Shown one piece after another: positions 1 to 36,816 of a DNA stretch of 36,816 bases. A program made the translations under genes and the position numbers. Within the stretch, counting starts at the first letter, position 1. Each line of letters opens with the position of its first letter. The notes under the pieces were generated by a model. That model was not told the DNA's origin and did no database searches. It worked only from the letters and a program-made list of their open reading frames with translations. The stretch spans positions 1 through 36,816 of the forward strand of contig CAMOFI010000009.1 in assembly GCA_946613135.1 (NCBI GenBank), read 5' to 3'. This stretch comes from an uncultured Bacteroidales bacterium (GTDB taxonomy: Bacteria > Bacteroidota > Bacteroidia > Bacteroidales > P3).

Positions 1-36
1 TAATATGTGAAATCTTAACGAGAGTTTATCGATGCC

Positions 37-61
37 CTCCCCAATAGCATAGGGGTTTTTC
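37..61 (+). terminator. weak terminator-like hairpin at the left edge
   Basis: A CCCC/GGGG stem (39-42 with 52-55) with a 9-nt loop is followed directly by a run of T. This is the shape of a weak intrinsic terminator for a + strand gene that would end before the window. The stem is only four pairs, so this is tentative. Confidence 0.3.
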
Positions 62-70
62 GCATGATTT

Positions 71-129
71 GATTTATTTCAGCGGTGCTGACTCGCTACA
101 TATGATTTATTCAGCGGAGCTGACTCGCT
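71..129. repeat. imperfect direct repeat, two copies
   Basis: Copy 1 (71-97) and copy 2 (104-129) share a GATTTATT(T)CAGCGG(T/A)GCTGACTCGCT core. They differ by one inserted T and one substitution, and 6 nt separate them. Each copy has AGCG/CGCT ends that could form a short hairpin. The repeat lies in a non-coding stretch beside a decayed gene. I do not recognise the family. Confidence 0.7.
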
Positions 130-185
130 GGGTCAACTTTGATTCATTTGTGCTCGCGACCTATGGTTCGCAGGCATACCACAAG

Positions 186-199
186 GCCTCTATCGAGGC
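186..199. repeat. small perfect inverted repeat
   Basis: GCCTC-TATC-GAGGC forms a 5-bp hairpin in the gene-free left region. No T run follows it, so a terminator role is not supported. Apart from this hairpin, the nearby direct repeats and the ATPase remnants, I see nothing in 1-287. Confidence 0.35.
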
Positions 200-287
200 A
201 GAACGTGTGAATGCGTAAATGCGTTAATACATTAGTAGGTTGTTGCACCACAAAAAATAGACACAAGAGGCAGAAAAATGGAATTAT

Positions 288-565
288 ATGGTTATAAAAA
301 GAGAGCAATACGTTGATAGTCTTGTTGGTTCAATGCATAATGGACTCATCAAGGTTGTAACAGGGATACGCCGATGCGGCAAGTCCTTTCTGCTGAATGA
401 GTTATTCCGCAAGAGACTGCAAGAGATGGAGATAAAAGAAGACAATATGCTTTTCCTCAACTCATAGTGTCGGGACATTTCCCTCCTATGTACGACGACA
501 ACGGTGTTTTGACAATAGGGCTTTTCCAATTCTTGACCAACCCGAATATCATTGAGCAGGTTTGA
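288..565 (+). pseudogene. remnant of an AAA ATPase (DUF4143 type) with its middle deleted
   Basis: An ATG at 288 opens a 59-codon frame ending at TAG 465-467. It begins MVIKREQYVDSL and carries a Walker A motif, GIRRCGKSFLL, the typical start of the 'AAA ATPase plus DUF4143' proteins common in Bacteroidales. Directly after, in another frame (about 461-565), the sequence reads HFPPMYDDNGVLTIGLFQFL and ends at TGA 563-565. That resembles the extreme C terminus of the same family. Intact members are about 400 residues, so roughly 300 codons, including Walker B and all of DUF4143, are missing between the two ends, and the ends are now out of frame. The simplest reading is one internal deletion with its junction near 460-470. 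The ORF track missed both pieces because they are short. The two end motifs are seen directly; the family assignment comes from recall of those motifs, without a search. Confidence 0.72.
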
Positions 566-616
566 TGTGGAAAAGCGGGCCGCAGAGCTGGAAACGATAT
601 GAGAGCACACAAACAC

Positions 617-649
617 AATAGCCTCGGCAATCCTTTTGCCGAGGCTATT
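617..649 (-). terminator. strong hairpin terminator downstream of fklB
   Basis: A perfect 14-bp stem, AATAGCCTCGGCAA (617-630) with TTGCCGAGGCTATT (636-649), encloses a 5-nt loop. It lies 34 nt past the stop of the - strand fklB gene. On that strand the sequence after the stem is T-rich (TTGTGTTTGTGTG), which suits an intrinsic terminator. Confidence 0.8.
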
Positions 650-683
650 GAATTATGAAACGTGCCTTAAGTCCTGAGCAACG

Positions 684-1292
684 TCAGACGATAGCCAGGA
701 GTTCGACAGTGAAAATCAATGCTGCATAAGGCGGAATCGAGTTGCCGGCACCGTGTTCGCCATAGCCCAACTGATAGGGAATGTAGAATTTGTATTTGGA
801 GCCGACCTTCATCATCTGTACACCCTCGGTCCATCCGGCAATAACCTGGCGCAGACCGAATTCGGCCGGCTGGTTGCGGCGATAGCTGCTGTCGAACACA
901 GTGCCGTCGATCAGAGTGCCCTCATAGTGGCAACGCACGGTGTCGCTGGCCGTAGGACGCGGACCGTTGCCCTCGGCCAAAACCTCGTACTGCAATCCGC
1001 TGCGGGTACAGAAAACGCCTTCGCGCTTGGCGTTCTCGGCCAGGAATGCCTCGCCTTCGCCTTTGGCTGCTTTGCCGCGCTCGGCAGCCTCGGCCTGCTG
1101 GAGGGCTTCCATCTCGGTGAAGAACTTGTCGAGGATGCTGTGCATCTCTTCGGTCGAGAGCTGGGCATTCTTACCAGTGAAAAGATCGCGTATGGCTGAT
1201 GCAAAGTCATCTACATTCAGACTCGTCTCGAGTCCCATATCCAACAATTGACGGCCAATATTATGGCCAAGTGCATAACTGAGTTTATCCAT
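684..1292 (-). CDS. fklB: FKBP-type peptidyl-prolyl cis-trans isomerase, FklB-like
   Basis: The 202-residue protein has the two-part FklB/FKBP22 layout. Residues 1 to about 90 form a helical dimerisation (FKBP_N) domain starting MDKLSYALGHNIGRQL. Residues about 98-202 form the FKBP catalytic domain with the family signatures VRCHYEGTLIDGTVFDSS, VIAGWTEGVQMM and YGEHGAGNSIPP. Length and sequence resemble E. coli FklB (206 residues). It has no signal peptide or lipobox, so a cytoplasmic prolyl isomerase/chaperone is expected, unlike periplasmic FkpA. The gene stands alone, divergent from leuS, and is followed by a strong terminator. A possible -7 box (TATTTTTG on the - strand, 1383-1390) lies about 90 nt upstream but has no obvious -33 partner. 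The + strand ORFs over this region are shadows. Confidence 0.93.
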   Translation of the reverse strand: MDKLSYALGHNIGRQLLDMGLETSLNVDDFASAIRDLFTGKNAQLSTEEMHSILDKFFTEMEALQQAEAAERGKAAKGEGEAFLAENAKREGVFCTRSGLQYEVLAEGNGPRPTASDTVRCHYEGTLIDGTVFDSSYRRNQPAEFGLRQVIAGWTEGVQMMKVGSKYKFYIPYQLGYGEHGAGNSIPPYAALIFTVELLAIV

Positions 1293-1382
1293 TTAGAATT
1301 AAAATTATAAATAAAATTAAAAACTGAGAATTAGGTCTTAATATTTGTGAATTGAGGAATTTCTGCATTGTTTTTGGATTTG

Positions 1383-1390
1383 CAAAAATA
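1383..1390 (-). promoter_or_regulatory. possible -7 box for fklB
   Basis: On the - strand this reads TATTTTTG, matching the Bacteroidota -7 pattern TAnnTTTG, about 90 nt upstream of the fklB start. I see no TTG about 20 nt further upstream, so the call is weak. Confidence 0.3.
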
Positions 1391-1395
1391 CTAAA

Positions 1396-1430
1396 TTTTG
1401 TTGTAATAAAGATTTTTGTGTAAATTTGCA
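1396..1430 (+). promoter_or_regulatory. Bacteroidota-type promoter for the leuS operon
   Basis: TTTTG ending at 1400 (-33 element) is separated by 20 nt from TAAATTTG at 1421-1428 (-7 element). This fits the TTG-N19-21-TAnnTTTG consensus of the primary sigma factor in Bacteroidota. Transcription would start around 1435, giving a leader of about 85 nt before the leuS ATG. Confidence 0.7.
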
Positions 1431-1521
1431 GTTTGTATTTTTAAACTTGTAAAACACATCATATTGGATAACAATGATTTATTTTACAAGTACCGAACAA
1501 ACCACTTTGAAAGACTGAAAG

Positions 1522-4383
1522 ATGGACTACAATTTTAACGAAATCGAACCCAAATGGCAGCAGTATTGGCGCGACCAACACACCTACCATGTGGAAAACA
1601 AATCGGATAAGCCTCATTTTTATGTACTCGACATGTTCCCCTACCCTTCGGGAGCGGGACTGCATGTGGGTCACCCTCTTGGCTACATCGCAAGCGACAT
1701 CTACGCCCGCTACAAGCGTCTGCGCGGATTCAACGTGCTGCACCCCATGGGCTACGACGCCTATGGTCTGCCGGCTGAGCAGTACGCCATACAGACGGGC
1801 CAGCATCCGGCCATCACCACAGAACAAAACATCAAGCGCTACCGCGAGCAGCTGGACAAAATAGGCTTCAGTTTCGACTGGAGCCGCGAGGTTCGTACCT
1901 GTGACCCGCAGTACTACAAGTGGACACAATGGACTTTCATCCAACTCTTTAACCACTACTACGACGAAGAGCAGCAGAAAGCCCGCCCAATAAGCGAACT
2001 GGTCGCAAAGCTGGACAATGAGAACCCCGACATCGACGGCAAACACTGGAGCGACATGGACGAGAAGGATCGCCAGAACTACCTGATGAACTTCCGTCTG
2101 GCATACCTTGCCGACATCCCTGTCAACTGGTGCGCCGAGCTGGGCACGGTACTGGCCAACGACGAAGTGGTCAACGGCCTCAGCGTGCGTGGCGGCTACC
2201 CCGTCGAGCGCAAGCTGATGCGCCAATGGAGCCTACGCATCACCGCCTACGCCCAACGCTTGGTCGACGGGCTGGAGCAGGTGGACTGGACCGACTCGCT
2301 CAAAGAGATTCAGCGCAACTGGATAGGCCGCAGCGAGGGCGCAGCCGTATGGTTCCCGCTGGATGTTCCGACCAACGCCAACGTGTTGCCTGGCGCACAG
2401 GCCTATATGCCGCAATTCGACCCGCAACCAGTACCCAGTTTCGAGATCTTCACCACCCGCCCCGACACCATCTTCGGCGTCACCTTCATGGTGCTCTGTC
2501 CTGAACATGAGCTGATAGACCAAATCACCACGCCCGACCGCAAGGCCGAGGTCGAGGAATACGTCACATGGGCCAAGAACCGCAGCGAGCGCGAACGCCA
2601 AGCCGAGGTCAAGAAAGTGAGCGGCGTATTCACCGGTGCCTACGCCATCAACCCACTGACAGAAGAGAAAATACCCATCTGGGTGAGCGACTACGTGCTG
2701 GCAGGCTACGGCACAGGTGCCATCATGGCAGTGCCGGCCCACGACAGCCGCGACTTCGCCTTTGCACGCCATTTCGACCTGCCTATCCGTCAGGTGGTGT
2801 CGCTCGAAAAGGATGTCACCTCCGACCCGGCGACGTGGTCCGAAAGCATGGATGCCAAGACCGGCTATTCGGTCAACAGCGGCTTCGTAAGCGGCATGAA
2901 AGTCAAAGAAGCCATGGCCGCAGTGATAGACAAAATAGAAGAGATGGGCATAGGCCACCGCACCGTCAACTACCGCCTGCGCGACGCCATATTCAGCCGC
3001 CAGCGCTACTGGGGCGAACCCTTCCCCATCTACTATAAAGAGGGCATCCCCTACCCCATTCCCGAAGAATGCCTGCCGCTGGAGCTGCCTGAGGTGAAGG
3101 ACTTCAAACCCACCGCAACAGGCGAGCCTCCGCTGGGCCATGCCGAATGCTGGGCATGGGACGAGGCCAACAAGTGCATCGTAAGCAAATCGCTCATCGA
3201 CGGCAAAACCATCTTCCCGCTCGAACTGAGCACAATGCCCGGATTTGCAGGCAGCAGCGGATACTACCTGCGCTATATGGACCCGAGCAACGACAAGGAA
3301 TACTTCTCGCACCAGGCCGTAGGCTACTGGCAGAACGTGGACCTCTACGTCGGTGGCGCCGAGCATGGCACTGGCCACCTTATATATGCACGCTTCTGGA
3401 ACAAATTCCTCTTCGACATCGGTCTTGCCGTGAAAGAGGAGCCGTTCCAGAAACTCGTCAACCAGGGTATGATTCAAGGCCGGTCGAGCTTTGTCTATCG
3501 CTCAAAGGCCGACAACAAGCTCTTCGTTTCCAAAGGCCTCGTCAAAGACCCTGACAGCGTGACCCCCATTCATGTCGACATCAACATCGTCGACAACGAC
3601 ATACTCGACATCGAACGCTTCCGCCAGTGGCGTCCCGAATTCGCCGACGCTCGCTTCGAACTCGAAGACGGCAAATACATCTGCGGATGGGAGATCGAGA
3701 AAATGTCGAAATCGATGTTCAACGTACAGAACCCCGACGACCTCGTTGCACGCTACGGCGCCGACACGCTGCGCATGTACGAGATGTTCCTCGGCCCTGT
3801 CGAACAGGCCAAGCCGTGGGACACCAAGGGCATCGAAGGCGTATTCCGCTTCTTCAAGAAATTCTGGCGTCTTTTCCACGACGAGGGCAACAACTTTGCC
3901 GTCAGCGACGAGACACCGACCAAAGAAGAACTGAAAATCCTGCACCAAACCATAAAGAAAGTCACCGACGACATAGAGCGTTTCTCGTTCAACACAAGCG
4001 TCAGCACATTCATGATTTGTGCCAACGACCTTGCTTCGCTGAAATGCAACAAACGGGCCATCCTCGAACCGCTTACCATACTGATTGCCCCATTCGCCCC
4101 ACACATCGCCGAAGAGCTGTGGCACCTTTTGGGAAACACCGAGTCGGTTTGTAAGGCCGAATGGCCGCAATTCGACGAAGGTCAGCTGGTGGAAGACTCC
4201 TTCACCTACCCCGTCTCGTTCAACGGGAAAATGCGATTCACCCTTGAACTGCCCGCCAACTGCACACAAGACGACGCCATCGCTGCCGTCAAAGAACTGC
4301 CCGAAACACAGAAGTGGCTTGCAGGCAAGGAACCCAAGAAAATCATTTTCGTACCTAAACGAATTATCAATATAGTATGCTAA
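1522..4383 (+). CDS. leuS: leucyl-tRNA synthetase
   Basis: This 953-residue class I aminoacyl-tRNA synthetase charges tRNA-Leu in the cytoplasm. The HIGH-type motif is HVGH at residues 48-51 within [16 protein letters not shown]. The CP1 editing domain includes [20 protein letters not shown] (about 310-330), and the KMSKS loop is intact at 727-731. The C-terminal part carries the anticodon-binding domain and ends PKRIINIVC. Length is slightly above E. coli LeuS (860), as is usual in Bacteroidota. The ATG at 1522 is preceded by an A-rich stretch without a Shine-Dalgarno. The last 7 nt overlap nusB, suggesting translational coupling. Codons strongly favour C or G in third position, as expected for a highly expressed gene. 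The long - strand ORFs here (for example 2233-3477) are shadows. Confidence 0.98.
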
Positions 4384-5351
4384 GCAGACATTTTTTGCGT
4401 GCAAAAGCCCTGCAGACGGTATATGCAGGCGTGACCAACCAGTACACAACGACTGACGAAATAGTCAAGTGCTTTGACTACAACGTACTACGGCTCAACG
4501 ATTTGGGCATAATACAACTCAGCACGCTGGGTCAGTTAGCCTTTACTGCCGAAAAGGTCATAGAAGCAGAAATGCAGAAATTCAGTTCGCAGCAAGTGGA
4601 GATTGAATTGCTGAAACCTTTGGCAAACAACTTGTTTATATCGCGTCTGGAAAGCGGTTTTGAGTTGAGGCAGCAGATCAACAGGTTACACATTGACTGG
4701 TCGAACAACTTCGATGTCTTCCGCAAGATTCTGAACGCTTTCAAGGTTTCGCAGCCCTACAAGGACTATGTTGCGGCTGGCGACTTTTCGTTTGTCAGCG
4801 ACCGCAATATCGCTATTGCTGCTTTCAAGATGCTTATCAACGACAGCACGCTGCGCGACATAATCTTCGAGCGGGATTTGATGTGGGAAGATGATTTCGA
4901 CCAGATTGCACAATATGTGTATATGATGCTCAAGGAATTTGACGAGGAACACACCAACGAGGCTACTCCTTGCCCGTTGGTATACGACCGACGCAACGAG
5001 AATGAGGCTGATGCGTATGATTTTGCGCGGAAACTGGCAGTAGACACATTCAAGCACATTGACGATGTGGAGCCAATGATACGCAAGCACCTGCAGAATT
5101 GGGATTTTGAGCGAGTGGCATTGATGGACATACTGCTGATCAACATGGCAGTGACGGAGTTTACATGCTGTCCGTCGATCCCTGAGCGGGTTACGGTAGA
5201 CGAATATATAGAGCTGTCGAAAGAATTCTCGACAGAGAAAAGCAAACTGTTTATCAACGGAATACTTGACAAGATACTTATCGAGTTGCGGGTGGCCGGC
5301 AGAGTTGTGAAGGACGAACGCGGAATGTACGATCCCGAACTTGAAAAATAA
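4377..5351 (+). CDS. nusB: NusB-family transcription antitermination protein, long Bacteroidota form
   Basis: The 324-residue protein is more than twice the length of E. coli NusB (139). The C-terminal part (about 230-315) carries the NusB fold with [20 protein letters not shown], a proline-rich turn ([20 protein letters not shown]) and the ending [13 protein letters not shown]. The N-terminal part starts [17 protein letters not shown], which resembles the NusB beginning, so the domain seems split by a long helical insertion. NusB binds BoxA RNA with NusE (ribosomal protein S10) in rRNA antitermination complexes. The start overlaps the leuS stop region by 7 nt, and the DUF1573 gene follows 14 nt later. 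The role of the insertion is unknown to me. Extended NusB proteins are usual in this phylum. Confidence 0.9.
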
Positions 5352-5365
5352 GCATAAAGAAACAA

Positions 5366-5806
5366 ATGAAGACAATAGGACATTTTATTATGGCTGCGCT
5401 GCTGCTTGCGACCCTATCGTGCGGCAACAACGGAACTGCGGATGTGGACATCATAAAGAACCCGAACAGCGCAAACGGATACGACGAGAGCGAGAAGATG
5501 CCGCGCATTACATTCGAAACGGACATGCACGACTTCGGTCAGCTGATGGCCGGGGAAAACATCTCGTACAGCTTCAAGTTTACGAACACAGGCAATGCCG
5601 ACCTGGTGATAAGCGGATGCGACGCTTCGTGCGGATGCACAGTGGCCGACTACCCGCGGGAACGCATTGCGCCAGGCGGGACGGGCTATGTGACGGTCTC
5701 GTTCAAATCGCAAGGCATGTCGGGCTATCAGGTGAAGGAGGTTGTTGTTGCAACCAACGCACAACCGGCAAGGACTAAGCTCCGCATAATGGCAACAGTC
5801 AGATAA
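5366..5806 (+). CDS. DUF1573 lipoprotein
   Basis: The 146-residue protein starts with a lipoprotein signal, MKTIGHFIMAALLLATLSCG, with the lipobox cysteine at residue 19. The mature part has the DUF1573 hallmarks: a (H)DFGQLMAGE segment, an FKFTNTGNADLVI beta segment and a cysteine-containing loop SGCDASCGCTVADYP. The fold is probably an immunoglobulin-like (ASH/MSP-like) sandwich. The molecular role of DUF1573 proteins is not established; the signal places it in the cell envelope. It lies between nusB (14 nt) and yajC (53 nt), an order I recall as common in Bacteroidales. Confidence 0.88.
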   Translation: MKTIGHFIMAALLLATLSCGNNGTADVDIIKNPNSANGYDESEKMPRITFETDMHDFGQLMAGENISYSFKFTNTGNADLVISGCDASCGCTVADYPRERIAPGGTGYVTVSFKSQGMSGYQVKEVVVATNAQPARTKLRIMATVR

Positions 5807-5859
5807 AAACAAATGTTAAGTTTTATTTAAGAATCAATCAACAATAATAGTATAAAAAA

Positions 5860-6189
5860 ATGAACATCAACTTTATTCTTCTTCAAGCACAAGGTGCTGC
5901 CGGCAGCAGTGGCAGCGGACTGATTATGATCATCCTCCTTTTTGTTGTGATGTGGCTGCTTATGATAAGGCCGCAAAACAAGAGAGCCAAAGAGGAAGCA
6001 AAAATGCGCTCGCAGCTAAAGAAGGGCGACCGTGTGCTCTGCGCTGGCGGCATATACGGCAAAGTGCATTCTGTCAACGAAACCACTATCGATGTGGAGA
6101 TATCGAACGGCGTTGTAATCACTGTCGAAAAAAATTTCATACAGGCTGTGACCACAGGAGACAATACTGTGGAGGAGAAAAAACAGTAG
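5860..6189 (+). CDS. yajC: preprotein translocase subunit YajC
   Basis: The 109-residue protein has one N-terminal membrane segment (about 20-40, GLIMIILLFVVMWLLMI) followed by the YajC hallmark RPQNKRAKEE and a small cytoplasmic beta domain (KGDRVLCAGGIYGKVHSV). YajC associates with SecDF and the SecYEG translocon in the inner membrane. No secDF lies in the window. The start is a single ATG after an A-rich leader. The ybbR-like gene begins 3 nt after its stop, so the two are almost certainly co-transcribed. Confidence 0.95.
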   Translation: MNINFILLQAQGAAGSSGSGLIMIILLFVVMWLLMIRPQNKRAKEEAKMRSQLKKGDRVLCAGGIYGKVHSVNETTIDVEISNGVVITVEKNFIQAVTTGDNTVEEKKQ

Positions 6190-6192
6190 TCG

Positions 6193-7176
6193 ATGGGTAG
6201 TCGCATCATACAACGCATCAAACAGTCGCGTGGTTTTTGCTTCGCGGTGTTGGCTGTTGGATTGGTGTGGATAGTGTCGTCGATGTCGGAAAACCGCCAT
6301 TTTCGCGAGAACTACCATATTGTTTATGACGGGATAGACCGGTCGCGCTTTGCAATAATACAACTTGACAGTACAGCGACGCTGGACATTGTGAGCAACG
6401 GATTCAGAGCCTTCAACCGAGGGCTCAAGGACAACCATACAATCCATCTGAACGTGGCGAGATTTATCGGCAAAGACAGAGATTCGTCATCGGATATCCG
6501 GTTCACACTAAACACTGAAGAATATCTGGACATAATAAGGAAACAGATAGACATGCGAGGGGTGACAAGCATAGCACCTGTGAGCGCACAGCTCAATGTG
6601 CATCTGTCGCCCCGTAAGAGCAAGGCTTTTGTTCCTGACATCAGTCCGGTGAGCTTCCAGTTTGTCGACATGGTGGGACTATGTGGCGAACCAGTGGTGA
6701 GTCCCGACACGGTATGGCTATACGGGAGCCAAGAGTCGCTCGACAAAATCGACAGACTGATGGCTGCACACCAGACAATCAGAGACATCCGTCTGAGCGG
6801 CAAATACAAGATTCGGCTTGACACTATATGGCAGAAATACAAAGACCTGCATGTCTCTACACAAACTGTCGACATATATCTTCCCGTTGAGACCTTTATT
6901 GAGAAGAAAATCGAACTGCCCTTACAACTGCAGACAGGCAACGGGCTGAAGACCAAAGCGACAGACCGGGTGAAGATGTATCCTGCAAATATCGAAGTGA
7001 CATGTATCGTGCCGAGCAAGGACTACAACAGTATAAGTGCTGACGACTTCGTGGCAACAGCTACAATCAGGAGCGACACATCGTCGATGCTTGATCCTGT
7101 AGTTTCGTCGTATCCGGCCAACGTGCGCATCAAGTCGGTATATCCGGAACAGATTCAATATATTGTTATCAAGTAA
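6193..7176 (+). CDS. YbbR/CdaR-like domain protein
   Basis: The 327-residue protein has an N-terminal membrane anchor (about 14-34, GFCFAVLAVGLVWIVSSM) and a long extracytoplasmic region. Segments such as GEPVVSPDTVWLYGSQESLDKI and KMYPANIEVTCIVPSKDYNSI resemble YbbR repeats. In Firmicutes, YbbR (CdaR) regulates the diadenylate cyclase CdaA; no cdaA gene is visible here, so a link to c-di-AMP is only inference. The gene starts 3 nt after yajC and ends 24 nt before coaE. The family call rests on domain style and on the yajC-ybbR-coaE order, not on catalytic residues. Confidence 0.75.
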   Translation: MGSRIIQRIKQSRGFCFAVLAVGLVWIVSSMSENRHFRENYHIVYDGIDRSRFAIIQLDSTATLDIVSNGFRAFNRGLKDNHTIHLNVARFIGKDRDSSSDIRFTLNTEEYLDIIRKQIDMRGVTSIAPVSAQLNVHLSPRKSKAFVPDISPVSFQFVDMVGLCGEPVVSPDTVWLYGSQESLDKIDRLMAAHQTIRDIRLSGKYKIRLDTIWQKYKDLHVSTQTVDIYLPVETFIEKKIELPLQLQTGNGLKTKATDRVKMYPANIEVTCIVPSKDYNSISADDFVATATIRSDTSSMLDPVVSSYPANVRIKSVYPEQIQYIVIK

Positions 7177-7200
7177 GTATTAAGGGTTAAATGTTGAAAT

Positions 7201-7788
7201 ATGAAACTAATAGGGCTTACGGGAGGCATAGGTTGCGGGAAAACGACAGTGGTGCACGAGTTTGAGCGTATCGGCACGCCATGTTTTGTTGCCGACAGCC
7301 ATGCTGCGACATACTACGAGGATCCGTTATTTCTGGAAGAAGTCAGGCGGATATTTGGCGACAGTGTGTTCCGTAGCGACGGAAGTGCGGACAAGAGGGC
7401 TATAGCGAGCATAGTATTCAACGATGAGTCAAGAATGGAAGAGCTCAACAGACTGGTCCATCCACGTGTCATGCATGATTTCGCCATTTGGGCAGAGAGC
7501 CATGATGCGGCGACGCCATACGTAATCATTGAATCAGCGATTCTATATGAATACAATCTCGACAGGAAACTGGATGCCGTGATTGCCATATATCTGGATC
7601 GAGAAGAACGCATCAGCCGCCTTGCTGTCCGCGACAATGCATCGAGAGAACAGATCGAAGAGCGGATGCGCAACCAGCTTGCGGCAGAAGAGAAAATGGA
7701 CCGTGCCGACTATGTAATCCTTAACTACGAAGGCAACCCGCGCCAACGTCAAGTGGCCTATATCGACAGCCTTATAAGAAGTCTTTGA
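7201..7788 (+). CDS. coaE: dephospho-CoA kinase
   Basis: The 195-residue P-loop kinase phosphorylates dephospho-CoA at the 3'-hydroxyl, the last step of coenzyme A synthesis. Walker A GLTGGIGCGKTT is at residues 5-16. The lid and substrate regions include ADSHAA (about 31-36), NRLVHPRVM and the CoaE-type segment VIIESAILYE. RNQLAAEEKMDRADYVILNYEG near the C terminus is also typical. Length matches the family (about 200). It follows the ybbR-like gene by 24 nt and precedes the nfn-like fusion by 36 nt. Confidence 0.96.
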   Translation: MKLIGLTGGIGCGKTTVVHEFERIGTPCFVADSHAATYYEDPLFLEEVRRIFGDSVFRSDGSADKRAIASIVFNDESRMEELNRLVHPRVMHDFAIWAESHDAATPYVIIESAILYEYNLDRKLDAVIAIYLDREERISRLAVRDNASREQIEERMRNQLAAEEKMDRADYVILNYEGNPRQRQVAYIDSLIRSL

Positions 7789-7824
7789 TCCCCCCAAAAA
7801 AACTGAAACCTAAAACGATACATC

Positions 7825-10107
7825 ATGTACCAGATTCTTAAAAAAGAGTTTCTCACACCGGCGACAGTCCTCATGGATGTAGAAGCGCCTTGGATAGCGC
7901 AAAGCGGCCGACCAGGCCAGTTTCTGATTGTCATTCCTGATGCGGCAGGCGAACGAGTACCGCTGACCATCTGCGACATCAACCACGAAGAGAGTGTTGT
8001 AACCATTGTGTTCCAGATTGTAGGCGATTCGACGCGCAAGCTGTCGGACATGGAAAAAGGCGACAATCTGTACAGCATTGTAGGTCCACTGGGACGACCG
8101 GCCGAAGTGATAGACCTCTTCGAACGTAACCCTGAGCTGCGCATACTGTTTGTTGCTGGCGGTGTAGGCACAGCACCTGTATATCCGCAGGCCAAATGGG
8201 CTTACCGCTTCGGGCTCAACACCGACATCGTGATTGGGGCACGCAGCAAAGACTTTATCTTTTTCGAAGACCGCATGCGGTCGGTATGCCAGAATCTGTA
8301 CATCATGACCGACGACGGCAGCTATGGCGAGAAGGGACTTGTCACCGACAAGATACGGCAACTCATAGAGTCTGGCAACAAATACGACTGCTGTGTGGCC
8401 ATAGGGCCTCTTCCAATGATGAAATACGTGTCGTTGCTGACAAAGCAATATAACCTACACACAATCGTGTCGCTTAATTCGATGATGGTAGACGGTACGG
8501 GAATGTGCGGTGCATGCCGCGTGAGTGTTGACAACAAGGTGAAATTCACCTGTGTCGACGGTCCAGAGTTCGACGGCCATCTGGTGAACTTCGATGAAGC
8601 GATGAGCCGTCTGGCCCAACCGGATGCCCGCAAATACCGCATAGCCACGAGCGAAGGAGGACACCGCTGCAATCTGGCCGATGCCGTAGATGCGGCTCTT
8701 GATGCAGAAAAAAGGCCTGAGCGACAAAAGCCTGCCGAACAGGAACCAGAAAAGCGCATCCACAACTTTGACGAGGTTTCTTACGGATTCAGCGAGAAGC
8801 AAGCCATTATCGAGGCTTCACGCTGCCTGAACTGCAAGAAGCCGCTCTGCGTAAGCCAGTGTCCTGTAGGCATCAGAATACCCGACTTCATTGCTGCTGT
8901 GAAGCGCAACGACATTGCAGAAGCCGGCCGTATCATTGCGATGGACTCGTCACTGCCAGCCGTATGCGGACGAGTGTGTCCGCAAGAGACGCAATGCGAA
9001 GGGGCGTGCATACTCGGCCACAAAGGACAACCGATAGCAATCGGAGCCCTGGAGCGATATGTAGCAGACTGGAACAGGGAGAAGGGAAACCATAACGATA
9101 ACGATAACGACAAAGCGAACGAGAACAGGAACGGGAAAGTGGCCATAATCGGGAGTGGTCCTTCGGGGCTTGCTTGTGCCGGAGACCTTGCGAAAGCCGG
9201 ATTCGATGTTACGATATTCGAAGCGCTGCACCAAGCTGGCGGTGTGCTGGTATATGGCATACCCGAATTCCGTCTGCCAAAGCAGCGTGTTGTGGAACCT
9301 GAGATAGAGAACCTGAAACGACTCGGGGTAAAGATATACACAAACGTGATTGTCGGCAAGTCGGTAACGGTCGACGACCTATTCAACCATCAAGGGTTTG
9401 ATGCGGTATATATAGCTTCCGGGGCCGGATTGCCAAAGTTTATGGGAATACCCGGAGAAACACTCGTTGGAGTATTGTCGGCCAACGAACTTCTGACACG
9501 CACAAACCTAATGCACGGCTACGACAGCAATTACGACACTCCTATCATGCTGGGAAAGAAAGTAGGTGTTGTGGGCGGTGGCAATGTGGCTATGGATGCC
9601 GCACGTACGGCACGCCGCTTAGGGTGCGATGTGACAGTGATCTATCGACGCGGCGAAAAGGATATGCCTGCACGCCAAGAGGAGGTACATCACGCCAAGG
9701 AGGAAGGCATAGAGTTCTGTTTTGAATGCAATCCTGTTGCCGTAATCGACGACGGCAATGGCAATGTGGGTGGAGTGCGACTGGTACGCATGGCTATGGG
9801 AGAACCGGACGAGACAGGGCGACGCCGTTTTGCGACAATTCCAGGCAGCGAGTTCGACATAGAACTTGACAACTTGATAATAGCCCTTGGCACAAGTCCG
9901 AACCCTCTCATCAAGAGCACCACGCCCGGATTGGATACCGAATCATGGGGCGGAATCAAGACCGATGCCGACGGATGCACATCGCGCCACATGGTCTTTG
10001 CCGGAGGCGATGCGGTCAGCGGAGCGGCAACCGTTATCCTTGCCATGGGAGCCGGACGACAGGCTGCCAAAGCCATAACCAAACAGCTACGAAAGGAAAT
10101 ACAATAG
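7825..10107 (+). CDS. fused NfnA-NfnB-type flavoprotein (ferredoxin-NADP reductase module plus GltD-like module)
   Basis: The 760-residue protein joins two modules. Residues 1 to about 260 are a PyrK/NfnA-like FAD- and NAD-binding reductase (FVAGGVGTAPVYP) ending in a [2Fe-2S] site, MCGACRVSVDNKVKFTC (about 228-244). Residues about 315-760 are a GltD/NfnB-like module with two cysteine clusters, CLNCKKPLCVSQCPVG (about 333-348) and CGRVCPQETQCEGAC (about 380-395), an FAD site IIGSGPSGLACAGDLAKAG (about 441) and an NADPH site VGVVGGGNVAMDAARTARRLG (about 582). In NfnAB these parts couple NADH, NADPH and ferredoxin by electron bifurcation. Databases often label such fusions 'DHOD electron transfer subunit/glutamate synthase small subunit', but no pyrD or gltB is adjacent. 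A polar N/D-rich linker (about 416-437) is encoded by a short hexanucleotide repeat. Bifurcating activity is inference. Confidence 0.85.
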   Translation: MYQILKKEFLTPATVLMDVEAPWIAQSGRPGQFLIVIPDAAGERVPLTICDINHEESVVTIVFQIVGDSTRKLSDMEKGDNLYSIVGPLGRPAEVIDLFERNPELRILFVAGGVGTAPVYPQAKWAYRFGLNTDIVIGARSKDFIFFEDRMRSVCQNLYIMTDDGSYGEKGLVTDKIRQLIESGNKYDCCVAIGPLPMMKYVSLLTKQYNLHTIVSLNSMMVDGTGMCGACRVSVDNKVKFTCVDGPEFDGHLVNFDEAMSRLAQPDARKYRIATSEGGHRCNLADAVDAALDAEKRPERQKPAEQEPEKRIHNFDEVSYGFSEKQAIIEASRCLNCKKPLCVSQCPVGIRIPDFIAAVKRNDIAEAGRIIAMDSSLPAVCGRVCPQETQCEGACILGHKGQPIAIGALERYVADWNREKGNHNDNDNDKANENRNGKVAIIGSGPSGLACAGDLAKAGFDVTIFEALHQAGGVLVYGIPEFRLPKQRVVEPEIENLKRLGVKIYTNVIVGKSVTVDDLFNHQGFDAVYIASGAGLPKFMGIPGETLVGVLSANELLTRTNLMHGYDSNYDTPIMLGKKVGVVGGGNVAMDAARTARRLGCDVTVIYRRGEKDMPARQEEVHHAKEEGIEFCFECNPVAVIDDGNGNVGGVRLVRMAMGEPDETGRRRFATIPGSEFDIELDNLIIALGTSPNPLIKSTTPGLDTESWGGIKTDADGCTSRHMVFAGGDAVSGAATVILAMGAGRQAAKAITKQLRKEIQ
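9092..9110 (+). repeat. hexanucleotide microsatellite in the nfn-like linker
   Basis: Three in-frame tandem copies of ATAACG encode an Asn/Asp-rich stretch (HNDNDNDKANENRN) between the cysteine-cluster region and the FAD-binding site of the GltD-like module. Copy changes of a 6-nt unit preserve the frame and would only lengthen or shorten the linker. Confidence 0.75.
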
Positions 10108-10139
10108 GCATCATCGAGCCTTTAAACAATGACACAAAA

Positions 10140-10173
10140 ATACGAGGATGGCTGAATGCAGTCATCCTCGTAT
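10140..10173. terminator. bidirectional terminator between the nfn-like gene and lepB
   Basis: The stem is ATACGAGGATG (10140-10150) with CATCCTCGTAT (10163-10173), extended inward through a G-T pair to CTG/CAG around an AATG loop. It sits between convergent genes. On the - strand it is followed by TTTTTG, a good tail for lepB. On the + strand the tail is CATTTTG, weaker but usable for the leuS operon. Confidence 0.82.
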
Positions 10174-10197
10174 CATTTTGAAGACATAACCGGTTTG

Positions 10198-12012
10198 CTA
10201 TAGTTTACGTCTAAAGATGCGTTCGAAACGAGGTTTGCCACTGTCGGCATCTTTGGAGAATACAATCATGGAGGCACGACCTGTGATGTGGTTTTCTGGT
10301 ACAAAGCCCCAATAGCGGCTGTCTGCGCTGTTGTGTCTATTGTCGCCCATCATCCAATAGTAGTCCATCTTGAAGGTATATTCTGAAGCTTCTTTGCCAT
10401 TGATCAAGATGCGGTTGCCGACAACTTCCAAAGAATTGCCTTCGAAGACTTCGATGACTCGTCTGTAGAGAGGAAGCGAATGCATGTTGAGTGGGATGGT
10501 AAGGCCTTTGGCTGGAATGGTGACAGGACCGAAATTATCGACAGACCATTGATATTCATCAGAATGAGGGAAAAGATCTGTTCCCGAACACCCTTCTTGA
10601 ATCGAGAGAGGAATGACTTCAGCCACAAAATTGTTTTGCCGCAAACGGTTGGCGGTTTCGTCGGTCATAGGGATGGTATAAATCTGTCCCATCAAGTCAA
10701 TATCTCTTTGTTCCACTCCGTTGTCCTTCAGAATCTGAGGTATTTTCATGATGGCGTCAGCAATCTCGTTCTCGTATGATGGAGAGCCTGTGAGCTTGTA
10801 ACGCGGCGACAGACGGACGAGCCGGCTGCTATCTTCCCTGCAGAAGGACATTATATCAATTGAGATATACTTTGAGAGTTGCTGCAGTCCTTCAAGCTGT
10901 TTATCGTTGAGAAACACATATTGGTAGTAGCCTATAGAGTTGTTGCAGTCCTCTGTAGATATGCCGTTCGATTGGAAGAAGTGCATGTCTTTCTGCAGCT
11001 TGAGCGACAGAAGGTCGGATCCATAGGTACCCATCTTGGACATTGAGGCCAGATAGTCCTCAACGCTTTCAGTGAGTCGTACGGCATAGTTGAATTCGGC
11101 TGCTGAGGGTTTTTCGATTGGTTTTCCATCGATAAAGACCTTTTGGTCGCGTATCTGCAATGTTTCGCCTGGGAGTCCGATACAGCGCTTAATGAAATTC
11201 TCGCGTTTGTCGACAGGTCTGACAACTATGTTGCCGAAAATGTTTTTCTGAGAATGGACTGTTTCGCGGCCATATTCGCGCACGAGGTCATGATAAGACC
11301 TGTTGCTCTGGAAAGCGGTGCAAACGGTGTCACCGTCGGGATAGTTGAAAACTGTGGCATCGAATCGTTGTACTTTGCCAAACCCCGGGTAGCGGTGATA
11401 GGGCAGCTTGATCCATTTGAGATACGACTCGCACTGACCGTCGGTCAACGGCAGGACATTGTGGACCAGAGGAAACGAAAGTGGAGTCATTGGGACACGT
11501 GGGCCATAGCTCATTTTGCTGACCATGAGGTAGTCGCCGACAAGTAGTGATTTCTCCATTGAGGAAGAAGGAATCTTGTAGAACTCGAAACAGTTGCCTC
11601 TGATGATTACGGCTGCGATGAGTGCAAATACTATAGCATCTAACCATTCGCGAGCCGAGGAATATTTTTTGACTTCGTGGGTCTTCGGGTCAAGGTATTG
11701 GTAGCTGTTGAGACCGACATAGGGCATATAAGCGAAAGGGAAAAGGACAGCAAGAGTCTGTTCCCAGAAACCATGACGTCCGAAGACTTTGGCTGTTTCG
11801 ACAACAAGCATGAGGAAGGTGAAGATGTTGATGGCCGGAACGAGGAAATAGATGTACCATTTCCAGTTTTTCCCGCAGAGTTTTATCCATAGCACAATAT
11901 TATAGATGGGAATCAGAGCCTTCCACCAATCGATATTGACTTTTTTGAAGATAAAACAGAGTCCTATGAAAGGTCCTAAAATATAGATCAGAGCGAAAAG
12001 ATTGTAAAGCAT
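10198..12012 (-). CDS. lepB: signal peptidase I, long form with an extra N-terminal membrane domain
   Basis: The 604-residue enzyme cleaves signal peptides of exported proteins on the outer face of the inner membrane. The catalytic serine is Ser151 in IPSSSMEKSLL and the general base is Lys275 in NFIKRCIGLPGE. The C-terminal box MMGDNRHNSADSRYWGFVP is intact. Residues about 5-115 form an additional hydrophobic domain (about three to four membrane segments, WWKALIPIYNIVLWIKLCGK) before the usual anchor at about 123-138. Roughly residues 305-500 are a large insertion between the lysine region and the C-terminal boxes, making this longer than the roughly 480 residues I expect for Bacteroidales LepB and the 324 of E. 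coli. The insertion's role is unknown. It lies 118 nt downstream of the glycosyltransferase gene on the same strand and ends at a shared terminator. Confidence 0.93.
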   Translation of the reverse strand: MLYNLFALIYILGPFIGLCFIFKKVNIDWWKALIPIYNIVLWIKLCGKNWKWYIYFLVPAINIFTFLMLVVETAKVFGRHGFWEQTLAVLFPFAYMPYVGLNSYQYLDPKTHEVKKYSSAREWLDAIVFALIAAVIIRGNCFEFYKIPSSSMEKSLLVGDYLMVSKMSYGPRVPMTPLSFPLVHNVLPLTDGQCESYLKWIKLPYHRYPGFGKVQRFDATVFNYPDGDTVCTAFQSNRSYHDLVREYGRETVHSQKNIFGNIVVRPVDKRENFIKRCIGLPGETLQIRDQKVFIDGKPIEKPSAAEFNYAVRLTESVEDYLASMSKMGTYGSDLLSLKLQKDMHFFQSNGISTEDCNNSIGYYQYVFLNDKQLEGLQQLSKYISIDIMSFCREDSSRLVRLSPRYKLTGSPSYENEIADAIMKIPQILKDNGVEQRDIDLMGQIYTIPMTDETANRLRQNNFVAEVIPLSIQEGCSGTDLFPHSDEYQWSVDNFGPVTIPAKGLTIPLNMHSLPLYRRVIEVFEGNSLEVVGNRILINGKEASEYTFKMDYYWMMGDNRHNSADSRYWGFVPENHITGRASMIVFSKDADSGKPRFERIFRRKL

Positions 12013-12121
12013 TTTGCGATGATGTGTTTTTTTAGTTTAAAAGAGTCCTTCGCTTAGATTGCGAGGCACGAATGACAAGATATAAGACGATAACGCGTCA
12101 TGGGGCTTTTTATTTTTTTGA

Positions 12122-12145
12122 GGCCATAATTTATTTGTCATGGCC
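12122..12145. repeat. inverted repeat over the glycosyltransferase stop codon
   Basis: GGCCAT (12122-12127) and ATGGCC (12140-12145) flank the glycosyltransferase stop at 12131-12133. On the - strand the following sequence is A-rich, not T-rich, so this is not a clear intrinsic terminator. It could be a weak processing or attenuation structure before lepB. Confidence 0.35.
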
Positions 12146-13300
12146 CATAATAGTGTTTATGGAGTTTATGAGCACTTTTTTGTCGTTATCCCAACTGAGG
12201 TCGGAAGCGGCAAGATTGAAGCGTTGTTGTTTTTCGTCGGGAGACATTTTTTCCCAAAAGTCCAATGTCTCTCTGACTTTCTGCGCAAGAAGCATCGGAT
12301 CGGGAGGTTGGGAGACTCCCTTGTCGCGGAAGAAAGGCTGAGGAGGCAATAGGGTGCCAATTCCGTAACGTTCGACGACAGCCCTGATTTCGGGGAAATC
12401 TGTGGCCAGCACCGGCACACCTGCCTGCACAAAATCGGCCAGCCTGTTGGGCAGCGAATAGTAATAGTTCAGCCCCCTGTTTTCGAGCAGAGAAATGCCG
12501 AGACTTGCTTTGGCAGTGAGTTTGTACAACTCGTCGGGTTGCAGACGGCCGACGAAAAGCACATTGTCGAGCGTGTTCTGTTTCAGTTCGTAAAACAAAT
12601 CGCCAGTGCCGGCGACAACAAACAGGCAATCGGGCAAATATTTCATTGCTTGCATCATCCACTCTATGCCTCGTCCAACGTTGACAGCACCCTGGTAGAG
12701 GAGTATTTTATGGGGTTTACTGTCGGCATGGACCACAGCAGGACGCCGCAACGGAACATTCCTCACCACAGCCATCTGCAGACCATAGCGTTGCTTGTAG
12801 ATGTCGGCGATAGACTTGCAGACTGTAAATGCTGCCGTGGTGGCAGGAATATTGGGGGTTGAGTGGCGAGCCAGACGCGGGAAGAGTGTGTCTTCGATCC
12901 AGGTCCACACCTTCTTGACAGCCGGTCGGCTGGTGAGTTCCGGCACTTCTGGGAATAGTTCGTGAGCATCGAAAACAAGCTTCTTAGCACGCAGGCGTGC
13001 AGCAAAATAGTTGGCAGGAAGCGTGTCGGTGTCGTTGGCATAGAAACAGTCGGCTTTCGAAAAGAGCAGTTTTAAAAAGAGCCTAATGTTGTATTCCGCA
13101 TAAAAGAGGGCTTTCCGATTGAACAACAATCTCATACGAATAATACGATAAGGCCTTTGGAGCGGTTTACTGTCCTTGAGCATCCTGCCGATGAGGGTTA
13201 CGTCGTACCCTTCTTCGGTCATGGCCAAGCATGAGCGATGGACCCTCTGGTCGGTCAGCAAGTCGTTCGTCACCGATACAATTATTCTGCCCTTGTTCAT
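12131..13300 (-). CDS. family-4-type glycosyltransferase
   Basis: The 389-residue GT-B protein starts RIIVSVTNDLLTDQRVHRSC, typical of Bacteroidota GT4 enzymes. It has an acceptor-side motif KLVFDAHELFPEVPEL (about 122-137). The C-terminal donor domain includes KILLYQGAVNVGRGIEWMM, VLFVGRLQPDELYKL and the region ISLLENRGLNYYYSLPNRLADFVQAGVPVLATDFPEI, which holds the nucleotide-sugar-binding part. It has no membrane segment or signal peptide, so it probably acts at the cytoplasmic membrane face. Sugar and acceptor cannot be read from sequence. No polysaccharide locus surrounds it. It is divergent from topA and 118 nt ahead of lepB. Confidence 0.85.
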   Translation of the reverse strand: MNKGRIIVSVTNDLLTDQRVHRSCLAMTEEGYDVTLIGRMLKDSKPLQRPYRIIRMRLLFNRKALFYAEYNIRLFLKLLFSKADCFYANDTDTLPANYFAARLRAKKLVFDAHELFPEVPELTSRPAVKKVWTWIEDTLFPRLARHSTPNIPATTAAFTVCKSIADIYKQRYGLQMAVVRNVPLRRPAVVHADSKPHKILLYQGAVNVGRGIEWMMQAMKYLPDCLFVVAGTGDLFYELKQNTLDNVLFVGRLQPDELYKLTAKASLGISLLENRGLNYYYSLPNRLADFVQAGVPVLATDFPEIRAVVERYGIGTLLPPQPFFRDKGVSQPPDPMLLAQKVRETLDFWEKMSPDEKQQRFNLAASDLSWDNDKKVLINSINTIMGHDK

Positions 13301-13373
13301 TGCGCGATAAATGATGTAAAACTATCTTAAAACATAGCACTTAGCCAATAACGCCATCCTCATAAAGGAAACA

Positions 13374-13381
13374 CAAAAGTA
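13374..13381 (-). promoter_or_regulatory. possible -7 box for the glycosyltransferase/lepB unit
   Basis: On the - strand this reads TACTTTTG, matching TAnnTTTG, about 74 nt upstream of the glycosyltransferase start. No clear TTG lies 19-21 nt further upstream. It sits back to back with the topA -7 box in the same divergent spacer. Confidence 0.4.
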
Positions 13382-13386
13382 AAAAA

Positions 13387-13420
13387 CTTTTTCAAATAAA
13401 AAAAAAGTTGCTACCTTTGC
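13387..13420 (+). promoter_or_regulatory. promoter upstream of topA
   Basis: TACCTTTGC at 13412-13420 is a near-ideal Bacteroidota -7 box (TAnnTTTG). The expected -33 position holds CTTTTT rather than TTG. An AT-rich leader of about 70 nt, without a Shine-Dalgarno, runs to the topA ATG. Confidence 0.6.
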
Positions 13421-13498
13421 ACATCGAATAATTATTGGAATACAATAAATAAAAATTAATAATTAAGAAGTTGTACATAAATCTCAATTTTCAACTCC

Positions 13499-15841
13499 AT
13501 GAAGAATCTCGTTATCGTTGAGTCGCCTGCCAAAGCCAAAACCATCGAAAAGTTTCTTGGCAAAGACTATACCGTCATGTCGAGTTACGGACACATCCGC
13601 GACCTTGCCAAAAAAGAAATGAGCATTGATGTCGACAACAACTACGAACCCGAATACCAGATAGCAGAAGAGAAGAACAAGCTTGTTGCCGACCTTCGCA
13701 AAGCGGCCAAAAGCGCCGACACCGTATGGCTTGCATCCGATGAGGACCGTGAAGGAGAAGCTATCGCATGGCATCTGCGTGAGACATTGAACCTACAGCC
13801 TGAGAAGACAAAACGCATAGTATTCAACGAAATCACCAAGAATGCCATCCTCCATGCCATAGAGCATCCACGTGACATTGACATGAACCTTGTCGATGCC
13901 CAGCAGGCTCGCCGAGTACTGGACCGTCTTGTAGGTTACGAAATCAGTCCGATACTGTGGGCCAAGATAAAGCCCGCCCTCAGCGCCGGTCGCGTACAGA
14001 GCGTTGCTGTGCGGTTGATAGTGGAGCGAGAAGAGGAAATCCACAACTTCAAGTCGCAGAGCTATTTCAAGATTACCGCGGAATTCCATAGCGCAGACAG
14101 CCGCCGTCTTGTTGCCGAGTTGAGCCGTCGTTTCGATAGCGAGCAGGAAGCCCACGATTTCCTCAGTTCGATAGCTGACAGCCAGTTCAGCGTGTCGAAG
14201 GTGGAGACCAAACCGGCACATCGCAGTCCGGCACCACCCTTCACCACCTCAACACTGCAGCAGGAAGCATCGCGCAAACTTGGCTATTCCGTGGCTCGCA
14301 CGATGCAGATTGCCCAGCAGTTGTATGAGTCGGGATATATCACTTATATGCGTACCGACTCGACCAACCTGAGCGAGGTGGCTCTTGAGATGGCACGCAA
14401 GCAAATCTCGTCGACCTATGGTGAACGTTACGTAAAGACACGCCGCTATCATACCAAGATAAAAGGCGCTCAGGAGGCGCACGAAGCCATACGTCCCACC
14501 GACATGCAGGCTACCGACATCAACGCCGACACTACACAACGCCGCCTCTACGAACTTATATGGAAACGAGCCATAGCCTCACAGATGGCAGATGCCGAAC
14601 TGGAGAAAACCACAATAGACATCAGCATTTCCGGCCAGCATGAGCATTTCTCATGCTCTGGCGAACAGATCCTTTTCGACGGATTTCTGAAGGTATACCT
14701 CGAATCGACAGATGACGAGGAGGAGGAGAACCCCAACCTGCAGCTGCCTACAGTGAAGAACGGCGACCCGCTAATGCTTCAGGAGGCACAGGCCACCCAG
14801 CACTACACCCAACACCCGCCGCGATACACCGAGGCCAGCCTGGTCAAGAAACTCGAGGACCTTGGCATTGGACGTCCGTCAACATATGCGCCAACCATTT
14901 CTACTATTCTGAAAAGAGAATACGTCATCAAGGAAGATCGTGCTCCACAGGACTACGACATCACAACTCTCACAGTTGCACCGCACAGCGCCGTGGAACG
15001 CACTCAGAAAGTGGAACATCTCGGAGCTGAGAAAGGCAAGCTTTTCCCCACCGACATTGGAACCATAGTGAACCAGTTCCTTATGGAACATTTCAACGAC
15101 ATTATGGACTACAACTTCACCGCCAAAGTGGAGAAAGACTTTGACGATATAGCCAATGGCTCGCAAGCCTGGCGCGATGTGATCGGTCAGTTCTACGTTC
15201 CATTCCACAAAAACGTGAAGCAGACCCAGAGCCACTCGAAGCGCACAAGCGGCGAACGCCTGCTCGGCACCGACCCCAAGTCGGGCAAGAACGTATATGC
15301 AAAGATAGGACGTTACGGAACAGTAATCCAGATTGGCGACACCAACTCCGACGAAAAGCCTAAATTTGCCTCGATGAAGAAAGGGCAGAGCATTGAGAGC
15401 ATCACCCTTGAGGAAGCGCTCGAACTATTCTCGCTGCCACGTACCATAGGCGAATACGAAGGCAGTGATGTTGTAATCAGCATCGGACGTTTCGGACCAT
15501 ACGTGCGTCATGACAGCAAGTTCTACTCGCTCTCCAAGACTGACGACCCCTATACCGTAAGTCTGGAACGCGCCATAGAGATAATAGACACCAAGCGGAA
15601 GCAGGCCTCAGAAAAAGAGCGTCTGAAAACGCTCTATCCCCACGAAATTGGTGAATACGAAGGAGAAAAAGTAGTGTCGAACATCGGCAAATACGGGCCT
15701 TACCTCTCCTATCGCAACGAGAATTTCCGCCTCCCGAAATCGGGTGTTGACCCTCTTACGATTAGTCTTGCCGACGCCGTAGCCATAATACGCGAAATGC
15801 AGGAAAAGAAAAGCAAGAAGAAAGGAAGCGCGAAGAGCTGA
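13499..15841 (+). CDS. topA: DNA topoisomerase I
   Basis: The 780-residue type IA topoisomerase relaxes negative supercoils. The Toprim domain starts LVIVESPAKAKTIEKFLG and includes the acidic triad region ASDEDREGEAIAWHL. The active-site tyrosine is Tyr283 in YITYMRTDSTN. Residues about 565-780 carry topoisomerase C-terminal repeats (GRYGTVIQIGD, GRFGPYVRHDSKFYSL, GKYGPYLSYRNENFRLP), each with the usual DPYT/DPLT ending. They replace the zinc-ribbon tail of E. coli TopA; no cysteine-rich motif is visible. The lysine-rich C terminus (KKSKKKGSAKS) probably helps DNA binding. It is monocistronic: divergent from a glycosyltransferase and convergent with hflX. Confidence 0.97.
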   Translation: MKNLVIVESPAKAKTIEKFLGKDYTVMSSYGHIRDLAKKEMSIDVDNNYEPEYQIAEEKNKLVADLRKAAKSADTVWLASDEDREGEAIAWHLRETLNLQPEKTKRIVFNEITKNAILHAIEHPRDIDMNLVDAQQARRVLDRLVGYEISPILWAKIKPALSAGRVQSVAVRLIVEREEEIHNFKSQSYFKITAEFHSADSRRLVAELSRRFDSEQEAHDFLSSIADSQFSVSKVETKPAHRSPAPPFTTSTLQQEASRKLGYSVARTMQIAQQLYESGYITYMRTDSTNLSEVALEMARKQISSTYGERYVKTRRYHTKIKGAQEAHEAIRPTDMQATDINADTTQRRLYELIWKRAIASQMADAELEKTTIDISISGQHEHFSCSGEQILFDGFLKVYLESTDDEEEENPNLQLPTVKNGDPLMLQEAQATQHYTQHPPRYTEASLVKKLEDLGIGRPSTYAPTISTILKREYVIKEDRAPQDYDITTLTVAPHSAVERTQKVEHLGAEKGKLFPTDIGTIVNQFLMEHFNDIMDYNFTAKVEKDFDDIANGSQAWRDVIGQFYVPFHKNVKQTQSHSKRTSGERLLGTDPKSGKNVYAKIGRYGTVIQIGDTNSDEKPKFASMKKGQSIESITLEEALELFSLPRTIGEYEGSDVVISIGRFGPYVRHDSKFYSLSKTDDPYTVSLERAIEIIDTKRKQASEKERLKTLYPHEIGEYEGEKVVSNIGKYGPYLSYRNENFRLPKSGVDPLTISLADAVAIIREMQEKKSKKKGSAKS

Positions 15842-15893
15842 CTACCCTACCCTTTTGACAAGGGAAGCAGAAAGAATTGACTACCCTACCCTT
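15839..15893 (+). repeat. direct repeat after topA
   Basis: TGACTACCCTACCCTT occurs at 15839-15854 and again at 15878-15893, a period of 39 nt. The first copy begins with the topA stop codon, which suggests a small tandem duplication of the gene's end. The second half of copy 1 (CCCTT-TTGAC-AAGGG, 15850-15863) can form a small hairpin. Confidence 0.8.
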
Positions 15894-15928
15894 ACGACAT
15901 TTCAATACAAGAAATTGTTGTAAGGGTA
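15881..15928. terminator. inverted repeat between topA and hflX
   Basis: CTACCCTTACGACA pairs with TTGTTGTAAGGGTAG (one G-T pair), with CAAT/ATTG pairing again inside. The right arm is the coding end of hflX. A long hairpin can form in transcripts from either strand, placing a likely transcription barrier between convergent topA and hflX. There is no long T run, so intrinsic termination is plausible but unproven. Confidence 0.5.
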
Positions 15929-17191
15929 GCGGACAGCATGCAGGCGGCTTACCTCTTGGTACATCATTTCCCTTAGGCGCTCTATGTTCTGGCGATTCGC
16001 AGCCGAGATGAACACGGCGCGGTTCTGGTCCCTCTTCGACATCCACGAATTCTCCAGCATTTCGAGGGTCCAGTTGGCTTTCGTCATCGGCGTCAGGTCG
16101 TCATCTTCTTTCTCAATATAGGTGTATGCATCTATTTTGTTGAATACCATAATCGTAGGTTTGTCGTTGGCTTTAATCTCCTCCAAAGTCCGGTTGACGG
16201 AGTCGATCTGCTGCTCGTAGTCGGGGTGTGAGATGTCTACGACATGAAGCAACAGGTCGGCCTCGCAGACCTCGTCGAGAGTGGACTTGAACGATTCGAC
16301 AAGACCATGTGGAAGTTTGCGTATGAAGCCTACTGTGTCGGTAAGCAGGAATGGAAGGTTACCGAACACCACTTTTCGGACTGTCGTGTCGAGGGTGGCA
16401 AAGAGTTTGTTTTCGGCAAAAACGTCTGACTTGGAAAGGAGGTTCATCAGAGTCGACTTGCCCACATTGGTGTATCCCACAAGGGCAACACGGATAAGGC
16501 TTTCGCGATTCTTGCGCTGCTGCACTTTCTGCTTGTCGATATCGGCAAGGCGTTGCTTAAGAAGTGTAATCTTTTCGGTGATAAGACGTCGGTCGGTTTC
16601 TATCTGGCTTTCACCCGGGCCGCGCATACCGATACCGCCGCGCTGTCGTTCAAGGTGTGTCCACAGGCGGGTAAGTCGCGGCAGCATATACTGCAGCTGT
16701 GCCAGTTCGACTTGGGTTTTGGCTATCGAGGTGCGGGCACGTTTGGCAAAAATATCCAGGATCAGAGTTGTACGGTCAAGGATGCGGCAGTTCAAAGCCT
16801 TCTCGAGGTTGCGCAGCTGCGCCGGCGAAAGTTCGTCGTCGAACACTACAAAGTCAATATCCAACGCATTCTTGTATTCGATCAGTTCCTCAAGTTTGCC
16901 GCTACCTATATAGGTTCGGCTGTCGGGACGCTCAAGTTTCTGTATGACAGACTTTACAGGCACTCCTCCAGCCGTTTCCAGAAGGAAGGCAAGTTCTTTA
17001 AGGCACTCCTCGGTGCGTTGCATTGATGTTTTGGAATCGCATACCGAAACAAGGATGGCCCTCTCGGGCACGACATCGGTACTGAAAGTGTTGCGCTCTT
17101 GAGGTGAAGGGCGTCTCTGGTTCTCTGCCTCCCACACTCCGGTCTCTCCTTTAAATTTGCCTTTGTTTGTCTTCCAATTAGTCTTTTTCAT
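15902..17191 (-). CDS. hflX: ribosome-associated GTPase HflX
   Basis: The 429-residue protein has the HflX N-terminal domain (SRTYIGSGKLEEL, VVFDDELSPAQLRNLE), the linker signature GGIGMRGPGESQIETDRR (185-202) and a G domain with G1 GYTNVGKST (239-247), G3 DTVG (285-288) and G4 NKID (351-354). HflX binds the 50S subunit and rescues or splits stalled ribosomes under stress. The first 40 residues are a basic, low-complexity extension of doubtful importance; later starts are possible, but no internal Met is well placed. It is the last gene of a six-gene - strand cluster, 60 nt after a glycosyltransferase. Confidence 0.96.
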   Translation of the reverse strand: MKKTNWKTNKGKFKGETGVWEAENQRRPSPQERNTFSTDVVPERAILVSVCDSKTSMQRTEECLKELAFLLETAGGVPVKSVIQKLERPDSRTYIGSGKLEELIEYKNALDIDFVVFDDELSPAQLRNLEKALNCRILDRTTLILDIFAKRARTSIAKTQVELAQLQYMLPRLTRLWTHLERQRGGIGMRGPGESQIETDRRLITEKITLLKQRLADIDKQKVQQRKNRESLIRVALVGYTNVGKSTLMNLLSKSDVFAENKLFATLDTTVRKVVFGNLPFLLTDTVGFIRKLPHGLVESFKSTLDEVCEADLLLHVVDISHPDYEQQIDSVNRTLEEIKANDKPTIMVFNKIDAYTYIEKEDDDLTPMTKANWTLEMLENSWMSKRDQNRAVFISAANRQNIERLREMMYQEVSRLHAVRYPYNNFLY

Positions 17192-17251
17192 CTGATTATT
17201 TTACGTCGTCAGTGCTGTGGCATAGAATAAGCCTACAATGCTGACTCTTGA

Positions 17252-18442
17252 TCATTTATGCTTTTCCATTGCCTGTTGCAGAATTTGTCGGAGCTGTAGT
17301 CCTGTTGCCTGCCAGGAGAAATTGCTGTGGACATACTGCTGCGCATTGTCGCTGATTCGTACACGTGCTTCCTCGTCGCGGAGCAGGCTGACGATGGCCT
17401 TTGCGAAACTTGGCGCATCGTCGCAAACAAGGATATTTTCTGTGTCGGTGGCGCGGAGAGAATGGTTGGCAAGTGATGTTGTTATGCATGGCAGATGCAT
17501 GGACATGGCCTCGAGGAGCTTGTTCTGCAATCCAGATCCGATACGCATAGGAGCGACAAAGACCTTTGATTGGGCATATAGCAGTCTCATATCTGGAACG
17601 AAGCCTGTGACAGTGACCTGGTCGGAGGCGAGCTGACGGACACTTGCCGAGGGTGTTGCCCCGGCTATGGCCACCCTGGCAGAGGGATATTCGCGCCACA
17701 CGATGGGCATGATTTCCTTTACGAGAAAGCGTGCCGCGTCTATGTTAGGTCTATACTGCATGTTGCCGCAGAAGAGAATGTCGTAGGGCTTGTCGACAGA
17801 ATGCTGTATGGCTTGGGGACTGTAGTAGTCGGCGTCGACCCCGTTGCGCACAACGTCAATCACAGTGTCGCGATGCTGGGGGATGGCATCTCTGTCTATC
17901 TCGGAAATAACCGTCAGGCGGTCGAAGTTGGAGCAGGCTCTGAATTCGGCCGAGCGCAACATCTTGAACTCGTAGTGCTGCAGGAAGTAGCGCAACCCCC
18001 TGTGGGTCATCATTCGCCGTTCGAAGTTGAGCGACAAAGCATCCTGAAAATCAATCACCTTCGGTTTCTCCAATTGAGCAGCATAGTCGATGGTGCGAAC
18101 CATTTGGGCGTAGACGACATCGGGATTGACCTTGTCGGCAAAGCGTCGACACTGCTTGCGAGCCTTGCGGCTATCCCAGTAGCCGATCTGCAGCGAACGG
18201 ACCGACAAGAAATTGCGCAGCACGCGGAATACTCCTGACAAACGCGAAAGACGGGCAATGCAGATGTCGCGACAGTAGTGGCGGAGTTCGTCAATCGACG
18301 ACTTGTCGACTTTATGATGCGAGAGAGCAAAAAGATACACCTCGTCGTTTTGGGCGAGAGTACGTATCTGATGATATGCTCGCAGCTTGTCGCCTTTTTC
18401 GAGTGGATATGGAAAACGTGGAAGAATTACAAGTATTTTCAT
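17252..18442 (-). CDS. family-4-type glycosyltransferase (sugar transferase)
   Basis: The ORF track begins at a TTG (18505), but the protein almost certainly starts at the ATG 18440-18442, giving MKILVILPRFPYPLEKGDKLRA, the usual beginning of this GT4 subgroup, and 396 residues. The N-terminal GT-B domain includes VIDFQDALSLNFERRM. The C-terminal donor domain includes ILFCGNMQYRPNIDAARFLV, VTVTGFVPDMRLLYAQSKVFVAPMR and GSGLQNKLLEAMSMHLPCITTS, with the expected acidic residue. No membrane segment is seen. The best resemblance I can recall is to TIGR03087-like sugar transferases; the substrate is unknown. It lies 59 nt after parC and 60 nt before hflX, so it is probably co-transcribed with both. 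Confidence 0.85.
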   Translation of the reverse strand: MKILVILPRFPYPLEKGDKLRAYHQIRTLAQNDEVYLFALSHHKVDKSSIDELRHYCRDICIARLSRLSGVFRVLRNFLSVRSLQIGYWDSRKARKQCRRFADKVNPDVVYAQMVRTIDYAAQLEKPKVIDFQDALSLNFERRMMTHRGLRYFLQHYEFKMLRSAEFRACSNFDRLTVISEIDRDAIPQHRDTVIDVVRNGVDADYYSPQAIQHSVDKPYDILFCGNMQYRPNIDAARFLVKEIMPIVWREYPSARVAIAGATPSASVRQLASDQVTVTGFVPDMRLLYAQSKVFVAPMRIGSGLQNKLLEAMSMHLPCITTSLANHSLRATDTENILVCDDAPSFAKAIVSLLRDEEARVRISDNAQQYVHSNFSWQATGLQLRQILQQAMEKHK

Positions 18443-18501
18443 TTGAGGTTTGGGTTGCTTTTCGTTATCATTTTCTTTCTCGTTTTTAGCGCAAAACACA
18501 C

Positions 18502-21225
18502 TCAAAACAGTGATGTCTGTGTCCCTTCGGCAAAACCTTCCCTGTCGTCGGGCAGCTGGTCGGTTCTGTTATCGTCCTCGGGTTCCGGTTCGGGCTCGGG
18601 TTCTGGCAATGGGTCGAGCCAACGGAATTCCTTCACAGGCGATGTAGTGATGCGCTTGCCTTTGGCCTTATAGCCTTTGACAGCGATAAAGTCGCTTACT
18701 TCTATTATTTCGGACTCTATCTTCTTGTTGGAGCTTTGGTCGTATATCACTTCTAAACGAGGAAATGTGTCGACAGAATAGCACACCACCGTGTCGCCAG
18801 AGGCTTCGTCGATGAAAGGCAGCTTGCGGTCGTGCTCATCGACAACGAATCGTTTGATGTAGTAGCTTCCGGCTTCGGCTTCGCGGTAGACTATTGTTAC
18901 AATGGTCTTTGGACTATACTTGCGTATGAGCATTGTGTCGTCGTCGTAATGGTTGCCGAGATCGAAGTTGGTTGTGCGGAAATGGCCCGACCGCATAAGT
19001 GTCAGGATTTTGTCTTTACCCTTGAATTCGCCGAGCAAAATACCAGACTCGTTGACATTGAGACGCTTGACGCTCTCGTCGAACCATATCTTGCGGGCTC
19101 CGAGAGTAGACACACCTTCGTCTTTCATGTTAATGCTTCTGACTGCATTGCGTGTCAAGATGTTGCCCATCGAGGCGCGTCCCTTAATGGCGAGGGTGGC
19201 GAAGTTGAAATCGAAACTGGTTTTCTTCAGTTTAGGCTTCGAGACGTGGTGTATGGTTACAGTTTCCGCTTCGCCATTAGGATTAGCAGTGAAATATAGT
19301 ATCTTTGAACCTTTTGTACCTTTGGTGAGCTGATACTCCTTGTCGCGAGTGATACCGAGAACGGAGAAACGCTTGACATATACGTAGCCGAAGGCGCCGT
19401 CGCGGTATATCATGTTGTAGACCGTACGTTCGTCGCCCTTTCGGAAGAGGCCTATATACTCTATCTCTTTACAGTCGTTGCTGCCTATGAAGCCTTTCTC
19501 CTGCACTTTGGTGACTATCATGGTGCCATCCTTGCGGAATGCGATGATGTCGTCCATCTTGGAGCAGTCGAAGGCATATTCGGCACCTTCGTCTTTTTTG
19601 AGGGCATAGCCGGCAAAACCGGTGGCTCGGTTGACATAGAGTTTTTCGTTGGCTACAGCAACAGTTACGGCTGAAATATCCTCGAAATCGCGAACCTCAG
19701 TCTTGCGCTCACGGCCCTTGCCGAATTTTTCGAGTATGTGGCGGAAATAGGCTATTGCATACTCTGTCAGATGTTCGAGATGGTTCTTTGTCTCGTCAAT
19801 GTTCATCTCGATATTGGCGATGTCCTCGTCAGCTTTCTTGATGTCGAATTTAGAAATTTTACGTACTGGTTTCTCGCACAGTTTCAGGACATCTTCGCGC
19901 GTAATCTGTTTCTTGAACAGCTTGCGGTAGGGGTCGAAAGCTCGCTCGATGGCGGTGACTTGGTCGTCCCACGACTCTTGGTCTTTCTCCAACTGCTTGT
20001 AGATACGCTTTTCAAAGAAAATCTTTTCGAGCGAGATCCAGTGCCACTTGTCTTCAAGTTCGGCAAGTTGTATTTCGAGTTCCTGACGCAGAAGGTCTTT
20101 GGTGCGCAATGTGGAATGGCGCAGTATCTCGGAAGCAGTCATGAAGACCGGTTTTTTGTCGACGATGACACACGTCTGCGGCGATATGCTTATCTGGCAA
20201 TTGGTGAAAGCATAGAGAGCGTCGATCATCTGGTCGGGCGACACTCCCTGTGGCAGGTAGACCACAATCTCGACCTCTGCGGCCGTATTGTCGTCCACCT
20301 TCTTGATTTTAATCTTGCCCTGCTCGTTGGCCTTCAGGATGCTGTCGATGAGGACACTGGTTGTTACAGTGTACGGCAGTTCAGTGATGACGATACATTT
20401 TCGCTTGTCGTCGTAGTGCATACGCGCCCTTATACGAAGGCGTCCGCCGAGGGCAGCATCGTTGTATTTGGACACGTCGATGAGACCACCCGTCGAGAAA
20501 TCAGGATAAATCTCGAAGGGTATATTCTGCAATATCTTAATCGAGGATTCGATCAGTTCGCAGAAATTATAAGGCAATATGACTGATGTAAGTGTGACTG
20601 CAATACCTTTGGTGCCCTGTGCAAGGAGCAGGGGAAACTTGATGGGGAGCGACACAGGCTCCTGTTTACGACCATCGTATGAGGGTTTCCACTCTGTGGT
20701 TTTTTTATTGAAGACCACCTCGTTGGCAAACTTCGACAGTCGTGCCTCGATATAACGTCCTGCAGCGGCATCGTCACCTGTCAATATGTTGCCCCAGTTT
20801 CCCTGGCAGTCGATAAGGAGGTCTTTCTGTCCCATATTGACGAGAGCGTCTTTGATAGAGGCATCGCCATGCGGGTGATACTGCATGGTATTACCCACAA
20901 TGTTGGCCACCTTGGTGAAACGGCCGTCGTCAGTCTCCTTCATGGCATGAAGTATGCGACGCTGAACAGGTTTCAGGCCATCGTCGATATCGGGCACACT
21001 GCGGTCGAGAATCACGTCCGATGCATAGTCAATCCAATAGTCTCTGAACATTGTATTGAGCGAAATAGTCTCGCCGTCTTGGTCCACATTGCGGCCGTCC
21101 CTGCCGTCGTCGGCTGGCGGCACATATCCTCCGGCTGAAGTTTCGGAGAGGATATCTGCCGACTCGTCTGTCGTTTCTGTGTTTTCGTTGATGTTGTCGA
21201 TATCGTTTTCTATATTGTCGTCCAT
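18502..21225 (-). CDS. parC: DNA topoisomerase IV subunit A (GyrA/ParC family)
   Basis: The 907-residue type IIA topoisomerase A subunit breaks and rejoins DNA. The catalytic tyrosine is Tyr158 in AAAGRYIEARLSKFA. The helix-turn-helix region is QYHPHGDASIKDALVNMGQ (115-133). The RYIEARLSKF version and the divergent C-terminal half point to ParC rather than GyrA; no GyrA-box (QRRGGKG-type) is visible. The first 50 residues are an acidic, low-complexity extension, and the tail has an alternating Pro-Glu tract. The position equivalent to E. coli GyrA Ser83 is Ala122, while Asp126 matches Asp87. The partner gene parE is not in the window. It lies 33 nt after folC and ends 59 nt before a glycosyltransferase start. 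Confidence 0.88.
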   Translation of the reverse strand: MDDNIENDIDNINENTETTDESADILSETSAGGYVPPADDGRDGRNVDQDGETISLNTMFRDYWIDYASDVILDRSVPDIDDGLKPVQRRILHAMKETDDGRFTKVANIVGNTMQYHPHGDASIKDALVNMGQKDLLIDCQGNWGNILTGDDAAAGRYIEARLSKFANEVVFNKKTTEWKPSYDGRKQEPVSLPIKFPLLLAQGTKGIAVTLTSVILPYNFCELIESSIKILQNIPFEIYPDFSTGGLIDVSKYNDAALGGRLRIRARMHYDDKRKCIVITELPYTVTTSVLIDSILKANEQGKIKIKKVDDNTAAEVEIVVYLPQGVSPDQMIDALYAFTNCQISISPQTCVIVDKKPVFMTASEILRHSTLRTKDLLRQELEIQLAELEDKWHWISLEKIFFEKRIYKQLEKDQESWDDQVTAIERAFDPYRKLFKKQITREDVLKLCEKPVRKISKFDIKKADEDIANIEMNIDETKNHLEHLTEYAIAYFRHILEKFGKGRERKTEVRDFEDISAVTVAVANEKLYVNRATGFAGYALKKDEGAEYAFDCSKMDDIIAFRKDGTMIVTKVQEKGFIGSNDCKEIEYIGLFRKGDERTVYNMIYRDGAFGYVYVKRFSVLGITRDKEYQLTKGTKGSKILYFTANPNGEAETVTIHHVSKPKLKKTSFDFNFATLAIKGRASMGNILTRNAVRSINMKDEGVSTLGARKIWFDESVKRLNVNESGILLGEFKGKDKILTLMRSGHFRTTNFDLGNHYDDDTMLIRKYSPKTIVTIVYREAEAGSYYIKRFVVDEHDRKLPFIDEASGDTVVCYSVDTFPRLEVIYDQSSNKKIESEIIEVSDFIAVKGYKAKGKRITTSPVKEFRWLDPLPEPEPEPEPEDDNRTDQLPDDREGFAEGTQTSLF

Positions 21226-21258
21226 AGTTTTGTTTTTAACTTTTTCAACTGGCTTCCA

Positions 21259-22605
21259 TTATTCCGACAACATGTCGGCTATCAGGAAGATGCTGCCGGT
21301 TACGAGCAACAGGTCGTCGGCTCCGGCATCCTTTCGTGCTGCAGCCACAGCCTCTTTCACATTGGCATAGGCTTGGCCATCTATTCCCAGCTTGTTGGCG
21401 ACAGCCTGAAGAATGTTCACATCCAGTCCGCGCTGCACGCTAGGCTGGCTAAAGTACCATACAGGATCCTGTCCAATGTGTTCTTTGTCGAGTTGCGAAT
21501 GGAGATATGTGAGTATTTTGTTGTAGTCCTTGTCGTTGACACAACCGTAGACAATATGCAGACGTTTGAATTCGAGTCCGGAGAGGCCAACCATCATTGC
21601 ATTTATGCCATCAAAGTTGTGAGCTGTCTCACACACCGTCAGTGGCTTGCGTCCAACAATCTGCCAACGTCCCATAAGATGTGTGTTGACCACCACATGG
21701 TCAAGTCCCAAGCGGAAAGCTTCTTCGCTGATTTCCAACACACCGCCAATGCGCAACTGGTTCACAGCCTCGCACACTGTGGCAATGTTCCACATCTGGT
21801 ATGGCCCTATCAGTCCGGAAGCGAATTCGTCGGCTTGCCCTGTAGCGCTGTTTTTTATAAATTCGCCATTATGTTCGAGGGTGAAAATCATCCGTTCCCC
21901 GTCGAATTTCCAGTCAGGATCGACATGCCACTTGCTGTCGGCAAAGGTTATAGGGCTATGACGTTCAGAGGCAATGCGTTCGAATACAGGTTTGGTTTCG
22001 GTCTGCGTCTGTCCAACAACGACTGGAACAGCCGGTTTAATTATGCCAGCTTTTTCGAGAGCAATCTTTTCAAGGGTGTCGCCCAGAAACTGCGTGTGGT
22101 CCAAGCCTATGTTGGTGATGATGCTGAGCAAAGGGGTTATGACATTGGTCGAGTCGAGACGACCGCCCATACCGACCTCAATTACAGCGACATCAACTTT
22201 TTCGTTGCGGAAATAGTCGAAAGCGAGCCCTACAGTCATCTCGAAAAACGAAAGTCCTTGCTTTTCGAAGAATGAATGGTTCTGTTCGACGAAGTCGACC
22301 ACATTCTGTTCGGGAATTTTCTCGCCATTGATTCTTATACGCTCACGAAAGTCGACAAGGTGTGGCGATGTGTACAGACCTACTTTATAGCCTGCCTCCT
22401 GCAAAACGGAGGCAAGGAAATGCGATACCGATCCTTTGCCATTGGTTCCGGCGACATGTATGGAGCGGAATCCAAGCTCAGGATGGTGCAAATGGTCCAT
22501 CATTGCTTCGGTGTTTACCAGGTCGGCCTTGTAGGCGGCAGCTCCAATACGGTGATAGGCCGGAAGAGCTTGAAATAGATATTTTAAAGTTTCTGAATAA
22601 AGCAT
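21259..22605 (-). CDS. folC: bifunctional folylpolyglutamate/dihydrofolate synthase
   Basis: The 448-residue Mur-ligase-fold enzyme adds glutamate to dihydropteroate and to reduced folates. The P-loop is GTNGKGSVSHFL (53-64), followed by the FolC signatures LYTSPHLVDFRERIRING and VAVIEVGMGGRLDSTNVI and the metal-binding region ITNIGLDHTQFLGDTLEKIALEKAGI. The C-terminal ligase domain includes CETAHNFDGI and VYGCVNDKDYNKIL. Length fits the family (about 420-450). It lies 36 nt after the outer-membrane protein gene and 33 nt before parC. Confidence 0.96.
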   Translation of the reverse strand: MLYSETLKYLFQALPAYHRIGAAAYKADLVNTEAMMDHLHHPELGFRSIHVAGTNGKGSVSHFLASVLQEAGYKVGLYTSPHLVDFRERIRINGEKIPEQNVVDFVEQNHSFFEKQGLSFFEMTVGLAFDYFRNEKVDVAVIEVGMGGRLDSTNVITPLLSIITNIGLDHTQFLGDTLEKIALEKAGIIKPAVPVVVGQTQTETKPVFERIASERHSPITFADSKWHVDPDWKFDGERMIFTLEHNGEFIKNSATGQADEFASGLIGPYQMWNIATVCEAVNQLRIGGVLEISEEAFRLGLDHVVVNTHLMGRWQIVGRKPLTVCETAHNFDGINAMMVGLSGLEFKRLHIVYGCVNDKDYNKILTYLHSQLDKEHIGQDPVWYFSQPSVQRGLDVNILQAVANKLGIDGQAYANVKEAVAAARKDAGADDLLLVTGSIFLIADMLSE

Positions 22606-22641
22606 GTGTATTTATGATATAGCCCCTACTCTGTTATCGGC

Positions 22642-24504
22642 TCACTTTGTCGGAATGGTATATGTCAGACCGACCATGGCGTTGAATCGCGGTGCCGGAT
22701 AGTTGGCCCAGAGCCAATAGCGCTGGAAGGTGACATTGTCAAATTTGGCAAAGAACGACAGGGCTCGGTTGTGGACATACTCAACTTCGAAAGAGAGTCC
22801 GAAGCGTGCCGGCAGTGTTGCAGTAACCTCGTTAATGCCTGTTGCGGGATTGGTGGCATACTCGGCATCGCAAGCAGAGAGGAAGAGTGTTTGCAGAGTG
22901 AAGAACCACTTGTCTTTATAATTTACATCAGCGTCCAGGTGTGCCTCAAATTCGTTGCTGAAAAGGAGAATCATATTGTCTGGAACATTGTAGTCGGCAG
23001 AATAGACACCGCCAAGAGTCATCGTGATCATCTCGTCGTTGACAAAAGTGAAGTCGGCACCAACCTTCAATTCGTTGTGGTCGACGAAGTACGGCGTATA
23101 TACATTCTGCAATAAGTAACGTCTGTCGAGGGCAAAATACATTTTGTTTCTGTAAAAATTGTTATCCACCAAAACATTAAGCATCAACTTCTTCGAGAAA
23201 TTGATACGAAGATGTGCATATAGGTCGTTCTCGACGGTTGCTTTTGTGTCGACACCGGGGGCCGTGAAAGGATTCTCGTTTTTCAGCGTGTTCCAGTCAT
23301 TGACATGATAGTCGCCACGGAAACCGACTATCAGACTGATGGAATTGTTAGAGAATGACTTGGCCACAGACAGGTCCGGAAACAGGTTATGAGTTGTGGA
23401 TTCAGGATTGTCATAACCATTGAAACCAAGTCTGAGGCCGGTATGGAACTTGAGTCCGTTGAAGAGGAAATCGACATAAGGATTGAACGTCAGCACATGA
23501 CGTCCGGCTTCCAACGAGTCGGGCAATGCTGTTGCGGCGTCATAGCCAAGCGGAAGGTCGGCAGTCGACTGCGGAGCATCGTAGCTCTGCCTGTAGCCAT
23601 GCCAATTGGCGTTGAGATAGGCTATGGCCTTATATTTGCTGAACATGGGGAAACCGTAATGGATGCCACCGTTGAGGTTCATGGAGAGTTGCTTGGAATC
23701 GTAGCGTCCCCACATGTCAGCCATCCCAATAGCGGCATCGTAGCCGAGTTTGTTGATGTCGGTATTTATCGACTTGGCTCCTAAATTGAGTGCCAAATTA
23801 TTGTAAGCGAATGCATAGTCTGAGAACGAGATAGAGTCGCGGTTGAGTCCCAGTCGGTTCTGAAGGGTGGAGTCGCTGAATCCGTAGTAGCGGCCATACA
23901 TGCGGTCGAAAGCCAAATCGGCCGACAGTAAGTGACTCTTTTTGAGAATGTATTTAGCGAATACATCAAACCGGGTGTCCGACATACGTGTTCGTCCATA
24001 GTGGTTGGGCGACGGTGTATCGACATCCTCATTCCCAAACGTCGTCACGTCTGTCTGGTGGTACAGGCGTGCTCCATAGGACATGTTGTTGTGGCGTGTT
24101 GAGGTGTAATAGAGGTCCATGAGAGGATTGATGTCGGCAAAAGCGGCAAAATCGTGTCCAATGCCGAAACGCATGTAATTATTGTACAGGCGCACTGGCG
24201 ACCCTATCACTTTGCGAGTCTTAGGACCCGACGTCTCCGTCACCGAACTCATGCGACGTGGACTGATACTATAATTGAATTTAGGTTGCAGGTCGGCAGT
24301 TATATTGTCGTTTACGGCAGGTGCCACATTGACTTTTTCGGTCACCCCGTCGAGCACCGGGGTATAGTCGCCTACCACTATAACCGACTCGTTGTAAACC
24401 GACGAGGTGCTGTCGGTCTGTGCATGGACGTTGCCCGAAACGAATATCTGGAGTCCTATGAGGATAACAAGGCAAAGCAATATGTTGATTGGTTTTCTAT
24501 TCAT
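22642..24504 (-). CDS. outer-membrane beta-barrel protein (often labelled TonB-dependent receptor), function unknown
   Basis: The 620-residue protein has a Sec signal peptide (residues 1 to about 29, ending VHAQ). A conserved-looking N-terminal segment follows (SVIVVGDYTPVLDGVTEKVN). The rest is rich in alternating aromatic and polar residues, as in outer-membrane barrels (RFDVFAKYILKKSHLLSADLAF, NNFYRNKMYFALDRRYLL, RALSFFAKFDNVTFQRYWLW). I see no clear plug domain, so a true TonB-dependent receptor is doubtful. The end, MVGLTYTIPTK, is a typical last strand plus a few residues. It lies 64 nt after a large TPR protein gene and 36 nt before folC. The TPR neighbour suggests a two-part outer-membrane machine, but the function is unknown. 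Confidence 0.7.
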   Translation of the reverse strand: MNRKPINILLCLVILIGLQIFVSGNVHAQTDSTSSVYNESVIVVGDYTPVLDGVTEKVNVAPAVNDNITADLQPKFNYSISPRRMSSVTETSGPKTRKVIGSPVRLYNNYMRFGIGHDFAAFADINPLMDLYYTSTRHNNMSYGARLYHQTDVTTFGNEDVDTPSPNHYGRTRMSDTRFDVFAKYILKKSHLLSADLAFDRMYGRYYGFSDSTLQNRLGLNRDSISFSDYAFAYNNLALNLGAKSINTDINKLGYDAAIGMADMWGRYDSKQLSMNLNGGIHYGFPMFSKYKAIAYLNANWHGYRQSYDAPQSTADLPLGYDAATALPDSLEAGRHVLTFNPYVDFLFNGLKFHTGLRLGFNGYDNPESTTHNLFPDLSVAKSFSNNSISLIVGFRGDYHVNDWNTLKNENPFTAPGVDTKATVENDLYAHLRINFSKKLMLNVLVDNNFYRNKMYFALDRRYLLQNVYTPYFVDHNELKVGADFTFVNDEMITMTLGGVYSADYNVPDNMILLFSNEFEAHLDADVNYKDKWFFTLQTLFLSACDAEYATNPATGINEVTATLPARFGLSFEVEYVHNRALSFFAKFDNVTFQRYWLWANYPAPRFNAMVGLTYTIPTK

Positions 24505-24568
24505 GGAATATACTTATTAAATATCTAAAATCTGTCTACTATTTTGGCGTCGTTTTCGTTAAACAGCG

Positions 24569-27500
24569 TCAATCATCTTCATCGAGGGTGATTGTTGGAG
24601 CTTCGTCGTCATTGCTGTCAGGCTCCGTAGCATTTTTAGGAGCCGTTATAGACTGCAGATGTTGCTTTGCTTCCATAACGACCTCTTCGTCTGCATCGTT
24701 GGCCACCTCATAGTTGTCTATGATGCTCTGCAGTGTCTGCTTTGCCTGTACATCGTTGCCGCGACGATGGAATATGTCGGCCCAGAGGATGAATGTCTTG
24801 GCCAGCCAGTAGTCGCTGCCAGGATTGTTCACCACATCCTCTACGATGCGTTCGGCTTGGTCGAGGTCATTCTCGCCATACTTTATATAAGCCCTGCGAT
24901 AGCCGGCTTCGCCCATATAGTCGCCATTTGACGAGTTCATAAGTTGAGCATATGTCGCGAAAGCCTCATTCATGGCACCTGCATAGTAGTAACTTCTCGA
25001 CATGAGTATTGCTGCTTCATCCTTCATTTCGTCGGTCGACTTAGGTTCGTTGATGACCTCGCGTGCCGAAATGGCCACATTGCCGGTGTCTTTGAGTGCA
25101 TACCAGCTGCGCAATATACCCATACGAGCCTGAAGGCGCGAAGCATCGGACGACGACACAACGACGAGCGGCACATAATAATCGAGAGCTTTGCGGTAGT
25201 TTTTCTGAGCGTAATTGGTTACGGCAGCCTGATAGAGGCTGTTCTCTGTATATGGGTTATTGCCCCTTTCGGCCACCCATTCGTAATGGCTCAGAGCCTT
25301 GCCTTGCTGGCCTGAACGTGTCAGGGCGTCGGCAAGATAGTAATGGGCCTTAAGGATAAAGAGCCCGTGGGGAAACTTCTGAATATAGTTGGAGAAACCC
25401 GCAATGGCATTGTCATAGTTGCCGGCAAAATAACGGTTTTCGGCAGCGAGATATAGCGTCGAATCCTGCTCGACGGCCGACACTGTAGTCTTCGTCACAC
25501 GGCTTACGTAGGTGAAATATTCCTCAACACGGTCTTGTTCAACATAGATGTTCTTTATCGACATCATAGCGTCGCGGGCCTCGTCGGTTCCAGGGTAGCG
25601 CGACAGCAGTTGGTCGAATGTTTCGAGGGCCTTGTCGTTCTGCTCTGTATTATAGTAGATAAGACCTACGTTAAGCAATGCCTGCGGCACATAGCTGCTC
25701 TGCGAATATCTCTTTATGAAGTTGTTATAGTACAGCAGAGCCATCTCGTTGTTGTCGCAGATTAGATAGGTGTTGGCTATCTCAAACATGGCCTTGGGCG
25801 AAAGAGGTGAATTGCTGAATTTCTCGAAAATATAGTTCAAACTGTTAAGCTTTTCCACATTCTTGCCCTGAGCTCCAAAACACAGGGCTTTCTGGTAGGT
25901 GGCATAGTCGGCATCCTGTCCTCCGGCCTTGATGACACGGTCGTAATAGCCAATGGCACCGTCAAAATTCTTGCGTACATACAGGCAGTCGCCCATGCGG
26001 TTATAGGTATCAAACACCTGCTTGCGGTCGGAATCGCTGTTCGAGAGCGACAAGAACTCCGAGAACTTCTCTTCTGCCCGGCCATACATCTTGCGACGCA
26101 TATACACATATCCTGCCGTGTACAGGGCCTGAGGGTAATACACAGAATTCTTGCGCGATGTGGCTGTAAAGAACCTGTCGAGGAGTTTCTGCGAGCGGCC
26201 ATAGTTGGCAAGGCGGTACTGCGATTCTGCAGAGAGGTAGAGGGCATCGGTGGTTATCGATGGTGTGGCGTTGACCGACACGGCACTGTCGAAACAGACC
26301 GAGGCTTGCTGTAAGTTGCGTTCGTTGAACAGGTCGATGCCTCTGTTGACGAGAATACGCTGGTATGCCTGCCTCATTGTAGCATCCTTCAGCAGTTCTT
26401 TCTTGTTCCTCTCTATCAACGCCAAAGCATCCTTATAGTTACGTGTGGTACAATAGAGAGAGGTGAGTATTTGTTGTATCTCGGCCTTGCGCTTCGACTT
26501 TGGATAGCGTTGCAGGTAGTTCTCGAACGAACGTATCGACTCGTTGTAGGCATTCGGATTCAGTTCGCAGCTCAGTTTAGCATAGTTGAAAGCAGCCTCT
26601 TCTTGTATGTCAAGGTTATGGCGCATTTCAGAGGCACTTTTGAATGCCGTGCGGGCATCGTTTTTTCGGTCCAGCTTAATGTATGTGTCCCCAAGGGTGA
26701 AGAGTGCGTTCTGTGCTGTAGAGTCCTCAGCGCCGACAAAAGTCGACAGGAATGTCGCTGCCGAATCATACTTGCCCAGCATGTAGTAGCAATAGCCCAT
26801 TGGATAGTTGCCCATTGCTACAGTTTTGTTGTTGTTCCTTTTCGATGCGTCTTCGTTGGCCTGGATATAGTAGTCCAAAGCTCTTCTATACTCGCCACGG
26901 TTGAAATACACATCTCCCACAACGCGTTCAATTTCCTCGCGTTGTGCAACGTTACGCCTCTTCAGTAGGTCTGGTGCCATACGAAGCACTTCGTCGTCGT
27001 TACCCTGATAGTGCTTGATATAGAAACGATAAAGCGGCACCAAAGTATCAAAAGCCTTGACTTTTTCTATCTTGCGGAACTCCTTGTCGGCCGAATCATA
27101 CTGCTTGGTACTGAACAAAATATCTCCATAGTAGTATATTGCCGCATTGCGATAATACGACTTTCCATCGGCGACATGCTTGAAATACTTCTTGGCATTA
27201 TCCTTGTCGCCCTGCTGAAAATAGCAGAAGGCTGTTTTGTATTCATATTCACTGCGATGGTTGAATTCGACCTCCGAACCGACAACTTGAAGGTACTCGT
27301 GCAGTGCCTTGTTGTATTCGCCCTTGTCGAAATAGACATTACCCATCGCGAAACGGGCCATATTCATCTTGTCGCTTTCCGGATACAGCCTCATAAACTC
27401 GCTGATGCGGTACATCGCATCGTCGTTGCGGAGTTGTTCCGAGCATACTGCAGCATAATACATTGCGTCGGCCGCATCGGCCGACGAGGCATCGGCTCCT

Positions 27501-27670
27501 TTAAGGTACTTGTCGAAAAGATGCTGTGCTACAGCGAATTTGTCCTTTCTAAACAGATCCAGGGCGTCATTATACAACCCTGACAATCCACTATTGTCCA
27601 AACCGGTTTGCGCTTTCAGCCCAACCGACAGCGCAAGCAGGCCGAAACATAGGAAAATTGCACGCTTCAT
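24569..27670 (-). CDS. large periplasmic TPR protein
   Basis: The ORF track starts at a TTG (27706), but the ATG at 27668-27670 gives a proper signal peptide, MKRAIFLCFGLLALSVGLKAQ, and 1033 residues. Nearly the whole mature protein is tetratricopeptide repeats, for example GNVYFDKGEYNKALHEYLQV, YYGDILFSTKQYDSADKEF, GLIYYNTEQNDKALETFDQL and YYLADALTRSGQQGKALSHYE. The C terminus is an acidic tail (NDDEAPTITLDEDD). Some repeats have the BamD/YbgF style (FLSLSNSDSDR, RYPGTDEA). It is a periplasmic scaffold; no lipobox is present, so anchoring would be through partners. It heads a six-gene - strand cluster, 64 nt before the barrel protein. The role is unknown. Confidence 0.85.
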   Translation of the reverse strand: MKRAIFLCFGLLALSVGLKAQTGLDNSGLSGLYNDALDLFRKDKFAVAQHLFDKYLKGADASSADAADAMYYAAVCSEQLRNDDAMYRISEFMRLYPESDKMNMARFAMGNVYFDKGEYNKALHEYLQVVGSEVEFNHRSEYEYKTAFCYFQQGDKDNAKKYFKHVADGKSYYRNAAIYYYGDILFSTKQYDSADKEFRKIEKVKAFDTLVPLYRFYIKHYQGNDDEVLRMAPDLLKRRNVAQREEIERVVGDVYFNRGEYRRALDYYIQANEDASKRNNNKTVAMGNYPMGYCYYMLGKYDSAATFLSTFVGAEDSTAQNALFTLGDTYIKLDRKNDARTAFKSASEMRHNLDIQEEAAFNYAKLSCELNPNAYNESIRSFENYLQRYPKSKRKAEIQQILTSLYCTTRNYKDALALIERNKKELLKDATMRQAYQRILVNRGIDLFNERNLQQASVCFDSAVSVNATPSITTDALYLSAESQYRLANYGRSQKLLDRFFTATSRKNSVYYPQALYTAGYVYMRRKMYGRAEEKFSEFLSLSNSDSDRKQVFDTYNRMGDCLYVRKNFDGAIGYYDRVIKAGGQDADYATYQKALCFGAQGKNVEKLNSLNYIFEKFSNSPLSPKAMFEIANTYLICDNNEMALLYYNNFIKRYSQSSYVPQALLNVGLIYYNTEQNDKALETFDQLLSRYPGTDEARDAMMSIKNIYVEQDRVEEYFTYVSRVTKTTVSAVEQDSTLYLAAENRYFAGNYDNAIAGFSNYIQKFPHGLFILKAHYYLADALTRSGQQGKALSHYEWVAERGNNPYTENSLYQAAVTNYAQKNYRKALDYYVPLVVVSSSDASRLQARMGILRSWYALKDTGNVAISAREVINEPKSTDEMKDEAAILMSRSYYYAGAMNEAFATYAQLMNSSNGDYMGEAGYRRAYIKYGENDLDQAERIVEDVVNNPGSDYWLAKTFILWADIFHRRGNDVQAKQTLQSIIDNYEVANDADEEVVMEAKQHLQSITAPKNATEPDSNDDEAPTITLDEDD

Positions 27671-27787
27671 AGATTTTATGCTTATCTTTTTCTGTATTTT
27701 AAACAACTAACGCATAAACAAAAAATATATTTTACAATAAATAAAAAAAAATAGCGTTAGAAACGAAAAACAATAAACATATCCGAA

Positions 27788-28999
27788 TTGCAGCACTTCA
27801 ACAACATATTCATCGATGGCATGCTCAGCGACATCACTGTCTGCGACGGCATAATAACCGACATAGCTCCAAGCAAGGCAGAAACAGGCACTGTGCCACG
27901 TTCCGACTTGGCTTTTGCAATCCCTGGCCTTGTCAATATGCACACCCACTCGGCAATGACATTGTTGCGCAGTGCGGGCAGCGGCCTGCCGCTATTCCGT
28001 TGGCTCAACGAAGCAATCTTTCCACAGGAAGCAAAACTGACTCCCGAGAAGGTCTTCGAAGGCTCGGTCGACGCATGCAACGAGATGCTGTCGACAGGCA
28101 CTACTGCATTCAACGACATGTACTTCCATATAGAGAGCACGTTCCAAGCCGCTCACAAGTCAGGAATGAGTGCCAACATTGCCCTTTCGGTAACAGACGC
28201 CGATTTTGAAAACGGCACACTGAAAAAATTCATCAACGACTTCGAGCACTACACAACAGTTGCATCACGATGCAACGCCACTACATCTGTCGCTCCGCAC
28301 GCAATATATACAGTATCAGGAAAACATTTACAATATCTTGCTGATTTTGCGAAAGAACACGACACCCTGTTTCACATGCACCTGTCTGAAACACAGAAAG
28401 AGAGAGAGGACTGCATAAAGCAACACGGAGTGCCTCCAGTTGTGTATCTCGACCAACTGGGCATCTTCGACAAAGTGGGCAGCCGATTCATCGGTGCACA
28501 TTCCCTCTGGCTTGACAAAACTGAGATACAAATACTTGGCAGTCATCATGCAACCGTTGTCCACTGCCCCAACTCCAACTTGAAACTTGGATCTGGCTAC
28601 CGGTTTCTATACACCGAATTGCGGGATGCAGGTGTCAACGTCACCCTAGGCACCGACGGATGCGCTTCGAGCGACAACCTTGATATGATAGAAGCCATGA
28701 AACTGATGTCGCTGCTGCAGAAAGGGTACCGCAACGACCCCTCCGTCCTTCCCGCCGAAGAAGTTTTAGCCATAGCAACAACCAACGGACGCAAAGCCCT
28801 CAGACTTGACGACAACACCATAAAGACCGGCAACAAGGCCGACTTCTCAATAATAAGCCTCAACAATCCTATTTTCAAAAATATAGATATAATCAATTCA
28901 ACCAACGCTCAAAGACATTCCGACTTCCTTAACCACCTAATCTACGCCACACACGGCAACGCCATCTCTCAAACCATAACGCCACACATTGCAATCTAA
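27788..28999 (+). CDS. mtaD: amidohydrolase, MtaD-type (5-methylthioadenosine/S-adenosylhomocysteine deaminase family)
   Basis: The 403-residue metal-dependent deaminase has the HxH metal site at His52 and His54 (PGLVNMHTHSAMTLLR), the second site with His198 and the catalytic Glu201 (LFHMHLSETQKERE), a third histidine region (GAHSLWLDKTEI, VVHCPNSNLKLGSG) and the metal aspartate in TLGTDGCASSDN. The MtaD/TrzN-like order fits deamination of methylthioadenosine, SAH or adenosine; guanine deaminase-like activity cannot be excluded. The start is unusual. Homologous-looking sequence (HFNNIFIDGMLSDITVCDG) lies upstream of the first in-frame ATG (27821), so initiation is probably at TTG 27788-27790. 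The in-frame stop at 27758-27760 limits any extension. It is divergent from the TPR gene and 54 nt before the solute-binding protein. Confidence 0.85.
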   Translation: MQHFNNIFIDGMLSDITVCDGIITDIAPSKAETGTVPRSDLAFAIPGLVNMHTHSAMTLLRSAGSGLPLFRWLNEAIFPQEAKLTPEKVFEGSVDACNEMLSTGTTAFNDMYFHIESTFQAAHKSGMSANIALSVTDADFENGTLKKFINDFEHYTTVASRCNATTSVAPHAIYTVSGKHLQYLADFAKEHDTLFHMHLSETQKEREDCIKQHGVPPVVYLDQLGIFDKVGSRFIGAHSLWLDKTEIQILGSHHATVVHCPNSNLKLGSGYRFLYTELRDAGVNVTLGTDGCASSDNLDMIEAMKLMSLLQKGYRNDPSVLPAEEVLAIATTNGRKALRLDDNTIKTGNKADFSIISLNNPIFKNIDIINSTNAQRHSDFLNHLIYATHGNAISQTITPHIAI

Positions 29000-29053
29000 A
29001 ACAACAAACCTCCAAATGGCAAAAACTCCTCAAAAACACGCTCGTAAAGTGTT

Positions 29054-30733
29054 ATGAACCGCCTCAAAAAAAACACATCATCTATATCACGCTTGCACAA
29101 CATCTGTTGTACAATATGCCTCTTGTCATGTCTTACTATCCTGTCGTGCAGCCGCAAATCCACAAATGACGACAAAGCCATATTCCGCTACAACGAATCG
29201 GCCGGCATCGCCACACTGGATCCTGCATTTGCCAAAGACCAGGCCCTCATTTGGGCCACAACACAAATATACAACGGTTTGGTACGTCTCGACACAAATC
29301 TCAACGTCAAGCCATGCATAGCAAAGAGTTGGACCATCAGCGATGACGCCCTTACCTACATCTTCACTTTAAGAGACAGTGTGTATTTTCATAAGAATCC
29401 ACTATTTAACACAAAAGATTCAACCCGAAAAGTCATAGCGTCAGACTTCGTTTATTCACTCAACCGCATCCTCGATCCCGACGTAGCATCGCCTGGACTT
29501 TGGATTTTTTCGCATCTCGCCCCCAACGGCTTCCTGGCTCCCGACGACACCACATTTGTCGTAAAACTCAAAGAGCCTTTTGCTCCTATGCTCTCTTTGC
29601 TCTCGATGCCATACTGCAGCGTTGTGCCCCATGAAGTTGTGGAACACTACGGAACCGATTTCCGAAACCATCCGTGCGGAACCGGGCCCTTCAGATTCCA
29701 ATTTTGGAAAGAGGGCGTGAAATTAGTGCTTCGACGCAACCCGCTCTATTTTGAATACGACACCATAGTCCACACAAAAGACTCCTCTACCCTGTTCGAG
29801 TTACGCAGGTTGCCCTACCTTGATGCCGTTGCCGTCACCTTCATTATCGACAAGCAGACGGCATTCCTTGAATTCGTCAAAGGAAATCTCGACTTCATGA
29901 ACTCGCTCGACGCATCATACAAAGACGAGATACTGACACGCACCGGACAGCTAAAAGAAAAATACGCCGACAAACTTGACATGCTTTCCATACCATTCCT
30001 CAACACCGAATACCTCGGTTTTCTGATGGACGGCAACGAACTAATCCCCAAACCAGTACGTCAAGCCATCAACTATGGTTTCGACCGCCGAAAGATGATG
30101 AAATATATGCGCAACAACGTGGGTTTGCCCGGATGCAAGGGGATGATTCCCGCCGGACTGCCTGGCTACGACAGCACGGCTGGCTACGGCTACGACTACA
30201 ATCCGGAAAAAGCACGCCAACTGCTTGCCTCAGCAGGCTTCCCCGATGGCAAGGGGCTGTCACCCATCAGGTTGGCCACCACCAGCAGCTACCTTGACCT
30301 CTGCAAATATATACAGCAGCAGCTGTCGCTCATCGGCATAGACATCAAACTCGACGTGAATCCGCCTGCCGCGCTACGCGAGCAGATGGCGCAAGGAAAA
30401 TCGAGCTGGTTCAGAGGTTCATGGATAGCCGACTATCCCGATGCCGAGAACTACATGACACTGTTTTACAGTCCCAACCACTCTCCTGCCGGTCCCAACT
30501 ACACGCATTTCACATCAGCGAGTTACGATCGCCTGTATAGGCAGGCACTCGCTGAGACCAAGCCAGACAAGAGGCTCCAAATGTACCGCAAAATGGATTC
30601 CATCATGAGCGACGAAGCACCGGTTGTAGTACTCTACTATGACCAAATCCTGCACTTCACCCACAAGAATATCAGCGGAATAAGGACAAATGCCATGAAC
30701 GCGCTCGACCTGCGATACACAAAAAAGAAATAG
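29054..30733 (+). CDS. peptide-type ABC transporter solute-binding lipoprotein (SBP family 5)
   Basis: The 559-residue protein has a lipoprotein signal with the likely lipidated cysteine at residue 32 (CLTILSCSRKS). The fold is that of OppA/DppA: ATLDPAFAKDQALIWATTQIYNGLV at the start, then SKSWTISDDALTYIFTLRDSVYFH-like and ASDFVYSLNRILDPDVASPG segments, PHEVVEHYGTDFRNHPCGTGPF, and PVRQAINYGFDRRKMM with the GFPDGKGLSPIRL turn. It would bind oligopeptides or similar solutes at the membrane. No permease or ATPase genes are adjacent, so it is an orphan. It converges with nrdG, with 7 nt between the stops. Confidence 0.92.
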   Translation: MNRLKKNTSSISRLHNICCTICLLSCLTILSCSRKSTNDDKAIFRYNESAGIATLDPAFAKDQALIWATTQIYNGLVRLDTNLNVKPCIAKSWTISDDALTYIFTLRDSVYFHKNPLFNTKDSTRKVIASDFVYSLNRILDPDVASPGLWIFSHLAPNGFLAPDDTTFVVKLKEPFAPMLSLLSMPYCSVVPHEVVEHYGTDFRNHPCGTGPFRFQFWKEGVKLVLRRNPLYFEYDTIVHTKDSSTLFELRRLPYLDAVAVTFIIDKQTAFLEFVKGNLDFMNSLDASYKDEILTRTGQLKEKYADKLDMLSIPFLNTEYLGFLMDGNELIPKPVRQAINYGFDRRKMMKYMRNNVGLPGCKGMIPAGLPGYDSTAGYGYDYNPEKARQLLASAGFPDGKGLSPIRLATTSSYLDLCKYIQQQLSLIGIDIKLDVNPPAALREQMAQGKSSWFRGSWIADYPDAENYMTLFYSPNHSPAGPNYTHFTSASYDRLYRQALAETKPDKRLQMYRKMDSIMSDEAPVVVLYYDQILHFTHKNISGIRTNAMNALDLRYTKKK

Positions 30734-30740
30734 CACCCGG

Positions 30741-31205
30741 TCACTTTTGCCAAAACCGCGAGGTTATATCGTGCAACCTCCCATCGGCAACTTTGTACAT
30801 CCTCTGGTTGGTGCCACGGCTACGCAAAGCGCCAAGATGTGCGAGATAAGGACCTAATTTAATGTAGTCGAAATTGTTGAGATGCATTTTTGAAGAAAGT
30901 ATAGACCGACCGCTGTACCATGCCGTATGCAATTTCTGGTGATGGCGACGCATATGGCTCATCAAACTGTCCACCTCCTCAGGTATGGCATCGCCTCCCA
31001 TCAAGGCAACACACGTGATATTAGAGTGGCACTGCGATATAAGCTTGTCAAGAGCACTCTCTGTGAGCGGTTCGCCAACGTCGTTCCACAAATACTTCGA
31101 ATGGCATCCTGGACACCTGCAAGGACACCCGGTGAGGTTTATGGCCAACGAGACCTCATCGGGTATCTCTTGAAAGACAATATCGCTGTTCAGATACTTC
31201 AACAT
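30741..31205 (-). CDS. nrdG: anaerobic ribonucleotide reductase-activating protein
   Basis: The track ORF begins at GTG 31232 inside the nrdD stop. The ATG at 31203-31205 (MLKYLNSDIVFQEIPDEVSL) is the natural start and gives 154 residues. It is a short radical-SAM enzyme: the cluster motif CPCRCPGC (CxxxCxxC) follows NLTGC, and GGDA after CVALM is the SAM-binding glycine motif. It generates the glycyl radical in NrdD. It lies 23 nt after nrdD on the same strand, so it is controlled by the same promoter and riboswitch. Length matches the family (about 155). Confidence 0.94.
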   Translation of the reverse strand: MLKYLNSDIVFQEIPDEVSLAINLTGCPCRCPGCHSKYLWNDVGEPLTESALDKLISQCHSNITCVALMGGDAIPEEVDSLMSHMRRHHQKLHTAWYSGRSILSSKMHLNNFDYIKLGPYLAHLGALRSRGTNQRMYKVADGRLHDITSRFWQK

Positions 31206-31228
31206 GGCATCAAAGCATATACTGCGTG

Positions 31229-33331
31229 TCACTGTTCAGCATCGACGGTAGCATAGAAGCGGCGCGAGGCCTCCTGTTGACGAGGCATAGAGAAGTTACT
31301 TACACGCTTCAGGTAGCCAATCACACGGGTCATATAGTCAACATTCTTCGAATGGCAGTGGGGACACTCTTTCAGGTAACGCTTATCGATGTGCCCACAG
31401 TCGTTGCAGATTGTGTTGGGAATATTGAATGTGAAATAATTGCACCCCTCTTTGGCTGCCACGTGCAGCAACTGCATATACTGTTCCTGCGACAGATGCT
31501 CCTCGAGGTTGCAATGCAAGGCACTGCCACCGGTAAGGTGCTCTATATAGGGAGCGCCATGCAGACGGAATTTTTCGAGAACAGAAATCGACGGGTCTTC
31601 GACAATGTAGAAATAACTGTTGTAGCAGTCGCGAGGCACAAAATAGCCATCCTCACGGTCCCATTTGGCATGTTTTACGCCCACATTCTCAGCGGGGATC
31701 ATCTCACAGTTGAACATCACCTCTTTGGTGCGGTATTCTTTGTTCTTCTTTTCTACCAGTCCAAGAACCGTCTGAACAAAACTCTTATAATTCGGGTTAT
31801 CATTGATTGTCAAACCCATAAACTCTGCAGCTTCAACCAGTCCATTAACACCTATGGTAAGGTATTGGCGAGCGATATTGATATAACCCGCATCGAACAA
31901 CGGCAACATTCCATGAGCTGCAAGGTCTTTGAGGTTTTCGTTGTAAGCCAGCTGCACCTTGTGGCACAAATCAATGATATCCGTCAGAAAGTCTCGATAG
32001 TCAATCTTGTTGTTGACGGCATATTGAATACAACGGTTGAGGTTGATGGTGAGCACACTTTTCGAACCCGTCGATACGCCACCGGCGCCAAGAGTATAGC
32101 TGAATCCATTGTCTGTAATCTCGTTGCGCAAGCGGCAGCAGCTGCTAAGCGAGTCGGCATTGTCGCTCATGTAGGTAAAAAAGCTGTGTCCTTCGGCATA
32201 CATCTCGGCCGTAAAAGCAGCCATCTCGGGATCGACCATTTCGCCGTCTTTGCTGAGCAATGCCATTGTCTCGACAGGGAACGTCAGCACTGCCTTGGTA
32301 CGTTCAGCATTGAACCAGCGCATAAAACGTTTCTGGAGCCATTTCAGTCCTTCCCAATCGGGAGCAGAGCCGTCGGGGAAACGGAATTCGCCAAAGAGGC
32401 TATCAAAATAAGGTTTGTCATAATAGGCTATGTTCCAAAACACTGCCTGATAATTACGTGCACCCGTCGGCTGATTGAGAGTGTATACGATCTGTTCGAA
32501 GCAGTCGGTAATAACTTTATCGAGAGTGCGACGTTTGAGGCTTAGATCAACAACTTCGTCGGCATGTTTGTAATAGTCCTGTCCATAGTCTTTGCCAATG
32601 AAATAGTTAAGATACATCAAAAACTCGGGTGTGGCACATGCACCACTCAGCATGCTGCTGACCATGAATACCATATTGACAAAGCCGCCGCAGAACGACT
32701 TCAGGTTGGTCGGTGCCGTGGAGTTGCCACCAATAGAAACTGTTCCTCCCAGCAGCCACGGATACATAGTGATGCTGGCACAATAGTTGGCCAACGAAGT
32801 TTCATCGTTCTTATATATGAAATGATGAGTGAGCAGGTCGATATACCTGTCCGCCAATTCCTTGCCATACATCTGTTTGATTCGGTCGGTAAGCAGGCGT
32901 CGGTTGAGGCGGATAAAATTCGATTTTGGAAGTTCGCCTATCAGAGTAGCGATATTCTTGTGTTCCACATTGGCATTGGCATCATATTTGGAACCCGATG
33001 CCGCATTGGCAGCTTCGCAGTAGTCAGCCAGGAATTTCAGCTTCTCCATTGTTTCGCGGTCTTCAGTGTGGCGTTGCCTGTACAGCATAAAACTCTTTGC
33101 CACATCGTAATAGCCCTCCTTCATCAAGGCCACCTCCACCTGGTTCTGGATTTCCTCGACGGTAATGCCGTTATGGATGTCCAGATGTGTTAGGATTTTA
33201 GAGAGGTCGCCCAAGTCGGCCTGAGCACCAACCGAGTCGAAGGCTTTTAGGACAGCGTTCATGATTTTGTCGACCGAAAACCGTTCTGATTTTCCGTCGC
33301 GTTTTGTGATAGATAGCAAACTTGTTTCCAT
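31229..33331 (-). CDS. nrdD: anaerobic ribonucleoside-triphosphate reductase (class III)
   Basis: The 700-residue enzyme reduces ribonucleoside triphosphates without oxygen. Residues about 1-95 form an ATP-cone (SITKRDGKSERFSVDKIMNAV). The active-site region includes SSCCRLRNEITDNGFSYTLGAGGVSTGSK. Near the C terminus are the zinc cysteines Cys642, Cys645, Cys656 and Cys659 (CNDCG, CPHC) and the glycyl-radical site Gly672 in RVIGYLKRVSNFS. The start ATG (33329-33331) follows a leader of about 380 nt with a cobalamin riboswitch on the same strand. The large + strand ORF 31226-32545 is a shadow. Confidence 0.97.
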   Translation of the reverse strand: METSLLSITKRDGKSERFSVDKIMNAVLKAFDSVGAQADLGDLSKILTHLDIHNGITVEEIQNQVEVALMKEGYYDVAKSFMLYRQRHTEDRETMEKLKFLADYCEAANAASGSKYDANANVEHKNIATLIGELPKSNFIRLNRRLLTDRIKQMYGKELADRYIDLLTHHFIYKNDETSLANYCASITMYPWLLGGTVSIGGNSTAPTNLKSFCGGFVNMVFMVSSMLSGACATPEFLMYLNYFIGKDYGQDYYKHADEVVDLSLKRRTLDKVITDCFEQIVYTLNQPTGARNYQAVFWNIAYYDKPYFDSLFGEFRFPDGSAPDWEGLKWLQKRFMRWFNAERTKAVLTFPVETMALLSKDGEMVDPEMAAFTAEMYAEGHSFFTYMSDNADSLSSCCRLRNEITDNGFSYTLGAGGVSTGSKSVLTINLNRCIQYAVNNKIDYRDFLTDIIDLCHKVQLAYNENLKDLAAHGMLPLFDAGYINIARQYLTIGVNGLVEAAEFMGLTINDNPNYKSFVQTVLGLVEKKNKEYRTKEVMFNCEMIPAENVGVKHAKWDREDGYFVPRDCYNSYFYIVEDPSISVLEKFRLHGAPYIEHLTGGSALHCNLEEHLSQEQYMQLLHVAAKEGCNYFTFNIPNTICNDCGHIDKRYLKECPHCHSKNVDYMTRVIGYLKRVSNFSMPRQQEASRRFYATVDAEQ

Positions 33332-33395
33332 TTGTTTTGATGTATTTTTACTTTATTTACGCGAAAGTATAATGACAGACGATAGACATAAGCAA

Positions 33396-33540
33396 AGGCC
33401 GGTCTCCTGGCTTGTTGAATCGAGCGGAGACCTTCTCAGCCTATTGTAGGCCAATGGCATTAACTCCACCGATTTTATTCTTTCAACTTACAGTTGCGCG
33501 TCAGCTCACGACTTCCACGTGATTCCCTCCGACCGTCATG
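33396..33540 (-). ncRNA. cobalamin (B12) riboswitch in the nrdDG leader
   Basis: Read on the - strand, the leader holds the ordered blocks of the cobalamin class. GAGGGAATCACGTGGAAGTCGTGA, then GCTGACGCGCAACTGTAA (the G/CNGCNACUGURA B12-box region), then ATGCCATTGGCC and GAGAAGG, and finally AAGCCAGGAGACCGGCCT, the closing B12-box with the GG-AGACC core. The aptamer ends about 64 nt before the nrdD ATG. Cobalamin binding should lower nrdDG expression. I see no terminator hairpin with a T run after the aptamer, so translational control is more likely than attenuation. The 33332-33395 stretch is the expression platform; 33541-33715 is plain leader with no further gene. Confidence 0.93.
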
Positions 33541-33715
33541 TTTGGCGGAAACGACAGTGATGACCATTCCCAAACCATTCCGTTTTTGTTCCTGTTTTCG
33601 TTACCGTACAAAGAACTGACGTCGGATTTCCTCTGCTCTTATTTTTATTCAAAGTACTCAATGCTAATCCATACAGGACAACAAACCGAATTTTCGTCCA
33701 TAGGATTTCAGTTTG

Positions 33716-33746
33716 CAAATTTACATCAAAAGAAAATACGCCCAAA
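33716..33746 (-). promoter_or_regulatory. promoter of the riboswitch-nrdDG unit
   Basis: On the - strand TTTG (33743-33746) is followed after 19 nt by TAAATTTG (33716-33723), a perfect match to the Bacteroidota TTG-N19-TAnnTTTG arrangement. Transcription would start near 33710, giving a leader of about 375 nt that contains the whole riboswitch. Confidence 0.72.
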
Positions 33747-33815
33747 AAAAAGTTCTCAACGCATCATGTTGATATTCTTGTCGCCAATACCAGTACTACA
33801 CTAAAACACAACGGT

Positions 33816-35594
33816 TTATTCTTCAGACAGAGCACTGACAAAGCGACGGTAGGCAGAAAAAGTATTAGCTCGCGAAAGGACACCGAGGTAGGTATCATCG
33901 TCGTCGATGACAATAAGGTTGTATCGGTTGCCCACCCTGAACTTGTTGACAACCTCTTCAGGAGGTTCGCTGATACGGACTATGTCGCCTTCAGAAAGGT
34001 CGTGCATCAAGTCTACAACAGGAGTCTTTTCATATAACTCGGGGCGGAACATAATCTGCCGCACATCGTCGAGATGGATAACTCCGACAAACTTGTCGTC
34101 GTCAGTCAGCACCGGAAAAACGTTCCGGCGCGAGTACTTTATAGCCTCTACCAAGTCGCCAAGCGTATCGCCGCTGCGTACAACGACAAAATTGGTCTCG
34201 ATAAGTCTACGCATATCCATAAGCTGCCATGCTGACGAGTCCTTGTCGTGCGTCAGCAAGTCGCCTTGTGCTGCAAGTTTACGGGCATATATGGAGTGCT
34301 TCTCGAAAGGCGACACACAGAGGTATGTCACCGACGAAGAAATGAGCAGAGGAACCATAAGCGCATATCCGCCAGTAATTTCAGCAATGAGGAAAATTGC
34401 CATAAACGGAGCATGCATCACTCCTGTCATGACAGCAGCCATGCCGACGAGGGCGAAATTGGCCGTCGACTGTTCCGGCAGACCTATCTGATTCGACAGC
34501 ATACAGAAAAAATACCCCGACAATCCACCTATGATGAGCGACGGACCGAAGGTGCCTCCCACTCCACCACTTCCGATTGTTGTTGCTGTGGCCACAGCCT
34601 TGAACAGTATCAGCGCCAGCAAGTATAGCAGCACTATCCAGCTATTGTCGCGGAAAGGAGCGAACACGCTGTGTTCGAAAAGCAGGCTGTCGCTGCCGTT
34701 GAGCAATTCGGTGAGGAAGGAGTAGCCTTCGCCGAAAAGTGGCGGGAATATAAAAATCAGCAATCCCAAAGCCACACACCCTGTCAACGTGCGTACAGGC
34801 GTCTTTATCTTTGCAAACCAGCTCTCTATGCGGTCGGTCACCCTAAGAAAATATATTGACACGACAGCACAGAATACGCCAAGCAGCACATAATAAGGTG
34901 TCTGCGAAAGTCCTACCTGCCCAACGACAGTGAACGCAAACTGCAAGTCATTGCCCATCAAGAAATAGGCCACCGTAGAAGCACTTACGGCCGACAGCAT
35001 CAATGGCAGAATTGACGTTGCCGTCATGTCGAACATGAAGACCTCAATGACAAAGAGCACGCCAGCTATGGGAGCCTTGAAAATGCCGGCAATGGCACCG
35101 GCAGCTCCGCAACCCAGCAGCAACTTCACATCATGAGTGCTCATGCGCATCAGGCGACCAATATTAGAGCCTATGGCGCTGCCTGTCGAGGCTATTGGGG
35201 CCTCAAGACCGACACTGCCGCCAAAGGCAACCGTCAGTGTGGAGGCAACAAGCGAAGTGTATGTATTGCTTGCCGGAAGCACTCCACCACCGCGCGACAG
35301 CGACAGCAGAACCGAGGGCAAGCCGTGCCCTATATGTCCTTTGACGATATAGCGTGCAAAAAGTATAGTAAGCAGTATTCCTATGGCCGGATAGACAAGG
35401 ATAAGAAGGTTGCCGCCAACAAAAGTTGGAATATTGAACTGCAACAGGAAACGGTTTGTGAGGTGCACCAGAGTTTTCAGCAACACGGCAGCCAGCCCCG
35501 CCGCCAACCCAACAACAACACTGAGTATCAGAAGGAAAGCGCGATCACCGATATGATGTTTTCGCCATATTATGAAACGTTTGTACACCTGCAT
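33816..35594 (-). CDS. ClC-family chloride channel/transporter with C-terminal CBS domains
   Basis: The track ORF begins at GTG 35636, but that stretch contains a -7 box, so the ATG at 35592-35594 (MQVYKRFIIWRKHHIGDRAF) is the better start, giving 592 residues. The membrane part (about 20-430) has the ClC signatures GSVGLEAP (126-133, with the gating-type Glu131) and GSGGVGGTFGPSLIIGG (about 345). The retained glutamate suggests a Cl-/H+ exchanger rather than a pure channel. Residues about 455-585 form two CBS domains (FVVVRSGDTLGDLVEAIKYS, FVGVIHLDDVRQIM, YNLIVIDDDDTYLGVLSR), probably adenine-nucleotide sensors. It stands alone upstream of the nrdDG unit on the same strand. Confidence 0.94.
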   Translation of the reverse strand: MQVYKRFIIWRKHHIGDRAFLLILSVVVGLAAGLAAVLLKTLVHLTNRFLLQFNIPTFVGGNLLILVYPAIGILLTILFARYIVKGHIGHGLPSVLLSLSRGGGVLPASNTYTSLVASTLTVAFGGSVGLEAPIASTGSAIGSNIGRLMRMSTHDVKLLLGCGAAGAIAGIFKAPIAGVLFVIEVFMFDMTATSILPLMLSAVSASTVAYFLMGNDLQFAFTVVGQVGLSQTPYYVLLGVFCAVVSIYFLRVTDRIESWFAKIKTPVRTLTGCVALGLLIFIFPPLFGEGYSFLTELLNGSDSLLFEHSVFAPFRDNSWIVLLYLLALILFKAVATATTIGSGGVGGTFGPSLIIGGLSGYFFCMLSNQIGLPEQSTANFALVGMAAVMTGVMHAPFMAIFLIAEITGGYALMVPLLISSSVTYLCVSPFEKHSIYARKLAAQGDLLTHDKDSSAWQLMDMRRLIETNFVVVRSGDTLGDLVEAIKYSRRNVFPVLTDDDKFVGVIHLDDVRQIMFRPELYEKTPVVDLMHDLSEGDIVRISEPPEEVVNKFRVGNRYNLIVIDDDDTYLGVLSRANTFSAYRRFVSALSEE

Positions 35595-35625
35595 CTGATT
35601 GGAAATAATCAAAAAAAACAAAAAG

Positions 35626-35633
35626 CAAAGATA
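35626..35633 (-). promoter_or_regulatory. -7 box of the ClC gene
   Basis: On the - strand this reads TATCTTTG followed by C, an ideal Bacteroidota -7 element, 32 nt upstream of the chosen ATG. I see no TTG at the -33 distance. Its position inside the longer track ORF argues against the GTG start at 35636. Confidence 0.55.
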
Positions 35634-35760
35634 CACTTTTTTTATTGCATAGAGAATAAAAATGTTTTTTATGCGTTATATCATTTGTTTAAACACTGCT
35701 CCAAGAGCAAGAGAAAGGACATTTTAGAGGTTGCCCAAAGCACAAATGATAAGAAAACCG

Positions 35761-35832
35761 CCTATCAATTTTAACCTTTAAACATTTAATTTTAAACTTT
35801 AAAAACATCAAACTTTAACCTTAAATCTTTAT
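35761..35832 (+). promoter_or_regulatory. G-free A/T-rich leader of the OmpA-family gene
   Basis: The 72 nt up to the G of the ATG contain no G at all and repeat TTTAA/AAACTTTAA blocks. Such a leader cannot form stable RNA structure and has no Shine-Dalgarno, which suits the A/U-rich initiation regions of strongly translated Bacteroidota genes. I found no clear TAnnTTTG box between 35637 and 35760. Confidence 0.5.
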
Positions 35833-36816
35833 GAGAAAAATAAACAGCATGTTTTTTGTCGGTTTGGCAGCCATGACGCTGACTTCTTGCGTCACCCTCG
35901 GCAAGTATGAAGCCCTGGAGTCGAAGAACGCACAGCTGCGCAGGGACTACAACACATCGCAGAGCGAACTGAGCGACCTGCGCGACGAGAATGCCAACCT
36001 GCAACGCCAGAACCAGTCGCTCAACACGCAAATAACCGACCTCAACGACCTTCGCAACCGCCAATACGACAGCATTGCCCTGCTGCATCAGCAGATGGCC
36101 AACATGAAGATGGGCTACGACACCCTTATCGAGAACTATAACCAACGCATCACCGGACAGAGCCAGGACCTTAACCGCACAAACAACCTTTTGGCCGTCC
36201 GCACCAAGGAACTAAACGACAAAGAAAACGACTTCCAGGCCAAAGAGCAGGCATTCAGAGAGCAAGAGAATGCACTGAGAGCCAAGCAAGCCGAACTTGA
36301 GAAGAAAGAGGCCGACGCACGAAAAGCCCTCGCCGCCAAGGAACGTGAACTCGAGAACCTGCGCACATCGCTGAACAATGCCCTGGTTGGCTTTGCAGAC
36401 AAAGGAATGAACGTCGAGACACGCGACGGCAAGGTTTACGTCTCGATGGACAGCAAACTGCTCTTCCCCTCGGCCAGCTGGACTGTGTCGAAGGAAGGTA
36501 TCGAAGCCATCAAGACCCTTGCCAAAGTGCTGGAGCAGAACACCGACCTCAACATCATGGTCGAAGGCCACACCGACAATGCAGCCTACAAAGGCAGTAC
36601 CGCCGTCAAAGACAACTGGGACCTTAGCGTCATGCGTGCCACTTCCATTGTCAAGCTCCTCCTGCAGCACGGTCCCGCCATCGACCCCACCCGCATCGAA
36701 GCCTGCGGCCACGCCGAGTTTGCACCCAAAGTGCCCAACGACACCCCTGCCAACAAGGCCCTCAACCGCCGCACCGAGATCATCCTAACGCCTAAGATGA
36801 CCGACATACTGAACCT
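35831..36816 (+). CDS. OmpA-family lipoprotein with a coiled-coil stalk (3' end cut by window)
   Basis: The ORF track omits this gene because its stop lies outside the window; 328 codons are present. It has a lipoprotein signal, MRKINSMFFVGLAAMTLTSC, with Cys20 as the lipidation site. Residues about 25-190 are a long coiled coil rich in Gln, Asn, Glu and Lys (SELSDLRDENANLQRQNQSL, EKKEADARKALAAKERELEN). Residues about 205-325 form the OmpA C-terminal domain with the peptidoglycan-binding motif (MVEGHTDNAAY, WDLSVMRATSIVKLL, LNRRTEIIL). It tethers the outer membrane to peptidoglycan. Judged by the OmpA domain, only a few residues are missing. The - strand ORFs here are shadows. Confidence 0.93.
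   Translation, partial: MRKINSMFFVGLAAMTLTSCVTLGKYEALESKNAQLRRDYNTSQSELSDLRDENANLQRQNQSLNTQITDLNDLRNRQYDSIALLHQQMANMKMGYDTLIENYNQRITGQSQDLNRTNNLLAVRTKELNDKENDFQAKEQAFREQENALRAKQAELEKKEADARKALAAKERELENLRTSLNNALVGFADKGMNVETRDGKVYVSMDSKLLFPSASWTVSKEGIEAIKTLAKVLEQNTDLNIMVEGHTDNAAYKGSTAVKDNWDLSVMRATSIVKLLLQHGPAIDPTRIEACGHAEFAPKVPNDTPANKALNRRTEIILTPKMTDILN

Follow-up and report, generated by a model that had tools for sequence, protein, structure and literature searches.

A conserved TPR protein-outer-membrane barrel gene pair as a candidate part of an energized trans-envelope machine in Bacteroidota

Introduction

In the 36,816-nucleotide stretch of DNA analyzed here (contig CAMOFI010000009.1 of an uncultured Bacteroidales bacterium, assembly GCA_946613135.1; hereafter, the window), a gene for a large tetratricopeptide repeat (TPR) protein is followed by a gene for an outer-membrane barrel protein. 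Are these two genes a true pair, and if so, in which envelope system would they act? An initial annotation had suggested an envelope machine specific to Bacteroidota, hidden in databases behind generic annotation. We examined this suggestion through gene neighborhoods, gene presence and absence, structure models, and the genes that accompany the two across the phylum.

Results

The relevant features all lie on the minus strand of the window:

24569-27670 (-), TPR protein gene, an open reading frame with an ATG start (MKRAIFLC..., 1033 aa)
22642-24504 (-), outer-membrane barrel gene (620 aa; modeled with 22 strands, TonB-dependent-receptor type, plug-less)
24193-24438 (-), N-terminal periplasmic tail of the barrel protein (residues 23-104), modeled as disordered and with no plug fold
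24307-24390 (-), linear motif of the tail, residues 39-66, conserved, with a TonB-box-like start
21259-22605 (-), folC; 36 bp separate it from the barrel gene upstream
15902-21225 (-), parC, GT4 glycosyltransferase gene and hflX, co-directional, downstream of folC and outside the system

Both reading frames proposed in the initial annotation are present, adjacent, and co-directional, with 64 bp between the stop of the TPR gene and the start of the barrel gene. The genes folC, parC, the GT4 glycosyltransferase gene, and hflX follow in that order on the same strand with gaps of at most 60 bp, and the glycosyltransferase gene is indeed the third gene downstream of the barrel gene. Because the gene upstream of the TPR gene has divergent orientation, the spacing suggests that the TPR gene heads the transcription unit.

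The TPR and barrel genes adjoin in all 20 loci from the window's genus and order, and the pair stays while folC, parC, the glycosyltransferase gene, and hflX drop away across those loci. In the comparison of neighborhoods within the genus, parC, the GT4 gene, and hflX adjoin the pair only in loci L049 and L050. Of the downstream genes described earlier as a housekeeping cluster, only folC belongs to an older context (see below); the other three accompany the pair solely in its nearest relatives within the genus. Given this retention in closest relatives only, we rejected folC-parC-glycosyltransferase-hflX as a functional cluster.

The pair itself is conserved much more widely. In a phylum sample of 198 genomes, the two genes are located within 2 kb of each other on the same strand in 47 of the 48 Bacteroidia genomes from other orders. 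A scan of named genomes with an alignment of the TPR protein recovered 80 loci, and the barrel gene is directly downstream in all 77 that could be tested (in the remaining three, the sequence ends within 762 bp of the TPR gene). Presence and absence were followed in this phylum sample and in a separate class sample of 295 genomes. A TPR orthologue is found in 273 of the 295 class genomes, and the TPR-barrel set is near-universal and single-copy in the class. Adjacency of the pair across the phylum is far above chance, and the two genes co-occur and are co-lost, with no sign of independent distribution. These observations support the idea of a Bacteroidota-specific envelope machine whose two genes are inherited together.

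The TPR protein has a signal peptide that ends in LKAQ and contains no lipobox cysteine, and export through signal peptidase I is predicted. Pfam and NCBIfam detect only TPR repeats in it (TPR_6, E = 2e-36), and its orthologues are full-length throughout the phylum. The AlphaFold model (pLDDT 85) is a continuous alpha-solenoid of about 54 helices with a low-confidence hinge or break near residues 705-731 and an acidic, disordered C-terminus. A fold search with this model retrieved only generic alpha-solenoids with low TM-scores, and a sequence search against solved structures retrieved only generic TPR proteins and no close relative. Among the curated models, TIGR02795 (CpoB/YbgF) scores 212.7 bits against a cut-off of 90.1, summed across five repeat stretches, while OM_YfiO (83.9 bits; cut-off, 81.4) and PorW/SprE (86.2 bits; cut-off, 250) give repeat-driven matches.

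The barrel protein has no matches in Pfam, in NCBIfam, or among PDB sequences, and this includes the FadL/Toluene_X families of Pfam. Its AlphaFold model, built from an alignment of 69 sequences, has a mean pLDDT of 78 (mostly 85-97 in the barrel part) and places 22 strands between residues 110 and 616. The best 50 PDB fold matches listed are all TonB-dependent receptors or vitamin B12, siderophore, or metal transporters of that fold. Residues 23-104 have no structure in the model (pLDDT <50). None of the 69 homologues matches either the Pfam Plug domain or the Pfam barrel model of TonB receptors (E ≤ 1), and no plug was detected in seven barrels from other lineages, one of which has a weak C-terminal TonB_dep_Rec match. 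The initial calls of a barrel, and of one without an obvious plug, were therefore well founded. Given the 22-strand receptor fold and the lack of Plug matches in homologues and other-lineage barrels, the modeled protein is a receptor-type barrel whose plug was lost or never present.

Conservation is higher in the disordered tail than in the barrel: the mean column entropy is 2.03 (1.83 in the motif) compared with 2.27. Across the 69 sequences, the consensus of the motif is [KR]EVxV[VY][KN]PYxPxLSDAxKIxxLPxIxD, in which P49 and P62 are invariant and Y47 and K57 vary hardly at all. Such conservation within an unstructured stretch looks like a partner-binding motif. The start of the motif, [KR]EVxV, resembles a TonB box, and the putative partner would be TonB; the likeness is one of motif only. 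The disorder of the tail could also reflect poor modeling, since the sequences aligned are few and divergent (22% identity to the window's protein).

Which other genes accompany the pair? In other classes, it is followed by genes for an HU/SPOR protein, ExbB, ExbD, and often a TonB-like protein, and the complete run TPR-barrel-HU-CCDC81/SPOR-ExbB-ExbD-TonB-like-folC occurs in several families of the window's class. Pfam recognizes HU-CCDC81, SPOR, MotA_ExbB, and ExbD domains in the products of this run, and TonB_C weakly, with scores around the cut-off. In families that appear to be Balneolaceae-like, the TPR gene is elsewhere and the barrel, HU protein, ExbB, and ExbD genes stay together. Counting one best match per genome, the barrel gene is within 6 kb of the gene for the ExbB of this run (hereafter, cluster-type ExbB) in 41 of 46 genomes of other classes and in 13 of 47 genomes of the window's class. 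In many Bacteroidia with a broken run, ExbB-ExbD-TonB-folC remains together as a unit of its own.

The window retains only TPR-barrel-folC. The ExbB-ExbD-TonB trio of the same genome is found on contig 65 as a compact operon encoding ExbB (PF01618, 103 bits), ExbD (59 bits), and a TonB_C-like protein (22.9 bits; cut-off, 24.6). Given that the full run ends in folC and that broken runs keep ExbB-ExbD-TonB-folC, the folC next to the window's barrel gene is most plausibly a remnant of that ancestral arrangement. In the window's order, the trio is usually unlinked to the pair (it is linked at one of about 50 sufficiently long loci), and the evidence for its association with the pair in this order therefore comes from orthology and co-loss.

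Each of 15 Bacteroidales genomes encodes two full ExbB types. In the ExbB tree, the Ton-type ExbBs are separated from the cluster type in a single clade with full support. The cluster ExbB of the window's genome groups with the folC-linked ExbBs, although the deep branches, the canonical E. coli proteins, and one further row of this tree are long and unsure. The NCBI equivalog to which the cluster ExbB scores highest is TolQ, but always under the cut-off; the cluster ExbB and ExbD fall below the cut-offs of the TolQ/TolR and ExbB equivalogs alike.

Losses of the cluster-type ExbB coincide with losses of the pair. A TPR orthologue is missing from genus g131 (two genomes), genus g167 (three genomes), a 1.2-Mb genome, and a 0.5-Mb genome, and all seven of these genomes (G407, G433, G499, G279, G292, G327, and G357) also have neither the barrel nor a cluster-type ExbB. 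Five of the seven retain a Ton-type ExbB. All three genes are kept in genera that are sisters of g131 and in f105, a divergent family. The joint losses amount to at least four lineages, two of them keeping the Ton-type ExbB. Several lineages, then, live without the TPR-barrel-ExbB system. Across the 198 genomes of the phylum sample, the TPR protein and cluster-type ExbB are both present in 113 and both absent in 62, with exceptions of 19 and 4 (P = 3e-29, a statistic that ignores phylogeny); the TPR protein occurs without a clear cluster-type ExbB in 19 distant genomes. We conclude that the pair very probably belongs to the ExbBD/TonB module.

The TPR protein is also distributed in a complementary manner to TolB and Pal. 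In the phylum sample, matches above the curated cut-offs of the TolB (TIGR02800) and Pal (TIGR02802) models are confined to family f41, in 41 and 43 of its 43 genomes, respectively. A TPR match is found in none of these 43 genomes, in contrast to 132 of the 155 others; 23 genomes have neither the TPR protein nor TolB/Pal at the thresholds used. Since f41 is one clade and provides one evolutionary contrast, this complementarity is suggestive and not proof. In the window's genome, there is no TIGR02800 match at E ≤ 1e-10 and only a sub-threshold, OmpA-type match to TIGR02802, and the conserved cluster contains no TolB or Pal homologue. The restriction of TolB and Pal to f41 agrees with a 2025 survey in which tol-pal loci were not identified in Bacteroidetes and PorE was proposed (PMC12204202).

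Discussion

With our confidence evenly divided, we propose that the pair forms the outer half, in the periplasm and outer membrane, of a trans-envelope machine specific to Bacteroidota. This machine would belong to the Ton/Tol superfamily, be driven by the proton motive force, and most likely do a Tol-Pal-like job. A dedicated ExbB-ExbD motor in the inner membrane would work with its own TonB- or TolA-like transducer and, in the many lineages that encode it alongside the motor and the pair, with the HU-CCDC81/SPOR protein. The transducer may span the peptidoglycan and engage the TonB-box-like N-terminal tail of the barrel. The TPR solenoid, presumably in contact with the barrel, would be a periplasmic scaffold that couples the motor, the barrel, and probably the peptidoglycan machinery, in a role comparable to that of CpoB in Tol-Pal or of PorW/SprE in the type IX secretion system (T9SS).

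What would such a machine do? SPOR domains bind septal peptidoglycan. Given this property and the complementarity with Tol-Pal, a role in outer-membrane constriction or stability appears the most likely one, although the genomic context makes it only a tentative choice. The machine would couple invagination and stability of the outer membrane to constriction of the cell wall in a phylum without canonical TolB and Pal. Because Tol-Pal was not found in the phylum, f41 aside, a phylum-wide machine is a candidate for the missing equivalent. It is conceivable, if somewhat doubtful, that the pair, the folC-linked ExbB-ExbD-TonB, and the SPOR protein together replace Tol-Pal in Bacteroidota, pulling on a plug-less barrel at division instead of recycling Pal through TolB.

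The resemblance to Tol-Pal includes a TolQ/ExbB-TolR/ExbD-type motor and a TonB/TolA-like transducer (a likeness at the superfamily level only), TPR repeats that may be CpoB/YbgF-like, a peptidoglycan-linked partner (here, SPOR), and broad conservation in single copy. Unlike Tol-Pal, the system has neither the TolB propeller nor the Pal lipoprotein, its outer-membrane component is a 22-strand plug-less barrel, and its TPR protein is roughly four times as large as CpoB. With TonB-dependent transporters, it shares the 22-strand fold, the TonB-box-like N-terminal motif, and linked ExbBD-TonB genes; it differs from them in the missing plug, the near-constant TPR partner, the lack of a substrate-binding partner, and a motor of its own, distinct from the Ton-type ExbB that these genomes also encode. 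The Agl-Glt gliding machine of Myxococcus likewise spans the envelope and combines a TolQR-type motor with TonB-like and TPR proteins and with barrels in the outer membrane, but it belongs to another phylum, and the family described here, likened to it by description only, has no gliding link. PorE, a proposed Pal-like tether between outer membrane and peptidoglycan with TPR and TolB-like parts, was put forward for the same gap, the missing tol-pal loci of Bacteroidetes (PMC12204202). In contrast to our pair, PorE is one multidomain lipoprotein tied to T9SS, without a barrel and without ExbBD/TonB genes described with it (PMC12204202).

The main rival to a Tol-like role is an energized system that exports or flips cargo such as surface lipoproteins, in which the barrel would be the conduit, the TPR protein a periplasmic chaperone or receptor, and ExbBD-TonB the source of energy. 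Surface lipoproteins are very abundant in Bacteroidota, which fits the phylum-wide distribution of the pair, and the large, open barrel predicted by the model and the dedicated motor would suit such a function. A precedent is Myxococcus Oar, a TonB-dependent receptor described as required for secretion of the protein PopC (PMC6434023). We nevertheless consider export unlikely, given that the SPOR/HU partner points to peptidoglycan or division and that no substrate gene is linked. More improbable is a specialized import system for one nutrient, in which the barrel would be an aberrant TonB-dependent receptor served by a Ton motor of its own and assisted by the TPR protein. The receptor fold and the TonB-like partner gene would fit it; the lack of a plug in the 69 homologues and in the tested barrels of other classes speaks against gated uptake of the known kind, neither a surface lipoprotein nor a periplasmic binding partner is linked, and near-universal presence in single copy is unlike a nutrient-specific receptor.

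Two further readings start from the TPR protein and its position. The OM_YfiO and PorW/SprE matches could indicate a BamD-like part of outer-membrane protein assembly (BAM) or a PorW/SprE-like part of T9SS, and BamD had been named as an analogue initially. These matches are driven by the repeats, the protein is 1033 aa long with no lipobox cysteine in its signal peptide, and the constant partners of the pair are ExbBD/TonB and not PorLM/SprA or BamA, all of which makes membership in either system very improbable. PorW was also rejected as an identity because its match lies below the cut-off. We likewise rejected the BAM subunits BamG, BamM, and BamP: the terms TPR and tetratricopeptide are absent from two 2025 papers on the Bacteroidota BAM, which describe no TPR subunit, and the BamG barrel is a 14-strand FadL homologue, of a different family from ours. 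The other reading, a polysaccharide exporter split into TPR and barrel proteins as in AlgK/AlgE (fused in PgaA and BcsC), had been suggested by the adjoining genes and by the glycosyltransferase three genes downstream. The comparison speaks against it, and it is in our estimate the least probable of all: the barrel is of the 22-strand receptor type instead of having the 16 or 18 strands of exporters, the glycosyltransferase is nearby in closest relatives only, no synthase was seen in the conserved neighborhoods, and the TPR protein has no lipobox.

We found no published description of this system in a literature search, preprints excepted, on CCDC81/SPOR/ExbB in Bacteroidota, plug-less receptors, and Tol-like systems, and the TPR and barrel genes are not named in the main text of a Porphyromonas gingivalis essential-gene paper. 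The specific, near-universal gene set named here opens to direct testing the question of how Bacteroidota, dominant gut bacteria, power the constriction and stability of their outer membrane. The set also gives a function-based grouping to two families now annotated as "TPR protein" and as "TonB-dependent receptor" or "hypothetical," and it divides the ExbB proteins of these bacteria between two motors, one for nutrient uptake and a second of an envelope type.

Separation and divergence of the TPR and barrel genes

Within the phylum sample of 198 genomes, G113 is the only member of the class in which the genes for the periplasmic TPR protein and the plug-less outer-membrane barrel are separated; they lie about 190 kb apart, and each is intact (loci L090 and L091). 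In Balneolaceae-like genomes (L112-L115; the family name is inferred), a solitary TPR gene is found near hflX, aroA, and dnaK, and the barrel gene is located elsewhere, together with ExbB. In family f105 (L271-L278, L287, and L289-L293), the TPR and barrel proteins are both strongly diverged and their adjacency is lost, yet TPR, barrel, and cluster-type ExbB are all retained. A PhzF-like gene of about 300 amino acids (L089:9258-10172, + strand) sits between TPR and barrel in genus g30, and a gap of roughly 1 kb between the two is also present in related genomes.

Genes flanking the TPR gene and ExbB

The window encodes an amidohydrolase of the TRZ/ATZ type and a solute-binding lipoprotein of family 5 divergently from the TPR gene (27788-30733, + strand), an arrangement preserved at L049. 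In the window's own genome, a C10-peptidase-like protein (L212:2989-4491, + strand) is encoded immediately upstream of ExbB, and its C-terminal PNPASDF...GIY...KFIVK segment resembles a T9SS sorting domain. In G016, from the window's genus, the genes for ParA, ParB, and a small DUF5683-like membrane protein lie ahead of cluster-type ExbB (L214:8640-9377, - strand, and upstream of it), and the motor of this genome therefore adjoins chromosome-segregation genes.

Follow-up and report, generated by a model that had tools for sequence, protein, structure and literature searches.

The circuit in which a cobalamin riboswitch precedes nrdDG is already known from other bacteria. In the delta-proteobacteria Desulfovibrio vulgaris and Desulfuromonas, B12-elements lie directly before nrdDG, NrdJ is present and a backup logic was proposed (PMC545781, 2004); the earlier note's statement that B12 elements stand before B12-independent reductases in NrdJ-bearing genomes agrees with this report. 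Our locus shares these features in a different phylum, and whereas B12 synthesis or transport genes were described for the delta-proteobacteria (PMC545781), the family studied here lacks cobI/cbiL. Cutibacterium (Propionibacterium) acnes carries cobalamin riboswitches on both nrdDG and nrdAB (PMC3848588, 2013) and resembles our locus in its nrdDG 5' UTR, which is annotated as a cobalamin riboswitch, in the presence of NrdJ and in the cobalamin repression proposed for it. It differs in having a class I reductase, nrdAB, that is itself switched and for which early termination was seen by RNA-seq, and in its NrdR boxes and expressed B12 biosynthetic genes (PMC3848588). A cobalamin riboswitch also lies upstream of nrdD in Chlorobium, in another phylum (Chlorobi) and with its own operon context, and translational control is stated for the Chlorobi (PMC8620254, 2021). 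Riboswitch-mediated B12 repression of a B12-independent reductase is likewise reported for Streptomyces nrdABS (Borovok 2006, as cited in PMC8620254), although this is a class I enzyme under transcriptional control. Closest in phylum are the Bacteroides transport loci, where the same riboswitch family is cobalamin-repressed, about 70-fold for a B. thetaiotaomicron riboswitch, but where the target is B12 uptake and not nucleotide reduction (PMC6143338). A search of mainly open-access literature returned no report of the nrdDG riboswitch arrangement in Bacteroidales, and the new part may be the evolutionary pattern, with several unrelated nrdDs each under a cobalamin riboswitch in one genus.

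The window, by which we mean the whole stretch of 36,816 nucleotides that was analysed, is contig C9 of a 1.74-Mb Bacteroidales genome that is 75% complete; its named near relatives are metagenome assemblies from rumen and gut. On its minus strand a promoter and a riboswitch aptamer are followed by nrdD, with its ATG at 33331, and then by nrdG. The nrdD gene (31229..33331, minus strand) encodes a class III (anaerobic) ribonucleotide reductase of 700 aa that scores 981.9 bits with TIGR02827, over the curated cut-off, matches PF13597 and features an ATP cone (PF03477), the C-terminal zinc cysteines and an RVIGY glycyl-radical motif. Together with the ATP cone and the glycyl-radical motif, the adjoining nrdG (30741..31205, minus strand), which encodes the radical-SAM activase of NrdD (TIGR02826, 167.7 bits, over the curated cut-off), marks a class III operon. 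Judging by the starts of relatives, nrdG likely begins at the ATG at 31205; an alternative frame has a GTG start at 31232 and overlaps nrdD. The same-strand gene upstream of the riboswitch encodes a chloride channel of the ClC type whose C-terminal part is CBS-like.

The aptamer (33380..33583, minus strand; B12 box AGCCAGGAGACCGGCC) was identified by cmscan as RF00174 (Cobalamin) with 71.9 bits (gathering score 31.5) and an E-value of 5.3e-16. The match spans the full length of the model (1-189) with the core motifs intact, and it is the sole Rfam match in the entire window. Upstream of it, at 33716..33746 on the minus strand, an exact pattern match indicates a Bacteroidetes-type promoter with a -33 box TTTG, a 19-nt spacer and the -7 box TAAATTTG, in line with the Bacteroidetes promoter consensus. 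The pattern TTTG-N19-TAAATTTG matches twice in the window against 0.61 expected, and similar TTTG...TAnTTTTGC boxes occur at the equivalent site in relatives; a sigma-70 promoter scan of the nrdD leader gave no match. The earlier note had placed a complete cobalamin aptamer between a promoter and nrdD, in the interval 33332-33746, and had proposed a covariance search of the minus strand. That search places RF00174 at 33583-33380, and the interval runs from the promoter through to the start codon. The earlier note mentioned neither the hairpin P13, described below, nor its predicted pairing with aptamer loop L5.

The putative expression platform is a hairpin at 33348..33368 (minus strand), UACUUU-CGCGUAAAU-AAAGUA, which we designate P13 and which most riboswitch-bearing relatives share. 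Its loop, L13, reads CGCGU, and the L5 region of the aptamer (33496..33504, minus strand) contains GACGCGC, the predicted partner, in which ACGCG is complementary to L13. In cobalamin switches already studied, repression is driven by a kissing loop between L5 and L13 (PMC10653944), although the L5 of the window is unlike the UCCCG consensus given there. Comparison of the family's leaders indicated that the two loops change together. An L5 with CGCG goes with an L13 with CGCG in 32 nrdD leaders by script, or 34 when G128 and G145 are included by hand, while an L5 with CCCG goes with CGGG in 19 leaders and with CGAGG in 10. In two more CCCG leaders the script gave L13 as CGGT; in one of these, G093, the hairpin actually has CGGG. 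Among about 65 family leaders there was no crossed combination. The second cobalamin riboswitch of the window's own genome, before a btuB-like gene, is of the CCCG/CGAGG type. As the CGCG type is restricted to the window's clade, it possibly arose in one event and was kept in the members. The co-variation largely reflects a few events rather than many independent ones; even so, no other sequence evidence speaks as strongly for a working platform as this change on both sides. In four leaders the P13 stem is missing but a bare CGCG remains close upstream of the AUG, which fits blocking of the ribosome by L5 itself. Folding energies are unremarkable, with z -0.06 against shuffles for the full leader and -3.1 kcal/mol for P13 alone (z 0.48, no signal above shuffles), and pair counts in the P13 stem are not clearly above shuffles (51/500) in a MAFFT alignment whose stem columns slip because the loop length varies. 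Therefore, the case rests on the loops, their position and the covariance match.

In order to rationalise these observations, we propose that an OFF-type cobalamin riboswitch very probably controls nrdDG and that L5 and L13 would act by blocking translation. The host, a Bacteroidales bacterium apparently auxotrophic for B12, encodes NrdJ and, to judge from an assembly at 75% completeness, no class I enzyme. When B12 is plentiful, adenosylcobalamin would bind the aptamer, L5 (ACGCG) would kiss L13 (CGCGU) and P13 would be held just before the nrdD start, so that ribosome loading is blocked and NrdJ supplies the dNTPs. Under B12 shortage P13 would open, nrdD and nrdG would be translated and the glycyl-radical enzyme would take over. 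The form of the ligand, the direction of control and the translational level are what we infer in this proposal. If the proposal is true, the B12 of neighbouring organisms decides which of two enzymes makes all dNTPs in these gut bacteria, and DNA synthesis is tied directly to community vitamin exchange.

As an intrinsic-terminator scan of the nrdD leader found none, translational repression by B12 is the most likely mode. The same riboswitch logic could act on transcription, by ligand-induced or Rho-dependent termination, and effects of Rho or NusG would be invisible in sequence; moreover, many congeners have 70-140 nt between P13 and the start codon, space enough for further structure. In the window, however, the 3' end of P13 is about 17 nt from the AUG, within the usual ribosome footprint, and no U-tract follows it, which together with the missing terminator makes transcriptional control an unlikely, though not negligible, alternative. 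Considerably less probable is that selection on the aptamer has relaxed, leaving a relic, and that nrdDG is not controlled by B12 in this organism. The leader of a near relative, G130, does look decayed and G002, G116 and G142 have no riboswitch, but the full-length match with intact core motifs, the conserved B12 box and the agreement of L5 with L13 in the window and in most relatives, and the retention of all leader parts in the nearest relative, G129, speak against it.

The genome as a whole is consistent with nrdDG as a B12-repressed backup to NrdJ. A 921-aa NrdJ is encoded on contig C133 (TIGR02504, 565 bits, cut-off 400), as the earlier note had predicted, and NrdJ was detected in 133 of the 149 family genomes. 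The small subunit of class I reductase (PF00268) was not found in the window's genome, at its 75% completeness, and in the family it matched in 2 of 149 genomes, one clear match and one weak and broken. The corrin-ring genes cobI/cbiL were over the cut-off in none of the 149 family genomes, the window's included. Missing genes in a 75% complete genome are weak evidence alone, but family-wide absence that includes many near-complete genomes is not. With class I so rare and CobI/CbiL lacking, the family thus appears to make its dNTPs solely through classes II and III and to take its corrinoids from outside. Besides the nrdD element, one further cobalamin riboswitch was detected in the window's genome; it precedes a TonB receptor that matches the B12 receptor BtuB best, though under the cut-off of that family and with a frame that is incomplete at the end of the locus. 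The absence of CobI/CbiL and this riboswitch before a BtuB-like receptor thus support well the dependence on external B12 that the earlier note had suggested, and its proposal of nrdDG as the low-B12 backup to NrdJ gains plausibility from the presence of NrdJ, the near absence of class I and the lack of corrin synthesis. That the switch mainly divides anaerobic from oxic reductase use, with the B12 level as a proxy, is improbable: PMC4520616 does describe class III as oxygen-sensitive and class II as oxygen-indifferent, but the leader carries a cobalamin aptamer as its sensor, no sensor for oxygen was observed, and in a family without corrin synthesis the same switch family precedes a B12-receptor-like gene. 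NrdD had no match in 26 of the 107 nearly complete family genomes, which presumably rely on NrdJ and external B12.

To describe the distribution of the arrangement, we compared the positions of nrdDs with those of riboswitches. In NrdJ-bearing family genomes, where counts are not phylogenetically independent, a riboswitch lies within 500 nt of 58 of 90 standard nrdDs, another 12 have one on the same strand 2.5-3.7 kb upstream with genes between, and 20 have none; nrdDs of genus g1 without a detected riboswitch number 13 in such genomes. The 12 nrdDs in genomes without detected NrdJ have a riboswitch in 0 of 10 cases in genus g4, which is one clade, and in 2 of 2 in g1, with the caveat that the assemblies are incomplete. 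G104 (96% complete) and G134 (82%) have the nrdD riboswitch, and NrdJ was not found in their assemblies; if this absence is real, the sole reductase found would sit under B12 repression, and the absence may be due to assembly gaps. Outside the family, Prevotella-type nrdDs, mostly 82-88% identical to that of the window, had an upstream riboswitch in none of the loci scanned (about 57 with upstream sequence), and most Prevotella genomes tested have NrdJ. In genus g5, too, NrdJ and NrdDG are both present and nrdD has no riboswitch. The idea that NrdJ fully predicts the riboswitch is thus rejected: Prevotella and g5 show that a genome can have both NrdJ and NrdDG without the arrangement.

Several variants of the arrangement were observed within the family. 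In G091 (L123), G035 (L124) and G055 (L125) the cobalamin riboswitch lies 2.5-3.7 kb before nrdDG with a T9SS-exported protein between, and in G055 DUF6580 and DUF2284 genes also intervene; the genes between are candidates for B12-related functions in the same operon as the reductase. Compact aptamers occur at nrdD in G134 (L008/L100), G136 (L018/L145), G052 (L022/L148), G118 (L025/L151) and G109 (L152). In these, much of the accessory P6 is gone and the core-to-B12-box distance is about 13-50 nt as opposed to 80-140; that of L008 scores as AdoCbl-II (RF01689), and intermediate lengths look as if full-length aptamers had been shortened more than once. What looks like the residue of a cobalamin aptamer, decayed or deleted, precedes nrdD in G130 (L006/L099) and G087 (L139). 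The family is thereby a natural series, with the switch intact, compact, decayed or absent, NrdJ present or absent and several unrelated nrdDs, that is useful for asking how riboswitch control arises and vanishes around an essential enzyme.

We then turned to the phylogeny of the controlled enzyme. The NrdD tree scatters genus g1, with two clades, that of the window and that of G091, nested inside Prevotella and other g1 NrdDs placed near genera g4, g5 and g10. Monophyly of the g1 NrdDs, a group defined as the genus as such and not picked from the tree, was rejected by the AU test (p 6e-12). By comparison, the RecA tree sets the whole family apart from Prevotella with full support and groups g1 on a single side of a weakly supported branch. 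Because their branches are long, the NrdD placement of G138, G143, G115 and G148 is less sure than that of the two Prevotella-nested clades. At least five nrdDs that are phylogenetically separate, together with an NrdD of an unrelated type, thus occur in genus g1, many of them behind a cobalamin riboswitch. The unrelated NrdD/NrdG stands directly behind the riboswitch in G092, G124, G088 and G113 (L126-L129) and belongs to PRK07111/TIGR02491 by a family search on L126 (G092). Repeated replacement of nrdDG with repeated acquisition of B12 control would be the simplest reading, and we favour it with some reserve: the class III reductase of g1 was probably replaced laterally several times and many of the incoming nrdDGs captured by the riboswitch, so that the circuit would have persisted as the enzyme changed. 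The window's and G091 clades would derive from Prevotella-like donors, others from donors near g4, g5 and g10, with the PRK07111-type NrdD as a further capture. That the donors once had the switch and then lost it is less economical but keeps some probability, given the limited donor sampling and an unrooted tree.

A further conserved element adjoins the upstream side of the -33 box. The inverted repeat ATATCAACA-N6-GTTGAGAA (33751..33775, minus strand; pattern match at 33753-33772), of the general form TTWTCAACA-N-GTTGAKAA, is kept at the nrdD promoters of congeners, including those without a riboswitch, and is absent upstream of 57 Prevotella nrdDs. It resembles DnaA boxes and is a possible operator, and leaders L012 and L013 contain exact DnaA-box half-sites, TTATNCACA. 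A role as a shared operator of ribonucleotide reductases was considered and rejected, the repeat not being found upstream of nrdJ in 20 g1 genomes. With genes named by eye, the same repeat does occur before nrdJ in two g11 genomes (L085, L086), and also upstream of a DnaN-like gene (L254) and of ribosomal-protein genes (L269), a distribution suggestive of a DnaA-like operator.
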